The notes under the pieces were generated by a model. The model was not told the DNA's origin. It searched no databases and saw only the letters and a program-made list of their open reading frames with translations. The translations under genes were made by a program, and so were the position numbers. A stretch of 64,000 nucleotides of DNA from Methylocystis sp. (GTDB lineage Bacteria > Pseudomonadota > Alphaproteobacteria > Rhizobiales > Beijerinckiaceae), in NCBI RefSeq assembly GCF_021731785.1, contig NZ_JAKFWS010000034.1, positions 1-64,000 of the forward strand. The letters run 5' to 3'. Of the stretch, positions 1 to 64,000 are shown piece by piece. The stretch's first letter is position 1, and the number at the start of each line of letters is the position of its first letter.

Positions 1-214
1 CCTGATCGAGGCGCGGCGCTATCGCACGCAGTAGCGCAACCGTGCCGACGCGCTCGAACGCCTCATCGATCTCATCCGCGCGGCCGCCGCCCCGCCGCCC
101 CCGCCCCGCAAGAAAACCCGGCCGACGCTCGGCTCCAAGCTGAGGCGGCTCGCCGGCAAGAAGCAGCGCGGCGACGTGAAGGCGCTGCGCGGCAAGCCGA
201 CGCACGATTTATGA
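1..214 (+). pseudogene. arfB: arfB-like ribosome-rescue hydrolase, 3' part, with in-frame stop
   Basis: The reading frame from base 2 to the TGA at 212-214 encodes the typical basic tail of ArfB/YaeJ, the peptidyl-tRNA hydrolase that frees stalled ribosomes: a short helix (YRTQ then RNRADALERL), a proline run, then a Lys/Arg-rich segment ending VKALRGKPTHDL. The frame is interrupted by TAG at 32-34, where relatives usually carry glutamate (GAG), a single G-to-T difference. The GGQ catalytic domain lies outside the window. The rest of the tail is intact, so the lesion looks recent, or it is a sequencing error. The family assignment is from memory of the C-terminal pattern. Confidence 0.6.
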
Positions 215-280
215 TACGCATTCGGCTGATCTGTTCGGCTGGGCCGTGTCATCTCCAGCAGGCCGAAGGCCTTAGCGGAG

Positions 281-351
281 GAATCCAGAGCCAATCCAAG
301 AGCTGGTTTTGCTCTGGATTCCCGATCGCGCGCTTTGCGCGCGTCGGGAAT
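281..351. repeat. intergenic double-hairpin repeat
   Basis: GAATCCAGAGC at 281-291 pairs perfectly with GCTCTGGATTC at 311-321. A second hairpin follows: ATTCCCGA at 318-325 and TCGGGAAT at 344-351, with GCGCGC tracts around a TTT loop. The layout resembles REP/BOX-type intergenic repeats of Hyphomicrobiales. It sits between the arfB remnant and pncC and could also end transcription of arfB, although there is no T tract. Confidence 0.6.
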
Positions 352-369
352 GACTGCCTGAGCCGTTCG

Positions 370-440
370 AGGAGAATTGTATGAGATACGTAATTCAGAT
401 TTACGAGATACGTAATGGCTCAAGATACGATATACGTAAA
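370..440 (+). promoter_or_regulatory. repeat-disrupted translation start of pncC with a mini-ORF
   Basis: A strong ribosome binding site (AGGAG, 370-374) is correctly spaced for ATG 381, which opens only a 21-residue frame (381-446) that overlaps the pncC start out of frame. GAGATACGTAAT occurs at 383-394 and again at 405-416, and a diverged copy GATATACGTAAA lies at 429-440. Deleting the 34 bases 381-414 would place the pncC ATG (415) directly after the binding site. The arrangement therefore looks like a small duplication that separated the site from its gene, or a translational leader. Confidence 0.5.
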
Positions 441-924
441 AGCTAGCAGGCTGCTCGACGAGGCCCGCGCCAAGGGCCTGCGCCTAGCGACGGCCGAATC
501 CTGCACCGGCGGACTGGTCGCCGCGGCGCTCACCGAAATCGCCGGCGCTTCCGACGTTTTCGATCGCGGCTTCGTCACCTATTCCAACGTCGCCAAGTCC
601 GAGATGCTTGGCGTCCCCGACGAACTGATCGCAGCTTATGGCGCGGTCAGCGCCGAGGTCGCCCGCGCCATGGCGCTGGGCGCGGTCGATCGATCTCTCG
701 CCGATGTCGCCGTGGCGGTCACAGGAGTCGCCGGACCTGGCGGCGGCTCGGCGGACAAGCCGGTGGGCGTCGTTCATTTCGCCTGCGCGCGCCGCGGCGG
801 CGCGGTCGACCATATCGAGCGGCGCTTTGGACCGCTTACCCGCGACGAAATCCGCGCCGCCTCCGTCGCACAGGCGCTTGACATGATGATGCGTGCCGTC
901 GCGTTCGCTCAGCGGCGGCCGTAA
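415..924 (+). CDS. pncC: nicotinamide-nucleotide amidase (CinA C-terminal domain family)
   Basis: This 169-residue protein is the free-standing CinA C-terminal domain, which deamidates nicotinamide mononucleotide in pyridine nucleotide recycling in the cytoplasm. The family signature TAESCTGG is at residues 26-33, with the presumed catalytic serine at 29, followed by FVTYSNVAKSEMLGV and the glycine-rich GPGGGSADKPVG segment. The length is normal for the single-domain form. No upstream start exists in frame because a stop lies at 391-393. The nearest good ribosome binding site serves a different ATG, so expression may be reduced or coupled. The 3' end overlaps the convergent ratA-like gene by 16 bases. 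Confidence 0.9.
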   Translation: MAQDTIYVKASRLLDEARAKGLRLATAESCTGGLVAAALTEIAGASDVFDRGFVTYSNVAKSEMLGVPDELIAAYGAVSAEVARAMALGAVDRSLADVAVAVTGVAGPGGGSADKPVGVVHFACARRGGAVDHIERRFGPLTRDEIRAASVAQALDMMMRAVAFAQRRP

Positions 925-1379
925 ACCTCATCCGCGCGCTTGACGAAAGCGTCGGCGTATTTGTGAAACGCCCTGTCGAACATCGCGCCCATCAGCATCC
1001 CAAGCGCCGCGCTCCTGAATTCATAAGCGATGAAGAATTCGACCGTCGACCGGGGCGCGACCGCGCTCGCGCCCGGCTCGTCGCGAAAAGTCCAGCGATT
1101 ATCGAGCGTTCGAAACGGTCCTTCGGCGCATTCGACCCTGATGTCGAGCTTATTGGAATCGCAGCTGACCCGGCTCACATAGCGTTCGCAGATCGCTTTG
1201 AAGCCGACCTGCATCTCTACGAATGACACGTCGATCCCCGGCGCAATTTCCGTACGGCGCCGGACGCGGACGGCTTCGCAAAGCGGCACGAACTGCGGAT
1301 AGGACTCGACCTCGCGCACCAGCGCGAACATCTCCCGGGCGCTGTGCGGCACGTGGCGACGGTTGCGGAAACTCTTCAT
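909..1379 (-). CDS. RatA/COQ10-like START-domain protein
   Basis: The 156-residue product begins with the family pattern MKSFRNRRHVPHSAREMF and continues with VESYPQFVPLCEAVRV, typical of the polyketide-cyclase/START fold of RatA and mitochondrial Coq10. Members bind ubiquinone or other lipids and assist quinone-dependent respiration; the toxin name RatA comes from E. coli, where it blocks ribosome association. Length and the C-terminal helix (GMLMGAMFDRAFHKYADAFVKRA) fit the family. It converges on pncC. In related bacteria it usually follows lipA; here a hypothetical gene on the other strand lies between the two. Confidence 0.88.
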   Translation of the reverse strand: MKSFRNRRHVPHSAREMFALVREVESYPQFVPLCEAVRVRRRTEIAPGIDVSFVEMQVGFKAICERYVSRVSCDSNKLDIRVECAEGPFRTLDNRWTFRDEPGASAVAPRSTVEFFIAYEFRSAALGMLMGAMFDRAFHKYADAFVKRADEVYGRR

Positions 1380-1431
1380 GAGGCCAAGCTTCTAATTCAT
1401 CGACGCGGCAGCGGCAAAAGCCGGCGTTGGC

Positions 1432-1462
1432 CCGCCGGGAACAATCCCGGCGGAGCGCAGTT
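1432..1462 (+). promoter_or_regulatory. perfect 9-bp hairpin overlapping a possible EcfG-type promoter
   Basis: CCGCCGGGA (1432-1440), loop ACAA, then TCCCGGCGG (1445-1453) form a perfect hairpin ahead of the 1519 gene. The same bases contain GGAAC (1438-1442), followed 16 bases later by AGTT (1459-1462). That is close to the alphaproteobacterial general-stress sigma factor pattern GGAAC-N16/17-cGTT, although the -10 part is imperfect. Confidence 0.3.
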
Positions 1463-1518
1463 TTATAGACGCGTTCTCGCTGGCTCCAGATATGCGCAAC
1501 ATTACATGGGAGGAAACA

Positions 1519-2022
1519 ATGGCGGACAAATCCAATTTTACGGCCGACGAGTGGAAGAAAATCCTGGAATCGCCGCTGCTTGCGGGCTTCGCGGTCAGCG
1601 CCGGCGATCCCAGCGGCTTTATCGGCACCTTGCAGGAGGGGTTTGCGAGCGCCAAGGCTTTGGCCACGGCGAAATCCGATCCGAATGCGGATGCGCTGAT
1701 CAAGGCGGTCGTCAATGATCTGTTAACGCCAGACGGACGCGCCGCCGCGCGGGACGGCGTGAAGAATGTGGTGGACGGCGCGAAGCTGAACGAGTTCAAG
1801 GACCGAGCGCTCGGCGAATTGCGCCGCACCGCGTCGATCCTCGATTCAAAGGCGCCCAGTGAGTCGAAAGCCTTCAAGGACTGGCTCAACCAGATCGCCA
1901 ATCTCGTGGCGGAGGCCGGCGTCGAAGGCGGATTTCTGGGCTTTGGCGGCGTGAAGGTCACTGACTCCGAACGCGCGACGCTCGCGGAAATCTCGACGGC
2001 GCTTGGCGCTCAATCGACCTAA
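1519..2022 (+). CDS. hypothetical protein
   Basis: This 167-residue acidic, alanine-rich cytoplasmic protein has no signal peptide or membrane segment. I chose the ATG at 1519 because a clear ribosome binding site (GGGAGGAAAC) sits just before it; an upstream start at 1492 lacks one. Residues 10-60 contain SPLLAGFAVSAGDPSGF, then a helical stretch, and the C-terminus ends with a glycine-rich FLGFGGVKVTDSERATL. I do not recognise the family. It stands alone, transcribed away from ratA and convergent with lipA, with a possible stress promoter upstream, so a stress-related role is conceivable but unproven. Confidence 0.75.
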   Translation: MADKSNFTADEWKKILESPLLAGFAVSAGDPSGFIGTLQEGFASAKALATAKSDPNADALIKAVVNDLLTPDGRAAARDGVKNVVDGAKLNEFKDRALGELRRTASILDSKAPSESKAFKDWLNQIANLVAEAGVEGGFLGFGGVKVTDSERATLAEISTALGAQST

Positions 2023-2063
2023 TAGGCGGCGCCGCGTCACGCGGTCTGCGTCCGAGGACGTCA

Positions 2064-2114
2064 TACCCCACCCGACTCGCTTCGCGAACCACCCTCCCCG
2101 TCAAGGGGAGGGAT
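2064..2114. repeat. intergenic repeat supplying the lipA 3' end
   Basis: CCCTCCCC (2092-2099), loop GTCAA, GGGGAGGG (2105-2112) is a perfect 8-bp hairpin inside a sequence of a type often scattered in alphaproteobacterial genomes (CCCACCCGACTCGCTTCGCG upstream of it). The lipA stop codon lies in the loop (2101-2103, minus strand), so the repeat encodes the last residues NPSP of LipA. It may also act as a terminator for both converging genes. Confidence 0.6.
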
Positions 2115-3099
2115 TCGCTCCGCACGTTGCGAGACGCTGTTCACGGGCCGCGCGCATTTTGGCGAAATCGTCGCCCGCATGATGCGACGAGCGGGTGAGC
2201 GGCGACGACGCGACATAGAGAAAGCCCTTGGCGTAGGCGATCGCCTTATAGGAGTCGAACTCCTCCGGCGTCACGAAGCGCTCGATCGCATGGTGCTTGC
2301 GCGTCGGCTGCAGATATTGGCCGATAGTGATGAAGTCGACGTCGGCCGAACGCATGTCGTCCATCACCTGCATCACTTCGATGCGGCTTTCGCCGAGCCC
2401 CGCCATGATCCCGGATTTGGTGAAAAGCGACGGGTTCAGCTCCTTGGCGCGCTGCAGCAAACGCAGCGAGTGAAAATAACGCGCGCCCGGCCGCACCGTC
2501 ACATAGAGCGACGGAACGGTTTCGAGATTGTGGTTGAACACGTCGGGACCGGCTGCGACCACAAGCTCCAGCGCGCCAGGTTTTCTCAGAAAATCAGGGG
2601 TCAGTACTTCGATCGTCGTCTCGGGACATGCCGACCTGATGGCGGCGATGGTTTCGGCGAAATGGGCCGCCCCGCCGTCGTCGAGATCGTCGCGATCGAC
2701 CGACGTCACGACAACATGCGACAAGCTCAGAGCGCGGGTGGCTTTGGCCAACCTGCCCGGCTCGGTCGGATCGAGCGCCGCCGGCATTCCCGTCGCGACA
2801 TTGCAGAACGCGCAGGCGCGCGTGCAAATGTCGCCCATGATCATGAAGGTCGCGTGCTTTTTCTCCCAGCATTCGCCGATGTTGGGACAGGCCGCCTCCT
2901 GGCATACGGTCGCGAGGCCGGCGTCTTTCAACAGGCCGCTGGTCTCCGCCCAGGCCTTGGAGCCGGGCGCCTTGACGCGGATCCACGGCGGCTTGCGCAG
3001 AATTGGTCCGTCCGGCCGGCCAGCCTTCTCCGGATGACGCAGGGGCGATGCGCCCCGCATTTTCCGGGGATCGTCGTTCAATAGGTCGATGACGGTCAA
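2101..3099 (-). CDS. lipA: lipoyl synthase
   Basis: LipA inserts two sulfur atoms into octanoyl groups on E2 and H proteins using two 4Fe-4S clusters and radical SAM chemistry. With the TTG start at 3099 the protein has 332 residues, normal for the family. The auxiliary cluster cysteines are Cys66, 71 and 77 ([12 protein letters not shown]), the radical SAM motif is Cys92, 96 and 99 (CTRACAFC), and the closing serine is in RSSHHAGD. I chose TTG 3099 because GAAGGAGA lies 10 bases upstream and no residue before it resembles LipA. The longer frame to 3231 would add about 44 unlikely residues. Its last codons come from an intergenic repeat. Confidence 0.95.
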
Positions 3100-3136
3100 A
3101 AGCGGAGAGTCTCCTTCACCCTCCAAGCTAGGCGCG

Positions 3137-3478
3137 TCAATGGCGAACCGCAATGTCCTCCGGCGAGCCGTGCGGCGATCCGTGTGCGTGGTGCAGCGCG
3201 CGACATCCGGCGCAAAATAGCGCCGCGCCAATCGCGCCAGCGATCAGCACCGCATCGGCGCCGCGGGGGCCAACGCCGGCGCGTACGGCGAGTTCAGCCG
3301 CCAACCATCCTCCCGTCACCGCGGAAAGCAGCAACGCCCCGGCAGCAACGTTAGAATTCATCAGATGCGGAAGCTTCGTCGCGCACCAACCGATAGCGCC
3401 GCCGATGAGCAGCAGAGCGAGGAATTGCGCGTTGGGCGCGCCAACGAGGGCGGCGGCGGCGGAGAGCATCGCATCCAT
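3137..3478 (-). CDS. small three-helix membrane protein, GlsB/YeaQ/YmgE-like
   Basis: The 113-residue protein has three glycine-rich membrane helices (about residues 15-36, 42-67 and 73-94) and a short histidine-rich tail ([13 protein letters not shown]). The first helix, [15 protein letters not shown], and the spacing of the others recall the transglycosylase-associated GlsB/YeaQ/YmgE family, small stress-induced inner-membrane proteins. The start at 3478 follows a strong CAGGAGA site. A match to the general-stress promoter lies about 50-75 bases upstream, which fits that family. The assignment rests on pattern only. Confidence 0.6.
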
Positions 3479-3528
3479 GGATATCTCCTGCGAGTCAGGA
3501 ATGTCGCTACGCGGGGTGACGCTCAATC

Positions 3529-3553
3529 AACCATTGCGGCGGCTTTTTGTTCC
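3529..3553 (-). promoter_or_regulatory. candidate EcfG (general stress sigma) promoter
   Basis: On the minus strand GGAAC (3553-3549), a 16-base spacer and GGTT (3532-3529) match the GGAAC-N16/17-cGTT pattern of the alphaproteobacterial general stress response, one base off in the -10 part. It points at the 3137-3478 gene with an untranslated leader of roughly 45 bases. Confidence 0.5.
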
Positions 3554-3665
3554 CAAGCTCGCCACAGGAAAACCTAGAGTCTGTATCCGATATTCCAAGA
3601 CGTATAGGCTTTTATGATCAATTTATTATAACTTAAACTTATAGTTTATGGTGAGGTTCGTCGTC

Positions 3666-6600
3666 TCATACATATTCGACCTCCAGCACGCCCGGTATGG
3701 CGCGCAGCGCGCCGGCGACGTCAGGATTGACCGGATAGGTTCCCGGCAGCCGAATCTCGATCTCCTCCTGTCCCTGCTCGCGCTTGAGCAGGACGGACAC
3801 TTCGCCGTCACCGCGTCCGGTCAGTCGCGTCTTGATCCTGTCCAGCGGGCTCTCGTCGCCGACCACGACGCGCAGACCTTTCTGCGCCCTGGCCGCCGCG
3901 GCGGCCAAAGGTTCGACCGTGACAATGCGGGCGCGCACGTCCTCGCCCTCGACAGCCGCGGAGAGGGTGACGAGCACCGCCGCGCCCTTCTCCAGGAGAT
4001 CGCGATATTGCGTCAGCCCTTCCTGAAAGAGGATCGCTTCATATTGGCCGCTCACGTCGGAAAGCTGCACGATTCCCATTTTCGAGCCGGACTTGGTGCG
4101 CCGCTCGGCGCGGTCCAGGACCACGGCGGCCAGTCGGCCGGCGGTCGCGCCGCGCTTGACCGAGGCGGCGAACTCGCTCCAGCGCGAGACGCGCAGCTTG
4201 GGCATCAGACTGGCGTAAGCGTCGAGCGGATGGCCCGAGAGGAAGAAGCCGGCCGCTTCATATTCGCGCCGCAGGGTTTCCGCGGCTGGCCAGGGCGGCG
4301 TTTTGGGAACGGCAAGGTCAGCCGGCTCCGCTTCGCCGAACAGCGCGTTTTGGCCGGCCTTGCGGTCTTCGACATGCCGGTTGGCGGCGGCGAGCATCGG
4401 CTCGATCGCGGCGAAGACCCGCGCGCGATTGGGCTCGATTTCGTCAAAGGCGCCGCAGGCCGCGAGACTTTCGAGCGTCTTCTTATTGACTTCGCGCGGG
4501 TTCAGCCGTTTCGCGACATCGGCGAGACTCGCGAATCCGCGCTCTCCCCGCGCGCGCACGAGGGACTCGGCCTGCCCCTCGCCGACGCCCTTGATCGCCG
4601 AAAAGGCGTAGCGGATGGCGAGCGTTCCGTCGGGGCCGACCGCCACGTCGAAATCCACTCCCGAATAATTGATCGAGGGCGGCCCAACGGCGACGCCCAT
4701 CCGCCGCGCCTCGTCGCGAAACTCGGCGAGCTTGTCGGTCTGGCTCTTGTCGAAGGTCATCGAGGCGGCAAGAAATTCCGCAGGATAATGGGCCTTCAGA
4801 TAGGCCGTTTGATAGGTGATGAAGGCGTAGGGCGCCGAGTGCGACTTGTTGAACCCATATTCGGCGAATTTGGCGCAGGCGTCGAAAATCGCGTCGGCGG
4901 TTGATTTCGCAATCCCGTGCGCGGTCGCGCCGGAGACGAAGCGTTCGCGCTGCGCGTCCATCTCCGCCTTGATCTTCTTGCCCATGGCTCGGCGCAGAAT
5001 GTCGGCCTGTCCGAGACTGTAGCCGGCGAGGTCCTTGGCGATCTGCTGCACCTGCTCCTGATAGGTGATGACGCCGAAGGTCTCCTTCAGAATCGGCTCC
5101 AATTCGGGATGGTCGTATTCGATTGGTTCGTCGCCGAGCTTTCGCGCGCAATAGGTCGGGATATTGGCCATGGGGCCCGGCCGATAAAGCGCGACAAGCG
5201 CGATGAGGTCCTCGAAACGGTCGGGGCGCATGTCGACCAGCGCCTTTTTCATGCCGGCGCTTTCCACCTGAAACAGGCCGACCGTCTCGCCGCGCCGCAG
5301 AAGCTCGAACGTCGGTTCGTCGTCGAGCGGTATGGCGGTTGGATTGAGCGTAATCCGGCGCTTGGCGAGCAGCGCGACGCAGGTCGAGATGACCGTCAGC
5401 GTCTTCAGCCCGAGAAAGTCGAATTTGACGAGTCCCGCGGGCTCTACCCATTTCATATTGAACTGGGTCGCCGGCATGTCGGATTTCGGATCGCGGTAGA
5501 GCGGCGTCACCTCATGCAGCGGCCGGTCGCCGATCACGACGCCGGCGGCATGGGTGGAGGCGTTGGAATAGAGCCCCTCGAGCGACCCGGCGATCTTGAA
5601 CAGGCGGCGCACGCGCTCGTCTTCTTCCACGGCCTCGCGCAATTTCTGCTCGCTTGCCAGCGCCTCGGCGAGGGTGACGGGTTTCGCGGGGTTTTGGGGA
5701 ACCAGCTTGGCGAGCTTGTCGACCTGTCCGAGCGGCATTTCCAGCACGCGTCCGACGCTGCGCAGAACGCCGCGCGCGAGAAAGGAGCCGAAAGTGATGA
5801 TCTGGGCGACGCGGTCGGCGCCATAACGCTCGCGCACATAGTCGATCACTTCGCCGCGCCGTGACTGGCAGAAGTCTATGTCGAAATCCGGCATCGACGT
5901 TCGTTCGGGATTGAGAAAACGCTCGAAGAAAAGCCCGAAGCGAATCGGATCGAGATCAGTGATGGTCAGCGCATAAGCGACCAGCGACCCGGCTCCTGAG
6001 CCGCGGCCGGGGCCAACCGGAATGCCTTGAGACTTCGCGAATTTGATGAAATCCGAGACGATCAGGAAATAACCCGGGAAGCGCATTTTCTCGATGACCG
6101 AGAGTTCGAAATCGAGCCGCGCGGCGTAATCCTCGCGCGTTCGCCCTGCCGCCGGACCGTGCGCCGCAAGACGCTGCTCAAGCCCTTCAGCCGCCTGTCG
6201 GCGCAACTCCCGCGCTTCGATCTCGTCGAGGGACGCGGCGTCGCGCGTTTCCTGCACGAAGCGCGGCATGATCGGCTTGCGGGTCTGCGGCCGGAAGCTG
6301 ACGCGGCGGGCGACCTCCAGCGTATTGGCGGTCGCCTCTTCAAGGTCGGCGAAAAGCGCGCGCATCTGCACGCGGGTCTTGAAATAATGCTCCGGCGAAA
6401 CGCGCCGTCGGTCGTCGGCGCTCGCCACCGCGCCTTCGGCGATGCACAGCAGCGCGTCGTGAGCTTCGAAATCGCCGGGCTGAGCAAAAAAGGGTTCGTT
6501 GGTCGCAATGAGCGGCAGCCCGCGACGATAGGCGAGGTCGAGCAGCTGCGGCTCGACCTCCCGTTCGGTCGGCGCATTGTGCCGCTGTATTTCGACATAG

Positions 6601-7127
6601 AGCCGGTCGCCATATAGTCGTTCGAGCGCGGCAAGGCGCAAGCGCGCCTGCTCCAGACTGCCGTTCGCGAGCGCGCGGTCCAATGCGCCATCCGGTCCGC
6701 CGGTCAGCGCGATCAGCTCCTGCGCGTCGGCGGCAAGGGCGTCGAGCGTCACATGCGGGTCCTCGCCCTGCGCCGTGTCGAGGAAGGCGCGCGAGGCGAG
6801 ACGCATCAGATTGCGATACCCCGCCTCGGTCTTGGCGAGCAGCACGATATTGGCGAAGCGATCGTCTCGGGCTGAGCCGGTCCCGCCCTTCCCGTCGCCG
6901 AAATCGACGCGAAGCTGCGCCCCGGCAATCGGCTGAATTCCAGCCTTCGCCGCCTTTTCCGAAAATTCGAGGGCCGAGAAAAGATTATTGGTGTCGGTTA
7001 CGGCGAGCGCCGGCTGCTCATCGCGCACCGCAAGGTCGATGAGCTTGCCGATCGCAAGCGCGCCTTCGCGCAGCGAATATGCGGTGTGGAGGTGCAGATG
7101 AACAAAGCCGGCTTCGGCGGCTGGCAT
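3666..7127 (-). CDS. dnaE: DNA polymerase III alpha subunit
   Basis: The 1153-residue protein is the replicative polymerase. It has an N-terminal PHP domain beginning FVHLHLHTAYS (His10, His12, His14), the GPGRGSGAGS loop at 372-381, the catalytic PDFDIDF motif with Asp414 and Asp416, the palm, thumb and finger segments, a helix-hairpin-helix region (SAIKGVGEGQAESLV) and a C-terminal OB fold (VQLSDVSGQYEA). The length matches DnaE1; the imuB-linked DnaE2 is shorter and normally sits with imuA and imuB, which are absent here. It is transcribed alone. The AT-rich gap 3554-3665 beyond its stop shows no gene. Confidence 0.97.
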   Translation of the reverse strand: MPAAEAGFVHLHLHTAYSLREGALAIGKLIDLAVRDEQPALAVTDTNNLFSALEFSEKAAKAGIQPIAGAQLRVDFGDGKGGTGSARDDRFANIVLLAKTEAGYRNLMRLASRAFLDTAQGEDPHVTLDALAADAQELIALTGGPDGALDRALANGSLEQARLRLAALERLYGDRLYVEIQRHNAPTEREVEPQLLDLAYRRGLPLIATNEPFFAQPGDFEAHDALLCIAEGAVASADDRRRVSPEHYFKTRVQMRALFADLEEATANTLEVARRVSFRPQTRKPIMPRFVQETRDAASLDEIEARELRRQAAEGLEQRLAAHGPAAGRTREDYAARLDFELSVIEKMRFPGYFLIVSDFIKFAKSQGIPVGPGRGSGAGSLVAYALTITDLDPIRFGLFFERFLNPERTSMPDFDIDFCQSRRGEVIDYVRERYGADRVAQIITFGSFLARGVLRSVGRVLEMPLGQVDKLAKLVPQNPAKPVTLAEALASEQKLREAVEEDERVRRLFKIAGSLEGLYSNASTHAAGVVIGDRPLHEVTPLYRDPKSDMPATQFNMKWVEPAGLVKFDFLGLKTLTVISTCVALLAKRRITLNPTAIPLDDEPTFELLRRGETVGLFQVESAGMKKALVDMRPDRFEDLIALVALYRPGPMANIPTYCARKLGDEPIEYDHPELEPILKETFGVITYQEQVQQIAKDLAGYSLGQADILRRAMGKKIKAEMDAQRERFVSGATAHGIAKSTADAIFDACAKFAEYGFNKSHSAPYAFITYQTAYLKAHYPAEFLAASMTFDKSQTDKLAEFRDEARRMGVAVGPPSINYSGVDFDVAVGPDGTLAIRYAFSAIKGVGEGQAESLVRARGERGFASLADVAKRLNPREVNKKTLESLAACGAFDEIEPNRARVFAAIEPMLAAANRHVEDRKAGQNALFGEAEPADLAVPKTPPWPAAETLRREYEAAGFFLSGHPLDAYASLMPKLRVSRWSEFAASVKRGATAGRLAAVVLDRAERRTKSGSKMGIVQLSDVSGQYEAILFQEGLTQYRDLLEKGAAVLVTLSAAVEGEDVRARIVTVEPLAAAAARAQKGLRVVVGDESPLDRIKTRLTGRGDGEVSVLLKREQGQEEIEIRLPGTYPVNPDVAGALRAIPGVLEVEYV

Positions 7128-7278
7128 ATTCTGGAGCCTTGAGGGCGCGGGGCGGATTCGGAACGAATTCTACAGTGTCGCGCCCCGTATCGAAACTCCG
7201 CGCCCGCCGCTGTCCCCAGATCCACAAATCGCTGCGCCCTGCCGTCGACGCCAGCTCGGGCGAAGACGACGTCACGCC

Positions 7279-7304
7279 GCGTTTGGGCGCAAGAGCCCAA
7301 ACGC
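7279..7304. terminator. perfect 10-bp hairpin downstream of the 7385 gene
   Basis: GCGTTTGGGC (7279-7288), loop GCAAGA, GCCCAAACGC (7295-7304) is a perfect inverted repeat about 80 bases past the stop of the secreted-protein gene and upstream of dnaE. No T tract follows on either strand, so it may be a weak or Rho-assisted terminator or an RNA stabiliser. The rest of the 7128-7384 gap holds nothing else I can support. Confidence 0.4.
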
Positions 7305-7384
7305 AGACGAATTGGTCGGTTCCAGAAGCTTTGAGCGCGCTCTACGGGAAAAACGGCGTCCGCTTTTTCGCGAGCCGCGCCAGG

Positions 7385-7720
7385 CTATCGCTGAGAAACC
7401 GCGAAGTGGTGGACGTTCACGCCATATTCGGCGAGAAGCCGGTGCATCGCGGGAGACAGGCGAACCACGCGAGACGCGTTCTGATTCGAATTGCAGTCGT
7501 TCTTGAGGCCAATATATTTGGCGTGAAGGGCGTTCGCCTCGCTCTCGCCGACGCTCGAGCGAACCTGCTCGATCACGACGCTCACTTCCGCGCCGCCATA
7601 TTGGTGGACGAGCGAACAGCCGATGCGCAAGTCCTGCGCAAACGCCGCAGAGATCGGAGCGGTCGACAGGACAGCGCCAAACAGCGCGCCGGCGACCATC
7701 GCCGGCTTTCGATGATTCAT
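7385..7720 (-). CDS. hypothetical secreted protein
   Basis: This 111-residue protein starts with a clear Sec signal peptide (positive MNHRKP, hydrophobic core, AFAQD cleavage region near residue 28). The mature part is about 80 residues with two cysteines (GCSLVH and KNDCNS) that could form a disulfide in the periplasm. An AAGGAGA ribosome binding site 7 bases before ATG 7720 fixes the start. I do not recognise the family. It is a single gene between dnaE and the phasin. Confidence 0.8.
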   Translation of the reverse strand: MNHRKPAMVAGALFGAVLSTAPISAAFAQDLRIGCSLVHQYGGAEVSVVIEQVRSSVGESEANALHAKYIGLKNDCNSNQNASRVVRLSPAMHRLLAEYGVNVHHFAVSQR

Positions 7721-7876
7721 TACGCTTCTCCTTCGCTTAAGCCGGCCGTTCGCGCGCTGCTGGATTGACTCAGCTAAAGGGCGCGAACCGGCGGCCGGCG
7801 ACGCCGGGCAGAAGCGTAAGCCCCATTCCCGGCCGAACGTCCTATCTGCGTTTCTGACGGACGTGTTTAGCCCCTA

Positions 7877-8215
7877 TTACTCGGCAGGGCTATAGGCTTT
7901 TGTCGCAGACTCGATCGGCTTGAACGCTTCCTTGGCCATCGATGTGTAGAGCTCTCCGAGCTTGGTCGCCTCGGCGAGGAAATCCTCATAGGCGCTCTTA
8001 GCGAACTCGGACTGAAGCTGGAGAGCTTCGTCCAACTTCTTGACCGCAATCAGCTTTTCAGCCAGGACGCGGCTCTTCTCGAAGGACTTCTTGGAATAGT
8101 CGGTGGTTTCGGCGGCGATGCTCTGCCAGCCCTTTGTCACCGCAGCCGCGGCGGCGGAAACGGCTTCAAACTGCTCTTTGCCCAGTTTCTGAACGCTGTC
8201 TAAGGAAGCTACCAT
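7877..8215 (-). CDS. phasin family protein
   Basis: The 112-residue protein is an amphipathic helical phasin, which coats polyhydroxyalkanoate granules. Typical features are the alanine-rich VSAAAAAVTKGWQSIAAETTDYSKKSFE followed by LIAVKKLDEALQLQSEFAKSAYEDFLAEATKLGELY, and the absence of membrane helices. The start follows GAGGG with good spacing. The promoter region holds a TGCATTGCA palindrome nested in a TTTATTTT/AAAATAAA dyad, a plausible site for the PHA regulator PhaR. It implies that the host stores polyhydroxybutyrate; no PHA synthase lies in the window. Confidence 0.9.
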   Translation of the reverse strand: MVASLDSVQKLGKEQFEAVSAAAAAVTKGWQSIAAETTDYSKKSFEKSRVLAEKLIAVKKLDEALQLQSEFAKSAYEDFLAEATKLGELYTSMAKEAFKPIESATKAYSPAE

Positions 8216-8270
8216 TGTTCGCCCTCATGATTTTGGCGCAAAGGCGCCCTATGCGGCCTAATGCGCCCGA

Positions 8271-8299
8271 TTTATTTTATATGCATTGCACAAAATAAA
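8271..8299. promoter_or_regulatory. nested dyad upstream of the phasin gene
   Basis: TTTATTTT (8271-8278) and AAAATAAA (8292-8299) form an 8-bp inverted repeat enclosing TGCATTGCA (8282-8290). TGC/GCA-rich dyads are known targets of PhaR repressors that control phasin genes in other alphaproteobacteria. The rest of the 8216-8448 gap contains the divergent promoters of the phasin and the carboxypeptidase. Confidence 0.4.
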
Positions 8300-8448
8300 G
8301 TCAATTAAAAATGTTGCGACGCAATAATCTGGGGCGCCTTTGTATGAGGCTTAACCCGCGGGTAACCGCTAGCCGTTAGTCTGACTAACCGTCACTTTGG
8401 CGCGGCTGGGCGATTGCGCGAACAACGGTGAAGTGAAGGGGCGCGTTT

Positions 8449-10122
8449 ATGGTGAGATCGAGTTTGCCGGACAACCTGTCGCGGTCCCGCTCCCTTGCGG
8501 CAGGCGTCGCCACGATTCTCTTCCTTGGGGCGATGTCGGCGGTCCCGGCCGAGGCGCGCCGAAGCTGGCGTCACCACCATATCGACTTTAACGAGCGCGT
8601 CTCTGCCGCACGAACGCGCGCCAACGCCGCCGGCGACCCTGTCATCGGCGAGCATCGCGGCTTTTCAGCCATCGTCGTCGACGCCAACAGCGGTCGCACG
8701 CTTTATTCGCGCTCAGAGCACGAACTGCGCCATCCTGCGTCGGTCACAAAGGTGATGACGCTCTATCTCCTATTCGAGCAACTGGAGAAGGGCCGGTTAC
8801 GCCTGGATTCGCCTCTCATGATTTCCCAACACGCGGCGGCGCAGGCGCCCACCAAGTTGGGCTTGCGCCCCGGCCAGACGATCAGCGTGGAAAACGCGAT
8901 CAAGGCGGTCGTCACCAAATCCGCCAATGACATCGCCTGCGCGATCGCAGAGAACGTGTCAGGCGATGAGCATAGCTTCGCGCAAATGATGACGCACAAG
9001 GCTCACGCCCTCGGCATGCGCAACACCAATTATGAGAACGCGTCAGGTCTTCCCGATCCGAACCAGGTGACGACGGCGTATGATCTTGCAGTGCTCGGAC
9101 GCGCGATCCAGGACCGCTTTCCCCGCTACTACCGATATTTCTCGACGCCGAGCTTCGCCTACAACGGCGCGGTGCATCGAAACCACAATCATCTGCTCGG
9201 CCAGGTCGAAGGCATGGACGGCATCAAGACCGGCTACACGCGCGCGTCCGGCTTCAATCTTCTGACTTCCGTGCGCCGACATGGACATCACATCGTCGCG
9301 GTGGTGATGGGCGGCAAGACCGCCTACACGCGGGACAGAATCATGGCGGGGCTGATCGAGGAAAATATCGGCGGCGGCGCCGCCATTAGAACAGCGGCGG
9401 CGCTAGCAGAAGACCAGCGGGCCGGCGAAGCGCAGGAGCGGCTGGTTGATGACCGGACGCCGCGCGCCAAGATCGCCTTGGAGCGCGTCCAACAGAACGC
9501 GGCTTCCCAGCAATTGGCCTACGCCGAACCTCAGGAAAACCTCGTCGAGGAGCCGGAGCCGTTCGGCCGACGGGTCGCCGCGCCGGTCCCGAGGGAGGAC
9601 ATTCCCTCGCAGGAAAACGCCGCGCGACCTGCCGTTCGTCCCGCCTTCGTTTCCGGCGGGCAAAAGCGCACGGCCGGCGCCTACGACCCAGAGCGCAAGG
9701 GAGCGTCTCCGGACTCCAAGCCGCGTGTCGGCGTCCCGCCGGTCGCTGCACGCGATGGTTCGACGACGAGCGGCGCGCACAATATTGACGTTACGCCCGT
9801 CTCCACGACGCCTTCCGCCATCCGCGGCGCGGCCGCCAAAATGCTCGTCGCCAAGGCCGACGCCAATCGTCCGGCGCGGCCAGGCTGGATGATCCAGGTC
9901 GGGGCGACCGAGGACCAGGAAAAGGCCAACCAATTGCTTGCGCGCGCGCGCAGCCAGCTTCAGGGCTTCCCCGCCACTGCAATGGCCTTCACCGAGAAGG
10001 TGCAGAAGGGAACCGGGACGCTCTATCGCGCGCGTTTTGCCGGTCTTGAGGAAGAGACGGCGCAATCCGCTTGCAAAGCGCTCAAGCGCTCCGGCTTCGC
10101 TTGCTTTACGACCAGGAACTGA
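8449..10122 (+). CDS. D-alanyl-D-alanine carboxypeptidase with C-terminal SPOR domain
   Basis: The 557-residue protein trims the terminal D-alanine from peptidoglycan stem peptides in the periplasm. It has an N-terminal signal segment (about residues 14-35), then a serine peptidase S11 domain with SVTK (Ser98, Lys101), SAN (158-160) and KTG (260-262). A long low-complexity Ala/Pro/Arg linker follows, then a SPOR domain from about 478 to the end (MIQVGATEDQEKANQLL). SPOR domains bind denuded glycan strands at the division septum, so the enzyme probably acts at division sites. A putative AAGGGG ribosome binding site precedes the start. The same architecture is common in Hyphomicrobiales. Confidence 0.93.
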   Translation: MVRSSLPDNLSRSRSLAAGVATILFLGAMSAVPAEARRSWRHHHIDFNERVSAARTRANAAGDPVIGEHRGFSAIVVDANSGRTLYSRSEHELRHPASVTKVMTLYLLFEQLEKGRLRLDSPLMISQHAAAQAPTKLGLRPGQTISVENAIKAVVTKSANDIACAIAENVSGDEHSFAQMMTHKAHALGMRNTNYENASGLPDPNQVTTAYDLAVLGRAIQDRFPRYYRYFSTPSFAYNGAVHRNHNHLLGQVEGMDGIKTGYTRASGFNLLTSVRRHGHHIVAVVMGGKTAYTRDRIMAGLIEENIGGGAAIRTAAALAEDQRAGEAQERLVDDRTPRAKIALERVQQNAASQQLAYAEPQENLVEEPEPFGRRVAAPVPREDIPSQENAARPAVRPAFVSGGQKRTAGAYDPERKGASPDSKPRVGVPPVAARDGSTTSGAHNIDVTPVSTTPSAIRGAAAKMLVAKADANRPARPGWMIQVGATEDQEKANQLLARARSQLQGFPATAMAFTEKVQKGTGTLYRARFAGLEEETAQSACKALKRSGFACFTTRN

Positions 10123-10172
10123 TTTGCGACATGTCCACGACCTGGGATCACAATTACGGCGAACGGCGGGCG

Positions 10173-10895
10173 TCAGTGCTGGTGACGCCGCATCAAGACA
10201 TCCTTGGCTTCGTTTACCCGGGCCGCAAGATCCGTCGTCCCGCCAAGATCTGGATGAAGTTTCTTCATCAGATCGCGATGGGCGCGAGCAATGTCCGCGG
10301 CGGCGGCGCCGCGCTTGAGGCCAAGAATCTCGTAAGCCTCGTCTTCCGAAATCGCGCCCGCGCGACGCGCGCCGCCCTCGCCCGCGCGGAAGCCCCCCGA
10401 GTCCACGTGCGCATCGCTTGTCGAACGCCAGCCGGAAAATCGGCGGTCAAGATAAGCTTCTAGGAGCCTGGCGCCATCCGGGTCGTCGCGGCGGCAAACG
10501 CCGTAAAGTTCGAGGAGCGCCGGTCGCGCCAGGGAATCGAGATGCGCGCCCTCGTGTTGTCCGGCAAGGACGACGCCGCGAATCGCGCCCGTTGAATGGT
10601 CGAGCTCCATTTCGATCATCGCAGATCGCACCCGCGATACGCCGCCCGCGCCGCCGCCGGCGTTCCGAAAGCCGCGCAGCCCTCCGCTCAGCCCCGAGAG
10701 CCACACGCCAAAGCCAAGGAGAGCCATGCCGAGGTCTAGGCGACCGCGCGCGAGAAGCAGGCCGCCCAGCGCTAGCGCAAGAATGCCTCCGCCGCGCTTC
10801 AGAATGACAGCCAACAGAGCCGGCGACGTCTTCGTATAGGCATTGAGCGCCATAATCGTCAGGACCAGGGCGACAAGTCCGATCAGAATGGGCAT
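10173..10895 (-). CDS. DnaJ-domain membrane protein
   Basis: The 240-residue protein has two N-terminal membrane helices (PILIGLVALVLTIMALNAY and the glycine-rich ILALALGGLLLA), a soluble middle with MEMELDHSTGAIRGVVLAG, and a C-terminal J domain (YEILGLKRGAAAADIARAHRDLMKKLHPDLGG) with the HPD motif needed to stimulate DnaK. This layout is typical of TIM14-like DnaJ proteins of alphaproteobacteria. I chose ATG 10895 because GAGGA precedes it and it lies just 10 bases after the VWA stop; a longer frame would start inside that gene. It is co-transcribed with the VWA gene. Confidence 0.88.
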   Translation of the reverse strand: MPILIGLVALVLTIMALNAYTKTSPALLAVILKRGGGILALALGGLLLARGRLDLGMALLGFGVWLSGLSGGLRGFRNAGGGAGGVSRVRSAMIEMELDHSTGAIRGVVLAGQHEGAHLDSLARPALLELYGVCRRDDPDGARLLEAYLDRRFSGWRSTSDAHVDSGGFRAGEGGARRAGAISEDEAYEILGLKRGAAAADIARAHRDLMKKLHPDLGGTTDLAARVNEAKDVLMRRHQH

Positions 10896-10905
10896 GCGCT
10901 TATCC

Positions 10906-11613
10906 TCAACCGATCTGCGACAGGAGCAGACGGGCGGCGCGCTCGCCTTCGCCGGCGCGCCGCTCCAACTCCAATCTGCCGCCGACGGCGTAGGCGGCCA
11001 CGGCGGCGAGCAATTCCGCCAATCGCCGCGGCGCGGCGACATCGAACGCCGCATAGGCGCCGCCGGTCAAACGCGCGATCTCGCGATAGGCGTGTTGTAC
11101 GTTGGCGTCCTGGCCCTCCTGGAACATGAACGCCTTGACTCCAAGCAATCCCAATTCTCCCGCCGTCGGCGCCAAGGCGTCGATCCGCTCCTCTATGGCG
11201 TCGCCAATATAGACGAGCGCCCCAACGCGAGCGCCGCGCGACTCGTCGAGCGCGTGGCGCAAGACCTTGGCGATCTGCGTGCGTCCGCCTCGGCAGGCGA
11301 TCCGCGACATCAACGCGCCGAGACCCTCCCCTCCGGAAACAAAGCGCGAGGCGCGGCATTCGCCCAAGCCGCGGAAGTAGACCAGTTGAACGTCAAGCCC
11401 GCCCTGAGCGGCGGTCGTGCGGAACATCTCGCCTTGAATCGACTGCGCCATGTCCCAGGTCGGCTGCCTGCTCATCGTCGCATCCAATGCGAATATCAGC
11501 CGGCCGCGCGAGGGGTTGACAGCGACGCTCCTCGCTTTGTCGAGGAAGGCGTCGACGGGCCCCGATTGAGCGGAACCTTGAGCGGTTGGCGGCTTAGGTG
11601 AATGATCGCCCAC
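10906..11613 (-). CDS. VWA-domain protein
   Basis: The 235-residue protein is one von Willebrand factor A domain. RLIFALDATMSRQPTWDMAQ carries a variant metal-ion site (Asp-x-Thr-x-Ser), and later blocks GGRTQIAKVLRHAL and ALVYIGDAIEE fit the fold. No signal peptide is visible, so it is probably cytoplasmic. The start is GTG 11613 without an obvious ribosome binding site. It forms a two-gene operon with the downstream DnaJ-domain gene. Function is unknown; VWA proteins usually bind partner proteins or assist metal insertion. Confidence 0.85.
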   Translation of the reverse strand: MGDHSPKPPTAQGSAQSGPVDAFLDKARSVAVNPSRGRLIFALDATMSRQPTWDMAQSIQGEMFRTTAAQGGLDVQLVYFRGLGECRASRFVSGGEGLGALMSRIACRGGRTQIAKVLRHALDESRGARVGALVYIGDAIEERIDALAPTAGELGLLGVKAFMFQEGQDANVQHAYREIARLTGGAYAAFDVAAPRRLAELLAAVAAYAVGGRLELERRAGEGERAARLLLSQIG

Positions 11614-11732
11614 TGCGGTTCACGTCGTTTTCTTTTGACGCTCCATTTAAAATCGGTCCCGCGCTCTGATAAACAAGAGGCTTAGCGCGCGAGCTGAACA
11701 TAAGCTCTTTCGACGCGCCGGGCGAGGATTCG

Positions 11733-12314
11733 ATGTCGGTCCACAGCAAAGAATCTCATGATCTGAGCGGCGCCCTGCTGACGGCTACGGCCGGATGGAC
11801 GCGCATTGCGGCCTTGCCTGCTGAGGACAGCGCCCGCGTCCAGTCATTGATGCAGGCGTTCGCCGAAGAGTTAATGCAGAGCGGCGTGCGGGTGGGCGGC
11901 GTGACGCAAACGCGGGTCGCCGGCCGATCAGGGATCATGCTGCGCGACGTCGCCACCGGCGACTCTTATTCGATCTCGCAGGATCTCGGCCCTGGTTCGG
12001 TCGCCTGCAATCTGGATACGAGCGAATTGGCGCTTGCCTGCGCCGCGATCGAGCGCGCCGCCCGCGGCGGCGCGCAACTCATCGTGATCAGCAAATTCTC
12101 CAAACAGGAGGCGGGGCGCGGCGGGCTCTGCGACGCCTTCCGGGCGGCGATGACGGCGCGCGTTCCGGTGATCGCAGCGGTGTCGCCCCACTACCGCGAG
12201 GAATGGCGCGCCTTCGCCGGGCCGCTGGCGGAAGACTTAGCGCCCGAGCGCCAGGCGCTCGCCGACTGGTGGGCGAAAAATCACGCGGCCGCCGCGGACC
12301 AGCCGTCTATCTGA
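11733..12314 (+). CDS. DUF2478 family protein
   Basis: The 193-residue protein matches the DUF2478 pattern: an AGVRVGGV-like strand (SGVRVGGVTQTRV), LRDVATGDSYSISQDLG, a central helix with AIERAARGGAQLIVISKFSKQEAGRGGLCDAF, then VPVIAAVSPHYREEWRAFAG. The fold resembles P-loop nucleotide-binding proteins that have lost the Walker A motif. Members are often encoded near molybdate transport or nitrogenase genes; no such genes lie here. It overlaps the 3' end of the converging binding-protein gene by 8 bases. Confidence 0.8.
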   Translation: MSVHSKESHDLSGALLTATAGWTRIAALPAEDSARVQSLMQAFAEELMQSGVRVGGVTQTRVAGRSGIMLRDVATGDSYSISQDLGPGSVACNLDTSELALACAAIERAARGGAQLIVISKFSKQEAGRGGLCDAFRAAMTARVPVIAAVSPHYREEWRAFAGPLAEDLAPERQALADWWAKNHAAAADQPSI

Positions 12315-13338
12315 CCGGCGGCGCATACATCAGCCCGCCTTTGCTCCACAATGCGTTCAGTCTCCGCTCCATCGCGAAAGGCGCGCCCTGTCCGAGGTTG
12401 CGCTCAAAAACGTCAGCGTAATTGCCGACATGTTTGATGATGCGATAGGCCCAATCCTGCGAGAGACCGAGATCGTCGCCATGGGCGCCGTCGACGCCGA
12501 GCAACCGCCGGATCTGCGGCTTTTCTGACGATAACGCAGCGTCGGCGTTCGCTTTGGATACGTCCAGCTCCTCAGCGTCGATCATCGCAAACAGCGTCCA
12601 GCGGACGATGTTGAGCCACTGGTCGTCGCCCTGCCGCACCAGCGGCCCGCGCGGAGACTTTGACAGGACGTCGGCCAGAACGGCGTGGTCCGCCGGCGCC
12701 GTCAAGCCGATCCGGACGCCATGCAGCGTGGAGACGTCGGCCGTCAGCGCGTCGCACTTCCCGTCGTCATATGCCTTGGCCGCATCCTCAAGGCTCGCGA
12801 ACAGCCTCGGCTCGTATTTCGCCTTGCGGGCCCGAAAATAGTCGGCGACGTCAAGCTCGTATGGCGTGCCCTGCTCGATGCAGACCGAAGCGCCGTCCAG
12901 TTCTTGAATGGAATCGAACCCGCGCTGTCGGCGGACGATAAACCCCTGTCCGTCATACAGAAACACGCCGGCGTAGATGAGCTTTTGTCCCGCATCGCGC
13001 GACTGGGTCCACGGCGATGCGCTGGCGCCCAGATCGACCGCGCCGGCCAGCAGCGCGCCAACCCGCGCTTTCGGCGAAAGTTCAACGAATCGCGCTTTGG
13101 CCGGATCATCGAGAACCGCGCTGGCAACGGCGCGGCAGAAATCTACGTCAAAGCCGCGCCACTCGCCCGCCCCGTCGCGCTGGGCGAACCCCGGGGCAGC
13201 CGTTACGCCACAGATGATGTAACCGCGCTTTACGACTTGGGCGAGCGTCGGACCGACATCAGTTTGCGCCCCTGCGCCGGGCGCGATAATCGCGCCGACG
13301 AAAGCCGCTGCGAAAACGAAAATGAGGCGGCGCATCAT
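12307..13338 (-). CDS. amino-acid ABC transporter substrate-binding protein, AapJ/BztA-like
   Basis: This 343-residue periplasmic binding protein has a signal peptide (MMRRLIFVFAAAFVGAIIAPGAGAQ) and the type 3 solute-binding motifs GYIICGVTAAPGFAQRDGAGEWRGFDVDFCRAVA, which resemble AapJ and BztA general L-amino-acid-binding proteins. Later segments LTADVSTLHGVRIGL and VGNYADVFERNLG fit that group. I chose ATG 13338 because a signal peptide begins there; the longer frame to 13437 overlaps metC on the other strand. No permease or ATPase genes are adjacent, so it is an orphan. It is divergent from metC. Confidence 0.88.
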   Translation of the reverse strand: MMRRLIFVFAAAFVGAIIAPGAGAQTDVGPTLAQVVKRGYIICGVTAAPGFAQRDGAGEWRGFDVDFCRAVASAVLDDPAKARFVELSPKARVGALLAGAVDLGASASPWTQSRDAGQKLIYAGVFLYDGQGFIVRRQRGFDSIQELDGASVCIEQGTPYELDVADYFRARKAKYEPRLFASLEDAAKAYDDGKCDALTADVSTLHGVRIGLTAPADHAVLADVLSKSPRGPLVRQGDDQWLNIVRWTLFAMIDAEELDVSKANADAALSSEKPQIRRLLGVDGAHGDDLGLSQDWAYRIIKHVGNYADVFERNLGQGAPFAMERRLNALWSKGGLMYAPPVR

Positions 13339-13412
13339 GGCGGGCTCGGCATCGGTCAGCGGATATATTACGGTCGCGCGGCGACGGCGTAATGTAGGTC
13401 CCCAGAGGCGGC

Positions 13413-14597
13413 ATGTCCGAAGAAGAGAGAGCGACAAAGAATAAATTAAGGCCCGCCACGCTTGTGACGCAAGCCGGTCGCGCGCCCTTCGAACATTTCG
13501 GCTTCGTCAATCCGCCTGTTTATCGCGGCTCGACCGTGCTGTTTCCGACGATCGCCGCGCTTGAGGGGCTACGCCAGCCATATACATACGGCACCAAGGG
13601 CACGCCGACGACGCGCGCGCTTGAGCAGGCCTGGAGCGAAATCGCTGGCGGCGCCGACACCGTGCTGACGCCCTCGGGCCTCGCGGCGATCGGGTTGGCG
13701 CTTCTGACCGCGACGCACGCCGGCGCGCATGCGCTCATCGCCGACTCCGCCTATCAGCCGACGCGAAACTTCTGCGAGGGCCTGCTCACTCGTTTCGGGG
13801 TGACGGTCGAATATTACGACCCGCTGATCGGCGGCGCCATCGCCGCGATGATCAGGCCGGAGACCACCGCGGTCCTCGTCGAGTCGCCAGGCTCGCAGAG
13901 CATGGAGGTTCAGGACATTCCTGCAATCGCCGCCGCCGCCCACGCCCATGGCGCCTGCGTGATCGCCGACAACACCTGGGCGACCCCCCTCCTCTTCCCA
14001 CCACACGAACGCGGCTGCGACCTCGCGGTCGAAGCCGGCACCAAATATCTCGCTGGTCACGCCGATCTTCTCATCGGCCTCGTTTCCGCCAACGCCAAAT
14101 GGGCCAAGCGCCTGCGGGCGACGTTCAACGCCTTCGGCATGGGCTCCAGTCCCGACGACGCATCGCTCGCCTTGCGCGGGCTCCGCACGATGGCGCTGCG
14201 CCTGCGCGAACAGGAGCGCGCAGCGCTCGACATCGCGCAATGGCTGGCGGTCCGGCCGGAAGTTTCGCGCGTCCTGCACCCCGCCCTTCCGACGCATCCT
14301 GGCCATGAGCTTTGGAAAAGAGACTTCAGCGGCGCTTCCGGCGTATTTTCGGTCATCCTCAAAGATGCGCCGCAAAAAGCGGTCGCCGCTTTCGTCGACG
14401 GGCTGGAACTCTTCGGCATCGGCTTTTCCTGGGGCGGCTATGAGAGCCTTGTGCTGCCGTTCAACTGCGCCGCCTACAGGACCGCCACGCGCTGGACGTC
14501 GGAGGGACCTGCGCTGCGCTTCTCGATCGGACTAGAGGATGTCGCTGATCTAAAAGCGGATCTGGCGGCGGGGCTTGCCCGGCTCAACGTCTCCTAA
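13413..14597 (+). CDS. metC: cystathionine beta-lyase
   Basis: The 394-residue PLP enzyme cleaves cystathionine to homocysteine, ammonia and pyruvate in methionine synthesis. Cys/Met-metabolism family marks are YTYGTKGTPTTRALE near 58-72, the cofactor-stacking segment, ADNTWATPLLFPP at 185-197, and the PLP lysine Lys211 in EAGTKYLAGH. ESLVLPFNCAAYRTATRW near the end is typical of the MetC rather than MetB subgroup. Length is normal. The 75-base gap upstream is shared with the divergent binding-protein gene. Confidence 0.9.
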   Translation: MSEEERATKNKLRPATLVTQAGRAPFEHFGFVNPPVYRGSTVLFPTIAALEGLRQPYTYGTKGTPTTRALEQAWSEIAGGADTVLTPSGLAAIGLALLTATHAGAHALIADSAYQPTRNFCEGLLTRFGVTVEYYDPLIGGAIAAMIRPETTAVLVESPGSQSMEVQDIPAIAAAAHAHGACVIADNTWATPLLFPPHERGCDLAVEAGTKYLAGHADLLIGLVSANAKWAKRLRATFNAFGMGSSPDDASLALRGLRTMALRLREQERAALDIAQWLAVRPEVSRVLHPALPTHPGHELWKRDFSGASGVFSVILKDAPQKAVAAFVDGLELFGIGFSWGGYESLVLPFNCAAYRTATRWTSEGPALRFSIGLEDVADLKADLAAGLARLNVS

Positions 14598-14671
14598 AGG
14601 CGTCCCGCTTAGAATATGTTCCAAACTTCCTATTTCCTGTGCGACGAAGGTCTTTCGAAGGGAGAACTGAT

Positions 14672-15025
14672 ATGATGGCCGTTTCCCGGTTAGCCGCTTA
14701 TGCGGGCGTCTGCGGCTGGTTGATTGCGGGCGTTGCGCCGGCGCTTGCGGCCAGCGGACAGGACTTCCCAAACCTCACATGCGCCTGCAAGGGCTGCGGT
14801 CAGAACAAGTCCGACGTCATCGGCAAATGCCCCGACGTTTGTAAGGATAAGACGATCTACAACAAAGGCGACAAGGTCGTCCCCGCCATCGCCGCCAGGC
14901 CTCGCCCGGCAAGAAGGGACAAGACCGCCAAAGCCGCCGAGCCGACGGAATTTTGCAAGGCGGCGCGCATGAAGTTGCCGAAGGGCTGGATGCGCGCCGA
15001 TCCGCCGTCGCCCCAAATGCGGTAG
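14672..15025 (+). CDS. hypothetical secreted cysteine-rich protein
   Basis: The product of about 117 residues has a signal peptide (MMAVSRLAAYAGVCGWLIAG, cleavage after ALA near residue 27) and six cysteines in the mature part (TCACKGC, GKCPDVC, EFCKAA), which suggests disulfides or metal binding in the periplasm. A GAAGGGAGA ribosome binding site precedes ATG 14672; ATG 14675 is equally possible. I do not recognise the family. It follows metC by about 75 bases and may or may not share its transcript. Confidence 0.75.
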   Translation: MMAVSRLAAYAGVCGWLIAGVAPALAASGQDFPNLTCACKGCGQNKSDVIGKCPDVCKDKTIYNKGDKVVPAIAARPRPARRDKTAKAAEPTEFCKAARMKLPKGWMRADPPSPQMR

Positions 15026-15084
15026 AGCGGTTTCGTATTCTCAGGAGCGCGCCCCGCGCCTTCGTAAGCGCTCGGACGGTCGCG

Positions 15085-15555
15085 CTACGCCTTTTGCTGC
15101 GCTGGCGCGCTGCAGAACCCGAGAATCAGGTCGCGCAATTCAGGCTCTTCGACAAGGTCGGCGGCGACGGCGCAGTCGAACCAGCGCGTGGCGCGCTGCT
15201 TTTTCTCCGCCCATTTCTTGCGTTGCTTCTGCACGCGCAGAGAAAACACCTCGACGCGGCAGTCGACCGTCGCGCCGCTATTGAGGCGTTTTTCATAGCC
15301 GAAGTCGCCGAGCTTCGCTTTTTCCGTCCTGCCGATGAGTCCCGCTTCCTGCACCGCCTCGATCGCCGCGACGATGTGCGGTTTTCGGCCTTTCATCGGC
15401 CAGCCTTTCGGAATGACCCAGCGCTTGGTGTCGCGCGACGTGACCAGCATGACCTCGACGCGCCCATTTCTGATTCGCCAAGGCAAGGCTGCATATTGCG
15501 TGCGCGGGACAGGGCCGGCGCCCTCGCGTTTCTTCTTGGGTTTCGGCGTCTTCAT
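15085..15555 (-). CDS. NUDIX hydrolase family protein with altered Nudix box
   Basis: The 156-residue protein has the NUDIX fold: QYAALPWRIRNGRVEVMLVTSRDTKRWVIPKGWPMKG, then the Nudix helix. In this subfamily the helix normally reads AAREAFEEAG; here it reads AAIEAVQEAG. The arginine and one metal-binding glutamate are thus replaced by Ile and Gln, so hydrolytic activity on nucleoside diphosphate derivatives may be weak or lost. The start overlaps the pit stop by 3 bases (ATGA), which shows operon membership with phosphate transport. A role linked to polyphosphate or diphosphoinositol-type substrates is possible but not shown. Confidence 0.85.
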   Translation of the reverse strand: MKTPKPKKKREGAGPVPRTQYAALPWRIRNGRVEVMLVTSRDTKRWVIPKGWPMKGRKPHIVAAIEAVQEAGLIGRTEKAKLGDFGYEKRLNSGATVDCRVEVFSLRVQKQRKKWAEKKQRATRWFDCAVAADLVEEPELRDLILGFCSAPAQQKA

Positions 15556-16550
15556 GCCACAAACCTCGCGAGCATGTAGAACGCCGCAGCAACAAAAGCG
15601 GCCATGGGCATCGTGATGACCCAAGCGACGACGATGTCCTTGGCGACATTCCAGCGCACCGCCGCAACCCGCCGCGACGCGCCAACGCCAACGATCGCGC
15701 CGGTGATCGTATGCGTCGTCGACACCGGGATTCCCAAGCCCGTCGCCAGGAACAGGGTGATGGCGCCTCCGGTCTCGGCGCAGAACCCCTGCATCGGGGT
15801 CAACCGCGTGATCCGCGACCCCATCGTGTGCACGATTCGCCACCCGCCAAACAAGGTTCCAAGGCCCATGGCCGCCTGACAGGCGATGACGACCCAAAAG
15901 GGCACGTGGAACTCGCCGTCGAGCGCTCCGTGCGCATACAGCAGCACGGCGATCACGCCCATGGTTTTCTGCGCGTCATTGCCGCCGTGGCCCAGCGAGT
16001 AAAGGGAGGCGGAGGCGAATTGCAGCATGCGAAACAGCGCGTCGACGCCGCCGGGCGTCCGCCGTACGAAAAGCCAGGAAACCAGCAGGATCAGCGCGAG
16101 CGCCAGCACGAATCCCAGCGCCGGCGACAAAACGATCGCGACTGTGGTCTTGAGCAATCCGTTCCAGACGATCGCCGAGGCGCCGACCTTGGCGACGCCC
16201 GCGCCAACCAGCCCGCCGATGAGCGCGTGCGAGCTCGACGACGGAATGCCCAATCCCCAGGTGATCAGATTCCAGACGATCGCGCCCATCAGCGCGCCGA
16301 AAATGACGAAGTCGTCGACAATTTCCGGCGAGACGATGCCCGCGCCGACCGTTTGCGCCACATGAAGCCCAAAAAACAGGAAGGCGATGAAGTTGAAGAA
16401 GGCGGCCCAGAACACGGCAAATTGCGGACGCAGAACGCGCGTCGAGACAATCGTCGCGATGGAATTGGCGGCGTCGTGCAGACCGTTCAAGAAATCAAAA
16501 ATCAGTGCGACTACGATGAGCCCCAGGAGAAAAGGCGAGAGGTTCTGCAA
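15552..16550 (-). CDS. pit: low-affinity inorganic phosphate transporter
   Basis: The 332-residue PiT-family membrane protein carries the two duplicated signatures: FDFLNGLHDAANSIATIVSTRVL near the N-terminus and GIPVSTTHTITGAIVGVGASRR near the C-terminus, with GIPSSSSHALIGGLVGAG in the first half. About ten membrane helices can be counted. It imports metal-phosphate complexes with proton symport. DUF47 lies 9 bases upstream and the NUDIX gene overlaps its end, forming a DUF47-pit-nudix operon. The length is at the short end, as usual in alphaproteobacteria. Confidence 0.95.
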   Translation of the reverse strand: MQNLSPFLLGLIVVALIFDFLNGLHDAANSIATIVSTRVLRPQFAVFWAAFFNFIAFLFFGLHVAQTVGAGIVSPEIVDDFVIFGALMGAIVWNLITWGLGIPSSSSHALIGGLVGAGVAKVGASAIVWNGLLKTTVAIVLSPALGFVLALALILLVSWLFVRRTPGGVDALFRMLQFASASLYSLGHGGNDAQKTMGVIAVLLYAHGALDGEFHVPFWVVIACQAAMGLGTLFGGWRIVHTMGSRITRLTPMQGFCAETGGAITLFLATGLGIPVSTTHTITGAIVGVGASRRVAAVRWNVAKDIVVAWVITMPMAAFVAAAFYMLARFVA

Positions 16551-16559
16551 GCGGGCGCC

Positions 16560-17204
16560 CTAAGTATGCTCAATGACAATGCCGGCGACACGATCGGCGA
16601 CGTCCTCAAAGCCGTCGACGACTCTTTCGAGATGGCCATAGATCTCCCCGCCGACAATGAACGCCATCGTGTCTTTATGACGGTGCGCCTGAAACAGCTC
16701 CTTCAATCCCTGATCGTGGATGGCGTCGGCCTCGTCCTCGATGCGCGTAATCTCCTCGCTGAAGGCGTTGAGCCTGCCGGCGTTCTGACGCATCGACCGC
16801 AGCAAGGGTATGGCGCCACGCGTTAATTCCGCCGACTGGACGATGATGTCGCCCATGCGGCGCATACCGGGTTCGAACTCGCGGGTCTCGTAGAGCAGCG
16901 TGGCCTTGGCCGTCTGATGCATTTGGTCGATGGCGTCGTCCATCGCCGTGATCAGGTCGCGGATGTCGCTGCGATCGAAAGGCGTGATGAATGTGCGGCG
17001 AACCGCCAGATGCGCCTCGCGGGTGATGGCGTCGGCCTCATGCTCCTGACGACGGATTTCCTGAGAGCACACAAGCACGCGATCGCCGCCGTTCAGCAAT
17101 TCGCGCAAGGCGTGCGCTCCGGCGACAAGTGTCTCCGCATGCCGCTCGAAAAGATCGAAGAAGCGCTCCTCTCTCGGCAGGAGCGCATGGAACCAAGACA
17201 GCAT
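16560..17204 (-). CDS. DUF47 family Pit accessory protein (PhoU-like)
   Basis: The 214-residue all-helical protein matches the DUF47/TIGR00153 family, distant PhoU relatives that work with Pit transporters. Marks are MLSWFHALLPREERFFDLFERHAE, EIRRQEHEADAITREAH, TPFDRSDIRDLITAMDDAID and the repeat IEDEADAIHDQGLKELF; the paired ExxxD motifs would bind metal. It is the first gene of the pit operon and probably regulates transport at the inner face of the membrane. Confidence 0.93.
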   Translation of the reverse strand: MLSWFHALLPREERFFDLFERHAETLVAGAHALRELLNGGDRVLVCSQEIRRQEHEADAITREAHLAVRRTFITPFDRSDIRDLITAMDDAIDQMHQTAKATLLYETREFEPGMRRMGDIIVQSAELTRGAIPLLRSMRQNAGRLNAFSEEITRIEDEADAIHDQGLKELFQAHRHKDTMAFIVGGEIYGHLERVVDGFEDVADRVAGIVIEHT

Positions 17205-17309
17205 GGCGCTCTCGCCTCCGAATCTTCGTCACCAAACTGTCACACGCCGCTTCGGGGCACATAACCGGGCAAACCCTAGCTGTAAAGCGCCGAAACGCGG
17301 CGGACGCGA

Positions 17310-18056
17310 TTATCTGGGATGCCGTTGCGTTTTGTTCCAGGCGACGGCGTCTTCCTCGGAAAGAGACGCGCTTGCGTCCCTTGGCGCGAATTTGCGCGGC
17401 AGCAGCTCCCTGAGCCGCACCCGGATCTGGCGGGGCGCGCGGCTGACGCTCACCAGATCGGAGCCGCTAAAAACAAACGCGCCATTCTGTACAACGACGA
17501 CGTCGCCGGTCCGCAACGTCGGGTCCTTCCGAGACAGCCGCAGGTAATAGTCATGAGACGCGGCCGGGTCGGTGCAAGAGCAACCCGCCGTCTGTTTGTC
17601 ACGAAAGCTGAATGCGACCGGCAGCGCCGAATAGCGATCCCCTTTGGCGTTGCGCGCCTGCTCGATGCTTTCGCCCTCATAGAGCTGGACGCGCGCCGAC
17701 GGACAGGCGAGTTCGCACGACTGCTGGCCGGAGATCAGCGAAGACTTGATCAATGGAAAATAATAGCCGTCGCAGGCCCGCACACAGTAGCCGCCGCCCG
17801 ACATCGAATCCGCTTCTGCGAGGACCGCAGCCGGCTTGTCATAGCCAATCGAGGCTTTCGACGGCCGAGGCCTCGGACGCTGGCGCGGATGGATCACGCG
17901 CCAGGAGCGGCGCGACGGGTACGCCGAAGGCGTATCCGGTCCGAACAGAAAATCTAAAAAATCGCCCTGCGCCAAAGTGTCGAGCGGCGAAATGAAGGCG
18001 ACTCCCAAAGCCAGCGCGCCGGCAAGTCGTTTCGCACCCTGGCGGTTGAGCCGCAT
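17310..18056 (-). CDS. DUF2865 family secreted protein
   Basis: The 248-residue protein has an N-terminal signal segment (GAKRLAGALALGVAFISPLDTLAQ) and the DUF2865 core: YCVRACDGYYFPL, QQSCELACPSARVQLYEG and TAGCSCTDPA. Six conserved cysteines would form disulfides in the periplasm. A basic Arg/Pro stretch precedes the core. Function is unknown; the family is nearly restricted to Hyphomicrobiales, which supports the host assignment. It is a single gene, 29 bases before a tRNA. Confidence 0.85.
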   Translation of the reverse strand: MRLNRQGAKRLAGALALGVAFISPLDTLAQGDFLDFLFGPDTPSAYPSRRSWRVIHPRQRPRPRPSKASIGYDKPAAVLAEADSMSGGGYCVRACDGYYFPLIKSSLISGQQSCELACPSARVQLYEGESIEQARNAKGDRYSALPVAFSFRDKQTAGCSCTDPAASHDYYLRLSRKDPTLRTGDVVVVQNGAFVFSGSDLVSVSRAPRQIRVRLRELLPRKFAPRDASASLSEEDAVAWNKTQRHPR

Positions 18057-18085
18057 CGGCCTGTCCTCGTCGACTTAACTTCGAC

Positions 18086-18162
18086 TGGCGACCCCGGCAG
18101 GATTCGAACCTGCGACCTACTGCTTCGAAGGCAGTTGCTCTATCCGGCTGAGCTACGGAGCC
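18086..18162 (-). tRNA. tRNA-Arg (anticodon TCG)
   Basis: The minus strand folds as a 77-base tRNA: acceptor GGCTCCG pairing with CGGGGTC through two G-U pairs, anticodon stem ACTGC/GCAGT around loop CTTCGAA (anticodon TCG), T arm GCAGG-TTCGAAT-CCTGC, discriminator G and an encoded CCA. It reads CGN arginine codons. It is nearly identical to the neighbouring tRNA-Arg(TCT), differing in the anticodon and the acceptor stem. Confidence 0.92.
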
Positions 18163-18243
18163 GTCGACGGCGCAGCTTACGCCGCCCACCGTATCACCAC
18201 GGTGAATGCGGCGCCAGACGACGCTCGACAGGAGAGTCATATA

Positions 18244-18320
18244 TGGCGACCCCGGCAGGATTCGAACCTGCGACCTACTGCTTAGAAGGCAGTTGCTCTA
18301 TCCGGCTGAGCTACGGGGCC
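18244..18320 (-). tRNA. tRNA-Arg (anticodon TCT)
   Basis: This 77-base tRNA has acceptor GGCCCCG, anticodon loop CTTCTAA (anticodon TCT, reading AGA/AGG), the same T arm as its neighbour and an encoded CCA. The 81-base gap between the two tRNAs has no gene, and they probably share a transcript. The near identity suggests duplication followed by an anticodon change. Confidence 0.93.
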
Positions 18321-18328
18321 GAAGGAAC

Positions 18329-18637
18329 TCAATGCGTCCAGAGTCCGATGCGGCTGGTTTTGAAATTATCTGAATAGGATACGCCGCGCCGCGCGGCGAG
18401 ATTGGGCCTCGGCTCTTCGACGCGATAGGCGAGGCCGTTGCGCTCCGCGTAGGCGATCGCTTCCTCCTTGGTCGCGAAATTGAGCCGCACCTGCTGGCGC
18501 ATATCGCCCGAACTCGTCCAGCCCATCAGCGGCTCGATGCTGCGCGGGAGCTCCGGCTCAAAGTCGAGGCGCCACATGTCGGACCCGGGGCCGGACTGAG
18601 TGGCGCTCGGCGCGGGGAGATAGATTCGTGCGGTCAT
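18329..18637 (-). CDS. NDUFS4-like complex I accessory subunit
   Basis: The 102-residue protein matches the 'ETC complex I subunit conserved region' family, homologous to the mitochondrial 18-kDa NDUFS4 subunit. Marks are MTARIYLPAPSATQSG, WRLDFEPELPRSIEPLMGWTSSGDM and LNFATKEEAIAYAERNGL. It would bind the peripheral arm of NADH dehydrogenase at the quinone module. It is downstream of where tRNA-Pro would lie without element 1, so the island separates two neighbours. Confidence 0.93.
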   Translation of the reverse strand: MTARIYLPAPSATQSGPGSDMWRLDFEPELPRSIEPLMGWTSSGDMRQQVRLNFATKEEAIAYAERNGLAYRVEEPRPNLAARRGVSYSDNFKTSRIGLWTH

Positions 18638-18700
18638 ATGGCCTCGTTGTTGGAGCTGCGCGCGAAGGCGCTTTGTGACAGAGCGCGGCGGCGTTCGCGC

Positions 18701-18717
18701 TGGTCGGGGCAGCAGGA
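18701..18717. repeat. attL of element 1
   Basis: This 17-base sequence is identical to the 3' end of tRNA-Pro at 26725-26741. It lies 64 bases upstream of the NDUFS4-like start, so removing the island would join tRNA-Pro directly to that gene. Confidence 0.9.
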
Positions 18718-18778
18718 CGGCAAACTAGTGCCGCATCTGCCTGAAAACACATTGAAACCGCCACCGCTAATTGCCGCC

Positions 18779-18804
18779 TGTCCGCCATTCCGTCCGCCAT
18801 TCCG
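18779..18804. repeat. left arm-type integrase sites (two copies)
   Basis: Two adjacent copies of a 12-base unit (GTCCGCCATTCC, starting at 18780 and 18792) lie 60-90 bases inside attL. Related copies occur at the other end of the island (26579-26599). Paired short repeats near both att sites are the normal binding sites for the N-terminal domain of tyrosine integrases. Confidence 0.6.
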
Positions 18805-18901
18805 TAAAGAACGGTAACGGCCGGCTGCGAACACAGATAACACAAAAAATCCTCGCGCGAGGCATGTCGAGGATGCCGGACGGCCCGTTGCACAGTGAAA
18901 C

Positions 18902-18937
18902 GAAAACGCCCCGCGCTTACATCCAGCGTCGGGGCGT
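18902..18937 (-). terminator. terminator of the leftward operon of element 1
   Basis: On the minus strand ACGCCCCG (18937-18930) pairs with CGGGGCGT (18913-18906) and is followed by a TTTT tract (18905-18902). It would stop leftward transcripts of the island before they reach attL and the chromosomal NDUFS4-like gene. The rest of 18718-19037 shows no convincing gene. Confidence 0.6.
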
Positions 18938-19037
18938 CTCTTGGCGGCGGCAGGGTCCGGCGACTAATATGGAGGATCAAGCCGTCCCGAATCGCGCTCG
19001 CTTAGGCGCGCGCCACGCAATCCCTTGGGGTAACGAT

Positions 19038-19256
19038 ATGAAAAATAATTTTAAAATTCTGCGCCACGACGTCCCGGCTGGGGGATTTGGGCGCGCACTG
19101 ACCTCTACTGAAGTTAAGGCGTTGCGCGCTTGCGGCGTGACAGTCCCGCGCGACGCGCGAGTGATCCAAAATCGCGCACCTCATTTGGGCGTCATGTATC
19201 GGCCGCTAGATGCGGGCTATTCCAACACAGGAATTTTACTTGAAACACGGGAATGA
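19038..19256 (+). CDS. hypothetical protein, element 1
   Basis: This possible gene encodes 72 residues beginning MKNNFKILRHDVPAGGFGRALTSTEVKALRACG. Its A/T-rich start differs from the GC-rich shadow frames around it, which argues that it may be real. The frame stays open upstream to 18771, but the upstream part looks like untranslated sequence containing the arm sites. The ribosome binding site is weak (TTGGGG). It would be the only rightward gene on the island. No family is recognised. Confidence 0.4.
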   Translation: MKNNFKILRHDVPAGGFGRALTSTEVKALRACGVTVPRDARVIQNRAPHLGVMYRPLDAGYSNTGILLETRE

Positions 19257-19372
19257 TCCTTTCGGCAGGGGACTCGTCGACTAGGGGAACTCACGTCGGA
19301 TCGGCGCCGAGGATGCCCATCCGTGGTCGGGGCGATCACTGGCGACGGCATGGATCGGCCTGTGCGCGCGCT

Positions 19373-19606
19373 TCAATTCATCGCCGCGCGGCGTTCTTCC
19401 TCGGCTTCTCTTTCGAGGATAGCAGTCAGCTTTTTCATAAAATCGAGCGCGAAGTCGTAACCCGCCGTCGAGACAAGCGCCGCGGCGCCGCCATGCACAA
19501 ATTTCATCGCGAGGCCGCGCGTTTGATCGGCAGTCGCACATGCCGCGCACTGCGAGAGCACTAAGTCTACTATTCGCTTGGTTTCATCTTTTTCGGCGAG
19601 CGTCAT
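19373..19606 (-). CDS. hypothetical protein, element 1
   Basis: The 77-residue helical protein (MTLAEKDETKRIVDLVLSQC, then a C-terminal EREAEEERRAAMN) contains CAAC and is rich in charged residues. Its ATG overlaps the small-terminase stop (ATGA), so the two are translationally coupled. No family is recognised; the position directly after a small terminase suggests a packaging or helper-interaction role. Its start region GCAAATGACGCT equals part of the inverted repeat at 21885-21979. Confidence 0.6.
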   Translation of the reverse strand: MTLAEKDETKRIVDLVLSQCAACATADQTRGLAMKFVHGGAAALVSTAGYDFALDFMKKLTAILEREAEEERRAAMN

Positions 19607-20079
19607 TTGCCTTCGGCCTCCCCGCCGTCAGCCCCGAGAGCGTCGGCGGCTTCGTGGAGCGCGTCGCGGATCGCGGAATCGATCGCCAGGATGTCATGTT
19701 TCGACAGATGCGGGAGTAGCTGCGCAATGTCGGAGGCGAGCGCCAACATACGCGCCCTAATCGATGACAAAACGTCGCTCCATTCGGCCTCGACTTCTGT
19801 CGCAAGCAAATATTCGCCGCGCGTTATGGCGTTCTTTAGTTCAACGGCATCCTTTTGCGCATTCGCCAAATCGGTGCGAGCCTGCGTTAATGACGAACCG
19901 GCGCGGCCGGCGGCCTGCTCGCGATAATGCCCGAATAGGGACTGAATTGCCTGCGGATGGGGATAAAATCCACGGCGAGATTTTTTTATTATTTTTCGCT
20001 GCTCATGTTGCCCTAGAGCTTGCACGGTAATTCCGACCATTTTTGCCAGTTCGGCCGTCTTTATTTCGCCCGCTGCCAA
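19603..20079 (-). CDS. Nu1-like terminase small subunit
   Basis: The 158-residue protein has an N-terminal helix-turn-helix (IKTAELAKMVGITVQALGQHEQRKII) and the typical Nu1 continuation: a linker, LANAQKDAVELKNAITRGEYLLATEVEAEW, then the helical block SSIRARMLALASDIAQLLPHL. Such subunits recognise the packaging site and recruit a large terminase. None is encoded here, which fits a satellite that redirects a helper's packaging motor. I chose TTG 20079: AAGGAG lies eight bases upstream, whereas GTG 20088 overlaps that site. Confidence 0.75.
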   Translation of the reverse strand: MAAGEIKTAELAKMVGITVQALGQHEQRKIIKKSRRGFYPHPQAIQSLFGHYREQAAGRAGSSLTQARTDLANAQKDAVELKNAITRGEYLLATEVEAEWSDVLSSIRARMLALASDIAQLLPHLSKHDILAIDSAIRDALHEAADALGADGGEAEGK

Positions 20080-20231
20080 GGATTTCACTCCTTATTGATG
20101 GGAATTAAACCCCATTACATAAATTCTGTGTAGGTCTCTCCCCCGGGCCCCGTGCCCCCTCGATGGCAAAAAAACCCCCAGAAGGACCCGGTCGCCCAAG
20201 GGCGGCTGGCGAGCGGCAGCGGTGACGCGGC
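20080..20231. other. intergenic region with G-tracts, candidate packaging site
   Basis: The gap before the small terminase holds, on the minus strand, a GGGGG-TTTTTTT block followed by GGGGGCACGGGGCCCGGGGG (20134-20175 region) and then AT-rich sequence with GGGGTTTAATTCCC. Small terminases often bind cos or pac sites next to their own gene. No coding frame here looks real. The packaging role is a guess from position. Confidence 0.3.
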
Positions 20232-20570
20232 TTACGAAGCGGCGCGCCGCAAGATGCGCAGCTTGCCCGAGCGCTCCGCCAGCGCGAAGGCGACGAAGTC
20301 CGTCTCCGATAGAAACTCTTGCTGCAGATCGCTGCGGTTCCGAAACTCTGCGGCGAGTTGCTCTCGCGTCGTCGCATAGCTTGGGATGCTTGGCGCGGCT
20401 GCCGTTGCGTGTTCTTTGCCTTCGGCGACGCGGCGGCAATGGCGTCCGCGTCCGTAGCTTTCGGTGAACGCCAATTGCGACTCAGTCGGCCATCGGTCGA
20501 AGCCTTGCGGCGCTCCCTCGCCTAGCAGTCCGGCACGCGCGCCGGCTCTACTCGCTTGTTCAACATTCAT
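20232..20570 (-). CDS. hypothetical protein, element 1
   Basis: The 112-residue protein has a strong ribosome binding site (AAGGAGAC) before ATG 20570. Its C-terminal 45 residues (TREQLAAEFRNRSDLQQEF, DFVAFALAERSGKLRIL) recall, from memory, a short tail found in some phage prohead protease or scaffold proteins. That similarity is weak. The N-terminal half is low in pattern. It lies between the unknown 20663 gene and the terminase. It could be a helper-capsid-interaction factor. Confidence 0.6.
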   Translation of the reverse strand: MNVEQASRAGARAGLLGEGAPQGFDRWPTESQLAFTESYGRGRHCRRVAEGKEHATAAAPSIPSYATTREQLAAEFRNRSDLQQEFLSETDFVAFALAERSGKLRILRRAAS

Positions 20571-20662
20571 TTTGTCGTCTCCTTAGTTAGTGTGGGCGCG
20601 TCGCTCTGGATTGAAACGACGCGCCCGGCCGGCTGCGGTGTTGCGGAACCGCCGCCGGAACT

Positions 20663-21418
20663 TCACGACGCCTCGGCGTCGCCAGCGCGTAACTCCTGCG
20701 CGCGGCGTTTCAGCGGCTCGACGATGAGCGTTCGGGCTGTGTCGGCCCCCGAAAGAATGACGGCCTCTTCGCCGACGAGGCCAGCGCAGCGCGGCAGCAA
20801 TAATTCGCCGATTTTCGTGTGGATGCTCAGCGCGCGCTCGACGCCAGCGCCATGAGCCATGAGCGCCGGGTTTTGCTTCCGCATTTCGAATGCGGCCGGA
20901 AGCGCATCGTGAATGGCGGCGGCTAGAATTATTCGCGCGAGAGATTCAGGGGTTGCCGGCTGCGGCAGCGTGCTCGCGTCGCAAAATACCTTCAAGCCGC
21001 TTTCCGGCGGGATCGATCTGGCGAGAGCGGCGAAGGCTTCCGCGACAGGCGCGAGCGCCGTTTCCAAGTTTTTCGTGGCCGGCCCGATCGCCGTGGCTGC
21101 GGCCTCAAGCTCGGCGGCCTTACGTGACCTATCGGCGGAGTCGCGCGCTGCCTCGATTCGCTCGATTAATTCGAGTTCGGCGAGCTCCAGCCTTTCCAGT
21201 CGAATTTGCGCGAGGTTTGCGGCGGCGTCGAGTTGCGCAATGTCGGCGTCGGCGGCGTCCGAGAGCAGCATTTCGGCGCGACGCTGGCCGTGATTTTCAA
21301 CGATGCCGGCGACGGTTTTGTGCTCGGCGCGCAGACGGGCGAGGTTTGCTTCCATTTCCGCGATTGCCGCTGCGGGCGACGACTTCTTTGGCGGCTGGAT
21401 AAAACTGAAAACGCCCAT
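20663..21418 (-). CDS. hypothetical coiled-coil protein, element 1
   Basis: The 251-residue protein starts MGVFSFIQPPKKSSP and continues with a long Ala/Glu/Arg-rich coiled coil (about residues 15-130: IAEMEANLARLRAEHKTVAG, LELAELELIERIEAARD). The C-terminal half is helical without a known motif. Structural or scaffold proteins of phages often look like this, but no family can be named. It is in the leftward operon, with 92 bases before the next gene. Confidence 0.65.
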   Translation of the reverse strand: MGVFSFIQPPKKSSPAAAIAEMEANLARLRAEHKTVAGIVENHGQRRAEMLLSDAADADIAQLDAAANLAQIRLERLELAELELIERIEAARDSADRSRKAAELEAAATAIGPATKNLETALAPVAEAFAALARSIPPESGLKVFCDASTLPQPATPESLARIILAAAIHDALPAAFEMRKQNPALMAHGAGVERALSIHTKIGELLLPRCAGLVGEEAVILSGADTARTLIVEPLKRRAQELRAGDAEAS

Positions 21419-21454
21419 TTGTTCCCCGCTCGTTTCTGCCAGTGATTTTGAGAA

Positions 21455-21826
21455 TCACATGCCGCGCGTTGAAATTGGAAGCGCGAAAAATTTCAATTTG
21501 GCGAGGTCGGAAATCCGGCGCGCGCCGATCGGCGCACCGCCGCGACTGCTGCGCAAAATTCGATGCCACGCGCGACGCTTCGAAGGCGCGCTATCCGCAA
21601 GGGAGGCGAGTGCATGTTCGCGCCGCCAGCCATTGCCCGCGTAAGAACGCAAGTCGACGGCGAGCGCCGACGCGCGCGTCCACAGCTCACCCTCATAAAG
21701 CGCCAATCCGGATTCGATCGCGTCCGTCCGCTCAGCAGCCTCAGCCGTGGCGAGCGCAGCGCGAAGCTCTTCGATCGCTAGCTCTTGCGCAGCTAGCTCG
21801 CGGCGAATTTCGTCGACGGGCGTCAC
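21455..21826 (-). CDS. hypothetical protein, element 1
   Basis: The 123-residue protein begins at GTG 21826 with a short coiled coil (EIRRELAAQELAIEELRAALATAEAAE) and ends with a basic segment (SKRRAWHRILRSSRG). No family is recognised. It is followed by the coiled-coil gene and preceded by the inverted repeat that may be the replication origin of the island. Confidence 0.55.
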   Translation of the reverse strand: MTPVDEIRRELAAQELAIEELRAALATAEAAERTDAIESGLALYEGELWTRASALAVDLRSYAGNGWRREHALASLADSAPSKRRAWHRILRSSRGGAPIGARRISDLAKLKFFALPISTRGM

Positions 21827-21884
21827 GCGCGGCCTCGCGGCGGGGCGAGCGTGAGAAATGCCGGATTTCCGGCGGTTTCCGTGA

Positions 21885-21979
21885 AAACATGACGCAAATG
21901 ACGCTGGATCGCATATCCACCGTCACGCGCGCGCGCGCGATACGCCCTAATCCCAGAGAGCGTCATTTGCGTCATGTTT
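21885..21979. repeat. 21-bp perfect inverted repeat of ATGACGC units, candidate origin
   Basis: The left arm (21885-21905) and right arm (21959-21979) are perfect reverse complements separated by 53 bases. Each arm contains two direct copies of ATGACGC (in the left arm ATGACGC-AA-ATGACGC), giving four iteron-like units. The right arm overlaps the stop codon of the D5/P4-type helicase gene. Such replicons often carry iterons next to the replication gene. The intervening segment has a GC-alternating tract (CGCGCGCGCGCG). Confidence 0.6.
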
Positions 21980-23345
21980 CGACATCCCGATAGGTCGGGG
22001 TATTCAGGCGCAAGCCGAAAAAGCCTTGGCCAGTCATGCGTTTATGGCGAACAAAGCCCCTCGTTTCGAGATTATCGGCGAAGCGCTTTTGCGGCCCAAC
22101 AAACTCCCCGGCGCGTTCCGCCCAGCCGCTCCAAGAGGCGAATAGATCGGCGAGCGACTCCCAAGCTCGCCCGTCCCGTTCGGCCTTGTCGTCAATCCAT
22201 GCGGCGATGGCGTCTTCGGCTTCGAGATAGGCGGCCGTCGCATCGCGCACGGCCTGCGGTGGCTTCAGTCCTTCGCGCTGCCATTCGCGGCAACCTTCGA
22301 TCATCCATTGCAGGATGGCCGGCCACTCGGCTTTGAGCTTTTCCTGTAGCTCTTCGTCGCGCCGTTCCGGCGGTATTGTTACGGTGAAGGGGATAAGGTG
22401 GAAGCGACGGCGGATTGCTTCGTCCACTGAACGCAAGCCCGGCTTGTGATTGCCGGCAATGAAAAGTTTGAACTGCGGGACAAACTCGAAAAAGTCTTGT
22501 CTCATGAAGCGCGCCGAAACCTTGTCGCCACCCGTCAGTGTTTTGATTTTCGACTCGGCCCAGCGTCTTCCCTCTTCGGTCTCGATAGCTGTGACGAGGC
22601 GCGCGCCGAGCAATCCGGCGAGGTCGGTCGGATGGCGGTCCGTGTTAGTCGCGGTGAAGGTCTCTATAGGCGCGGTTTTGTGATAGTGACCGCCAAGTAT
22701 ATCGGCGACGGTTTTAAGCAAAACTGACTTGCCATTGCCCCCAGTCCCATATCCGAAGAACAGCGCGTGCTCGCGGGTGACGCCGGTGAGCGCGTAGCCG
22801 CAGACGCGCCACAGATAGGCTTGAAGGTCGAGGTCGCCGGCGGTGATTTCGTCGAGGAACTGAAGCCAGCGCGGGCACTCGCCGCCTGGCGAGACGGCGG
22901 TGATTTTCGTGCAATAGTCTTCGGGCCGCGCCAGTCGCTGCTCGCCGTTGCGTAGGTCTATGACGCCGCGCGGCGCGTTCAAGAGCCAAGGGTTGGCGTC
23001 CCATTGATCTATGGTCGCCGCGATGCGCCTATCGGACTTTGCAAGCCGTTCGACTGCGGCAACGGTTTTCGCGCTTGCAATGACGCTGGCGATTTTTGGT
23101 TTGTTGCACTCGGTCGCGGCTCCGCGACATACGGCGCGCGCCATATCGAATGCGCGGAGTGTATCGTCGAATCGCCAATGCGTCCCGCGCCACGAAAGCC
23201 ACTGTCCCCATTTGGCGACGTAACGAAGGTCGCCGGCGTGCTTGTCGACGAAGCGCAGCGCGAGCGCATCGTCGCTATATGCTGGCGGGCGCGGCTCAAT
23301 GACTTCGACTGTCTCGATTTTGGCGTGCTGATTCACCAAGCGCAC
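21972..23345 (-). CDS. phage/plasmid primase, P4-type D5 helicase
   Basis: The 457-residue protein is a superfamily 3 helicase of the D5/P4 kind used for self-directed replication. It has a D5 N-terminal region (WLLNAPRGVIDLRNGEQR), Walker A GYGTGGNGKS at 198-207, FTATNTDRHPTDLAGLLGAR, the TGGDKVSARFM block near 270 and KLFIAGNHKP (sensor region), then an SF3 C-terminal helical part. It lacks a primase domain, which the upstream TOPRIM gene may supply. GTG 23345 overlaps that gene by 13 bases. It probably unwinds the origin candidate located at its own 3' end. Confidence 0.92.
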   Translation of the reverse strand: MRLVNQHAKIETVEVIEPRPPAYSDDALALRFVDKHAGDLRYVAKWGQWLSWRGTHWRFDDTLRAFDMARAVCRGAATECNKPKIASVIASAKTVAAVERLAKSDRRIAATIDQWDANPWLLNAPRGVIDLRNGEQRLARPEDYCTKITAVSPGGECPRWLQFLDEITAGDLDLQAYLWRVCGYALTGVTREHALFFGYGTGGNGKSVLLKTVADILGGHYHKTAPIETFTATNTDRHPTDLAGLLGARLVTAIETEEGRRWAESKIKTLTGGDKVSARFMRQDFFEFVPQFKLFIAGNHKPGLRSVDEAIRRRFHLIPFTVTIPPERRDEELQEKLKAEWPAILQWMIEGCREWQREGLKPPQAVRDATAAYLEAEDAIAAWIDDKAERDGRAWESLADLFASWSGWAERAGEFVGPQKRFADNLETRGFVRHKRMTGQGFFGLRLNTPTYRDVET

Positions 23346-24004
23346 TCCTGAGTGAGCGCGCCGAGCGCGTCGTTAAAGTCTTGGCCGGGCGACAAAGGCC
23401 GATGGACGATGACGCGGCGTCGGCGGTGCGCCTCGATCGTTTTATTGACTGCGGTCGCGCCAGCTTCGTCAGCATCGGCGAAAATGTGCAGCTCGCGCAC
23501 GTCGTCAGGAATGGTGACGCTGTGCATTCGCGCCGCGCCAAGGACGCACCACACGGGCACGCCGAAGAGTTCCATAGCGCTAAGGCCGGTTTCGATTCCT
23601 TCCGAAAGCCCGAGCGCCTCGCCGGCGGATCCGAGCCTCACGGCGCCGTCGTGCATGCGGCCAAAGGTCTTGCGCGGAAAGCGCACCTGCGCTTTGCGGT
23701 CGCCGCGCGGATCGATCATCGTGACTTGCACGGCGGTGATGCGTCTGTCGCCGGCCTGTAGCGCCGCGCAAATGGCGGGCAGATAGATGCGCCCCGCTAT
23801 GTGCTCATAAGCCGGGAGGTAGCGCAGCGAAGGCGGCGGCTCTGTCGTGATACCGCGCGCCTGCAGATAGTGCTCGGCGACGGTCCCTATGATTGGCTCG
23901 GCGCTGCGCCAGAGCGCCAGCGCGTCGGGGTCTGGCTCGATTGGTGGCGGTTGCGGCGGGCGAAGCGGGCGAAGCGATCCACCTGTCGAGAACAGCGCCG
24001 TCAT
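23333..24004 (-). CDS. TOPRIM-domain primase-like protein
   Basis: The 223-residue protein has a middle/N-terminal region seen in phage primases (AEHYLQARGITTEPPPSLRYLP and RKTFGRMHDGAVRLG) and a TOPRIM domain with Glu135 in LSEGIETGLSAMELFG and the DxD pair Asp177/Asp179 in IFADADEAG. No zinc-binding N-terminal domain is present. With the adjacent helicase it forms a split version of the P4 alpha replication protein. ATG 24004 overlaps the previous stop (ATGA). Confidence 0.9.
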   Translation of the reverse strand: MTALFSTGGSLRPLRPPQPPPIEPDPDALALWRSAEPIIGTVAEHYLQARGITTEPPPSLRYLPAYEHIAGRIYLPAICAALQAGDRRITAVQVTMIDPRGDRKAQVRFPRKTFGRMHDGAVRLGSAGEALGLSEGIETGLSAMELFGVPVWCVLGAARMHSVTIPDDVRELHIFADADEAGATAVNKTIEAHRRRRVIVHRPLSPGQDFNDALGALTQECAW

Positions 24005-24378
24005 CGCCGGCCTCGCCGATATTCGCGAGCCGCTTGCGCGATCAATTCCGGCCCCGGCCCGGGCTGCGGCGCTAGGCTGCGATATGCGGCGACGCCTTCA
24101 ATGACGGTCGCACGCGCCTGTCGCAGAGAAAGTTCGACAACGTGAAGGTTTTCGGCAGACGCGCCCGCAACAAGCGCCGCGCCGGCTATGACAAGGCCGT
24201 CGCCCAGCTCCGCGAGATAATCGAGGCGCAGCAAGCGCGCGTCGCGCTCGGGGCTTGGCAGTGAAGCTTGTGGGCTGCCTTGGCGCGCGGTAGTCTCGGG
24301 AACATTCGCCGCCACAGCGATGCATTCCCGAGCCCGGCCCGCGTCAGCCCGCGTGGCCGGGTTCGATGTTTGGGACAT
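24001..24378 (-). CDS. hypothetical protein, element 1
   Basis: The 125-residue protein has a disordered N-terminus, a hydrophobic-helical centre (LAELGDGLVIAGAALVAGASAENLHVVEL) and a Pro/Gly segment (APQPGPGPELIAQ) before a basic end. Six bases separate it from the AlpA-like gene and it overlaps the primase gene, so it belongs to the replication operon. No family is recognised. Confidence 0.6.
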   Translation of the reverse strand: MSQTSNPATRADAGRARECIAVAANVPETTARQGSPQASLPSPERDARLLRLDYLAELGDGLVIAGAALVAGASAENLHVVELSLRQARATVIEGVAAYRSLAPQPGPGPELIAQAAREYRRGRR

Positions 24379-24384
24379 GGCGCG

Positions 24385-24606
24385 TCACGCGAACTCGGCT
24401 TCGCGGGCCGGCAGTGGCAGGCCGGCGATATACCTTTTCGCGATAGGTCCGCGGATGACTGTCTTTGCGCCTCTCTTTTCGACGAGCACGCGCCCGGCGG
24501 CCACGTCGGCATAGAACTTTGTGCGGCTGGTATTCGCCAACACAAGAAGCTCGGGAACCGAAAGGTTTCCGAATTCAAGACGGTCTTTCAGGCTAAGCTC
24601 GGTCAC
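24385..24606 (-). CDS. AlpA/excisionase-like helix-turn-helix protein
   Basis: The 73-residue protein has a winged-helix pattern typical of AlpA and excisionases: LSVPELLVLANTSRTKFYADVAAGRVLVEKRG, with the recognition helix SRTKFYADV and wing GAKTVI. I chose GTG 24606, which has CCGGAG eight bases upstream; the longer frame to 24768 would run through the operator palindromes. In satellites AlpA activates integrase/excision and replication genes. It is probably the first gene of the replication operon controlled by the two palindromes. Confidence 0.7.
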   Translation of the reverse strand: MTELSLKDRLEFGNLSVPELLVLANTSRTKFYADVAAGRVLVEKRGAKTVIRGPIAKRYIAGLPLPAREAEFA

Positions 24607-24687
24607 GTTTTTCGCTCCGGTTTCATTGAACCAGTGCGAACATGTGAGGAAAGCTTTCAGTAAACAATATAGATCAGGCGAATTAGC

Positions 24688-24739
24688 GTCAGCTCTTATA
24701 ATAGCTGACAAAATAGCGTCAGCTCTTGTAATAGCTGAC
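24688..24739. promoter_or_regulatory. two tandem 22-bp palindromic operators
   Basis: GTCAGCT-N8-AGCTGAC occurs at 24688-24709 and again at 24718-24739. The centres are 30 bases apart, close to three helical turns, so two dimers could bind on one face of DNA. They lie 80-130 bases upstream of the AlpA-like start and overlap the 3' end of the 24719 gene. This is the expected architecture of the control site of an integrated element. Confidence 0.75.
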
Positions 24740-25408
24740 GCCTCCGTTCTTCCTAATACGCCCCGCAATCGCGCTATCCTTAAGCGGTTTACACTCGGCG
24801 GCCTCCATGTCCGCAGCGACGTTAGGTTCGATCTTTCGTGCGAGGGCGCGCGGGCTATATTTTTGGTCCGAACGGCGCAATTCCGCGTTCGCGTGCCTCT
24901 CGATCGATTCTTCGGCGACGGCGCTCGCTTTATCCCTCGCTGGAGCCCTCGCCTTCCGCATGATCGCGCCCTGCCGCTTGCCCTTTTCTTTTTTGTAGGC
25001 GTCGATTATCGAACTGCGCGCAGTTATCGAACTAATCGAACTAGAAATGCGCTCGGCCTGCTCTTCTTTGAGAGGTTCGCCATACTGTCCTACTAAACAG
25101 GCAGCCAAAAGCGCCCGCGCAATAATAAATCTGTCCCTAATGTGAAGATCGTCGAGCACGATCAAACATGACTTAATCGCATGCTTGGAGCGACGAAGCT
25201 CCTTTATCTCGTCGTCAGTCAAATCTCCCAGACGTAAAGCGTCATCAACTGTGGCGCTCAGCGAATTTGCAAGATGCCGTCCGTCTAAAAGTTCATAATA
25301 GGCGTCAATGTCTTGTCGGCGTTGCTTGTTTGCGGGCGATGATTTAGGCGTCACAAACTTTCCGCCAAAAATATCTCGCATCACGAAGAAGTCTCTTCGA
25401 TTATTCAT
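24719..25408 (-). CDS. hypothetical protein, element 1
   Basis: The 229-residue charged protein begins MNNRRDFFVMRDIFGGKF and overlaps the integrase stop by 8 bases, so it is coupled to integrase translation. The region is richer in A/T than its neighbours. A helical middle (LRRSKHAIKSCLIVLDDLHIRDRFIIARALLAACLVGQYGEPLK) is followed by a basic segment (KKEKGKRQGAIMRKARAPARDK). No family is recognised; a repressor or replication-control role is a guess. Its stop codon lies in the second operator palindrome. Confidence 0.65.
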   Translation of the reverse strand: MNNRRDFFVMRDIFGGKFVTPKSSPANKQRRQDIDAYYELLDGRHLANSLSATVDDALRLGDLTDDEIKELRRSKHAIKSCLIVLDDLHIRDRFIIARALLAACLVGQYGEPLKEEQAERISSSISSITARSSIIDAYKKEKGKRQGAIMRKARAPARDKASAVAEESIERHANAELRRSDQKYSPRALARKIEPNVAADMEAAECKPLKDSAIAGRIRKNGGVSYYKS

Positions 25409-26576
25409 CGCTTTTCGCCCCGCAGGCTTGCCCGCAATAAATTGCCCACTGGTTCATGATGACACGGCGCTTGGCGATGGCCGTGCGCCGCCTATAGGCG
25501 AGCTCAACGTCATTTCCCGTTTTATGCGCCAGCGCCGCCTCCGTCAGATCACGAGCGTGTTCGGTTTCGTCTCCGCAAAAATCACGAAACGTCGAACGAA
25601 AGCCGTGAACGGTCGCGTCGCGTGCGCCGAGACGAGCGAGAACCTTGGCCATGGCGATATGGGAGAGCGGCTTTCCGCGGATTCGGCCTGGAAAGACAAA
25701 TCCGCACTTGTCTCGACGCCGAGACATTTCGTCGAGAATTTCGACGCAGCGCGCGGGCAGCGGGACATAGTGAACGCGCCCACCCTTCATCCGCGACGCC
25801 GGAATCGTCCACAGCGCTTCTGACAGATCGAACTCGCTCCAGCGCGCGCCGATGACTTCGCCCGAGCGGGCGGCCGTTAAAATGCAAAATTCGAGCGCTC
25901 GGGCGGCGACACCGGGCGCAACCGCAAGGCGGCTGTAAAATTGCGGCGCGAGCTCATAGGCGAGCGCGGCGTGGTGGCCTGCCTTGGACTTGTCAGGCTT
26001 TGGGAGCAGGTGTTCGAGGTGCCCCTTCCAGCGCGCCGGATTTTCGCCATGGCGCAGCCCATGGGCTGAGGCGTAGTCGAGAACGGCCTCGATTTTCCCC
26101 CTGATTCTGTCCGCGGTTTTCCATTTGCTCAGCCAGAGCGGCTTAATGATCCCCAGCACGGCGGCCGTGTCGATGTCAGCTACCGCCCTACCGCGAATCG
26201 GCGCCATATCGCGCGTGAGCGCCAGCCGCGTCATTTCCCTGTATTTGGGATTGCCGTATTCGCCTTTTTTGGCCTCGAAGAAGGCGTCGGCGGCGTCACC
26301 GAACGACACGGCGTCGGCTCGGGCAGTCTTGCGCCGCTCGATCGGATTGAATCCCGACTTGACGAGTTGGCGCGCCTCTAGCGCCTTCTGGCGGGCTTCC
26401 GCGAGCGGAACGTCGACAAGGTTGCCAAGCCCCATCTCATGCCGCTTGCCGCGTGTCTGGAAACGAAAGAACCAATAGCGCGACAGCGCCGTCGAAACGC
26501 GAAGGTAGAGCCCGAGCCCGTCGCCATATTCGCCGGGGCCGGCGCGCGCCGCTTTCTGAGCGCTGAGCTTTTGCAT
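25401..26576 (-). CDS. int: tyrosine recombinase integrase of element 1
   Basis: The 391-residue integrase has an N-terminal arm-binding DUF4102 domain (PGEYGDGLGLYLRVSTALSR), a core-binding domain, and the catalytic set: TAARSGEVIGARW (Arg), HGFRSTFRDFCGD (His-x-x-Arg), ALAHKTGNDVELAYRR (His and the nucleophile Tyr). This P4-like group targets tRNA 3' ends. The gene lies 150 bases from the tRNA-Pro att site, and the right arm-type repeats sit just before its start, so the protein could repress its own synthesis. Confidence 0.95.
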   Translation of the reverse strand: MQKLSAQKAARAGPGEYGDGLGLYLRVSTALSRYWFFRFQTRGKRHEMGLGNLVDVPLAEARQKALEARQLVKSGFNPIERRKTARADAVSFGDAADAFFEAKKGEYGNPKYREMTRLALTRDMAPIRGRAVADIDTAAVLGIIKPLWLSKWKTADRIRGKIEAVLDYASAHGLRHGENPARWKGHLEHLLPKPDKSKAGHHAALAYELAPQFYSRLAVAPGVAARALEFCILTAARSGEVIGARWSEFDLSEALWTIPASRMKGGRVHYVPLPARCVEILDEMSRRRDKCGFVFPGRIRGKPLSHIAMAKVLARLGARDATVHGFRSTFRDFCGDETEHARDLTEAALAHKTGNDVELAYRRRTAIAKRRVIMNQWAIYCGQACGAKSDE

Positions 26577-26578
26577 CT

Positions 26579-26599
26579 GTCCGCCATTTTATCCGCCAC
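26579..26599. repeat. right arm-type integrase sites (two copies)
   Basis: GTCCGCCATTTT (from 26579) and ATCCGCCACTAT (from 26591) match the two GTCCGCCATTCC copies near attL in orientation and 12-base period. They directly precede the integrase start codon. Confidence 0.6.
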
Positions 26600-26654
26600 T
26601 ATGTTACGAACATACGTGAACAAAGGCGAACAAGCAAGAGCAGCGGCGGAAATG

Positions 26655-26680
26655 AAAAAGCCCCGGAAATACGGGGCTTT
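26655..26680 (-). terminator. terminator between tRNA-Pro and integrase
   Basis: AAAGCCCCG (26657-26665) and CGGGGCTTT (26672-26680) form a perfect 9-bp stem with a six-base loop. On the minus strand the stem runs into TTTTT. It would end the tRNA-Pro transcript and insulate the integrase from it. It lies inside the island, so the element supplies the terminator for its target gene. Confidence 0.75.
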
Positions 26681-26724
26681 CTGTGCGTTTCTGTGGGATA
26701 AATCAGGGGCTTGCTAGAGGGCTT

Positions 26725-26801
26725 TGGTCGGGGCAGCAGGATTCGAACCTGCGACCTGAAGTACCCAAAACTTCCGCGCTACCAGGCTGCGCCATACCCC
26801 G
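26725..26801 (-). tRNA. tRNA-Pro (anticodon TGG), attR of element 1
   Basis: The 77-base tRNA has acceptor CGGGGTA pairing with TGCCCCG, anticodon stem GAAGT/ACTTC around TTTGGGT (anticodon TGG), T arm GCAGG-TTCGAAT-CCTGC, discriminator A and encoded CCA. Its last 17 bases are duplicated at 18701-18717, so integration restored the tRNA. The gap 26802-26991 holds no feature I can support. Confidence 0.94.
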
Positions 26802-26991
26802 CCGGACAGGCCGCCCTACGGCGGCCCTGCCCTCGCTCGAAATTCGCTACCACGCAAGCCCGCCCCTCACAAGGGAATGCGACTGGAGCGCACCTCGCGA
26901 ATAAGCCGAACCTGGCTTCTCACGTAGAGCGCGCGCCAAATTTTTGGGATCGATCACGTTGTACGTCTCTCGGCGACCAACGCAGCGTGAT

Positions 26992-27444
26992 CTATTGGTT
27001 AAACATGCGGTGCCGCACCTGGTCACCCGGCGCAAGCGAGATTTGCCGCGCCGCGCCGGCATTGAGCTCCAGCACCGCATAAGCTGGCGCGGGCGAGCTT
27101 ATGATCCGCTCGGACAGCGGCTCCGCATCGGCCGCGACGCCCACCACCCGCCCGTCGCGCCCGATAAAAACCATGTCGAGCGCAAGGTAAGTGTTCTTCA
27201 TCCACATCGAGACTGGCCGCTCGACCTTGAAGTCGAACAGCATCCCACGATCGGCCGCCATCGACTTGCGAAACATCAGCCCGCGTGCGCGCGTCTTGGG
27301 CGTGTCGGCGATTTCGACCTTGAACTCATGTTCGCCGGTCGCCGTCACGATGCGCGCGACGTCGCCCGGCGGCTCGGCCCACGCGACTGTCGCTGCAAAC
27401 AGCGCCAGAAAAGCGATCAGTAAGGAGAAGGTATGCGCTTTCAT
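26992..27444 (-). CDS. DUF192 family secreted protein
   Basis: The 150-residue protein has a signal peptide (MKAHTFSLLIAFLALFAATVAWA) and the DUF192 core: HEFKVEIADTPKTRARGLMFRKSM, GMLFDF, SMWMKNTYLALDMVFI and the closing VLELNAGAA. The family is widespread and secreted; its function is unknown. ATG 27444 follows TTGGAG; the longer frame to 27513 has no such support. It is probably co-transcribed with the cold-shock gene 40 bases upstream. Confidence 0.9.
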   Translation of the reverse strand: MKAHTFSLLIAFLALFAATVAWAEPPGDVARIVTATGEHEFKVEIADTPKTRARGLMFRKSMAADRGMLFDFKVERPVSMWMKNTYLALDMVFIGRDGRVVGVAADAEPLSERIISSPAPAYAVLELNAGAARQISLAPGDQVRHRMFNQ

Positions 27445-27484
27445 TCGGAAGCGCTCCAAAGGGCGTTGCGCAGCATCGACGTCT

Positions 27485-28054
27485 TCAGTGCGACGGGGCG
27501 CTTTTTGCCTCAAGCGGACGCACCTCGGTCGCCATCAGTCCCTTCGGCCCGCCGCCATAACGCACAAGGACGCTCTCGCCGGGCTTAAGTTCGGTCATGC
27601 CGAAGCGGCGCACCGTTTCCATGTGCAGAAAAATGTCTTCAGTGCCTTCGCCTCGCGTAAGGAAGCCGAACCCCTTCACGCGGTTGAACCATTTAACGAT
27701 AGCGATCTCATAGCCGCTCGTCGGCGTGACCTGAACATGCGTGCGCCCGGCGCACGACTGCGACGGATGGACGGCTGTCGTTTCGTCCATCGCAATGACG
27801 CGAAACACCTGCATGCCCTTGGCGCGCTTCTGCGCCTCGCAAACGACGCGCGCGCCTTCGAAAGCAGTTTGGAGGCCGCTGCGGCGGAGAATGGTGACAT
27901 GGAGGAGAATGTCGGCCGAACCGTCGTCAGGCACCACGAAACCATAGCCCTTGGCGACATCGAACCATTTAATCTGTCCAGCGATTTCAACCAATTCAAG
28001 ACCGGACTCATCCGATTCAGTCGCGCTCGTCGTCAAATCATCTTGAAAAGTCAT
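27485..28054 (-). CDS. double cold-shock-domain protein
   Basis: The 189-residue protein has two cold-shock domains joined by a linker: IKWFDVAKGYGFVVPD...ILLHVTILRRSG and VKWFNRVKGFGFLTRG...IFLHMETVRRFG. Each has the RNP1-like KGYGFV/KGFGFL and RNP2-like LLHV/FLHM motifs for single-stranded nucleic acid binding. This twofold form is typical of Hyphomicrobiales. ATG 28054 was chosen over an upstream TTG. It probably acts as an RNA chaperone. Confidence 0.92.
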   Translation of the reverse strand: MTFQDDLTTSATESDESGLELVEIAGQIKWFDVAKGYGFVVPDDGSADILLHVTILRRSGLQTAFEGARVVCEAQKRAKGMQVFRVIAMDETTAVHPSQSCAGRTHVQVTPTSGYEIAIVKWFNRVKGFGFLTRGEGTEDIFLHMETVRRFGMTELKPGESVLVRYGGGPKGLMATEVRPLEAKSAPSH

Positions 28055-28500
28055 TTTAGCGCCCACCGACCAACTCCCCAATGCTGATCCAGAGCATTGT
28101 CCTGACGCGCGCGTGGCGATCTTCCTAAGGCGCGCGAATCACCCCGCATCGCTCATGAATCACTTTTAACAAGATATCACCCGTGGCGCGCCATCCAACC
28201 GACAATTTTCATCCATGCCCCAATGTCTGTGGATATGCGCAGCGCTCTGACGCGAGTTTGCGAAGCCATTGGCGCACATGCTGAAACCTGCATGCGTGCG
28301 CTGCAAAGCGTGCAGCGATATTGCGCAATATAGGAAGCTCGGTCGCGGATACGGCCGGCGGCGGCGCGCAAAATCTTTGCGCCTGTGGCCCGAGCGCCAC
28401 ATCGACGCGATTTGACAAACGCCCCCGCGGCGCGCAATCGGAATGGGCGAGCGTCCGCGCCCTGTCGCCTGCCCCCATTTTTTCGGTTGGAGCGCCGCCA
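28055..28500. promoter_or_regulatory. long intergenic region with a 14-bp palindrome
   Basis: This 446-base divergent gap separates the cold-shock and aminotransferase genes. It contains a perfect palindrome ATATTGCGCAATAT at 28318-28331 and a nearby imperfect CTGCAAAGCGTGCAG. Part of it is likely the long 5' untranslated leader usual for cold-shock mRNAs. No convincing gene was found. Confidence 0.45.
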
Positions 28501-29970
28501 ATGACCACTTCAACGACCGCCCCAGCGAGCGCGCCGAGGACTGTTCACGCTCCGGACGCCGCTTCTGGCCAGATCGATCCTCGCTACGACCTCGCCGCTC
28601 TCGTCGCCGCCCGCGAAGGCGAGCGCTTTTCGCTGCATGCGAAGCGCCTCAATGAAATGTGGGTCCGCGTTCTCAAGACGATTGGCTATGACGTAGGCTT
28701 CACGCGAGGGGTCGGCCCCTATCTGTGGGATCGCAAAGGCGACCGCTACCTCGATCTCCTGAGCGGCTGGGGAGTTTTCGCGCTTGGACGCAACCATCCG
28801 GCCGTGCGCGACGCGCTCGTGAGCGTGCTCGATGGCGAGTTCGCCAATCTCGTGCAACTTGACGTTTCGGTTCTGGCCGGCGTTCTCGCCGAAAAGCTGC
28901 TCGCCTATGCGCCTTGGCTGGACAAGGTCTTTTTCGCCAATTCCGGCGCCGAGTCGGTAGAAGCGGCGATCAAATTCGCGCGCGGCGCGACGGGTCGCTC
29001 CGGCATCTTGCATTGCGCGCATTCCTTTCACGGCCTGACTTACGGTTCGTTGTCGATGAACGGCGACGATATTTTCAAGAAAGGTTTTGGACCGCTGCTG
29101 CCGAACGCGCATGAAGTGCCGTTCGACGATCTCGACGCCCTCGAACGCGCATTGAGCAGACGCGACATCGCCGCCTTTTTCGTCGAGCCGATCCAGGGCA
29201 AGGGCGTCAACATTCCGCAAGAGGGTTATCTTCTCGGCGCGCAGGCGCTGTGCCGGAAATATGGAACGCTGTTCGTCGCAGACGAAATCCAGACCGGTTT
29301 GGGCCGCACGGGGCGCTTCTTCGCCATCGATCACTACCCGGGCGTCGAACCCGATATGATCGTCGTCGCAAAGGCGCTTTCCGGCGGTCATGTGCCGGTC
29401 GGAGCGGTGCTCACGCGCAAATGGATTTTCGACAAGGTCTTCGACCGCATGGATCGCGCCGTCGTGCACGGCTCGACTTTCAGCAAGAATGATCTCGCCA
29501 TGGCGGCGGGGATCGCGACGCTGGACGCACTCGAGAACGAGCGGGTGATCGAGAATGCGGCGAAGACGGGCGACCGCCTTCTCGCGTCCTTTCAAAGAAT
29601 GGCCGAAGGCTACGAGCTTGTCGCCGACGTGCGCGGCAAGGGTCTCATGATCGGCGTCGAATTCGGTCCGCCAAAGTCGCTCAAACTGAAGGCCGCCTGG
29701 AACCTGCTGGAAACTGTCAATTCGGGTCTGTTCTGCCAGCTCATCTCGATCCCGCTGTTTCGCGATCACAAAGTGCTGACGCAAGTTGCCGGACACGGCA
29801 ATCACACGATCAAGCTGCTGCCGCCGCTGACGATTTCTAACGAAGATTGCGATTGGATCGAGCAGTCATTCGACGCCGTGATCGCAGACGCGCATAAGGC
29901 GCCTTCCGCAGTCTGGTCGCTCGGCAAAACTCTGGCGGAACACGCAATCAAGGCGCGAATGAGCGGCTGA
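28501..29970 (+). CDS. class III aminotransferase, HpnO-like
   Basis: The 489-residue PLP enzyme has the class III motifs YLDLLSGWGVFALGRNHPAV, FFANSGAESVEAAIKFAR, HSFHGLTYGSL, the aspartate block LFVADEIQTGLGRTGRFF and the PLP lysine Lys291 in VVAKALSGG. The N-terminal region (MWVRVLKTIGYDVGFTRGVGPYLWDRKGDRY) resembles HpnO, which makes the amino group of aminobacteriohopanetriol. The remaining hpn genes are not nearby, so other substrates are possible. GGAG lies 8-12 bases before ATG 28501. Confidence 0.8.
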   Translation: MTTSTTAPASAPRTVHAPDAASGQIDPRYDLAALVAAREGERFSLHAKRLNEMWVRVLKTIGYDVGFTRGVGPYLWDRKGDRYLDLLSGWGVFALGRNHPAVRDALVSVLDGEFANLVQLDVSVLAGVLAEKLLAYAPWLDKVFFANSGAESVEAAIKFARGATGRSGILHCAHSFHGLTYGSLSMNGDDIFKKGFGPLLPNAHEVPFDDLDALERALSRRDIAAFFVEPIQGKGVNIPQEGYLLGAQALCRKYGTLFVADEIQTGLGRTGRFFAIDHYPGVEPDMIVVAKALSGGHVPVGAVLTRKWIFDKVFDRMDRAVVHGSTFSKNDLAMAAGIATLDALENERVIENAAKTGDRLLASFQRMAEGYELVADVRGKGLMIGVEFGPPKSLKLKAAWNLLETVNSGLFCQLISIPLFRDHKVLTQVAGHGNHTIKLLPPLTISNEDCDWIEQSFDAVIADAHKAPSAVWSLGKTLAEHAIKARMSG

Positions 29971-30005
29971 CCCGATTGTCGACGCGCGCCGATCCGGGGG
30001 CGCGC

Positions 30006-30896
30006 TTACGCGGCCGGCGACAGGGGCCTCTCCACCTCGCGCGAATAGTCTTCGATCAGCCCGCGCGAAAGCTCGCCGGGCGTAAAGCGATAGACGCCGA
30101 TCTCGGACACCGGCGTCACTTCGGCCCCGGTGCCGCAGATGAAGCACTCCGAGAACGACGCCATCTCCTCCGGCATGATCCGGCGCTCGATGACGTCGAT
30201 CCCGCGTCTTCTTGCCAGATCGATCACCGTCCGCCTGGTGATTCCGTCGAGGAAGCAGTCGGCGATCGGCGTATGCAGCGCGCCGTCACGGACGAAGAAG
30301 ACGTTCGCGCCGGTGCATTCGGCGATGCGGCCGAGCCAATCATACATCAACGCGTCGGCGAAGCCGCGTCGTTCGGCGCGGTGCTTCGAAATTGTGCAGA
30401 TCATATAAAGGCCGGCCGCCTTCGCCATTGACGGCGCCGTCAGCGGATCGGGCCGCCGGTATTCGGCGATATCCAGCTTGATGCCCTTCATCTTGGTCTC
30501 GACGTCGAACATGCTCGGCCAGTCCCAAACGGCGATCGCGACGTTGATCGTCGAATTCTGGGCTGCGACCGCCATCATTTCGCTGCCGCGCCACGCGACC
30601 GGGCGAACGTAGCAATTCGACAGGCCGTTGGCTTTGACCGTCTCGTGCTTTGCCGCGTCGAGCTGTTCCACGCTGTAGGGAATCTCGAAATCGAGAATTC
30701 GCGCGGAGTTCTGAAATCGTTCGGAATGCTCGCGCGATTTGAAGATCTCGCCGCCGTAGGCGCGTTCGCCTTCGAACACGCAAGAGGCGTAATGCAGACC
30801 ATGCGACAGGACGTGAAGCTTTGCTTCACGCCAGGGAACAAGCGCGCCATTGTACCAGATAAATCCGTCGCGCTGATCGAAGGGCGGAAGCGGCAT
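30006..30896 (-). CDS. ilvE: branched-chain amino acid aminotransferase
   Basis: The 296-residue class IV PLP enzyme catalyses the last step of Ile, Leu and Val synthesis. Family marks are FIWYNGALVPWREAKLHVLSHGLHYASCVFEGERAYGG, the PLP lysine Lys159 in SMAKAAGLYM, and the signature ECTGANVFFVRDGALHTP. ATG 30896 follows CCGGAG. It is divergent from the marR operon, with one operator palindrome in the shared gap, so its expression may respond to the MarR protein. Confidence 0.92.
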   Translation of the reverse strand: MPLPPFDQRDGFIWYNGALVPWREAKLHVLSHGLHYASCVFEGERAYGGEIFKSREHSERFQNSARILDFEIPYSVEQLDAAKHETVKANGLSNCYVRPVAWRGSEMMAVAAQNSTINVAIAVWDWPSMFDVETKMKGIKLDIAEYRRPDPLTAPSMAKAAGLYMICTISKHRAERRGFADALMYDWLGRIAECTGANVFFVRDGALHTPIADCFLDGITRRTVIDLARRRGIDVIERRIMPEEMASFSECFICGTGAEVTPVSEIGVYRFTPGELSRGLIEDYSREVERPLSPAA

Positions 30897-30974
30897 GGCA
30901 AACTCCGGGAAGACGCGATCGAAGAGGCTAAACAAGGCGCTGCAATGCGCGGTCAGCACTAGCCATCGGTCAGA

Positions 30975-30999
30975 TTTATGTCAATATAGTTGACGTAAA
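30975..30999. promoter_or_regulatory. candidate MarR operator
   Basis: TTTATGTCAA and TTGACGTAAA (30975-30984, 30990-30999) form an inverted repeat with one mismatch and a 5-base spacer, 33 bases before the marR start and about 80 before ilvE. Size and TTGAC half-sites suit MarR-family dimers, suggesting autoregulation. Confidence 0.6.
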
Positions 31000-31031
31000 T
31001 AGCTCGCGCCAAACGTCAGGCAAGAACCAGC

Positions 31032-31592
31032 GTGAACGAACTCCTAGCGAGAAAAATGGTTGAGCCGGGCGCCGCCGCCGCTTGGCGGAACGCGGCCGCG
31101 GAAGTGGCGGCCACGAGCGACGAGAACGCTCTCGAGCTTGTCGAGCTATTTTTCTTCGCCTATCGCGATTTCGTCGGCGACGCTGACCGGCTGCTCGGAA
31201 ATTACGGCTTCGGTCGGGCGCATCATCGCGTTCTCCATTTCGTCAACCGTCGCCCTGGCCTTACCATCGCGGCGCTGCTGGATATATTGAGGATCACCAA
31301 ACAGAGCCTCAACCGCGTTTTGAAACAGCTTCTCGAGGCGGGCTTCGTCGAGGCGCGCGCCGGCGTTGTCGACCGCCGCCAGCGCCTGCTCTTTCCGACT
31401 CCCCTGGGAGGAACGCTCGCGCGCGATCTCGCTGCGCTGCAATCGGCGCGATTCCTGAAAGTCATGGAAGAGCTGCCGCCCGCGGCGCGCGGCGCGGCCT
31501 CCGAATTTTTGTTCGCGATGATCGACTCCGATGAGCGCGAACGCGTTCGAGCGCATCTTGCATGCGCGAAAGCGGCCGGCGACGCGCCATGA
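31032..31592 (+). CDS. MarR family transcriptional regulator
   Basis: The 186-residue winged-helix regulator has LLGNYGFGRAHHRVLHFVNRRPGLTIAALLDILRITKQSLNRVLKQLLEAGFVEARAGVVDRRQRLLFPTPLG, with the recognition helix TKQSLNRVLKQL and the wing VVDRRQRLL. The start is GTG 31032; ATG 31056 is an alternative. It is the first gene of a three-gene operon with a response regulator and a histidine kinase, and overlaps the next gene (ATGA). Its ligand is unknown. Confidence 0.9.
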   Translation: MNELLARKMVEPGAAAAWRNAAAEVAATSDENALELVELFFFAYRDFVGDADRLLGNYGFGRAHHRVLHFVNRRPGLTIAALLDILRITKQSLNRVLKQLLEAGFVEARAGVVDRRQRLLFPTPLGGTLARDLAALQSARFLKVMEELPPAARGAASEFLFAMIDSDERERVRAHLACAKAAGDAP

Positions 31593-32338
31593 CGCTCGTT
31601 CCGCATCATGCCGGCGCCCCGAACGCGAAGGCGGCGCATATACTGGTCGTGGACGACGATCAGCGCATTCGCACCCTGCTGTCGCGCTATCTGACAAAGC
31701 AAGGCTATCTGGTCAGCGCGGCGGCCGACACGAAAGAGGCGAGCGTCAGAATGCGCGATTTAGCCTTCGATCTTATCGTGTTGGACGTGATGATGCCGGG
31801 CGAAACCGGCACCGCCTTCGCGGCGCGGCTGCGCAAAAGCGCAGAACCTTTGCGTTCCGCGCCGATTCTCATGCTGACCGCCTTGACCGAGACGGCGGAT
31901 CGCGTTGAGGGGCTTGAGGCCGGAGTGGACGATTACCTTGCGAAGCCCTTTGATCCGCGGGAATTGTCGCTCCGCATCGCCAGCATTCTGCGCCGCGCGC
32001 GGCGTATTGAATCGGCGGGCCCTAAGCGCTTCGGCGACTTTGTCTTCGACCCCTCGCGTGGCGAATTGCTGCGCGGCGGCGCAGCGGTTCGGCTCACCAC
32101 GCGCGAGCGTGATCTGTTGCGGGCATTGGCTGAAAGCGACGGCGCTCTTGTATCGCGCCAGACCCTGGCGCAACGTGATCCAGAACGAAGCGCGAGCGAA
32201 CGCAGCGTTGATGTCGAGATCGCCCGATTGCGGCGCAAGATCGAGACCGATCCGAATGCCCCACGCTATCTTCAAACCATACGCGGACACGGCTACCGTC
32301 TTCTCCTGGAGCCGCTGCGCGCCAGCCGCCAAAAATGA
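31589..32338 (+). CDS. OmpR-family response regulator
   Basis: The 249-residue protein has a receiver domain (Asp22-24 acid pocket, phosphoacceptor Asp66 in LIVLDVMMPG, Lys in YLAKPFDPRE) and a winged-helix trans-reg-C domain (LTTRERDLLRALAES, VDVEIARLRRKIETDPNAPRYLQTIRGHGYRLL). It would regulate transcription after phosphorylation by the kinase encoded 13 bases downstream. ATG 31589 overlaps the marR stop. Confidence 0.95.
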   Translation: MTLVPHHAGAPNAKAAHILVVDDDQRIRTLLSRYLTKQGYLVSAAADTKEASVRMRDLAFDLIVLDVMMPGETGTAFAARLRKSAEPLRSAPILMLTALTETADRVEGLEAGVDDYLAKPFDPRELSLRIASILRRARRIESAGPKRFGDFVFDPSRGELLRGGAAVRLTTRERDLLRALAESDGALVSRQTLAQRDPERSASERSVDVEIARLRRKIETDPNAPRYLQTIRGHGYRLLLEPLRASRQK

Positions 32339-32351
32339 TAGGGTCGTCCCG

Positions 32352-33719
32352 ATGACCGTCGTCTTACCGGAAGTTCTCGCCGCGCCCCGCAATTTGTGGC
32401 GGCGTTTCGCCAATTGGCTGCACGACCGCATGCCGAAGGGGCTTTACGCCCGCGCGTTGCTCATCGTGATCCTGCCGGTCGTGCTGCTCCAGTCCGCCGT
32501 CGCCTATGTCTTCATGGAACGGCATTGGGAAGTGGTGACATATCGCCTATCCGCGGGGATGGCCCGACAGGTCGCGGCCCTTGTCGATGTCTATCAAACG
32601 TTCCCAGACCAAGACCACGCGCAACTACGCCGCATCGCCGCCTTCGATCTCAACATGGAGATCGAGGTTCTTCCCAAACAGGAGCTGCCGGCGCCGGCAC
32701 CTAAATCAGCCCTGTTCTCGCTGCTCGACAAGGCGCTCTCGAAAGAGCTCGCACGCAGACTTAAACAGCCCTTCTGGATCAACACGGCGCTTCCCGGCAG
32801 CCTGATCGAAATCCGTGTCGCTCTCGACGACGCCACGCTGAGAATGTTCGCCACGCGCACGCACGCATACGCCTCGAATTCCTATATTTTCTTCATGTGG
32901 ATGGCGATCGCTTCGATTATCATTCTCGCCATCGCCACGTCATTCTTGCGCAACCAGATCAGGCCGATCCTTCGTCTGGCTCGCGCCGCGGAGGAGTTCG
33001 GCAAAGGCCGCAATGTCGCGTTCAGCCCGCGCGGCGCGCGCGAAGTGCGCCAGGCGGGAGCAGCCTTTCTCGATATGAAGCGCCGGTTCGAACGCGCGAT
33101 CGAGCAGCGAACGACCATGCTCAACGGCGTTTCGCACGATCTGCGAACCATCATCACCCGTTTTAAGCTTTCCCTCGCGCTGATGGGCGACTCGCATGAG
33201 GCCACGGACATGCGCAAGGATGTCGACGAGATGGAGCGCATGGTCGAGGCTTATCTCGCCTTCGCGCGCGGCGACGGCGACGAAAGCTCAGTGCCCACCG
33301 ACATCGCCGCTATACTCAATGAGTTGAAGGCGGACACCGAGAAGCGCGGTCTCGCCGCCGCCGTCAAGATCAAGGGCGATCCGAACATCGTTGCCCGGCC
33401 GGCGGCGATCAAGCGGCTGCTCGCCAATCTCGTCGGCAATGCCCAGCGCTATGGCAAGCGCATCGAACTTTCGGCGATCAACGACGGCTCAATGATGACC
33501 GTGAATATTGACGATGACGGCCCGGGCATTCCTGTCGAGCGTCGCGAAGAGGCCTTCCGTCCCTTTTACCGACTTGACGAATCCCGCAATCAGAACGAGG
33601 GACATTCTGGTCTGGGCCTCGCCGTTGCGCGCGACATCGCGCGGGCGCATGGCGGCGACATCACGCTGGACCGCAGCCCGCTCGGCGGTTTGCGCGCGAC
33701 CGCCAGTCTGCCGCTGTAA
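32352..33719 (+). CDS. EnvZ-like sensor histidine kinase
   Basis: The 455-residue inner-membrane kinase has membrane helices near 35-55 and 179-198, a periplasmic sensor of about 120 residues, a HAMP segment, the dimerisation helix with His262 (GVSHDLRTIITRFKLSLAL), and an ATPase domain with LLANLVGNAQRYG (N box), DDDGPGIP (G1) and HSGLGLAVARDIARAHGG (G2). It is the cognate partner of the adjacent response regulator. The signal is unknown; the domain order equals EnvZ. Confidence 0.95.
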   Translation: MTVVLPEVLAAPRNLWRRFANWLHDRMPKGLYARALLIVILPVVLLQSAVAYVFMERHWEVVTYRLSAGMARQVAALVDVYQTFPDQDHAQLRRIAAFDLNMEIEVLPKQELPAPAPKSALFSLLDKALSKELARRLKQPFWINTALPGSLIEIRVALDDATLRMFATRTHAYASNSYIFFMWMAIASIIILAIATSFLRNQIRPILRLARAAEEFGKGRNVAFSPRGAREVRQAGAAFLDMKRRFERAIEQRTTMLNGVSHDLRTIITRFKLSLALMGDSHEATDMRKDVDEMERMVEAYLAFARGDGDESSVPTDIAAILNELKADTEKRGLAAAVKIKGDPNIVARPAAIKRLLANLVGNAQRYGKRIELSAINDGSMMTVNIDDDGPGIPVERREEAFRPFYRLDESRNQNEGHSGLGLAVARDIARAHGGDITLDRSPLGGLRATASLPL

Positions 33720-33735
33720 CGCCCGCTGCGCCGAT

Positions 33736-34410
33736 TCACGCGCCCGCGTGAGGATAGCCGCTGTCGTCGTCGTGATCGCGGACGCGCCGCGGACGCCAGC
33801 CAAACAGGCTTTGCGCAAAGGAATAGAAGGGCCTCGTCAGCCTTGCGAAATCCTCCGCGCGATCGACATAGCGCTCGCCGCGCGTGAGTTCGCGATCGAG
33901 CGTCGACAAGGCGTCATGGATGTCGCCGGCGAACCAATCTTCGAGCACGCGGCTCCAGGCCAAAGCTAGTCCCTGCAGCTTGAGCGAGCCGACCGGTCCC
34001 TCGCTGTCGACGTCCGCGGCCTCCAGCATAAATCGCATCGAGTTCACAGTTTCCCGGTTGAGCGCTGCGGCGGTGAGCGGGTCGCGCGCCGCCCAGCGCC
34101 CCACGCTCGCCAGCGCCTCGCGATCGGGTTCGAGCACATCGAGCCGACGGCGCAAGACGTCATAGAGCCGCTCGCGCGCCGGTTCGTGCGAGGCGTCCTT
34201 CGGCAGCGCGTCGAGAACTTCCCGGTCGACGCGCCGCGAGAACGCACCAATGATCGCGCCTTTCGACGGAAACAGTTCGCGCAGATCGGCGAGCGAGATG
34301 CCGGCCTCTTGGGCGATATCGGTGAGCGTCACGTCGCTGAATTCTCGCCGCGTCGCGAGCCTGAGCGTCGCGTCGATCACTCGGTCGCGGGGGCTGCCGC
34401 CGCTGTTCAT
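33736..34410 (-). CDS. COQ9 family protein
   Basis: The 224-residue protein has a TetR-like N-terminal helix-turn-helix (VTLTDIAQEAGISLADLRELFPSKGAII) and the COQ9 lipid-binding helical domain (REALASVGRWAARDPLTAAALNRETVNSMRFMLEAADVD, LKLQGLALAWSRVLEDWFAGD). COQ9 presents ubiquinone intermediates to hydroxylases at the membrane. Some relatives are annotated as TetR regulators. It is a monocistronic gene convergent with the histidine kinase. Confidence 0.85.
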   Translation of the reverse strand: MNSGGSPRDRVIDATLRLATRREFSDVTLTDIAQEAGISLADLRELFPSKGAIIGAFSRRVDREVLDALPKDASHEPARERLYDVLRRRLDVLEPDREALASVGRWAARDPLTAAALNRETVNSMRFMLEAADVDSEGPVGSLKLQGLALAWSRVLEDWFAGDIHDALSTLDRELTRGERYVDRAEDFARLTRPFYSFAQSLFGWRPRRVRDHDDDSGYPHAGA

Positions 34411-34486
34411 GTCCGTCTCCAGGTCCGCAGGAATTCCCAGTCAGTAAACTATTGTCGCCAGGCGGCGGGACAAGGCGTGCCCGCTC

Positions 34487-35302
34487 TCAACCGGAGAGTT
34501 CCTCCGCCCGGCGCCTCGCCGCAGCTACGGCGCGGCGCATCAGCCCAGCGAGACCGTCAGCCGCTTCGAGAACCTCCAGCGCCGCCGCTGTGGTGCCGCC
34601 GGGAGAGGTCACGCGCCGGCGCAATTCGTCAGGAGGCGTCTCGGGCTGTCGATGCATTAGCTCGCCAGCGCCCTCGACGGTGACGCGCGCCAGTCGCGCC
34701 GCAAGCGCGGCGGGCAGTCCGGCCTCGGCTCCGGCGGCGGCAAGGCATTCGGCGAAATAAAAGACATAGGCGGGGCCCGACCCCGAAACAGCGGTCACCG
34801 CGTCGATCAGCGTCTCGTCGTCCACCCATTCGACGGCGCCGACGGCGCGCAGCAGCGCATCGGCGAGCGCGCGCTGAGCGGCGCTGGTCGCCGGACTCGA
34901 AAAGGCGCCGGCGATCCCGCGCCCGATCGCAGCCGGCGTATTGGGCATCGCGCGCACGATCGCCTGCGCCGGCACATGCGCGGCGATGTCGGAAATGCGC
35001 TTGCCGGCGAGGATCGACACCACGACGGTCGCGGGGCCAACGAAAGGCGCCGCCGCAACGGTGCCGGAGTCGAGCGCCTGCGGCTTAACGGCGAGAACGA
35101 CGGCGTCGCGTGGCGCAGCGGCGCCATTGAGCGCGTAGCCATATTCGGCGCATAAGTCTTGAAGCCTTTGGGACGGCTGCGGCTCAATCACGGAAACCGG
35201 TCCGGTCACTTGTTGCGCCGTCCAGCCTTCGAGCAACGCAAGGCCCATGTTTCCGGCGCCGACCAGGGCGACCGATCCTCTCAGACCGACCCCGTCCGTC
35301 AC
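34487..35302 (-). CDS. proC: pyrroline-5-carboxylate reductase
   Basis: The 271-residue enzyme makes proline from pyrroline-5-carboxylate with NAD(P)H. It has VALVGAGNMGLALLEGW (Rossmann), VVLAVKPQALDSG, IVRAMPNTPAAIGRGIAG and the signature SGSGPAYVFYFAECLAAAGAEAGL. GTG 35302 overlaps the ybjN-like stop (GTGA), so the two are translationally coupled. Confidence 0.95.
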   Translation of the reverse strand: MTDGVGLRGSVALVGAGNMGLALLEGWTAQQVTGPVSVIEPQPSQRLQDLCAEYGYALNGAAAPRDAVVLAVKPQALDSGTVAAAPFVGPATVVVSILAGKRISDIAAHVPAQAIVRAMPNTPAAIGRGIAGAFSSPATSAAQRALADALLRAVGAVEWVDDETLIDAVTAVSGSGPAYVFYFAECLAAAGAEAGLPAALAARLARVTVEGAGELMHRQPETPPDELRRRVTSPGGTTAAALEVLEAADGLAGLMRRAVAAARRRAEELSG

Positions 35303-35802
35303 GCCTCGCCTTTCGTCTCAAAATTGGCGGAGGCGAGCGCTTCCCTGGCGTTTTTTCCAGCCCACAGCACGAATTGGAAGGCTTGGTAATGCCGCTCACA
35401 GGCCTGAAGCGCATTATCGAGCAAGGCCGCGCACTGCGTCGCAGAGGGCTGCGCCCCGCCGGTGAGGATCAGCCCGTGACGGTGCATCGCCACCCCCTCT
35501 TTCGGCCAGAAGTCGAAATGCCCGATCCACATCTGCTCATTGATCGCGTTGACGAGCGCCATCAATTCGCTGCGCCTGCGCTCAGGCGCTTTAAGATCGA
35601 AGGCGCAACTGATGTGGAGCGTTTCGAGATGCGGCAGCCAAGTGAAGGCGACATGATACTCTGTCCAGGCTCCAGCGACGGAAATTGAAATCTCGTCTTC
35701 GTCGTCTCGATCGAAGGACCAGTCGTTGGTGGCTGCCAGTTGCTCCACGACATCCACGGGATGTTCAGCGCGTTCCGTTTCGTTTTCTCTTGCGATCAGC
35801 AT
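35299..35802 (-). CDS. YbjN domain protein
   Basis: The 167-residue cytoplasmic protein has the YbjN fold, related to type III secretion chaperones: WSFDRDDEDEISISVAGAWTEYHVAFTWLPHLETLHISCAFDLK and MWIGHFDFWPKEGVAMHRHGLILTGG. YbjN proteins are linked to stress tolerance and motility in enterobacteria; no direct role is known here. It sits ahead of proC in a stable pairing of Hyphomicrobiales. ATG 35802 has AAGG six bases upstream. Confidence 0.88.
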   Translation of the reverse strand: MLIARENETERAEHPVDVVEQLAATNDWSFDRDDEDEISISVAGAWTEYHVAFTWLPHLETLHISCAFDLKAPERRRSELMALVNAINEQMWIGHFDFWPKEGVAMHRHGLILTGGAQPSATQCAALLDNALQACERHYQAFQFVLWAGKNAREALASANFETKGEA

Positions 35803-35901
35803 GTGCCAACCTTTTTCCAATGTCAGCGTGACGCGGCGACTTAAAGACAGGCGACGATGCGTCGTGGAGCTTTCCGTGAGGGTGCCTCCTTTTCAAGCGA
35901 T

Positions 35902-35939
35902 TGATTCGAAGTCGAATCATCTCTTGTAATCACTATACT
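35902..35939 (+). promoter_or_regulatory. palindrome overlapping a sigma70-like promoter
   Basis: TGATTCGA-AG-TCGAATCA (35902-35919) is a perfect inverted repeat, and TATACT (35934-35939) has the spacing of a -10 box for a -35 inside the palindrome. A purine-rich AGGAGA follows at 35944-35949 before a GTG. A repressor bound here would block this promoter. Confidence 0.45.
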
Positions 35940-35952
35940 CCACAGGAGAACT

Positions 35953-36075
35953 GTGACGCGAAAAAAGCGACGCTCCGACCTTGCTGGCGCGAAGACTTGC
36001 GGGATTCGCATGTCTGCGTCCATCGTGCAGCAGCCGTCTTCCACAGCGACTGGCTTAAAAAATAGTTCTGGATAA
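35953..36075 (+). CDS. possible 40-residue small protein
   Basis: GTG 35953 with AGGAGA just upstream opens a frame beginning MTRKKRRSDLAGAKTCGIRMS, with the promoter and palindrome described at 35902-35939 directly ahead. The basic start could bind nucleic acid. The predicted transcription start would leave a very short leader. It could equally be the start of a broken gene. The remainder of the 35803-36167 gap holds the ybjN promoter side and the terminator below. Confidence 0.25.
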   Translation: MTRKKRRSDLAGAKTCGIRMSASIVQQPSSTATGLKNSSG

Positions 36076-36108
36076 GCGATGGCGCCGGCGCACCGGCGCC
36101 GCGCGGTC

Positions 36109-36142
36109 AAAAAAAGCCTCGCCGGCGCACTGCGGGCGAGGC
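36109..36142 (-). terminator. terminator of the L,D-transpeptidase gene
   Basis: GCCTCGCC (36116-36123) and GGCGAGGC (36135-36142) form a perfect 8-bp stem; on the minus strand it runs into TTTTTTT (36115-36109). It lies 26 bases past the transpeptidase stop. A second perfect hairpin GGCGCCGG/CCGGCGCC is at 36081-36100. Confidence 0.85.
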
Positions 36143-36167
36143 GGCTTGGCTTCGCGCGCTGCTTCTG

Positions 36168-36743
36168 CTAGCGCGTCATCATGACCGGCGATCCGACGCT
36201 TACCCGGTCGTAAAGATCGGAAACGTCCTCGTTCAGCATGCGAATGCAGCCATAGGAGGCGGCGGTGCCGACCGAGGCGCGCATCTTGTGGGTCGTGCCA
36301 TGAATCGCCACCTCGCCGTTACTGAGGGTCAGCGCGCGAACGCCCATCGGGTTGCGCGGAGATCCGCCAGGAATGAAGTTCGGCAATTCGGGATGGTCGG
36401 CTTTCACCACCGCTGGCGGAACCCAGTCCGGATTCACATATTTTCCTTCGACGGACGTGGCGCCCGACCATTCCTTGCCGCGCTTGGGCACCGCCACGGG
36501 ATAGCTGATGGCGACGCCGGTGTCGACGACATAGAACAGCCGGCGCTGACCGGCGCTGATCACGATCGTGCCGGGCGCGACGCTCGGCGAATAGGCGACG
36601 ATGTTGCGCGCCGTGGCGCTCTGCGGAAGCGCGGCCATAGCCAATCCGCCGACCGTCGCGAGCAGGAGTAACTTTAAAGCTCCCGCCGGCTTGGCGCTGC
36701 GGGATCGACGCAAAAGTTCAAACAGGTTACGCATGACGCTCAC
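36168..36743 (-). CDS. L,D-transpeptidase (YkuD family)
   Basis: The 191-residue periplasmic enzyme forms 3-3 peptidoglycan crosslinks or anchors proteins to peptidoglycan. It has an N-terminal signal helix (LKLLLLATVGGLAMAALPQSATA), FYVVDTGVAISYPVAVPKRG, and the active site with His148 (IHGTTH), His152 and Cys166 (SYGCIRM). The start is GTG 36743 or, nine bases later, ATG 36734. It is a single gene with its own terminator. Confidence 0.93.
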   Translation of the reverse strand: MSVMRNLFELLRRSRSAKPAGALKLLLLATVGGLAMAALPQSATARNIVAYSPSVAPGTIVISAGQRRLFYVVDTGVAISYPVAVPKRGKEWSGATSVEGKYVNPDWVPPAVVKADHPELPNFIPGGSPRNPMGVRALTLSNGEVAIHGTTHKMRASVGTAASYGCIRMLNEDVSDLYDRVSVGSPVMMTR

Positions 36744-36983
36744 ACCCTATCTACTGACGCCTTGGCAGCGATTACTCGAATGGGCGCATTCTAACTTTCG
36801 CCATGATCTTGTCGAAACGTTCCGCGTCTTCAGGTTAGGGTTTAACGTTAAGATATGTCGTGAACTTCTGAACTTGCGACCCGTCCCATGGGAGCATTGC
36901 GTCGTGATTGCGCCATCCTTTCGTCGAAATTCATGCGCGTTTTGCGCATGCAGAGCTAACTGGCGCGGGCGCGGTCGTAAGGC

Positions 36984-37853
36984 ATGAGCGAGACAGTCGG
37001 ACCGCCAAAAATATTTGATCGCGTGCTGCAGCGGGGGCGCCTTGCGCGAGCGATGATGAAGGGCGCGCCCGATTTCCTGATGGCGCGCGCCGCCGACGAT
37101 CTGCGCGATCGTCTGCTGACCGTGAAGCGCGAATTTCCGCGCTCGCTCGATCTCGGTTCGCCCGGCGCGCATTTCGCCCAAGCCGTCGTATCGAGCGGCC
37201 GCGCGCCACCGTTGCGCGCGAGCGGCTGTGGCGGCGCCGTCATCATCGATGAAGAAGCGCCGCCCTTCGCGCCGAACTGCTTCCATCTGATCGTCTCCGG
37301 CATGGCGCTGCAATGGGCCAACGATCTGCCGGGCGTGCTCGCGCAGGCGCGACGCATGCTTGCGCCGGACGGGCTGTTCATCGCCTGCCTCGTCGGCGGC
37401 GCCAGCCTCATCGAGCTTCGTTTCGCGCTAGCGCAGGCCGAAGAGGAAATCACCGGCGGCGCCAGTCCTCGCGTCTCGCCTTTCGTCGACGTGCGCGATA
37501 TGGGCGCCCTGCTGCAGCGCGCCGGCTTCGCCCTGCCCGTCGCCGACGTCGACAGTTTCACGCTGCGCTATGAGTCGATGTTGGCGCTGATGGGCGATCT
37601 TCGCGCCATGGGCGCCGCGAATGTTCTTGTGAAGCGCGCGCGCAAACCGTTGCGGCGCGACATCGTGGCGCGCGCCGCGCAGATTTATGCCGAGCGCTTC
37701 TGCGACGCCGACGGACGCGTGCGCGCGAGTTTCGAGATCGTCTGGGCGTCTGGATGGGTGCCGCACGAGAGTCAACAGAAGCCGGCGCAGCGCGGCTCGG
37801 CGATGATGAGTCTCGAAGACGCGATGAAGGCCCCGCGCCAGAGCGACGCCTGA
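36984..37853 (+). CDS. NDUFAF5-like SAM-dependent protein
   Basis: The 289-residue protein has a methyltransferase fold (SLDLGSPGAHFAQAV; PPFAPNCFHLIVSGMALQWANDLPGVL; LAPDGLFIACLVGGASLIELRFAL) and the family tail GGASPRVSPFVDVRDMGALLQRAGF and SGWVPHESQQKP. Mitochondrial NDUFAF5 hydroxylates an arginine of complex I during assembly; the bacterial homologues probably do likewise. The 240-base gap upstream (36744-36983) holds only AT-rich promoter-like sequence. The NDUFS4-like gene elsewhere in the window fits the complex I theme. Confidence 0.88.
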   Translation: MSETVGPPKIFDRVLQRGRLARAMMKGAPDFLMARAADDLRDRLLTVKREFPRSLDLGSPGAHFAQAVVSSGRAPPLRASGCGGAVIIDEEAPPFAPNCFHLIVSGMALQWANDLPGVLAQARRMLAPDGLFIACLVGGASLIELRFALAQAEEEITGGASPRVSPFVDVRDMGALLQRAGFALPVADVDSFTLRYESMLALMGDLRAMGAANVLVKRARKPLRRDIVARAAQIYAERFCDADGRVRASFEIVWASGWVPHESQQKPAQRGSAMMSLEDAMKAPRQSDA

Positions 37854-37855
37854 AC

Positions 37856-38224
37856 CTAAGGCGCGACCTCCACCCCGACGCTGCGGGTTTGAACCGGCGC
37901 GGACTCCCACGGCCGCTGATAGATGAAAACGATCTCAGCGTGACCGGGTTTGAGCGCGCGGATTTTCCAATGGCGAACGCTAGGGCTGCCGACCATGCGC
38001 CGGCGACGGCCGCTGCGGCCGCGGTCCGATATCGACAGGATGTCGAGATTGCGGCTCGCGCCCTGATCAATGCGCCAGGAATAGCCTGTCGTCAGATTTT
38101 CCTGCAGCGAGAAGATCGCGTCGCCGCCCGGCGCGAGCCTTATGACGTCGCCGGCCTGCGCCGGGAGCGCCGCGAAAAGGGCGAATAGCAATAAGCGCGA
38201 CAGCAGACGCTTCACGACGTGCAT
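37856..38224 (-). CDS. chagasin-like (I42) protease inhibitor
   Basis: The 122-residue secreted protein has a signal peptide (LLSRLLLFALFAALPAQA) and the three chagasin loops: ENLTTGYSW (canonical NPTTGYxW), GSPSVRHWKIRALKPG and YQRPWE. Such proteins inhibit papain-like cysteine proteases by inserting these loops in the active site. Several members are bacterial. The middle is unusually rich in arginine (SDRGRSGRRRRMV). It converges on the NDUFAF5-like gene with a 2-base gap. Confidence 0.88.
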   Translation of the reverse strand: MHVVKRLLSRLLLFALFAALPAQAGDVIRLAPGGDAIFSLQENLTTGYSWRIDQGASRNLDILSISDRGRSGRRRRMVGSPSVRHWKIRALKPGHAEIVFIYQRPWESAPVQTRSVGVEVAP

Positions 38225-38271
38225 TCCTTTACCGCAGGCGCCAAGGCGCCGGCCGCTTCAAACACCGCAAT

Positions 38272-38655
38272 TCAATACACGCCCGGAATGAGCCGGGCGG
38301 TATGCGCGCGATAGGCGTCATAGGCCGCGCCGAATTCTGACCTTAACAGGCGCTCCTCGGCGTTCATCCGGGCGATCAGCGGCGGGATGTTCGCCAACGC
38401 CAGAAGGACGCCGACAGCGGTGTTGAACGCCAGCCCCCAGCCGAGCGCGGAGATCAGCAGGCCAAGATAGCTCGGATGCCTGATGCGGCTGTAGAGCCCA
38501 GTGGTGACCAGTTCATGGCCGGGCTGAATGGCGACAAGGCCGCTGAAACGGTGCCCGAGCACGGCGACCGGCCACAGCCGCAACGCGCCGCCCACGGCAA
38601 GGAGCGCCACTCCCAGCCATCTCACGGCTTCGCCGTCCAATCTCCACAGTCCCTC
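38272..38655 (-). pseudogene. isoprenylcysteine carboxyl methyltransferase-like gene, 5' truncated
   Basis: The frame encodes only the C-terminal part (about 120 residues) of an ICMT/phospholipid-methyltransferase-like membrane protein: HELVTTGLYSRIRHPSYLGLLISALGWGL and ARMNAEERLLRSEFGAAYDAYRAHTARLIPG, which hold the SAM-binding and catalytic region. The N-terminal membrane helices are missing; the frame meets a stop at 38656-38658, exactly where the IS110-like sequence starts. The fragment is unlikely to be functional. Tail pattern similarity is strong. Confidence 0.8.
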
Positions 38656-38663
38656 TCAAACTG

Positions 38664-39122
38664 TTGAACAGTCAAATTCTGGTGACAGATCGTCGGATCC
38701 GAACAAGCGCGCGTGCAACGGAAACCGGGCGCCGGTTGATGGGCATACCCGGTGTCGGTCCACTTCTCGCCAGCGCGCTGGTAGCGACCATTCCAGATCC
38801 AAAGGCCTTCAAGTCCGGACGGAACCTAGCAGCATGGGTCGGGCTCGTGCCGAAGCAGAACTCAAGTGGCGGCAAAGAGCGAATGGGTGGGATCACCAAG
38901 CAAGGTGATCGATATCTTCGACAGTTGTTAGTTGTCGGCGCCCTGGCTGTCGTCCGTTATGCCGAACGACACGGCGCGCGACGGCCGTGGCTCGTGCAAC
39001 TTTTGTCGAGGCGCACGACCAAGGTTGCAACCGTCGCGCTTGCGAACAAAACGGCCCGCATGGCTTGGGCCATCATGACCAGCGGCGAGAGCTATCGAGA
39101 GCCTGTGGTTCAGGCAGCCTAG
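38664..39122 (+). pseudogene. IS110 family transposase, C-terminal fragment
   Basis: About 150 residues of the transposase C-terminal domain remain: LMGIPGVGPLLASALVATIPDPKAFKSGRNLAAWVGLVPKQNSSGGKERMGGITKQGDRYLRQLLV (helix-hairpin-helix region and Ser-containing motif of IS110). The N-terminal DEDD catalytic domain is absent. The frame fuses without a break to sequence of the truncated methyltransferase gene at 38656-38664, so this is a junction left by a rearrangement and not an intact insertion sequence. Confidence 0.9.
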
Positions 39123-39589
39123 TCAGGCGCGGCAGCGCCAAACGAGCTTGGGAAGGTCGAAAAGGGACTAATGCATCCAGCCGGTCGAAACCGGAAGACG
39201 AGAAAACCCACTTGCGCCAGAGCGCTTCAAAGCGCGTGCTTTTGGTCGGGACCCGTCTTCGCGGAAGGCATTATGGCCAGCGGACATGAGCGCCGCACCA
39301 ACAGGTCGAACACATGGCCGCACCGACCAGCAATGCAGAAGTCCAAAAAAACCTTGCCAAGGGAGCGCCGTCCACACATGGCGCAAAGTACTGTCATCGA
39401 ATAAGGCTTATGTGCTCGGTCGTTTTCACCGATCCGGCTGAGAAATTACCTCCCTCCTTTTTTCGTGTCATTGCACGCTAGAACCCTACGCCTCTAACTG
39501 ACTTGTTGCCTCCCTCCCGTTCACACCTTTCTTAATCGACCCCGGCTTCGAACCGCCATCTCGCGGTTCCGAGACAACCGGGGACGGAC
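39123..39589. other. non-coding gap between the IS110 fragment and trbB
   Basis: The first part (to about 39400) is probably the non-coding end of the insertion sequence. The rest holds the trb leader, where GAACCGC (39550-39556) and GCGGTTC (39563-39569) form a 7-bp hairpin within a larger CCCCGG/CCGGGG pair ending near 39582, just before the trbB start. The hairpin might control trb expression. In related elements traG precedes trbB; nothing like it is here. Confidence 0.5.
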
Positions 39590-40576
39590 GTGCGCTCTCA
39601 AAACGACAATGTTGAAGCACTATCGCGTAGCGCCCGCATGTTGCGCACCGCGCTGGGCGCAGAGATCGCCGGCTGGCTCGACGATGCGAGCATCGTCGAA
39701 ATCATGCTCAATCCCGACGGCCGGCTCTGGCTGGACCGCTTGACGACCGGGCTCGAGGATACGGGCGCGCGACTGTCGGCGGAGGATGGCGAGCGGATCA
39801 TCCGCCTCGTCGCACATCATGTCGGCGCCGAGGTGCATAGCGGCGCGCCACGCGTCTCGGCGGAGTTACCGGAAACAGGCGAACGCTTTGAAGGCGTTCT
39901 GCCGCCGGTCGTTTATGCGCCAGCCTTCGCCATCCGCAAGCCGGCCGTCGCAGTGTTCTCGCTCGACGATTACGTCGCGGCCGGCGTCATGGCGAAAGAC
40001 CAGGCCGCCATCCTTCGCGCGTCGATCACTGAGCGCAAGAACATACTCGTCGCCGGCGGCACGTCCACGGGTAAGACAACGCTCGCCAATGCCTTGCTCG
40101 CCGAGATCGCCAAGACCGCCGACCGCGTCGTCCTGATCGAAGACACCCGCGAACTGCAATGCACCGCGCCCAACCGTGTCTCGCTGCGCACCAAGGACGG
40201 CGTCGCCTCGCTGTCCGATCTGGTTCGCTCGTCTTTGCGCCTTCGCCCTGATCGCATTCCAATAGGCGAAGTGCGCGGCGCCGAAGCGCTCGATCTCCTC
40301 AAGGCCTGGGGCACGGGGCATCCGGGGGGCGTCGGCACCATTCACGCTGGTTCGGCGCTTGGGGCGCTACGCCGTCTCGAACAGCTCATTCAGGAAGCCG
40401 TCGTGACGGTTCCGCGCGCGCTGATCGCGGAGACCATCCAAATCATCGCGGTTCTCGCGGGCCGAGGAACGGAACGCCGCCTGATCGAACTCGCCGCCGT
40501 TCAGGGCCTCGACTCATACGGCGACTATGCGCTCGCCGACCTCACCTCCATCACCTTTGGAGACACCCATGAATAG
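39590..40576 (+). CDS. trbB: conjugal transfer ATPase TrbB
   Basis: The 328-residue VirB11-type hexameric ATPase powers pilus assembly and DNA passage at the inner membrane. It has the N-terminal GWLDDASIVEIMLNPDGRLW, Walker A GGTSTGKTT near 155-164, the Asp box LIEDTRELQ, Walker B-like VRGAEALDLLKAWGTGHPGGVGTIHAG with the conserved His. The start is GTG 39590. It heads the trb operon and overlaps trbC by 8 bases. Confidence 0.95.
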   Translation: MRSQNDNVEALSRSARMLRTALGAEIAGWLDDASIVEIMLNPDGRLWLDRLTTGLEDTGARLSAEDGERIIRLVAHHVGAEVHSGAPRVSAELPETGERFEGVLPPVVYAPAFAIRKPAVAVFSLDDYVAAGVMAKDQAAILRASITERKNILVAGGTSTGKTTLANALLAEIAKTADRVVLIEDTRELQCTAPNRVSLRTKDGVASLSDLVRSSLRLRPDRIPIGEVRGAEALDLLKAWGTGHPGGVGTIHAGSALGALRRLEQLIQEAVVTVPRALIAETIQIIAVLAGRGTERRLIELAAVQGLDSYGDYALADLTSITFGDTHE

Positions 40577-40907
40577 GCTTCCTACCCGCAATCGGTTGCG
40601 CGCTCGCATTTGTCCTGGGCTTTCCCTCATCGTCTCGGCTGCCGCACTTTCCACGCCAGCCTTCGCCGCCGGCTCCAACATGCCCTGGGAGCAGCCACTA
40701 CAGCAGATCCTGCAATCGATCGAAGGCCCCGTCGCCAAGATCATCGCGGTGATCATCATCATCACGACCGGACTGACACTCGCCTTCGGCGACACCTCGG
40801 GCGGCTTCCGGCGGCTGGTGCAGATCGTCTTCGGGCTATCGATCGCCTTCGCCGCCTCGAGCTTCTTTCTGTCCTTCTTCTCCTTCGGTGGTGGAGCGCT
40901 GATCTGA
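40569..40907 (+). CDS. trbC: TrbC pilin-like protein
   Basis: The 112-residue protein (VirB2 family) has a signal peptide with AFAAGS processing and two hydrophobic helices (AKIIAVIIIITTGLTLAFG and LVQIVFGLSIAFAASSFFLSFFSFGGGALI). TrbC is the major conjugative pilin of the IncP-type pore. ATG 40569 overlaps trbB and the stop overlaps the trbD start (TGATG). Confidence 0.9.
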   Translation: MNRLPTRNRLRARICPGLSLIVSAAALSTPAFAAGSNMPWEQPLQQILQSIEGPVAKIIAVIIIITTGLTLAFGDTSGGFRRLVQIVFGLSIAFAASSFFLSFFSFGGGALI

Positions 40908-41191
40908 TGGAGAACGGCTCTCTTCCAATCGACGGCGCCGTCGCGGGCTTTCGCGTTCCCGTCCACCGGGCGCTGACCGAGCCCATCTTCCTCGGCGGCG
41001 CGCCGCGTTCGATCGCCATTCTGAACGGCACGCTCGCCGCCGCGCTCGGCCTTGGGCTGCGGCTCTGGCTCGCCGGCCTCGCTTTCTGGGCCGTCGCGCA
41101 ATTCGCCGACGTCTGGGCGGCGAAACGCGATCCCGCCTTCGTCGAGGTCGTGCGCCGGCATTTACGCTACCCGGCGCATTTCGGGGTGTGA
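40907..41191 (+). CDS. trbD: TrbD (VirB3-like)
   Basis: The 94-residue inner-membrane protein has PVHRALTEPIFLGGAPRSIAILNGTLAAALGLGLRLW, typical of the VirB3/TrbD family. It begins in the trbC stop codon and precedes trbE by 12 bases. In some systems VirB3 and VirB4 are fused; here they are separate. Confidence 0.9.
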   Translation: MENGSLPIDGAVAGFRVPVHRALTEPIFLGGAPRSIAILNGTLAAALGLGLRLWLAGLAFWAVAQFADVWAAKRDPAFVEVVRRHLRYPAHFGV

Positions 41192-41203
41192 GTAGAAGCG
41201 ACG

Positions 41204-43639
41204 ATGCTGAACCTCGCCGAATATCGCAAAAAGTCGCAAAGCCTTGCCGACTTCCTGCCCTGGGCAGCGCTGGTCGCGCCGGGCGTCGTCCTCAACAAGG
41301 ACGGCTCGTTTCAGCGAACGGCGCGCTTTCGCGGTCCCGACCTTGAAAGCGCGACACAAGCCGAACTCGTCGGCGTCACGGCGCGGCTCAACAATGCGCT
41401 GCGGCGCCTCGGATCCAGCTGGGCGATCTTCTTCGAAGCGCAGCGCAATCCCGCGCAGGATTATCCGGCCAGCGCCTTCCCCGACCCCGTCTCCGTCCTA
41501 GTCGACGAAGAGCGCCGCGCCCAATTCGAAGAGGAAGGGGCGCATTTCGAGAGCGGCTATTTTCTAACGCTCGTTTATCTGCCGCCCGAGGATGAGGCGG
41601 CGGGCGCCGAAAGCTGGCTTTACGAATGGCGATCGCCGGAAGGCGCGCCCACCGCCGTTCTCTCCGGTTTCATCGACCGCACCGACCGGCTGCTACAGCT
41701 CATTGAGGGCTTTGCGCCGGAAGCCGAATGGCTCTCGGACAGCGAGACCCTGACCTATCTCCATTCCTGCGTCTCGACCAAGCGGCACAAGGTCCGCGTT
41801 CCAGAGACGCCCATGCATCTCGACGCGATCCTTGCCGACGAGCAGCTGACCGGCGGCCTCGAGCCCCGGCTTGGAGGCAAGCATCTGCGCATTCTCACCG
41901 TCATGGGCTTCCCCTCGGCGACCCATCCTGGGATTCTCGACGAACTGAATCGCCTCGCCTTCCCCTATCGATGGTCGACAAGGGCGATCACGCTCGACAA
42001 GACCGACGCGACCAGAGTCGTCACCCGCATCCGCAGGCAATGGTTCGCCAAGCGCAAATCCATCCTGGCGATCCTGAAGGAGGTGATGACGAACGAGTCC
42101 TCCGTCCTTCTCGACACCGACGCGCATAACAAGGCGCTCGACGCCGACGCGGCGCTGCAGGATCTCGGCTCCGACCTGATCGGCGAAGCCTATGTGACGG
42201 CGACGATCACGGTCTGGGACGATGACCCGCGCCTTGCCGACGAGAAGCTGCGCCTCGCCGAGAAGGTCATCCAGGGCCGCGACTTCACCTCCATGACCGA
42301 GACGGTCAACGCCATCGAAGCCTGGCTGGGGTCGCTTCCGGGACATGTCTACGCCAATGTCCGGCAGCCGCCGATCTCGACGATCAATCTCGCCCATATG
42401 ATCCCGCTCTCGGCGGTCTGGGCCGGCCCGATGACGGACGCGCATCTCGATGCGCCGCCCCTCTTCTTCGCGCGCACGGAAGGCTCGACGCCGTTTCGCT
42501 TCTCGCTGCATGTCGGCGACGTCGGCCATACGCTCGTCATCGGACCGACTGGCGCCGGCAAGAGCGTGCTGCTGGCTCTGATGGCGCTACAGTTTCGCCG
42601 CTACGCGCGCTCGCAAATCTTTGTCTTCGATTTCGGGGGATCGGCGCGGGCGGCGACGCTCGCCATGGGCGGCAGCTGGCACGATCTCGGCGGCGCGCTG
42701 TCAGCGGAGGCTGTCGATCCGGTCGCCCTGCAGCCCCTCGCCGCCGTAAACGATCCCGCCGAGCGCGCCTGGGCCGCCGATTGGATCGTCTCCATCCTCG
42801 CCCGCGAGAATGTCGCCGTCACGCCAGATGTCAAAGAGCATCTCTGGTCGGCGCTGTCGTCTCTCGCCTCCGCGCCGATTGAAGAGCGTACTCTCACCGG
42901 CCTCTCGGTGCTCCTTCAGTCCAATCCGCTCAAGCGCGCGCTCAAGCCGTTTTGCCTGGGCGGGCCGCACGGGCGGCTGCTCGATTCCGACGCGGAGGTT
43001 CTCGGCGGCGCCGACGTCCAATGTTTCGAGACGGAGGGACTGATCGGCTCGGCCGCCGCGCCCGCCGTCCTCTCCTATCTCTTTCACCGCATCGAAGGCC
43101 GGCTCGACGGCGCGCCCGCACTTCTCGTCATCGACGAAGGCTGGCTCGCCCTCGACGATCCCGGTTTCGCCGCCCAATTGCGCGAATGGCTCAAGACGCT
43201 GCGCAAGAAAAACGCTTCCGTCGTCTTCGCCACCCAGTCGCTCGCCGATATCGAGACGAGCCCGATCGCGCCCGCGATCGTCGAGAGCTGCCCGACCCGC
43301 ATTTTTCTGCCCAACGAGTGCGCGATCGAACCGCAGATCCTGTCGATCTATCGCCGCTTCGGCCTTAATGACCGGCAAATCGAGATCATCGCCCGGGCGA
43401 CGCCCAAGCGCGACTATTACTGCCAGTCACGGCGCGGCAACCGCCTCTTCGAATTGGGCCTCGGCCCCATAGCGCTCGCCCTTTGCGCCGCGTCTTCGAA
43501 GACCGACCAAAAACTCATTGCCGAGATTTTCGCAAATGCCGGGCGCGATGGCTTCGCCCGCGCCTGGCTGTCCGCGCGCGGCCTCGACTGGGCCGCCGAA
43601 CTTCTGCCTACCCCCACCGATCTGGAGACATCGTCATGA
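41204..43639 (+). CDS. trbE: conjugal transfer ATPase TrbE (VirB4)
   Basis: The 811-residue VirB4-type ATPase has the CagE/TrbE N-terminal domain (MLNLAEYRKKSQSLADFLPWAALVAPGVVLNKDGSF), Walker A GPTGAGKSVL near 446-455, Walker B ALLVIDEGWLAL near 640-650, and RKKNASVVFATQSLADIETSPIAP with RIFLPNECA. It energises pilus assembly. Length is normal and the frame intact, so this gene has not decayed. It overlaps trbJ by 4 bases (ATGA). Confidence 0.96.
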   Translation: MLNLAEYRKKSQSLADFLPWAALVAPGVVLNKDGSFQRTARFRGPDLESATQAELVGVTARLNNALRRLGSSWAIFFEAQRNPAQDYPASAFPDPVSVLVDEERRAQFEEEGAHFESGYFLTLVYLPPEDEAAGAESWLYEWRSPEGAPTAVLSGFIDRTDRLLQLIEGFAPEAEWLSDSETLTYLHSCVSTKRHKVRVPETPMHLDAILADEQLTGGLEPRLGGKHLRILTVMGFPSATHPGILDELNRLAFPYRWSTRAITLDKTDATRVVTRIRRQWFAKRKSILAILKEVMTNESSVLLDTDAHNKALDADAALQDLGSDLIGEAYVTATITVWDDDPRLADEKLRLAEKVIQGRDFTSMTETVNAIEAWLGSLPGHVYANVRQPPISTINLAHMIPLSAVWAGPMTDAHLDAPPLFFARTEGSTPFRFSLHVGDVGHTLVIGPTGAGKSVLLALMALQFRRYARSQIFVFDFGGSARAATLAMGGSWHDLGGALSAEAVDPVALQPLAAVNDPAERAWAADWIVSILARENVAVTPDVKEHLWSALSSLASAPIEERTLTGLSVLLQSNPLKRALKPFCLGGPHGRLLDSDAEVLGGADVQCFETEGLIGSAAAPAVLSYLFHRIEGRLDGAPALLVIDEGWLALDDPGFAAQLREWLKTLRKKNASVVFATQSLADIETSPIAPAIVESCPTRIFLPNECAIEPQILSIYRRFGLNDRQIEIIARATPKRDYYCQSRRGNRLFELGLGPIALALCAASSKTDQKLIAEIFANAGRDGFARAWLSARGLDWAAELLPTPTDLETSS

Positions 43640-44370
43640 CCCGCATTCGTCGCCTCGCAGCCGCGAGCGCCTTCGCTTTGTCGCTAGCTTTCCTCAGTGC
43701 GCCCGCGGTGGCGCAATTTTTTGTGTTCGACCCAACCAATTACGCCCAAAACTTTCTGACTGCGGCGAACACGCTGCAGCAGATCAACAATCAGATCACC
43801 AGCCTCCAGAACGAGGCGCGGATGCTGCTCAATCAGGGAAGAAACCTTGCGAACCTTCCCTATTCCTCTCTGCAGACGATCCAGCAATCGATCTCCCAGA
43901 CTCAGCAGCTGCTCCGCGAGGCTCAGCGCATCGCCTATGACGTGCAGCAGATTGATCAGGCCTTTTCGACGCACTACGGCCCCATCAACTCTTCGGTGAG
44001 TTCGGCGAGCCTTGTCGACGGCGCGAAACAGCGCTGGCAAAACTCCTTGTCAGCTTTGCAGAACGCTATGCGCGTTCAGGCCGGCATTGTTCAGTCCATC
44101 GACACCGCCCGTTCCGAAGCCGGCGCGCTCATCTCGTCGAGCCAGTCCGCGCTCGGCGTCCTTCAGGCGTCGCAAGCCGGCAATCAGCTTCTCGCGCTGC
44201 AAAGCAAGCAACTCGCCGACGTAACCGCGCTCCTCGCATCGCAAGGGCGCGCCCAGTCCCTTGAACTCGCGCGCAACGCCGAAGCCCAGGAACAGGCGCG
44301 CGAGCAGATGCGCCGCTTCGTTGCGCCGGGCCAAAGCTATCAGCCCGGCAATGTCGCCATGTTCCATTGA
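43636..44370 (+). CDS. trbJ: TrbJ (VirB5-like)
   Basis: The 244-residue periplasmic protein has a signal peptide (LAAASAFALSLAFLSAPAVAQ) followed by FVFDPTNYAQNFLTAANTLQQINNQITSLQNEARML and glutamine-rich helices, the standard TrbJ pattern. It probably forms the minor tip of the pilus. ATG 43636 overlaps the trbE stop (ATGA). Confidence 0.93.
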   Translation: MTRIRRLAAASAFALSLAFLSAPAVAQFFVFDPTNYAQNFLTAANTLQQINNQITSLQNEARMLLNQGRNLANLPYSSLQTIQQSISQTQQLLREAQRIAYDVQQIDQAFSTHYGPINSSVSSASLVDGAKQRWQNSLSALQNAMRVQAGIVQSIDTARSEAGALISSSQSALGVLQASQAGNQLLALQSKQLADVTALLASQGRAQSLELARNAEAQEQAREQMRRFVAPGQSYQPGNVAMFH

Positions 44371-44385
44371 GTGGGGGGCGATGTC

Positions 44386-44757
44386 ATGAATTGGAGAGAC
44401 TGGCTCGCGCCCGAAAATATCGGCTTTGTGGCTGTCGGCATCGTGACCGGGGCGATCGCGCTCATTGGCGTCGAATCCGCCTGCGACGCCGATGTCGGGG
44501 CGCGAACGAAACCGGCGTCGCTCTTGCCGAGCGGCGCGCCTTCAAAAGAACCCGCGATCGACCCCGGGCTCCTGCGCTGCGCCCAGCTCCCGATCGAAGA
44601 GGCGGACGATCCCTCCTGCAAGGATCTCTGGGTGAAGGAGCGCAAGAGGTTTCTTGGGAATGGGGAGCCGGCGCAACCCGCCGAGCATCTCATCGATATG
44701 TTCCCGTCACATCGCTCGCCCGCCGCCGGTGCCTCGCCGAAGCCGAAAAGCGAGTAG
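44386..44757 (+). CDS. TrbK-alt type putative entry exclusion protein
   Basis: The 123-residue protein has one membrane helix (IGFVAVGIVTGAIALIGVESAC) and the C-terminal block LRCAQLPIEEADDPSCKDLWVKERKRFLG, which matches the alternative TrbK family found between trbJ and trbL in chromosomal elements. TrbK of plasmids blocks entry of related elements; the role here is inferred from position. ATG 44386 was chosen over GTG 44371. Confidence 0.75.
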   Translation: MNWRDWLAPENIGFVAVGIVTGAIALIGVESACDADVGARTKPASLLPSGAPSKEPAIDPGLLRCAQLPIEEADDPSCKDLWVKERKRFLGNGEPAQPAEHLIDMFPSHRSPAAGASPKPKSE

Positions 44758-44761
44758 CGCC

Positions 44762-46015
44762 ATGGGCGGAACCGGCGTGATCGATCGCTTCCTCGAGACC
44801 TTCACCCGCTACATCGACTCCGGCTTCGGCCTGCTCGGCGGCGAGGTGGGGTTTCTGGCGGCGACGCTGGTCGTCATCGACATCACCCTCGCCGCGCTCT
44901 TCTGGAGCATGGGGCCCGACGAAGACATCATCGCCCGATTGGTGAAGAAAACCCTGTTCGTCGGCGTCTTCGCGTACCTCATCGGCAATTGGAACAGTCT
45001 CGCCCGCATCGTCTTCGAAAGCTTTTCGGGATTGGGTCTCAAGGCCGCCGGCGCCGGCCTCTCCGCCACGGACTTCCTGCGGCCCCGCCGCGTCGCCCAG
45101 GTCGGGATCGACGCCGGACGCCCGCTCCTCGATTCCCTTTCGCAGCTTCTCGGCTATGTTTCCTTCTTCGAGAACGTCATTCAGATCGCTATTCTCCTCA
45201 TCGCCTGGCTCATCGTCCTCCTGAGCTTCTTCATTCTGGCGATCCAGCTCTTCGTCACGCTGATCGAATTCAAGCTGACGACGCTCGCCGGCTTCGTCCT
45301 CATTCCCTTCGGCCTTTTCGGCAAGACCGCCTTTCTCGCCGAACGCGTTCTCGGCAATGTCGTCTCGTCGGGCGTGAAGGTTCTGGTGCTCGCCGTCATC
45401 GTCGGCATCGGCTCGACGCTCTTCGCGCAATTCACGCAAGGTTTCTCTGGTCAGCCGACCGTCGACGACGCCATGGCGTTGGTGCTCGCCGCCCTCTCGC
45501 TTCTCGGTCTTGGAATCTTCGGCCCCGGCATCGCCAATGGCATCGTCTCGGGCGGGCCCCAGCTTGGCGCCGGCGCCGTCGTTGCGACCGGGCCTGTCGC
45601 GGGCGGCGCGGCCTCCGCTGGCTACGGCGCCGTAAGGCTTGCAGGCGGGACGGTCGCAGGGCTTGCCGGAAGGAGAGAGACGCAGGCCGCGGCGACATTG
45701 CCGCCTTCGCGCGGGCCGCAGCCGCCCGCTGGCAGCGCGCCGCCTTCCGCACCCCCCGGCGGTTCTGGCAGCGGGTCGGGAGGCTCAGCTGCGCAGCCAT
45801 TCGCTTCAGCCGGCGCCGCGTCCGCCCCTCCGCCTGATGGCGGCGCTTCCTCAGGCGGCGGCGTCAATCCAGCGCCATCCGGCGAACCCGCTTGGGCCAA
45901 GCGCCTGAAGCGCTCCCAATCCGTCTCGCACGGCGTCTCGATCGCCGCCCATGCTCTTCGTGCCGGCGACGCCCATGGCGGCGGCGCCTCCGTCAATCTG
46001 TCCGAGGCCCGCTAA
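44762..46015 (+). CDS. trbL: TrbL (VirB6-like)
   Basis: The 417-residue membrane protein has about five helices (FLAATLVVIDITLAALFW, ILLIAWLIVLLSFFILAIQLFVTLIEF, KVLVLAVIVGIGSTLFAQF, AMALVLAALSLLGLGIFGPGIANGI) and the signature LTTLAGFVLIPFGLFGKTAFLAERVLG. The C-terminus is a Gly/Ser/Pro-rich tail. It lines the inner-membrane channel. It overlaps trbF by one base. Confidence 0.93.
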   Translation: MGGTGVIDRFLETFTRYIDSGFGLLGGEVGFLAATLVVIDITLAALFWSMGPDEDIIARLVKKTLFVGVFAYLIGNWNSLARIVFESFSGLGLKAAGAGLSATDFLRPRRVAQVGIDAGRPLLDSLSQLLGYVSFFENVIQIAILLIAWLIVLLSFFILAIQLFVTLIEFKLTTLAGFVLIPFGLFGKTAFLAERVLGNVVSSGVKVLVLAVIVGIGSTLFAQFTQGFSGQPTVDDAMALVLAALSLLGLGIFGPGIANGIVSGGPQLGAGAVVATGPVAGGAASAGYGAVRLAGGTVAGLAGRRETQAAATLPPSRGPQPPAGSAPPSAPPGGSGSGSGGSAAQPFASAGAASAPPPDGGASSGGGVNPAPSGEPAWAKRLKRSQSVSHGVSIAAHALRAGDAHGGGASVNLSEAR

Positions 46016-46698
46016 TGTTCAAACGATCTTCCGTCCGCTACGGGCGCACGCCCGAGCCCGAAACGCCCTACCAGAAAGCCGCGCAGGTCTGGGACGAGCG
46101 CATCGGCTCCGCCCGCGTGCAGGCGAAGAACTGGCGCTTGATCGCTTTCGGCAATCTCTTCCTCGCGGGCGGTCTCGCCGTCGCCCTCGTTTGGCAGAAT
46201 GCGCGCGGCTCGATCGTGCCCTGGGTCGTCCAGATCGATAAATTCGGCGAGGCGCAGGCCGTCGCCCCCGCCGTCGCGGATTATCGGCCGACCGATCCGC
46301 AAATCGCCTGGCATCTCGCGCGCTTCGTCGAACATGTCCGATCCATTCCCGCCGATCCGATCGTCGTGCGCCAGAACTGGCTCAAGGCCTACGACTTCGT
46401 TACCGACAAGGGCACCCTGGCCTTGAACGACTACGCCCGCGCGAACGATCCCTTCGCCAAGGTCGGGCAGGTCCAGATCGCGATCGACGTCGCCAGCGTC
46501 ATTCGCGCTTCCGACGATTCCTTCCGCGTCGCCTGGACCGAGCGCCGCTACGAGAACGCCAGCCTCGCTTCCACCGAACGTTGGACCGCCATTCTCACCA
46601 TCGCCCTTCAGCCGCCTCGCGACGCCGAGCGCCTGCGTAAGAACCCGCTCGGCCTTTTCATTCACGCCGTCAACTGGTCGAAGGAGCTTGGGCAATGA
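46015..46698 (+). CDS. trbF: TrbF (VirB8-like)
   Basis: The 227-residue bitopic protein has YQKAAQVWDERIGSARVQAKNWRLIAFGNLFLAGGLAVAL (family signature and membrane helix near 42-60) and a periplasmic VirB8 domain (FVEHVRSIPADPIVVRQNWLKAYDFVT, SFRVAWTERRYENASL). It nucleates pore assembly. The stop overlaps the trbG start (ATGA). Confidence 0.94.
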   Translation: MFKRSSVRYGRTPEPETPYQKAAQVWDERIGSARVQAKNWRLIAFGNLFLAGGLAVALVWQNARGSIVPWVVQIDKFGEAQAVAPAVADYRPTDPQIAWHLARFVEHVRSIPADPIVVRQNWLKAYDFVTDKGTLALNDYARANDPFAKVGQVQIAIDVASVIRASDDSFRVAWTERRYENASLASTERWTAILTIALQPPRDAERLRKNPLGLFIHAVNWSKELGQ

Positions 46699-47690
46699 CT
46701 CTATTCTCGTTTCGGGCTTTCACGAGCCTCATTCTCTCGTCGTCTTTGCTCACCGCCTGTTCGAGCTTCAAGCCGCCCGAGATCGCCTATGACGATCTGC
46801 CGGTTCCGGCGAGCCTGCAGAGCGATCCGCCTGGCCCGGTCAGGATCGTCGAAGTCCCGAAGATACTGCCGCTCCCCGGCCAGCTCAAATCCCTTGCGCG
46901 GGGCAAGGGAGAGCACCCCGAGCCAACCGACCCAAAAGCGCGCATCGAACAAGCCAACGCCGCCGCGCGCATTGAGCCGCGCCGCGCCGGCTACATCAAC
47001 GCCGTCCAGATCTATCCCTTCACCGAAGGCGCGCTCTATCAGGTCTATGCCGCGCCGGGCGAGATCACCGACATCGCGCTTCAAGACGGCGAGCAGCTCG
47101 TCGGCTCCGGCCCCGTCGCCGCCGGCGATACGGTGCGCTGGATCATCGGCGATACGGAAAGCGGCGCGGGGAACGCCCGCAAGACCCACATCATGGTCAA
47201 GCCGACCCGCGCCGACTTGATGACCAATCTCGTCATCAATACTGACCGGCGCACCTATCATCTGGAGCTGCGTTCGACCGAGAAGACCTATATGGCCTCG
47301 GTCTCCTGGCAATATCCGCAGGACGAACTCATCGCGCTGCGCCGCCAGAACGTCGCCGCCGAGGCCGCCGCGCCGGTCGATGTCGGCCTCGATCTCGCCC
47401 GGCTCAATTTCCGCTACGCGATCGACGGGGACGCGACGCCCTGGCGGCCGCTGCGCGCCTTCGACGATGGTCGCAAGGTCTACATCGAATTCCCCCGCGG
47501 CGTCTCCCAGGGCGAGATGCCCCCGCTCTTCGTCACCGGCGCCTCGGGCGACAGCCAGCTCGTCAATTACCGGGTGCGCGGCAATCACATGATCGTCGAC
47601 CGGCTCTTTGCCGCCGCCGAGCTGCGTTTCGGTTCTGACGACCAAAAAATCGTCCGCATCGTGCGCAGCGACGGGAGGTCCGCCATATGA
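46695..47690 (+). CDS. trbG: TrbG (VirB9-like) lipoprotein
   Basis: The 331-residue protein has a lipoprotein signal ending LLTAC (Cys22) and the VirB9/CagX domain (QIYPFTEGALYQVYAAPGEITDIALQDGEQLVGSGPVAAGDTVRWIIGDTESG, PTRADLMTNLVINTDRRTYHLEL). It builds the outer-membrane core complex with TrbI. It overlaps both neighbours by 4 bases. Confidence 0.95.
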   Translation: MTLFSFRAFTSLILSSSLLTACSSFKPPEIAYDDLPVPASLQSDPPGPVRIVEVPKILPLPGQLKSLARGKGEHPEPTDPKARIEQANAAARIEPRRAGYINAVQIYPFTEGALYQVYAAPGEITDIALQDGEQLVGSGPVAAGDTVRWIIGDTESGAGNARKTHIMVKPTRADLMTNLVINTDRRTYHLELRSTEKTYMASVSWQYPQDELIALRRQNVAAEAAAPVDVGLDLARLNFRYAIDGDATPWRPLRAFDDGRKVYIEFPRGVSQGEMPPLFVTGASGDSQLVNYRVRGNHMIVDRLFAAAELRFGSDDQKIVRIVRSDGRSAI

Positions 47691-48901
47691 GCGGGTCAGA
47701 GCACGAGAAGAAGCTTGCGGAGGAGCTGCGCCTGCGACCCGAGCGGCCGCCAGTGACACGTCTGTCGCGCCGCGTCCTGATCGCGCTCGCCGGCGTCTCT
47801 TCCGCGGCCCTTCTTGGCATGACCATCTGGGCCTTGCAGGGACGCACGCGCTCCGGCCCCGCGTCGGAGCTCATCAATACGGAAGCAAGGACCACCCCCG
47901 ACGGCCTTGCGTCCCTGCCGCGTGATTACGCGGGCCTACCAAAGGACGTCCCAAAGCTCGGGCCGCCGCTCCCGGGCGACCTCGGACGGCCGATCCTCGC
48001 CGCCCAAGGGCAACTACCACCGACCGGTCCTGATCCCGAACAACAGCGCATTGGCCAGGAGCGCGAGGCGGCGCGGACGGCGAAACTCTTTGCGACGACG
48101 AACGTGCGCGAGCGGCCGTCGAGCAATGCCGAGGGCGCTCAAAGATCGACGGTTGATCCGAGCGTCCAAGCATCGGTGCTTCCAACCGAGCCGGCCCCAA
48201 TCGATCCAGGCGACGTCCAGAACATGCAGGATCGCAAGCTCGCTTTCGTCAATGCGCCCACCGATCGCCGCACGGTCAGTCCGGATCACCTCGCCGCCCC
48301 GGCGTCGCGCTATGTCCTGCAGGCGGGCGCGGTCATTCCGGCCGCGCTCGTCACCGGCATTCACTCAGATCTTCCCGGACAGATCACCGCGCAAGTCACA
48401 GAGAACGTCTATGACAGCCCCACGGGGCGCTTTCTGCTTATCCCGCAGGGCACAAAGCTCATCGGCGTCTACGACTCGCAAATCGCCTTCGGGCAATCGC
48501 GCGTGCTCCTCGTCTGGAACCGTCTCATTCTCCCCAACGGGCGCTCAATCGTTCTCGAGCGCCAGCCCGGCGCCGATGCTGCCGGCTATTCGGGACTCGA
48601 AGACGGCGTCGATCATCATTGGTTTCGCCTCGCGGGCGCCGCTGCGCTCTCCACCATTCTCGGCGTCGGGACGCAGCTCGGTACAACCGGGACCGAAAAC
48701 GCCCTCATTCAGGCGCTGCGCCGCGGCGGCGCGCAAAGCCTCAATCAGACCGGCCAGCAGATCATCGGGCGCAATCTCAACATCCAGCCGACGCTCACCA
48801 TTCGGCCGGGCTTTCCGGTGCGGGTAATCATCACGCGCGATCTCGTCCTCGCGCCTTATCTGGAGCCCGGCGACCTCCTCGCGACGGGAGGCGATCGATG
48901 A
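47687..48901 (+). CDS. trbI: TrbI (VirB10-like)
   Basis: The 404-residue protein has a cytoplasmic tail, one membrane helix (VLIALAGVSSAALLGMTIWAL), a proline-rich stretch and the VirB10 domain (VIPAALVTGIHSDLPGQITAQVTENVYDSPTGRFLLIPQGTKLIGVYDSQ and WFRLAGAAALSTILGVG). It spans the cell envelope and senses ATP use. It is followed in overlap by DUF2274. Confidence 0.95.
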   Translation: MSGSEHEKKLAEELRLRPERPPVTRLSRRVLIALAGVSSAALLGMTIWALQGRTRSGPASELINTEARTTPDGLASLPRDYAGLPKDVPKLGPPLPGDLGRPILAAQGQLPPTGPDPEQQRIGQEREAARTAKLFATTNVRERPSSNAEGAQRSTVDPSVQASVLPTEPAPIDPGDVQNMQDRKLAFVNAPTDRRTVSPDHLAAPASRYVLQAGAVIPAALVTGIHSDLPGQITAQVTENVYDSPTGRFLLIPQGTKLIGVYDSQIAFGQSRVLLVWNRLILPNGRSIVLERQPGADAAGYSGLEDGVDHHWFRLAGAAALSTILGVGTQLGTTGTENALIQALRRGGAQSLNQTGQQIIGRNLNIQPTLTIRPGFPVRVIITRDLVLAPYLEPGDLLATGGDR

Positions 48902-49110
48902 CGAAGTTGAAACTCTCAGCTGTCGAAGACGAGAAGCCGATCAAGGTCACCGTCATGCTGTCGGCGGCCCTGCATCGCAACCTCGTCGCTTATGCCGAAA
49001 TCCTCGCGCGCGACTCTGGGAAGGCGATCGAGCCGGAAAAGCTCATCGCGCTGATGTTGGAGCGATTTATCGCCAGCGACCGAGCGTTCAAGAAAGCCCG
49101 TCGATTATAG
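48898..49110 (+). CDS. DUF2274 family protein
   Basis: The 70-residue protein (MTKLKLSAVEDEKPIKVTVML; LHRNLVAYAEILARDSG; LIALMLERFIASDRAFKKAR) matches DUF2274, a ribbon-helix-helix-like protein encoded after trbI in chromosomal conjugative elements. It may regulate the operon. ATG 48898 overlaps the trbI stop (ATGA), so it is the last gene of the operon. Confidence 0.88.
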   Translation: MTKLKLSAVEDEKPIKVTVMLSAALHRNLVAYAEILARDSGKAIEPEKLIALMLERFIASDRAFKKARRL

Positions 49111-49240
49111 GCGGATCCAGATCTAGCCCCACCGATTTGCACGCCAGAGCCCGAAATTTCCGCAAGCCATTCCGAAGGGGCTTCCGGCATCGACTCCTAT
49201 CGTTCTCAATCGTCGGCAGCAGCTAAGAAGGAAATCGAGC

Positions 49241-49525
49241 ATGGGCCAGATCGAGACTTTGGAGATCAGGAAGACCATCCGACGGCGCCAACTGCGTGAG
49301 ATGGTCCCCCTGGCAGACAGCACGATTTATGAAATGGAGCAGCGCGGCGAGTTTCCTCGACGCTTTGCGCTGTCGCCGCGCTGTATCGTCTGGGATCTCG
49401 CCGAGGTTCACGCGTGGTTGTTGGCGCGGCGCGCAACTCCGATCCGTCGAGCGCAGCATCCCGACGTCTCCAAGCGCAAGTCCCGGCCTGTCAAAGCGCG
49501 GGATCGAGCGCAACAACGGGCATAG
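49241..49525 (+). CDS. AlpA-family regulator
   Basis: The 94-residue protein has the AlpA winged-helix pattern: IRRRQLREMVPLADSTIYEMEQRGEFPRRFALSPRCIVWDLAEVHAWLLAR, where Ser-Thr-Ile-Tyr and GEFPRRFALSPRCIVW are typical. AlpA proteins regulate integrase genes. A ribosome binding site AAGGAAA precedes ATG 49241. Its last 35 bases overlap the convergent integrase 3' end. Confidence 0.88.
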   Translation: MGQIETLEIRKTIRRRQLREMVPLADSTIYEMEQRGEFPRRFALSPRCIVWDLAEVHAWLLARRATPIRRAQHPDVSKRKSRPVKARDRAQQRA

Positions 49526-50747
49526 AGGGAGGCAGGAGCGTCGGAACGTGTTTCCGACCCTCTACCCAGGCTTCAACGATGTCAGCCCATTCCTGCATCA
49601 TGTGCCGGCGCTGAACCTCATACTCAGCCTTGTTGTAGACGCCACGCGATGAACGCCCGTCTTCGTGCGCCAGGCACTTTTCGATCCAGTCGCGGTTGAA
49701 GCCCAATTCGATGAGCAGCGTCGAGCCCGTGCGCCGCAGATCGTGGACCGTGAACGGCTCCAGCGGCAGCCCCTCCTTCTTCGCCTGTTCGACGACGGCG
49801 TAGGTGACCCGGTTGAAGGTCGCACGCGACATCGGGGCGTCCGCATCATACCGTGAGGGCAGCAGATACCGTGAGTTACCGGCGCAAGTCTTGAGCGCGA
49901 TCATGATGTCGAGGGTCTGCCGGCACAGGTAGACGTTATGCGGCTTCGATCGCTTCATGCGCTCCTTCGGGATAGTCCAGACGGCGTTGTCGAAATCGAC
50001 CTCGTCCCAAACCGCGTCCTGCAGCTCGCTCTTCCGAACCATGGTGAGGAGGTAGAGCTTCATGCCGAGGCGGATCGTCGGCAGCGTCGCCACATGCTCG
50101 AGCTGCTTGAGCATGATGCGGATTTCGGTCGGCGAGAGCGCGCGATCCTTGGGTGTGAAGGTGGCGATCGAGGCCGGACCGACGTCATCGGCCGGGTTTG
50201 CGACCTTCTCGCCGTGGAGAATGGCGAAGCCGTAGATCTGCTTCAGGATATCGCGCACATGGATCGCCGTCGCGGGCGCGCCCCGTTCCACGATCTTCGC
50301 GCAGTGGGCACGAAGATCATCGGGAGTGATCTCGGTCAGCAAACGGTTCCGCCAGACCGGCATAAGCTCCCGCTCAAAGATCGAGCGGCGCATCGCGCGC
50401 GTGCTGTCGGCCATCGGCGCGTTGACCATCCACTTCTCGCCGAACGCGCCGAAGCTCTTGGCTTCCTTAATCCGGCGCTTCTCCCGCTGCTTCTCGATGG
50501 CGGGGGACCGCCCCTCTGCGATCGCTCGGCGCGCGTCCAGGCATAGTTCGCGAGCCCGGGCGAGCGAGATCCCGTCTCGGGCGTACTTGCCGAGATAGAC
50601 GGTCTCCCGCCTGCCGTTCAGCCGATAGTCGAGCCTGAAGGAGATGGCACTCGACGGCGCGACACGCACATACATGCCGTCCCGGTCCGTCACCTTGTAC
50701 ATTTTCTCTCTAGGTTTCAGAGCCTTGAGTGCTGCATCCGTCAACAT
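49491..50747 (-). CDS. int: tyrosine recombinase integrase of element 2
   Basis: The 418-residue integrase has a DUF4102 arm-binding domain (LTDAALKALKPREKMYKVTDRDGMYVRVAPSSAISFRLDYRLNGRRETVYLG) and the catalytic set LTMVRKSELQDAVWDEVDF (Arg), VHDLRRTGSTLL (His-x-x-Arg), CLAHEDGRSSRGVYNKAEY (His and nucleophile Tyr). I chose ATG 50747, preceded by GAGG; the frame to 50795 overlaps the repeats upstream. It lies 294 bases from guaA. Confidence 0.93.
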   Translation of the reverse strand: MLTDAALKALKPREKMYKVTDRDGMYVRVAPSSAISFRLDYRLNGRRETVYLGKYARDGISLARARELCLDARRAIAEGRSPAIEKQREKRRIKEAKSFGAFGEKWMVNAPMADSTRAMRRSIFERELMPVWRNRLLTEITPDDLRAHCAKIVERGAPATAIHVRDILKQIYGFAILHGEKVANPADDVGPASIATFTPKDRALSPTEIRIMLKQLEHVATLPTIRLGMKLYLLTMVRKSELQDAVWDEVDFDNAVWTIPKERMKRSKPHNVYLCRQTLDIMIALKTCAGNSRYLLPSRYDADAPMSRATFNRVTYAVVEQAKKEGLPLEPFTVHDLRRTGSTLLIELGFNRDWIEKCLAHEDGRSSRGVYNKAEYEVQRRHMMQEWADIVEAWVEGRKHVPTLLPPSMPVVALDPAL

Positions 50748-50764
50748 CCTGAGCCACCTCGCGA

Positions 50765-50876
50765 AAAGTACCGTCACGCGGTTTTGGGAGGCCATTGGCG
50801 TAAAAGACGCTTTTTTCTCAGCGCCTTATGTCGAAAAAAGCACCGTCACGAGCCTCATTTGCCGTGACGGTACTTT
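50765..50876. repeat. three arm-type repeats beside integrase
   Basis: AAAGTACCGTCACG (50765-50778), AAAGCACCGTCACG (50837-50850) and the inverted CGTGACGGTACTTT (50863-50876) lie between the integrase start and guaA. The last two can also form a hairpin (ACCGTCACG/CGTGACGGT). Spacing and position fit arm-type binding sites of the integrase. The rest of the 50748-51040 gap has no gene. Confidence 0.65.
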
Positions 50877-51040
50877 CGATTTTCCGGTTGATCAATGGGG
50901 GCGAGGTCCGTCAGCGAGGCCGTCAGACGCGATTCATGGCCACCGATAGCTCTCGATATGTATCTGTGCTATTATTTATGTTTTTCAGGTGGTTACGTCG
51001 CGCTGTAGCGTAGTTTCGGATACCCTCGGATGGGCAAAAA

Positions 51041-52645
51041 TTATTCCCACTCAATCGTTCCCGGCGGCTTGCTCGTCACGTCATACACGACCCGGTTGAC
51101 GCCCTTCACCTCATTGATGATCCGCGTCGCGGCCCGGCCGAGGAAACTCATGTCGAAAGGATAGAAATCCGCCGTCATGCCGTCGCTTGACGTCACGGCG
51201 CGCAGCGCGACGACATAATCATATGTGCGCCCGTCGCCCATCACGCCGACTGAACGCACCGGCAGCAGCGCCGCGAAGGCCTGCCAGATTTCGTCATACA
51301 ATCCCGCCTTGCGGATTTCGTCGAGATAGACGGCGTCGGCCTTGCGCAGGATCGCAAGCTTCTCGCGGGTGATGACGCCCGGGCAGCGGATGGCGAGTCC
51401 GGGCCCAGGAAAGGGATGGCGCCCGACGAACGCTTCAGGCAGTCCGAGTTCGCGGCCCAAGGCGCGCACCTCGTCCTTGAAGAGTTCGCGCAAGGGCTCG
51501 ACGAGCCGCATGTTCATGCGCTCCGGGAGGCCGCCGACATTGTGATGCGATTTGATCGTCACCGACGGCCCGCCGGTAAACGACACGCTCTCGATCACAT
51601 CCGGATAGAGCGTGCCTTGCGCCAGAAATTGCGGCGCGCCGCGCCCGCCCTGCGCGATCTTCTTCGCCTCGGCCTCGAACGTCTCGATAAAGAGCCGTCC
51701 GATGGTCTTGCGCTTCACCTCCGGATCGTCGACGCCTTCAAGCGCGCCGAGGAACAAATCCGCGGCTTCGACGTGATGCAGCGGAATGTTGTAGTGATCG
51801 CGAAAGAGCCGTACGACTTCTTCCGCCTCGCCCTGTCTTAGCAGGCCGTGATCGACAAAAACGCAGGTGAGGCGCTCGCCGATCGCTTCGTGAATGAGCA
51901 CCGCCGCGACGGCGCTGTCGACGCCGCCCGATAGGCCGCAGAGCACGCGCCCGTCGCCTACCTGGCGCCGGATCGCCGCGATCGCCTCACCGCGAAACGC
52001 CGCCATCGTCCAGTCGGACTTTAGACCCGCGACCTTGTGCACGAAATTCGAAAGCAGCCTGGCGCCGTCGGGCGTATGCACGACTTCAAGATGGAACTGC
52101 ACCCCGAAATAACGGCGCGCTTCATCCGCGATCGCGGCGAAAGGCGCGTTCTCTGACGCGGCGATGACACGAAAGCCTTCCGGCAGCTTGGTCACGCGGT
52201 CGCCGTGGCTCATCCAGACGGGGAAGCTGCCGCCCTTCTCCCACACGCCATCGAGGAGTGCGCTTTGCTCCAACGCCGTCACCTCGGCGCGGCCGAACTC
52301 ACGATGATGGCCGCCCTCGACCAAGCCGCCGAGTTGCGTCGCCATCGTCTGTTCGCCATAGCAGATGCCGAGCAACGGAACGCCGGAGTCGAAAATGCTC
52401 TGCGGCGCCCGCGGAGAGTCCTTCTCCGTAACCGAGCAAGGTCCGCCCGAGAGGATCACAGCCTTGGGGCGGATTTCGGCGAAGGCGCGCTCGGCGTTCT
52501 GGAATGGCGCGATCTCGCAATAGACGCCCGCTTCGCGCACCCGCCGCGCGATGAGCTGCGTCACCTGCGAGCCGAAATCGACGATCAGCACCTTGTCGTG
52601 GCGATCGGCGATGTCGTGATGGAAGGCGTCGGGCGCGGTGGTCAT
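51041..52645 (-). CDS. guaA: GMP synthase (glutamine-hydrolysing)
   Basis: The 534-residue enzyme converts XMP to GMP. The class I glutaminase domain has Cys95 ([10 protein letters not shown]) and FHLEVVHT, where the usual HPE triad is HLE with His and Glu kept. The ATP pyrophosphatase domain has the P-loop [10 protein letters not shown], and the C-terminal dimerisation domain ends KPPGTIEWE, the hallmark of GuaA. ATG 52645 was chosen. The last bases (51041-51060) are the likely att site of element 2. Confidence 0.96.
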
Positions 52646-52674
52646 CGGCAAACCTGATTGAACCGCAGTGCACC

Positions 52675-52758
52675 GTCATGGCCGGGCTTGTCCCGGCCAT
52701 CCCCGCCGGGCCGCTGCGGAATGTCGGCGCGGATGCCCGCGACAAGCGCGGGCATGAC
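52675..52758. repeat. REP-like double hairpin repeat
   Basis: GGCCGGG-N5-CCCGGCC is followed by a spacer and GCCCGCG-N5-CGCGGGC, bounded by GTCATG and CATGAC. The same composite arrangement is at 61994-62099 in reverse order. Such mosaic hairpins between convergent or tandem genes are typical of Hyphomicrobiales. Confidence 0.75.
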
Positions 52759-52787
52759 GCCGGTTGGAGCACTCGGACTGGTCTTAC

Positions 52788-54077
52788 TCAGCGCTTCGCC
52801 AAGACACAAACATAAAACCCGTCCGTCCCGCTTGTCGCCGGCGAGAGGCGGATGCCGGGTCCGTGCGGCGAGGCGAAGCGGGCGAGGTCGGGAAGTCCCG
52901 CCTTTTCCGCTGTCTCCGCAGCCGAAAGCGCGGCGAAATCGGGATTGGCCGCGACGAAGGCCGCGACCTGGTCCTCGTTTTCCTCGCCTAGCACCGAGCA
53001 GGTAACGTAAGCGAGACGCCCGCCCGGCTTCACGAAGCGGGAAGCCTTCGTCAGAAGTTCGCGCTGCTCCTTCAATCTCAGGTCAAGCGCGCCGGGCGCA
53101 AGCCGCCATTTGGCGTCGGGATGGCGCCGCCAAGCGCCGGTTCCGGTGCAGGGCGCATCGATCAGAACGAGGTCGCAGCGCGCTTCGAGATCGGCGAGCA
53201 CATCGGCCTGGCCGCGCGGCGCACGCACCTGAATGTTGCGCGCGCCCGCCCGCTCCAGACGCTCGTGGATCGGCATGAGTCTGCGGCCGTCCGAGTCGTA
53301 GGCGTAGATCTGGCCGCGGTTATGCATCTGCGCCGCGAGCGCCAGCGTCTTGCCGCCGCCGCCGGCGCAAAAATCGAGAACCTGTTCGCCAGGCTCGGCG
53401 GCGCCGAGCAGCGCGGCCAGCTGAGACGCTTCGTCCTGGGGCTCGACAAGACCCTTCACGTAAACGGTTTCGGCGGTGAGCGCCGGTCCCCGGCCCTGCC
53501 CTGCGTCGATGCGCAGACCGATCGGCGAAAGCGGCGTCGGCGCCGGCGACAAATGCGCGAGCTTGTCGAGCGCCTGATCGCGCGAGCCTTTCAGAATATT
53601 GACGCGCAGATCGACCGGCGCGCGGGCTGCGAGCGCTGCGCCTTCTTCCGCCGCGCGGGCGCCGAACGCCGCTTCGAAACGAGGCGCGAGCCACTCCGGA
53701 TAGTCGCCGCGCACATGGTCCGGCGCGACGTCGAGCGAACTCGTCTCCAGACTGTCTTTCTCCTCGTCGGAGAGCGGCGCCGGCGCGTGGCCCGCGCCGG
53801 TGCAGAGCGAAGCGATCGTGGCGGCGTCGAGACCGCGCGCCTCGCGCAGCGCGCCGAGCATGATCGCGCGAGGCGTCTCGGCGCCCATGACATAGGCCGC
53901 GGACGCGCGCTTCCTCAGCGCGTCGTAAACGTGGCTCGCGATAGCGGCGCGATCCTTGGAGCCCGCGAAGCGATGCGCGACGCCCCAGTCCTTTAAGGCC
54001 TCGGCGGCCGGCCGACGGCGCCTTACAAGGTCGTCGAGCACTTCAATCGCGGCGGAGACATGAGCGGCGGGAGTCAT
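52788..54077 (-). CDS. RsmB/NOP-family RNA m5C methyltransferase
   Basis: The 429-residue protein has an N-terminal NusB-like RNA-binding domain (about 1-110: HVSAAIEVLDDLVRRRRPAAEALKDW) and a Rossmann methyltransferase domain with VLDFCAGGGGKTLALAAQMHNRG (motif I), LIDAPCTGTGAWRRHPDAKW (motif IV, catalytic PC) and the second Cys in YVTCSVLGEENEDQV (motif VI). The homologue RsmB methylates C967 of 16S rRNA. The start is ATG 54077. Confidence 0.92.
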   Translation of the reverse strand: MTPAAHVSAAIEVLDDLVRRRRPAAEALKDWGVAHRFAGSKDRAAIASHVYDALRKRASAAYVMGAETPRAIMLGALREARGLDAATIASLCTGAGHAPAPLSDEEKDSLETSSLDVAPDHVRGDYPEWLAPRFEAAFGARAAEEGAALAARAPVDLRVNILKGSRDQALDKLAHLSPAPTPLSPIGLRIDAGQGRGPALTAETVYVKGLVEPQDEASQLAALLGAAEPGEQVLDFCAGGGGKTLALAAQMHNRGQIYAYDSDGRRLMPIHERLERAGARNIQVRAPRGQADVLADLEARCDLVLIDAPCTGTGAWRRHPDAKWRLAPGALDLRLKEQRELLTKASRFVKPGGRLAYVTCSVLGEENEDQVAAFVAANPDFAALSAAETAEKAGLPDLARFASPHGPGIRLSPATSGTDGFYVCVLAKR

Positions 54078-54207
54078 TGACGCGACACCCTCTCCGTCCG
54101 CGTCGCGACGAATGTCGCCGACGCCATGCGCTCAAGTAATGGATGCAGCTCCGCCGTCGCCGGATTGCGGCGCACTTTACAGCGCGTGATCGACGACGGA
54201 TTCAGCG

Positions 54208-55197
54208 TCAATCGAACTTTCCCACCGCCTGATGCATCGCGTGGATGCGGCGGATCGTGCCGGTCGCCGAGCGATAGACGATCGTCTCGGTGTCGATCGT
54301 CGTCCTGCCGAGCGATACGCCCCCGACGAGCGGCCCAGCGGTGACCCCGGTCACGCAGACGACGACATCGCCGGCCGCCATGTCGCCGACCGAGTATTTC
54401 CGGCGCGGATCGATCGGGCCGAGACGCTGGGCCTTGGCGATCTGATCGCGAGTCTCAAGCGCGAGCCGCCCCTGCATCTGACCGCCGGCGCAACGCAGCA
54501 CGCAGGCGGCAAGCACCCCTTCCGAGGCGCCACCGCGGCCAAGATACATGTCGACGCCGGTTTCCGAAGGATGCGTGGTGAGAATGATCGCCGCGACGTC
54601 GCCGTCGGTGATGAGGCGCACGCAGGCGCCGGCCTTGCGGCAGGCGCGGATGATTTCGGCATGGCGCGGCCGATCGAGAATGCTCACGGTGATTTCGCTC
54701 GGCCGCACGCCCTTGGCGATGGCGAGCGCCCTGACATTGTCGCCCGGATCACGGTCGAGATCGATCGTGCCTTCCGGATATCCAGGACCGATGGCGATCT
54801 TGTCCATGTAAACGTCGGGCGCATGCAGGAGCGAACCGGCCGGCGCCATGGCGACGACGGCTAGCGAGCCCGGCATGTCCTTGGCGCAGAGCGTCGACCC
54901 CTCTAGCGCCGCAACGCCGAGGTCGACACGGGGACCGACGCCCGCGCCGATTTCTTCGCCCATATAGAGCAGCGGCGCGGAGTCTTCGTCGCCCTCGCCG
55001 ATCACGATGCGTCCGCGCACGGGAAGTCGCGACAGCTCTTCGCGCATCGCCTCGGCCGCCGCGAGATCGGCGGCCATTTCGTCGCCCCGTCCGCGCAATC
55101 TGGCGGCCGCGACCGCAGCGCGCTCGGAAGCGCGCGCCAGCTCCAGCGTCAGATAACGGTCGATCTGCGACGCATCGGGTTCAGGTTGTTGCGTCAT
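54208..55197 (-). CDS. glpX: class II fructose-1,6-bisphosphatase
   Basis: The 329-residue GlpX-type enzyme has the metal-binding motifs GRIVIGEGDEDSAPLLYMGEEIG, DPLEG-like VAALEGSTLCAKD, and the later signature GRGGASEGVLAACVLRCAGGQMQGRL. It performs the last step of gluconeogenesis and can serve the ribulose-bisphosphate or sedoheptulose pathways. It follows hom by 6 bases in one operon, as in many Hyphomicrobiales. Confidence 0.94.
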   Translation of the reverse strand: MTQQPEPDASQIDRYLTLELARASERAAVAAARLRGRGDEMAADLAAAEAMREELSRLPVRGRIVIGEGDEDSAPLLYMGEEIGAGVGPRVDLGVAALEGSTLCAKDMPGSLAVVAMAPAGSLLHAPDVYMDKIAIGPGYPEGTIDLDRDPGDNVRALAIAKGVRPSEITVSILDRPRHAEIIRACRKAGACVRLITDGDVAAIILTTHPSETGVDMYLGRGGASEGVLAACVLRCAGGQMQGRLALETRDQIAKAQRLGPIDPRRKYSVGDMAAGDVVVCVTGVTAGPLVGGVSLGRTTIDTETIVYRSATGTIRRIHAMHQAVGKFD

Positions 55198-55203
55198 GTC
55201 GCG

Positions 55204-56502
55204 CTACTCGCGTTCGATGCGGATGACCTGCGCGCGCGAGACGATGACGCCGTCCTGATAGATCAAGTCCAGCGCCTCGCGCACCAGATGTTCGCTCGTC
55301 GCATGGGTGATGAGGATGACGTCGACGCAATCGCCCGGCGCGCCGCGCGCGCCGCGCTGCACGATGCTTTCCAGCGAGATGCGCCGCTCGGCCATGCGCG
55401 TCGCGATCTTGGCGAAAGCGCCCGCGACGTCGCGCACCGACATGCGGATGTAATAGCCGCCTTCGTGGCGCTGCATCGGCGTGCGCTTAAGCTCCGCGAG
55501 CTTCGCCTTCGGCAGGCCGAAAGGCGCCGAACGCACGCCCTTGGCGATGTCGGCGATGTCGGCGACGACGGCCGAGGCGGTGGCGTCGCCCCCGGCGCCT
55601 GGGCCAACGAGCGTCAGTTCATGCACCGCGTCGGCGTCGATGGTGACGGCGTTCAAGACGCCCATTACCTGAGCGACGGCGGTTTTTTTGCTGACCATGG
55701 TCGGATGCACGCGCTGCTCGACGCCGTCGGCGGTGCGCTGCGCGACGCCGAGCAGCTTGATGCGGTAGCCAAGTTCGGCCGCCGCGTCGATGTCGGCGAG
55801 CGTGACGCGCTCGATGCCTTCTATATCGATCGCCTCCGTGGCGATGCGCGTGCCGAAGGCGAGCGAGGTGAGGATCGCGAGCTTGTGGGCAGTGTCGAAA
55901 CCGCCGATGTCGAAGGTCGGATCGGCCTCGGCGTAGCCGAGGCTTTGCGCCTCCTTCAAGCATTCCTCAAAAGACAGCTGCTCCTGCTCCATCCGTGAGA
56001 GAATGTAATTGCAGGTGCCGTTGAGAATGCCGTAGACGCGCTCGATCGAATTGCCGGCGAGCCCCTCGCGCAGCGTCTTGACGATCGGAATGCCGCCGGC
56101 GACCGACGCCTCAAAGGCGAGCGCGGCATGTTTTTCCTCGGCGAGCGCCGCGAGATGCAGGCCATGCGCGGCGAGCAAGGCCTTGTTGGCGGTGACCACC
56201 GCTTTGCCATGGGCGAGCGCCGTTTCGACGCAGGCGCGCGCCGGACCTTCCGAGCCGCCAATCAGTTCGACGAAAAGGTCGATCGACGGCGAGGCGGCGA
56301 GCTTGACCGGATCGTGGAAAAATTCCGCGCCGGAAAGGTCGGCGTCGCGCTCCTTCGCGGCGTCCCTAGCCGAAACGCCCGCCAGAACGATGCGCCGCCC
56401 GGTGCGGGCGGTCAGCGCCTCGGCCTGCCGGCGGAGCAGACGCGCCACCGCCGCGCCGACGGTGCCGAGACCCGCGATGCCGACGCGCATGATCTCAGAC
56501 AT
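55204..56502 (-). CDS. hom: homoserine dehydrogenase
   Basis: The 432-residue enzyme makes homoserine for threonine and methionine. It has RVGIAGLGTVGAAVARLL (NAD site), VVTANKALLAAHG, the signature ALAFEASVAGGIPIVKTLREGLAGNSIERVYGILNGTCNYILSRM and a C-terminal ACT domain (YYIRMSVRDVAGAFAKIATRMAE). ATG 56502 has AAAGG six bases before it. It is the upstream partner of glpX. The 149-base gap to petC is probably its promoter region. Confidence 0.95.
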   Translation of the reverse strand: MSEIMRVGIAGLGTVGAAVARLLRRQAEALTARTGRRIVLAGVSARDAAKERDADLSGAEFFHDPVKLAASPSIDLFVELIGGSEGPARACVETALAHGKAVVTANKALLAAHGLHLAALAEEKHAALAFEASVAGGIPIVKTLREGLAGNSIERVYGILNGTCNYILSRMEQEQLSFEECLKEAQSLGYAEADPTFDIGGFDTAHKLAILTSLAFGTRIATEAIDIEGIERVTLADIDAAAELGYRIKLLGVAQRTADGVEQRVHPTMVSKKTAVAQVMGVLNAVTIDADAVHELTLVGPGAGGDATASAVVADIADIAKGVRSAPFGLPKAKLAELKRTPMQRHEGGYYIRMSVRDVAGAFAKIATRMAERRISLESIVQRGARGAPGDCVDVILITHATSEHLVREALDLIYQDGVIVSRAQVIRIERE

Positions 56503-56651
56503 TTCAACCTTTCCGGGAAAAATGGCGAGCGATCGAAGCCCAGAGACGTAGCGCCTTGTGCCCGATTTGGCGGCTTCGATCAAGAAATCGCCGCTGCCGC
56601 CCGATGTCGCCAACGCCGTTGTGCGTCCGTCGAAGCTGGATCGCGCGCTGA

Positions 56652-57731
56652 TTAGTGCGGCACGTCCGTCCAGATTTTGCGCTTCGTATAATAGAGCAAG
56701 CCGACGAAGACGAGCAGGAAGGCGATGACCCCGAGCCCGACGCGCTTGCGGGATTCGAGATGCGGCTCGGCGACCCACATCATGAACGCCGTAACGTCCT
56801 TGGCGTATTGATCGATCGTCTGCGGCGCGCCGTCGTCATAGGTCACCACGCCCGCGGAAAGCGGCGGCGGCATGCCGATGCGCCGGCCCGGCATATAGGG
56901 ATCGTAGAATTGTCCTTCCGGCAATTTCACGTCCGGCGGCGGGTCTTCGTAGCCCTCCATCAGCGAGACGATGTAATCGACTCCGTGCTCCTGATAGGAA
57001 AATCCCGGCAGGGCGTCGAACAGGAAAAGCGGAAAGCCGCGCGAATAGCCGCGCGCCTTGGCGAGAACTGACATGTCCGGCGGATAATTGCCGGCGAGCG
57101 CGGCGCGCGCCGCCTGTTCATTGGCGAATGGCGGCGGAAAGCGGTCGCTCGGACGCGCCGGCCGATCGTAATATTCGCCCGCCTCGTTGGGCCCGTCCTT
57201 GACCTTGTAGCTCGCGGCGAGCGCCTCGACCTCCTTTTCGGAAAACTCGGGCCCGCCGGGCTGCGAAAGATTACGGAAGGCGAGCATTTTGATCGAATGG
57301 CAGGAGGAGCAGACCTCCTTGTAGACCTTGAATCCTCTGCGCAACTGCGCCCTGTCGTAGCGGCCGAACGCGCCCGCGAAGCTCCAGTCGAAGCGCCGGG
57401 GCTTTTGCTCATGCCGCGCGCTTTCGTGACGCGCCTCCTTTTCCTTCGCGGCAGGCGCGGCGACCTGATCGGTCGCCTGCGTGGCGGCCGCGGCGCCCTG
57501 ATCGGAGTCCTTCGCGGGAGGCACTTTGACCTGATCTTCCTTCGCGGCAGGGGCTGTGGCCTTATCGGCGGCGGATGGCTCGGCGGCCTGATCGGCGGCG
57601 GAGGGAGGGGTCTCCTCCAGCGTCAAGGCAGGACCAGCCAGCGCCACCGTCGCGGCGAGCGCGAGGGGAATGAGCGTCAAGCGCTTCATCCAAGGGACGA
57701 CGCGACCCGATTTTTCATGCGCCTCAGACAT
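56652..57731 (-). CDS. petC: cytochrome c1 with an extended low-complexity linker
   Basis: The 359-residue subunit of the bc1 complex has a signal peptide, a heme c site CSSCH (in [13 protein letters not shown]), the axial methionine region [10 protein letters not shown] and a C-terminal membrane anchor ([21 protein letters not shown]). Between signal peptide and heme domain (about residues 40-110) lies an Ala/Lys/Glu/Pro-rich segment with repeats such as [14 protein letters not shown] and [13 protein letters not shown]; normal proteins lack it. The gene overlaps petB by 8 bases. Confidence 0.95.
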
Positions 57732-58962
57732 GGGAGGCTTCCCTGCGCACGATCGAGGCCTCGATCGACTCTGGAACCGGCTCCGGCTTCTCGATCTTGC
57801 CCAGGATCGGCAAAATCACCAGGAAGTGCAGGAAATAATAGGTTGAGAATAGCCGCGCGAACCAAAGGTAAGCGCCTTCGGCAGGCTGCGCGCCGAGATA
57901 GCCGAGGCCGATGCACACCGCGAGAAAGACCCAGAATTCCTTGCGAAACAGTGGGCGGTAGACCGCCGACTTCACCTTCGACGTGTCGAGCCACGGCAAA
58001 GCCGCGGTGATCAAAATCGATGCGAAGAGCGCGATGACGCCGATCAGCTTGTTCGGAATCGCGCGCAGGATCGCATAGAACGGCAGAAAGTACCATTCCG
58101 GCACGATGTGCGGCGGCGTCACAAGCGGATTGGCTTCAATGTAATTGTCCGGATGGCCGAGATAGTTCGGCACGAAAAACGTCAGCCATGTGTAGACCAC
58201 GAGAAACGCCGCGATGCCCACGCTATCCTTCAAGGTCGCATAGGGCGTGAAAGGAACGGTGTCCCTTTTGACGTTCTTCACCTCGACGCCGGACGGATTG
58301 TTCTGGCCTGTCACATGCAGCGCCCAAACGTGAAGCATAACGATGGCGACGATGATGAACGGCACGAGATAGTGCAAGGCGTAGAAGCGGTTGAGAGTCG
58401 GATTGTCGACAGAGTAGCCGCCGAGCAGCCAAGTGGTGATCGACGTGCCGACGACGGGAATGGCGGAGAAAAGATTGGTGATGACGGTCGCCGCCCAGAA
58501 GGACATCTGCCCCCAAGGCAAGACATAGCCGAGGAATCCTGTCGCCATCATCAGCATGAAGATAATGACGCCGAGAATCCACAAGACCTCGCGCGGCTCC
58601 TTGTAGGAGCCGTAGTACATGCCGCGGAAGATATGGATGTAGACGGCGAGAAAGAACATCGAGGCGCCATTGGCGTGCGCGTAGCGCAGCACGGTTCCCC
58701 AATTCACGTCGCGCATGATCTTTTCGACGGAATCGAAGGCAAGCGTCGTCTCCGGCGTGTAATGCATGGCGAGAACGACGCCGGTCACGATCTGAGCGAC
58801 AAGCATGAAACTCAAAATCGCGCCAAACACCCACATGTAGTTGAGGTTCTTCGGCGTCGGATAGGCGACAAAGGAATCGTGCATAAAGCTCAAAATCGGC
58901 AGGCGACGCTCCAACCAGCGCGCGAAGCCGCCTTTGGGCGTGTATTGGGAATGTCCTTCCAT
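57724..58962 (-). CDS. petB: cytochrome b of the bc1 complex
   Basis: The 412-residue eight-helix subunit binds two b hemes and the quinones. It has the heme ligands in [29 protein letters not shown] and [24 protein letters not shown], the Qo motif [16 protein letters not shown] (PEWY), and [31 protein letters not shown] 58962 was chosen because the protein begins there in the family. Confidence 0.96.
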
Positions 58963-59014
58963 GGGCCTGGTGCTCTCGGGATTCGCGCGGAAAATTGAAG
59001 CCGTTCGGCCTTGG

Positions 59015-59545
59015 CTAGCCGATCTTGATCTTCTTATCTGCGATGAAGGCGTAAGGCGGCACTTCAAGGTTGGTCGGAGCCGGACCGCTGCGAATCCTCC
59101 CCGAAAGGTCGTAAACGGAGCCATGGCAGGGACAGAACCAACCGTTAAATTCGCCCTCCTTGCCGGTCGGTATGCAGCCGAGATGCGTGCAGACGCCGAC
59201 GACGACGAGCCACTGAGGCTTTTGGACGCGTTTGGCGTCCGGCTCCGGATCGGGAAGTTCCGACAACGGAACGTCTTCCGCCGCTTTGATTTCGGCTGAC
59301 GTGCGGTGACGCACGAAAACCGGCTTGCCGCGCCATTTCACCGTGACGATCTGGCCTTCCGGAACCGCCGAAAGATCGACTTCGGTCGAGGCCAACGCCA
59401 AAGTGGACGCGTCCGGATTCATCTGCGCAATCAGCGGCCACGCCACGCCGGCGACGGCTCCCGCAGCGGCGGCGCCCGTAGCGACATAGAGAATGTCGCG
59501 CCGGCTCGGCTCCGCCGGTTTCACGGCGGCGTCTTTGCTTGTCAC
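59015..59545 (-). CDS. petA: Rieske iron-sulfur subunit of the bc1 complex
   Basis: The 176-residue protein has a twin-arginine signal ([20 protein letters not shown]), a membrane anchor and the 2Fe-2S ligands in [28 protein letters not shown]. It carries electrons from quinol to cytochrome c1. GTG 59545 has GGGAGAGG upstream; the frame to 59641 is longer than normal. It starts the petABC operon. Confidence 0.95.
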
Positions 59546-59744
59546 GCTCGAACCTCTCCCAACGCTCTCAAGTCTTCGCGGCCGAGGCGGCGGCTGCGCC
59601 CAAGGCGACCGTTTTACGCGAATCTCCGCCGCTGTCCACAAGCCGCGATTGGGAAAATTGGCTATTTCCTCGGGCGCACAAGGGCGAGGCTCCGTTCGCG
59701 GCGATATGCCGCAAATTCCACCGTTTCAACGACGGAACGCGCGC

Positions 59745-60221
59745 ATGGCTCCTCTTACGCTTGCTTTGTACCAGCCCGACATTCCACAGAACGCCGGGAC
59801 TATGCTGCGAACCTGCGCCTGCCTTGGCGTCGCTGCGGCGATTATCGGACCTGCAGGTTTTCCCACAAGCGACCGCGACTTCCGGCGCGCCGGCATGGAC
59901 TATCTCGATCACGTGACGATTGACCGACACGCGTCCTTCGCGGCCTTTCAAGCGTGGCGCGCCACATGCAGCCGGGCGGGCGAACCGCGTCGCTTGCTGC
60001 CGCTGTCAACGCGTGCGGACGTCTCCTATCTAGACTGCGCCTACCAGCAGGGCGACGTTCTGCTTGTCGGCCGTGAATCCGCCGGCGTGCCGGACGAGGT
60101 CCACGCCGCCGCCGATCTGGCGCTGCGCATTCCCATGCGCCAAGGCGTGCGCTCGCTCAACGTCGCCGTGGCCGCGGCGATGGCCCTGGGCGAGGCGCTG
60201 CGACAGTTGCGCGCGGTTTGA
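59745..60221 (+). CDS. trmL: tRNA (cytidine(34)-2'-O)-methyltransferase
   Basis: The 158-residue SPOUT-family enzyme methylates the wobble ribose of tRNA-Leu. It has LALYQPDIPQNAGTMLRTCACLGV, RAGMDYLDH, DVLLVGRESAGVPDEVHAAAD and IPMRQGVRSLNVAVAAAMALGEALRQ, the knotted SAM site. ATG 59745 matches the family start; the longer frame overlaps petA. It is divergent from petABC. Confidence 0.94.
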   Translation: MAPLTLALYQPDIPQNAGTMLRTCACLGVAAAIIGPAGFPTSDRDFRRAGMDYLDHVTIDRHASFAAFQAWRATCSRAGEPRRLLPLSTRADVSYLDCAYQQGDVLLVGRESAGVPDEVHAAADLALRIPMRQGVRSLNVAVAAAMALGEALRQLRAV

Positions 60222-60319
60222 TCATGTGCGCCGCCGCACAGCGCGCGACGAAATAACCCTCCAATTTGGAATTCATCGCGCGTCGTTAATGCGATGTTAA
60301 TGAATTTTGGGAGGGCGGC

Positions 60320-60991
60320 ATGACTCATCAGGCAATTCGCATCTCGCTCGCGCTTTGGGACCGGCTGCTCAAAGCTCTTAATGCGGCGTTGTTCACCGTC
60401 GTTCTCTGCATCGGGCTTTATGCGCTCGTGACCAATTTTTCGGAGGCGCGAGGCGCGGTCGGCAAGCTCTTCGCCAAATTCACCCAGATTGAAAGCTTCG
60501 AAGGGTTCAACGTGAAGGCGGCGTTCAAAGTCGATCAGATCGTCGAGTCGACGGAAATCTATCAGGCGCTGCCGGCGGAAATGAAAGACATCCTGCCCGA
60601 CGACATTCTGTCCCTGCGGCCGAGCTGGGTCGAACGGCTTCTCTATGTGGGCGATCAGGGCAAACAGTGCGACTTCGAATTCGCCGATCAGAAAATGACC
60701 GAGGCCTATAATACCGATCGGCATCTGGCGGCCGACGGGCTCATCTCGATGAAGGACTCGCGCGAGGTGAAGGCGCAGGTTCTCGAAGACATGCGCCAGG
60801 CGAAAGCGAGAAACCGTGAGTGGCCGAACGGCGAGCCGCGCTCCTGCTACGTCACCGAACTCACCGAGCGCGGCAGGAACGTCAAGACCGCGCTTGTGCA
60901 ATTCTTGCGCGCCGGCTTCGCGGCCGCGGCGGTCGCGCCGGCGGGGCGCCGTGACGGTTCGAAGATGAAAGTCGCGACTATTGCGCGATAG
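60320..60991 (+). CDS. hypothetical membrane-anchored protein
   Basis: The 223-residue protein has one membrane helix (ALNAALFTVVLCIGLYALVTNF) near the N-terminus and a soluble domain with two cysteines (GKQCDFEF, RSCYVTELTERG). The latter ELTERG is reminiscent of a winged-helix end. A GGGAGGG ribosome binding site precedes ATG 60320. No family is recognised. It lies between trmL and hemF. Confidence 0.75.
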   Translation: MTHQAIRISLALWDRLLKALNAALFTVVLCIGLYALVTNFSEARGAVGKLFAKFTQIESFEGFNVKAAFKVDQIVESTEIYQALPAEMKDILPDDILSLRPSWVERLLYVGDQGKQCDFEFADQKMTEAYNTDRHLAADGLISMKDSREVKAQVLEDMRQAKARNREWPNGEPRSCYVTELTERGRNVKTALVQFLRAGFAAAAVAPAGRRDGSKMKVATIAR

Positions 60992-61054
60992 CCGTCTTGT
61001 AAAATTGACAATGACCGGCGGCGGCTTGATGAAGCGGCGACGAAGGAGACCTCG

Positions 61055-61969
61055 ATGACCGCCGCGCAGGATCAGCTCGAAACCCGCAAGGACGCCTCGC
61101 GCGCATGGTTCGAGTCGCTGCAGTTACGCATCATCGCCGCTTTTGAGGCGCTGGAAGATCAGGCGCCTGGGCCGTTCGCGCCGGACGCAGAGGAACCGGC
61201 ACGGTTCGCGCTCACCGCCTGGAGCCGGACGGATCACAGCGGCGCGCCCGGCGGGGGCGGCCGCATGGGAATAATCAAGGGGCGCGTTTTCGAAAAGGCC
61301 GGCGTGCATTGCTCGACCGTGTTCGGGACCTTCGCGCCTGAATTCGCCAAGCAGATCCCGGGCGCGGCGGAAGACCCTCGCTTCTTCGCGACCGGCATCT
61401 CGCTGATCGCGCATCCTTGGAACCCAAATGTTCCCGCCGTGCATATGAACACGCGCTTCGTCGTGACGAGCAAGGCGTGGTTTGGCGGGGGCGCAGACCT
61501 GACGCCGGTGCTCGACGGTCGACGCACGCAGAACGATCCTGACACGGTCGCCTTTCACGCCGCGATGCGCGGCGCCTGCGAGCGCCATCCGGTCGCCGAC
61601 TATGCGCGCTTCAAGCAATGGTGCGACGAATATTTCTTTCTCGCCCACCGCAATGAGCCGCGCGGTATCGGCGGCATTTTTTATGACTATTTCAACAGCG
61701 CCGGAGACGCCGAAAACTCAGCATGGGACGCGGATTTCGCCTTCACGCGCAACGTCGGCGAAAGTTTTGTCGACATCTATCCCGAACTCGTGCGGCGCAA
61801 TTTCGCGAAGCCCTGGAGCGAATCGCAGCGCGACGAGCAGCTGGTGCGGCGCGGCCGCTATGTCGAATATAATCTGCTCTATGACCGCGGCACGATCTTC
61901 GGCTTGAAGACCGGCGGTAACGTCGACTCGATCCTCTCCTCGATGCCGCCGCTGGTGAAGTGGCCTTAA
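61055..61969 (+). CDS. hemF: oxygen-dependent coproporphyrinogen III oxidase
   Basis: The 304-residue enzyme decarboxylates coproporphyrinogen III in heme synthesis using oxygen. It has [91 protein letters not shown], and the signature [33 protein letters not shown]. An AAGGAG site precedes ATG 61055. Confidence 0.96.
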
Positions 61970-61993
61970 GCGCCTCTCATCGATAACAGTCGC

Positions 61994-62099
61994 GTCATGC
62001 CCGCGCTTGTCGCGGGCATCCACGCGGCGCCGCTGCGGCTTCCTTGCAGCACTCATGGAATGTCACGGCGTGGATGGCCGGGACAAGCCCGGCCATGAC
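61994..62099. repeat. REP-like double hairpin repeat, second copy
   Basis: GCCCGCG-N5-CGCGGGC is followed by a spacer with ACTCATGGAATGTCACGG and then GGCCGGG-N5-CCCGGCC, inside GTCATG/CATGAC. It is the mirrored counterpart of the repeat at 52675-52758. It may terminate hemF and the convergent gtrA-like gene. Confidence 0.75.
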
Positions 62100-62112
62100 G
62101 TCGCTGAGCGCC

Positions 62113-62487
62113 TCACCCGAACGTCCACCGCCTGTTCAGCGCGAAGGTCGCGAACATGGCGGCGACCGTCGTGACAATCTGTGCCGGCAGATAGGGCGCG
62201 CCCCAGCGATCGACGAATAGACTCATCAACGCATAAGTGACGCAAAAGCCCGCGAAGGCGACGAGCGCAAAGCGCCATGTCGCCTCGGCATGCGGCCTCT
62301 CGCTCGCGAAGACATGGCGTCGGTTGAGGATATAGGCGATGACCCCGCCGACGACATAGCCGCAGAGCGTCGCCGGCACGGGGCGCCAGCCCGCGGCTTC
62401 GACCAACGCGATCAGAACGGCGTAATGCGCGAGCGTCGCGACGGCACCGACCGAAGCGTACGCCGCAAGCTGGCGCGTCGTCGACAT
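62113..62487 (-). CDS. GtrA family protein
   Basis: The 124-residue protein has four membrane helices and the GtrA pattern (RQLAAYASVGAVATLAHYAVLIALVEAAG, VPATLCGYVVGGVIAYILNRRHVF, FALNRRWTF). GtrA proteins translocate undecaprenyl-linked sugars. It ends two bases after the cytochrome gene upstream, so they share a transcript. Confidence 0.88.
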   Translation of the reverse strand: MSTTRQLAAYASVGAVATLAHYAVLIALVEAAGWRPVPATLCGYVVGGVIAYILNRRHVFASERPHAEATWRFALVAFAGFCVTYALMSLFVDRWGAPYLPAQIVTTVAAMFATFALNRRWTFG

Positions 62488-62489
62488 AT

Positions 62490-62789
62490 TCAGCGCGGCA
62501 TCGCGGCGTAATGACGGGCGATCTCCCGCATCTCGGCTTCGGACAGCTGGCGGCTCATGTAGCGCATCTCCTCATGCGGCCTCCTGCCGGAACGAAACGC
62601 CTTGATCTGGTTGAATAGATAGAGCTCATGCTGTCCGGCGAGATGCGGTACGTCGGCGCTTTTGGCGATCCCGTCCGCGCCATGGCAGGCCGCGCATTGG
62701 ACGATGACGTCGGAAAGGTCGCCAGCGTGACCGCCCGATGCGTAAAGCAGGCAAAGAAAGCAGATCGGCAAGTGGATGATGATGCGCAT
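62490..62789 (-). CDS. small cytochrome c (c553/c4-like)
   Basis: The 99-residue periplasmic protein has a signal peptide (IIIHLPICFLCLLYASGGHA), a single CAACH heme site (VQCAACHGADGI) and the pattern PHLAGQHELYLFNQIKAFRSGRRPHEEMRYMSRQLSEAEM with probable axial Met. It resembles half of a diheme cytochrome c4 or a c553. Its electron partner is unknown. Confidence 0.9.
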   Translation of the reverse strand: MRIIIHLPICFLCLLYASGGHAGDLSDVIVQCAACHGADGIAKSADVPHLAGQHELYLFNQIKAFRSGRRPHEEMRYMSRQLSEAEMREIARHYAAMPR

Positions 62790-62889
62790 AGACGCCCTAT
62801 GGCCGAGATGAAAGAGGACCGATGATAGCGCAAATCCGCCGCAAAACGATCATAGCTACCAGCCAGGAGCTCATTCGAACGAAGGCGCC

Positions 62890-63438
62890 ATGACTTATCC
62901 GCCTGCGTCTGCGGTTGAAGTTATCGATTTTTGGCGCGAGGCCGGACCTAACCTCTGGTTCGCAAAAAATGTCGAATTCGACCAACGCTTCCACGACCGC
63001 TTCCTCCACCTGCACGACGACGCCGCGCGCGGCGGGCTTCGCCATTGGCTTGAGACAAGCGCGGGCGCGCTGGCGCTCGTGCTGCTGTTGGATCAGTTTC
63101 CGCGCAACGCCTTCCGCGACACTCCGAGAATGTACGCAACCGATGAGTTCGCGCGCGAAATTGCCGCAAAGGCGATTGACACCGGCTTTGACTGCGATGT
63201 CGAGCCGCAATTGCAGGGCTTTTTCTACCTGCCGTTCGGCCATTCGGAGAGTCTTTCCGACCAGGAGCGCGCCGTGACGCTCGCGACACGGCTTGGCGGG
63301 CCATTTCTCTCCCACGCTGAAGGCCATCGCGATATCATTCGCCGCTTCGGGCGTTTTCCGCATCGCAATCCGATTCTCGGGCGCGAGTCGGCGGAAGAGG
63401 AGCGCCGGTTTCTCGAGGAGGGCGGTTACACCGGCTAA
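62890..63438 (+). CDS. DUF924 family protein
   Basis: The 182-residue protein matches DUF924 (TPR-like): VIDFWREAGPNLWFAKNVEFDQRFHDRF, LVLLLDQFPRNAFRDTPRMYATDEFARE, FFYLPFGHSE and HRDIIRRFGRFPHRNPILGRES. Function is unknown. It is a single gene. Confidence 0.9.
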   Translation: MTYPPASAVEVIDFWREAGPNLWFAKNVEFDQRFHDRFLHLHDDAARGGLRHWLETSAGALALVLLLDQFPRNAFRDTPRMYATDEFAREIAAKAIDTGFDCDVEPQLQGFFYLPFGHSESLSDQERAVTLATRLGGPFLSHAEGHRDIIRRFGRFPHRNPILGRESAEEERRFLEEGGYTG

Positions 63439-63583
63439 CGGCGGCGCAGCCGCCGCGCCTCTTCACATCACCGTCATTCTCGTCTAGACAGGCGGCGACT
63501 TTCGAGCCGGGCGCGCCCCGCTCGCCGCCCGCATACCGTTCAGCCGATAGAATGACGGGCAAGTTCGGGACGCGTTCCGGTCC

Positions 63584-63609
63584 AAGGGCCGGACTCGCGG
63601 CCCTTTTTT
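63584..63609 (+). terminator. Rho-independent terminator
   Basis: AAGGGCC (63584-63590) pairs with GGCCCTT (63599-63605), and the loop GGACTCGC is followed by a TTTTTT run to 63609. It lies about 150 bases past the DUF924 stop; it may also end an unseen short RNA starting in between. Confidence 0.65.
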
Positions 63610-63667
63610 ATGCGCGGTCCCCTCCCGCGCGGGGATGCGCCGGAGTGAAAAGACGAAGGGGTTTCGT

Positions 63668-63776
63668 CATCCTGAAGAGGCGGCGCAGCCGCCGTCTCGA
63701 AGGACGAGGAAACCGCTGGACAAATCTCGCCCTCCTGCTTCGAGACGCGCCTACGGCGATCCTTAGCATGAGGGCA
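63668..63776. repeat. imperfect inverted intergenic repeat
   Basis: TCATCCTGAAGAGGCGGCGC and CGTCTCGAAGGA on the left find inverted counterparts CTTCGAGACGCG and GATCCTTAGCATGAGG on the right. The type is frequent in Methylocystis-like and Bradyrhizobium-like genomes, as far as I recall. No coding role. Confidence 0.6.
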
Positions 63777-63812
63777 AAAGAGCGCTGACGAGCGGATGAC
63801 AACTGAGGCGGC

Positions 63813-64000
63813 ATGCCGAAAAGAACCGACATTTCCACGATCTTGATCATCGGCGCCGGCCCGATCGTCATCGGCCAGGCCTGTGAATTCGATTATTCCG
63901 GCACCCAGGCCTGCAAGGCGCTGAAGGCGGAGGGCTACCGGATCGTTCTCGTCAACTCCAATCCGGCGACGATCATGACCGATCCGGAGATGGCGGATCG
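63813..64000 (+). CDS. carB: carbamoyl-phosphate synthase large subunit, 5' part
   Basis: The first 62 residues ([63 protein letters not shown] region) are the N-terminal ATP-grasp start of CarB, which makes carbamoyl phosphate for arginine and pyrimidines. GAGG precedes ATG 63813. The gene runs past the window end. carA is not adjacent on this side. Confidence 0.96.

Follow-up and report, generated by a model that had tools for sequence, protein, structure and literature searches.

A probable phage satellite in tRNA-Pro of a Methylocystis genome and its module-sharing sister elements

The window analysed here, a 64,000-nucleotide stretch of DNA from Methylocystis sp., carries at positions 18701-26741 an inserted element of 8,024 bp that has integrated at the 3′ end of a tRNA-Pro(TGG) gene. 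The insertion comprises the following features, in which identities refer to sister elements of the same genome (C11, C16, C20, C28) unless stated otherwise:

18701-18717: distal att core, 17 bp, exact repeat of 26725-26741, present as one copy in the unbroken sites of relatives
18778-18812: putative arm-type integrase sites of the left end, two TCCGCCA copies (18781 and 18793) with a spacing of 12 bp
19373-19606, minus strand: p77, downstream of terS, no assigned function; 79% identity in C20, 94% over 64 aa in C28
19603-20088, minus strand: terminase small subunit (TerS), phrog_57 at 2e-24
20232-20570, minus strand: p112, module gene; identities of 77% (Methylocystis sp. L43), 59% (C11), 42% (C28, over 60 aa) and 37% (C16, over 63 aa)
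20663-21418, minus strand: p251, coiled-coil-like module gene and class marker, five copies in this genome
21455-21826, minus strand: p123, module gene; found with 41-52% identity in each of the four sisters and in loci L023-L025
21885-21979: perfect inverted repeat of 21 nt containing TGACGC iterations, the arms separated by 53 nt; candidate for an origin of replication or an operator
21972-23345, minus strand: D5/P4-family helicase, D5_N at 1.2e-32, NCBIfam TIGR01613 (P4-family primase C-terminus) at 2.6e-88
23333-24004, minus strand: Toprim primase half, DUF7146 at 6e-25, Toprim_3 at 2.7e-16
24001-24378, minus strand: p125, orphan without Pfam or PHROG family match
24385-24606, minus strand: small DNA-binding-like protein in the AlpA position, proposed 73-aa form with a GTG start at 24606
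24681-24739: two tandem palindromes TCAGCT-N8-AGCTGA upstream of the AlpA-position gene, candidate operator
24719-25408, minus strand: p229, orphan without family match above noise
25401-26576, minus strand: tyrosine integrase, three Pfam domains at 4.7e-20, 1e-18 and 1.7e-12, phrog_1 at 4e-44
26577-26611: putative arm-type integrase sites of the right end, two TCCGCCA copies (26580 and 26592)
26725-26741: att core, exact 17-bp repeat, within the 3′ end of tRNA-Pro(TGG) (26725-26801, minus strand)

The initial annotation had proposed an 8-kb island in tRNA-Pro bounded by perfect 17-bp att repeats and suggested looking for the same island at this tRNA in related genomes. We joined the two flanks (17300-18717 and 26742-27600) and compared them with the loci of 29 relatives: In 19 they align unbroken over the junction, each with one copy of the core, in six they align as pieces just 164-350 bp apart, and in the remaining four the left flank was not found. 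The island is absent from 25 of the 29 site loci, and the exact repeat, the tRNA 3′ end and the empty sites together place its ends correctly, far beyond chance. The motif TCCGCCA occurs six times within the island, and four of these copies form two pairs with 12-bp spacing, one at each end, which may serve as arm-type sites for the integrase. An Rfam scan returned three tRNAs and nothing else. A promoter and terminator scan gave one promoter and 18 terminators, where shuffled sequences averaged 1.9 and 11.3, and we do not rely on it.

The integrase, which is 51% identical to that of an element in Methylocystis sp. L43, had been described as tRNA-targeting, and its three Pfam domains together with the att core in the tRNA-Pro end agree with this. 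The split of the replication proteins into a Toprim primase and a P4/D5 helicase was likewise recovered by profiles, the match to TIGR01613 lying over its cut-off. The label of an AlpA-like protein finds no profile support in either form of the protein: With a limit of E=1, Pfam gives nothing for the 127-aa form, and its only PHROG matches are two unknown families at 0.19 and 0.27; the 73-aa form has no NCBIfam match up to 0.01. A 42% homologue is found in Methylocystis sp. L43 (L024). Six genes had been listed as lacking a recognised family, and apart from one coiled-coil match at 0.16 they indeed have no match in Pfam at E values up to 1, and none in PHROG above noise. Four of them, p77, p112, p251 and p123, are homologous to genes of sister elements, and p125 and p229 have no homologue in the loci compared. 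The roles initially suggested for these genes in capsid-size control or helper sensing are conjectural.

The small terminase subunit, initially called Nu1-like, is identified as TerS by its PHROG profile; the Pfam scan returned nothing except MerR at 0.057, NCBIfam gave no match, and a comparison with solved structures produced one chain at 0.11. Within the genome, the TerS of the window element (C12) is 84% identical to that of C20, 63% over 142 aa to that of C28, and 31% to that of a further locus, C76. The similarity to C28 is distributed very unevenly: Only six of the first 60 alignment columns are identical, as opposed to 39 of the 40 columns 121-160, so that the N-terminal domain has been exchanged and the C-terminal half hardly differs. 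Such a swap would be expected of satellites that recognise different packaging sites and dock on the large terminase of one helper. Among phages, relatives of TerS were found in Roseobacter phages only (five of 50,697 records, 32-34%), and a 50% relative lies in one viral contig (L094), in a stretch without clear phage structure by eye. The adjacent p77 has a dN/dS of 0.16 against C20, and values of 0.16-0.56 were obtained across all nine gene comparisons made; the module and packaging genes are under purifying selection.

Profile scans covered 12 ORFs of the island, 11 encoded on the minus and one on the plus strand (NCBIfam on all but p125), and recognised no gene of a capsid, portal, tail, large terminase (TerL) or lysis family, in agreement with the initial annotation, for which structural or large-terminase genes inside the bounds would have spoken against a satellite. 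The island hence does not show the plan of a complete prophage, with head, tail and lysis genes in one unit. Nothing similar to Sid, Psu or Delta was found by profile, a search that unrelated proteins of like function would escape, and megablast of the island DNA against phage records gave no match.

Four sister elements occur in the same genome, and the p123-p251-p112 module is common to all of them. Two (C20, C28) end in TerS and p77 like the island, and two (C11, C16) end in a tape-measure protein, the two copies of which are 86% identical with a dN/dS of 0.17. These module-sharing elements with alternating TerS-p77 or tape-measure ends are new here. Among the sister loci that were compared, none has at E 1e-4 a relative of the island's integrase, Toprim primase or D5 helicase, where C20 and C28 run off their contigs with their integrases unseen; as these genes are not common to the sisters, the module could be a travelling cassette. 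No repeat similar to the 21-nt inverted repeat was present in the sister regions searched. C11 retains both att copies (49 bp, tRNA-Gly) at a length of about 16.5 kb, and no capsid, portal or TerL was recognised among its ORFs scanned. Its upstream gene owes a TerS label to the N-terminal part only (phrog_57 at 4.3e-8), and the relative of this gene in L43 matches excisionase profiles only, at about 3e-4. Att repeats were sought and not found for C16, L072, L024 and L077, and L087 yielded a 14-bp repeat only.

The p251 protein itself resembles coiled coils: Against solved structures it matched three coiled-coil proteins, with M protein as the best at 0.0087, as well as ribosomal S18 (0.99), and we read a tail match to a tape-measure profile (E=0.043) as a coiled-coil match as well. 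IMG/VR viral contigs contained no relative. Outside the genus, eight p251-like genes were found, and within a few genes downstream lies a tape measure in five cases, TerS in two, and a lone head protease plus tail fibre in one; the weak matches have a coiled coil in common, so that their homology rests partly on gene order. In one of these loci (L075), the p251-like gene has a portal and a protease-capsid gene a few kb upstream, and the unit may thus be capsid-bearing or consist of two tandem elements. A search at the level of the order, the Rhizobiales, gave two of 397 genomes with five candidates scored per genome, which is not usable as a rate. Tentatively, the module might mark an undescribed class of Rhizobiales satellites, in which a p251-like coiled-coil hub of assembly beside an integration and replication module is combined with a swapped hijack tool: TerS for packaging, a lone head-maturation protease for helper heads, or a complete tape measure for helper tails at the satellite's own length.

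We consider it probable that the island is an integrated phage satellite with a plan like that of phage-inducible chromosomal islands (PICIs), a reading supported by its own integrase, primase and helicase, by TerS and by the lack of recognised particle genes. Infection by or induction of a tailed helper phage would lead to excision, after which the island could replicate by means of its own Toprim and D5 proteins; the 21-nt inverted repeat may be the starting point. The variable N-terminal domain of TerS would bind the island's own packaging site and the conserved C-terminal half would recruit the helper's large terminase, and satellite DNA would thereby enter helper heads. The p123-p251-p112 module, next to the packaging gene, probably plays a role in particle assembly, with the long p251 as a candidate for redirecting that of the helper. 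A gene transfer agent as vehicle of the 8-kb element was rejected on two grounds: The capsids of such agents have room for about 4-5 kb, and in the host's cluster capsid and one small gene are followed directly by the NlpC-like gene (gene names assigned by eye).

Since phage-type integrase, primase and TerS are normal prophage genes too, the island might be what is left of a formerly complete prophage after loss of the head, tail and lysis genes. This origin is quite improbable, as both ends and att are intact, the genes are open and compact, the sister elements keep the same partial module with dN/dS below 1, and the missing genes are carried by no locus examined; nor did these loci contain a larger prophage enclosing the unit, which the initial annotation had named as evidence against its reading. 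Tail-assembly inhibitors are carried by satellites and prophages, according to PMC11364771, and a self-replicating integrative element could have acquired a phage TerS and the module for defence, using TerS, or the sisters' tape measure, as an anti-phage decoy that jams packaging or tail assembly without satellite transfer. We regard this as very doubtful: PADLOC on the island ORFs minus the integrase gave two matches only (0.011 and 0.033), and the TerS swap, with one half retained and the other exchanged, agrees better with one partner packaging different DNA than with blocking.

Where a helper would come from was addressed by searching the host genome for five marker families (two TerL families, one portal family, tape measure by a sequence and a profile query, one tail-tube family), and no complete prophage was detected. 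C76 carries TerS, TerL, portal and capsid, with no tail gene recognised in the ORFs scanned, and has a RepA-like protein in common with C11 (69% identical). With the tape measures of C11 and C16, this would allow the satellites of one genome to complement each other, C76 and C54 supplying heads, C11 and C16 tape measures, and C12, C20 and C28 TerS, so that only tail parts come from outside. Such sharing is very unlikely, given that the genome has no tail tube of family PF06199 and that the TerS proteins of C12 and C76 are just 31% identical. If the satellite reading is right, one methanotrophic alphaproteobacterial genome carries several phage satellites, and packaging, head processing and tail length are hijacked by interchangeable single genes. 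The TerS domain swap would then offer a direct test of how a satellite retains its docking surface for one helper and at the same time alters its recognition of packaging sites, and with capsid-less tape-measure satellites, piracy by satellites would reach beyond heads to tails.

Several known systems invite comparison. AH14b, a satellite-like Pseudomonas phage, is described in PMC4936722 as small, with an integrase, an AlpA-like regulator, a Toprim primase and no structural proteins; the island is also small and has integrase and Toprim primase without recognised structural proteins, and it differs from AH14b in that the latter has a homologue of tail assembly protein I and a putative helper, AH14a, in the same strain. 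Tape-measure satellites of E. coli are already in print, and PMC10448857 lists for them RepA_N, capsid and putative tape-measure genes, whereas terminase genes and most tail genes are lacking. C11 and C16 likewise carry a tape measure without most tail genes, whereas C11 has no capsid gene found and a TerS-like gene, and the window island has no tape measure. From cfPICIs the island is set apart by lacking its own capsid, portal and TerL, yet C76 in the same genome fits their plan. With P4-like satellites the island shares the P4-family primase/helicase C-terminus and tRNA integration. P4 has the capsid and transactivation genes Sid, Psu and Delta, none of which was recognised in the island, and it is not known to carry TerS; membership in P4 therefore fails, and the initial statement that P4 and phage-inducible islands use exactly this minimal set does not hold for P4. 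The PICI plan consists of a tRNA or other specific att site, an integrase, a primase/helicase, an AlpA-family regulator and an own TerS without capsid, portal or TerL, with helper-induced packaging. In its size, integration at a tRNA end by an att-specific integrase with an empty site in relatives, primase and replication module, and own TerS without particle genes, the island agrees with PICIs, whose size and packaging are treated in PMC11364771. It differs from them in having all main genes on one strand, a split Toprim/D5 pair, no profile-supported AlpA, the p123-p251-p112 module and an alphaproteobacterial methanotroph as host.

An exact 17-bp repeat delimits the island at 18701-26741 of the window, and its right copy forms the 3' end of tRNA-Pro(TGG) (26725-26801, minus strand), in agreement with the perfect att repeats at tRNA-Pro described in the initial annotation. 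With the right flank as query, 38 of 39 genomes of the genus matched, giving 29 relatives' loci: The joined flanks align without interruption and with one core copy in 19 of these, the flanks lie in pieces 164-350 bp apart in six, and the left flank was not found in four. Because 19 relatives' loci join the flanks with a single core, the alignments mark the island as a precise insertion of 8,024 bp. Its G+C content is 60.8%, compared with 63.7% for the remaining window. The following genes were assigned:

Minus strand, tyrosine-type integrase (domain search)
Minus strand, small regulator-like gene
Minus strand, Toprim primase half (profile search)
Minus strand, D5 helicase of the P4 primase family (profile search)
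Minus strand, p123, p251 and p112, the shared module genes
Minus strand, small terminase subunit, TerS (phrog_57)
Minus strand, p77

The orphans p125 and p229 complete the gene set. Pairs of TCCGCCA with 12-bp spacing, one immediately inside each island end and together accounting for four of the six copies of this motif in the island, are candidate integrase arm sites; an operator may be formed by two tandem palindromes that precede the regulator-like gene, and an origin by the perfect 21-nt inverted repeat that separates the helicase gene from p123. A stem-forming, terminator-like stretch of ~50 nt (window 18897-18952) has copies at 82-85% identity on five other host contigs. No capsid, portal, large terminase (TerL), tail or lysis gene was detected in the 12 ORFs scanned (Pfam and PHROGs; PADLOC and NCBIfam in part). 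The absence of these genes, the small terminase and the primase/helicase pair were thus all correctly recognized at the outset, and the reading built on them, that the island is a phage satellite, stands as likely.

A helper was sought by family searches of the host genome. Matches to the phrog_2 TerL profile, which is permissive (positive in 11 of 14 controls), occur at three loci, C92, C24 and C54; the GpA TerL occurs at C76 alone, PF04860 portals at C24 (two) and C54 alone, and phrog_24 tape measures only in C16 and C11, two sister elements of the island. The PF06199 tail tube, whose profile was positive in 2 of 14 controls including Caulobacter, was found nowhere in the genome. C76 (L069:1806-14886) is a 13-kb cfPICI-like element at tRNA-Val with a 47-bp att repeat, encoding an integrase, a capsid (protease part by eye), GpA TerL, TerS, a RepA-like protein and a lambda-type portal, the last seen in a scan of this locus. 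C76 and C54 carry head genes, and no tail gene was recognized in the stretches seen, whose ORFs were scanned in part. C24, which we take from gene names assigned by eye to be a gene-transfer-agent-like cluster, looks incomplete: At L027:2204-10008 the portal is partly duplicated, two similar proteins of ~170 aa are inserted, and a single small gene separates the capsid from an NlpC-like gene, a position where tail genes would be expected but are missing. L028:6775-15515 holds TerL, capsid and portal (HNH and protease by eye) beside tRNA-Pro(cgg) and reaches the contig end, with no tail gene recognized in the stretch seen; L026:2720-11884 holds an integrase end, a Rep-like protein and a serine resolvase, as judged by eye, together with a large terminase, and the remaining three of four proteins scanned there had no PHROG match. 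Since the TerL, portal, tape-measure and tail-tube searches detected no complete prophage in the host genome, the probable helper is a phage that comes from elsewhere.

The host genome contains five copies of p251, in the island (C12) and its sisters C20, C28, C16 and C11. All five elements possess p123 and p251 as well as a p112-like gene at the equivalent position, which in C20 is a 104-aa ORF recognized through its match to C28 and C16. None of the integrase, Toprim and D5 genes of C12 is matched in the sister loci (E 1e-4), so the module is common to the sisters and the remainder is not. C20 and C28 terminate in TerS and p77, C16 and C11 in a tape-measure protein of ~690 aa (L012:7556-9643 and L011:6594-8666), which in C11 matches Pfam TMP_2 (1.4e-17) and 16 PHROG families, 13 of them tape measure and three unknown. 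These two proteins share 86.5% identity with a dN/dS of 0.17 and are under purifying selection. The gene preceding p123 in C11 is TerS-like (phrog_57, 4.3e-8, residues 1-124; in Pfam weak HTH matches alone), and its C16 counterpart is split over two overlapping ORFs. This identity is not certain because the relative in Methylocystis sp. L43 matches excisionase profiles alone (~3e-4). In L43 (L024) a relative of this C16 gene precedes the module, and neither a tape measure nor a second TerS was seen downstream of p112. C11 retains two 49-bp att copies at tRNA-Gly and spans ~16.5 kb; its scanned ORFs include an integrase, an SSB, a Holliday-junction resolvase, a primase and a helicase-primase ("RepA-like" is our own label), and no capsid, portal, TerL or further tail gene.

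Small terminases of the Nu1 type recognize DNA through the N-terminus and contact the large subunit through the C-terminus. TerS of C12 is 84.5% identical to that of C20 along its whole length, whereas compared with C28 only six residues are identical in alignment columns 1-60 and 39 of 40 in columns 121-160. Satellites that share a single helper lineage but differ in their packaging sites would be expected to show such a swap at the domain boundary.

The p251 profile matched 10 of 248 family genomes: the host, G203 of the same genus, and eight weak matches (E 4.6e-11 to 1.9e-5), whose loci were all fetched and their genes called by a custom script. Within a few genes downstream of the p251-like gene lies a tape measure in five of the eight (L072, L073, L075, L078, L079; PHROGs) and TerS in two (L076, L077); in L074 the genes at this position encode a head protease and a tail fiber. 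Head-maturation proteases beside or near the p251-like gene (L072:12119-12841, L074:9379-9960, L078:8684-9454, L079:4275-5165) match the front part alone of protease-capsid profiles and lack the capsid half. L075 departs from this pattern in that a portal and a protease-capsid gene precede its p251-like gene by a few kb. L087, which belongs to a different family of the same order, carries TerS, a p251-like gene and fragments of a tape measure, along with an integrase identified by eye. An M41-like protein, so labeled by us from its HEAGH motif, follows p251 in L023 and L025; neither that of L023 nor the L075 protein matched PHROGs, and Pfam gives the latter a weak metallopeptidase match alone. 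Two of the p251-like elements have proteasome-like proteins (Ntn-hydrolase-looking, by eye) close to their tape measures; these proteins lie at L079:5162-5794 and L087:15221-15934.

Our literature search, covering few subscription papers, returned nothing on SatelliteFinder with Alphaproteobacteria or on phage satellites with Rhizobiales. Known satellite families are named in PMC11389934, whose text nowhere uses the word "tape". PMC10448857 describes satellites of E. coli that carry capsid genes and putative tape-measure genes and lack terminase genes, so the existence of satellites with a tape measure is not in itself new. What gives the element broader interest is the module-sharing family and the TerS domain swap; taken singly, the island is a new variant of the plan of PICI-like satellites.
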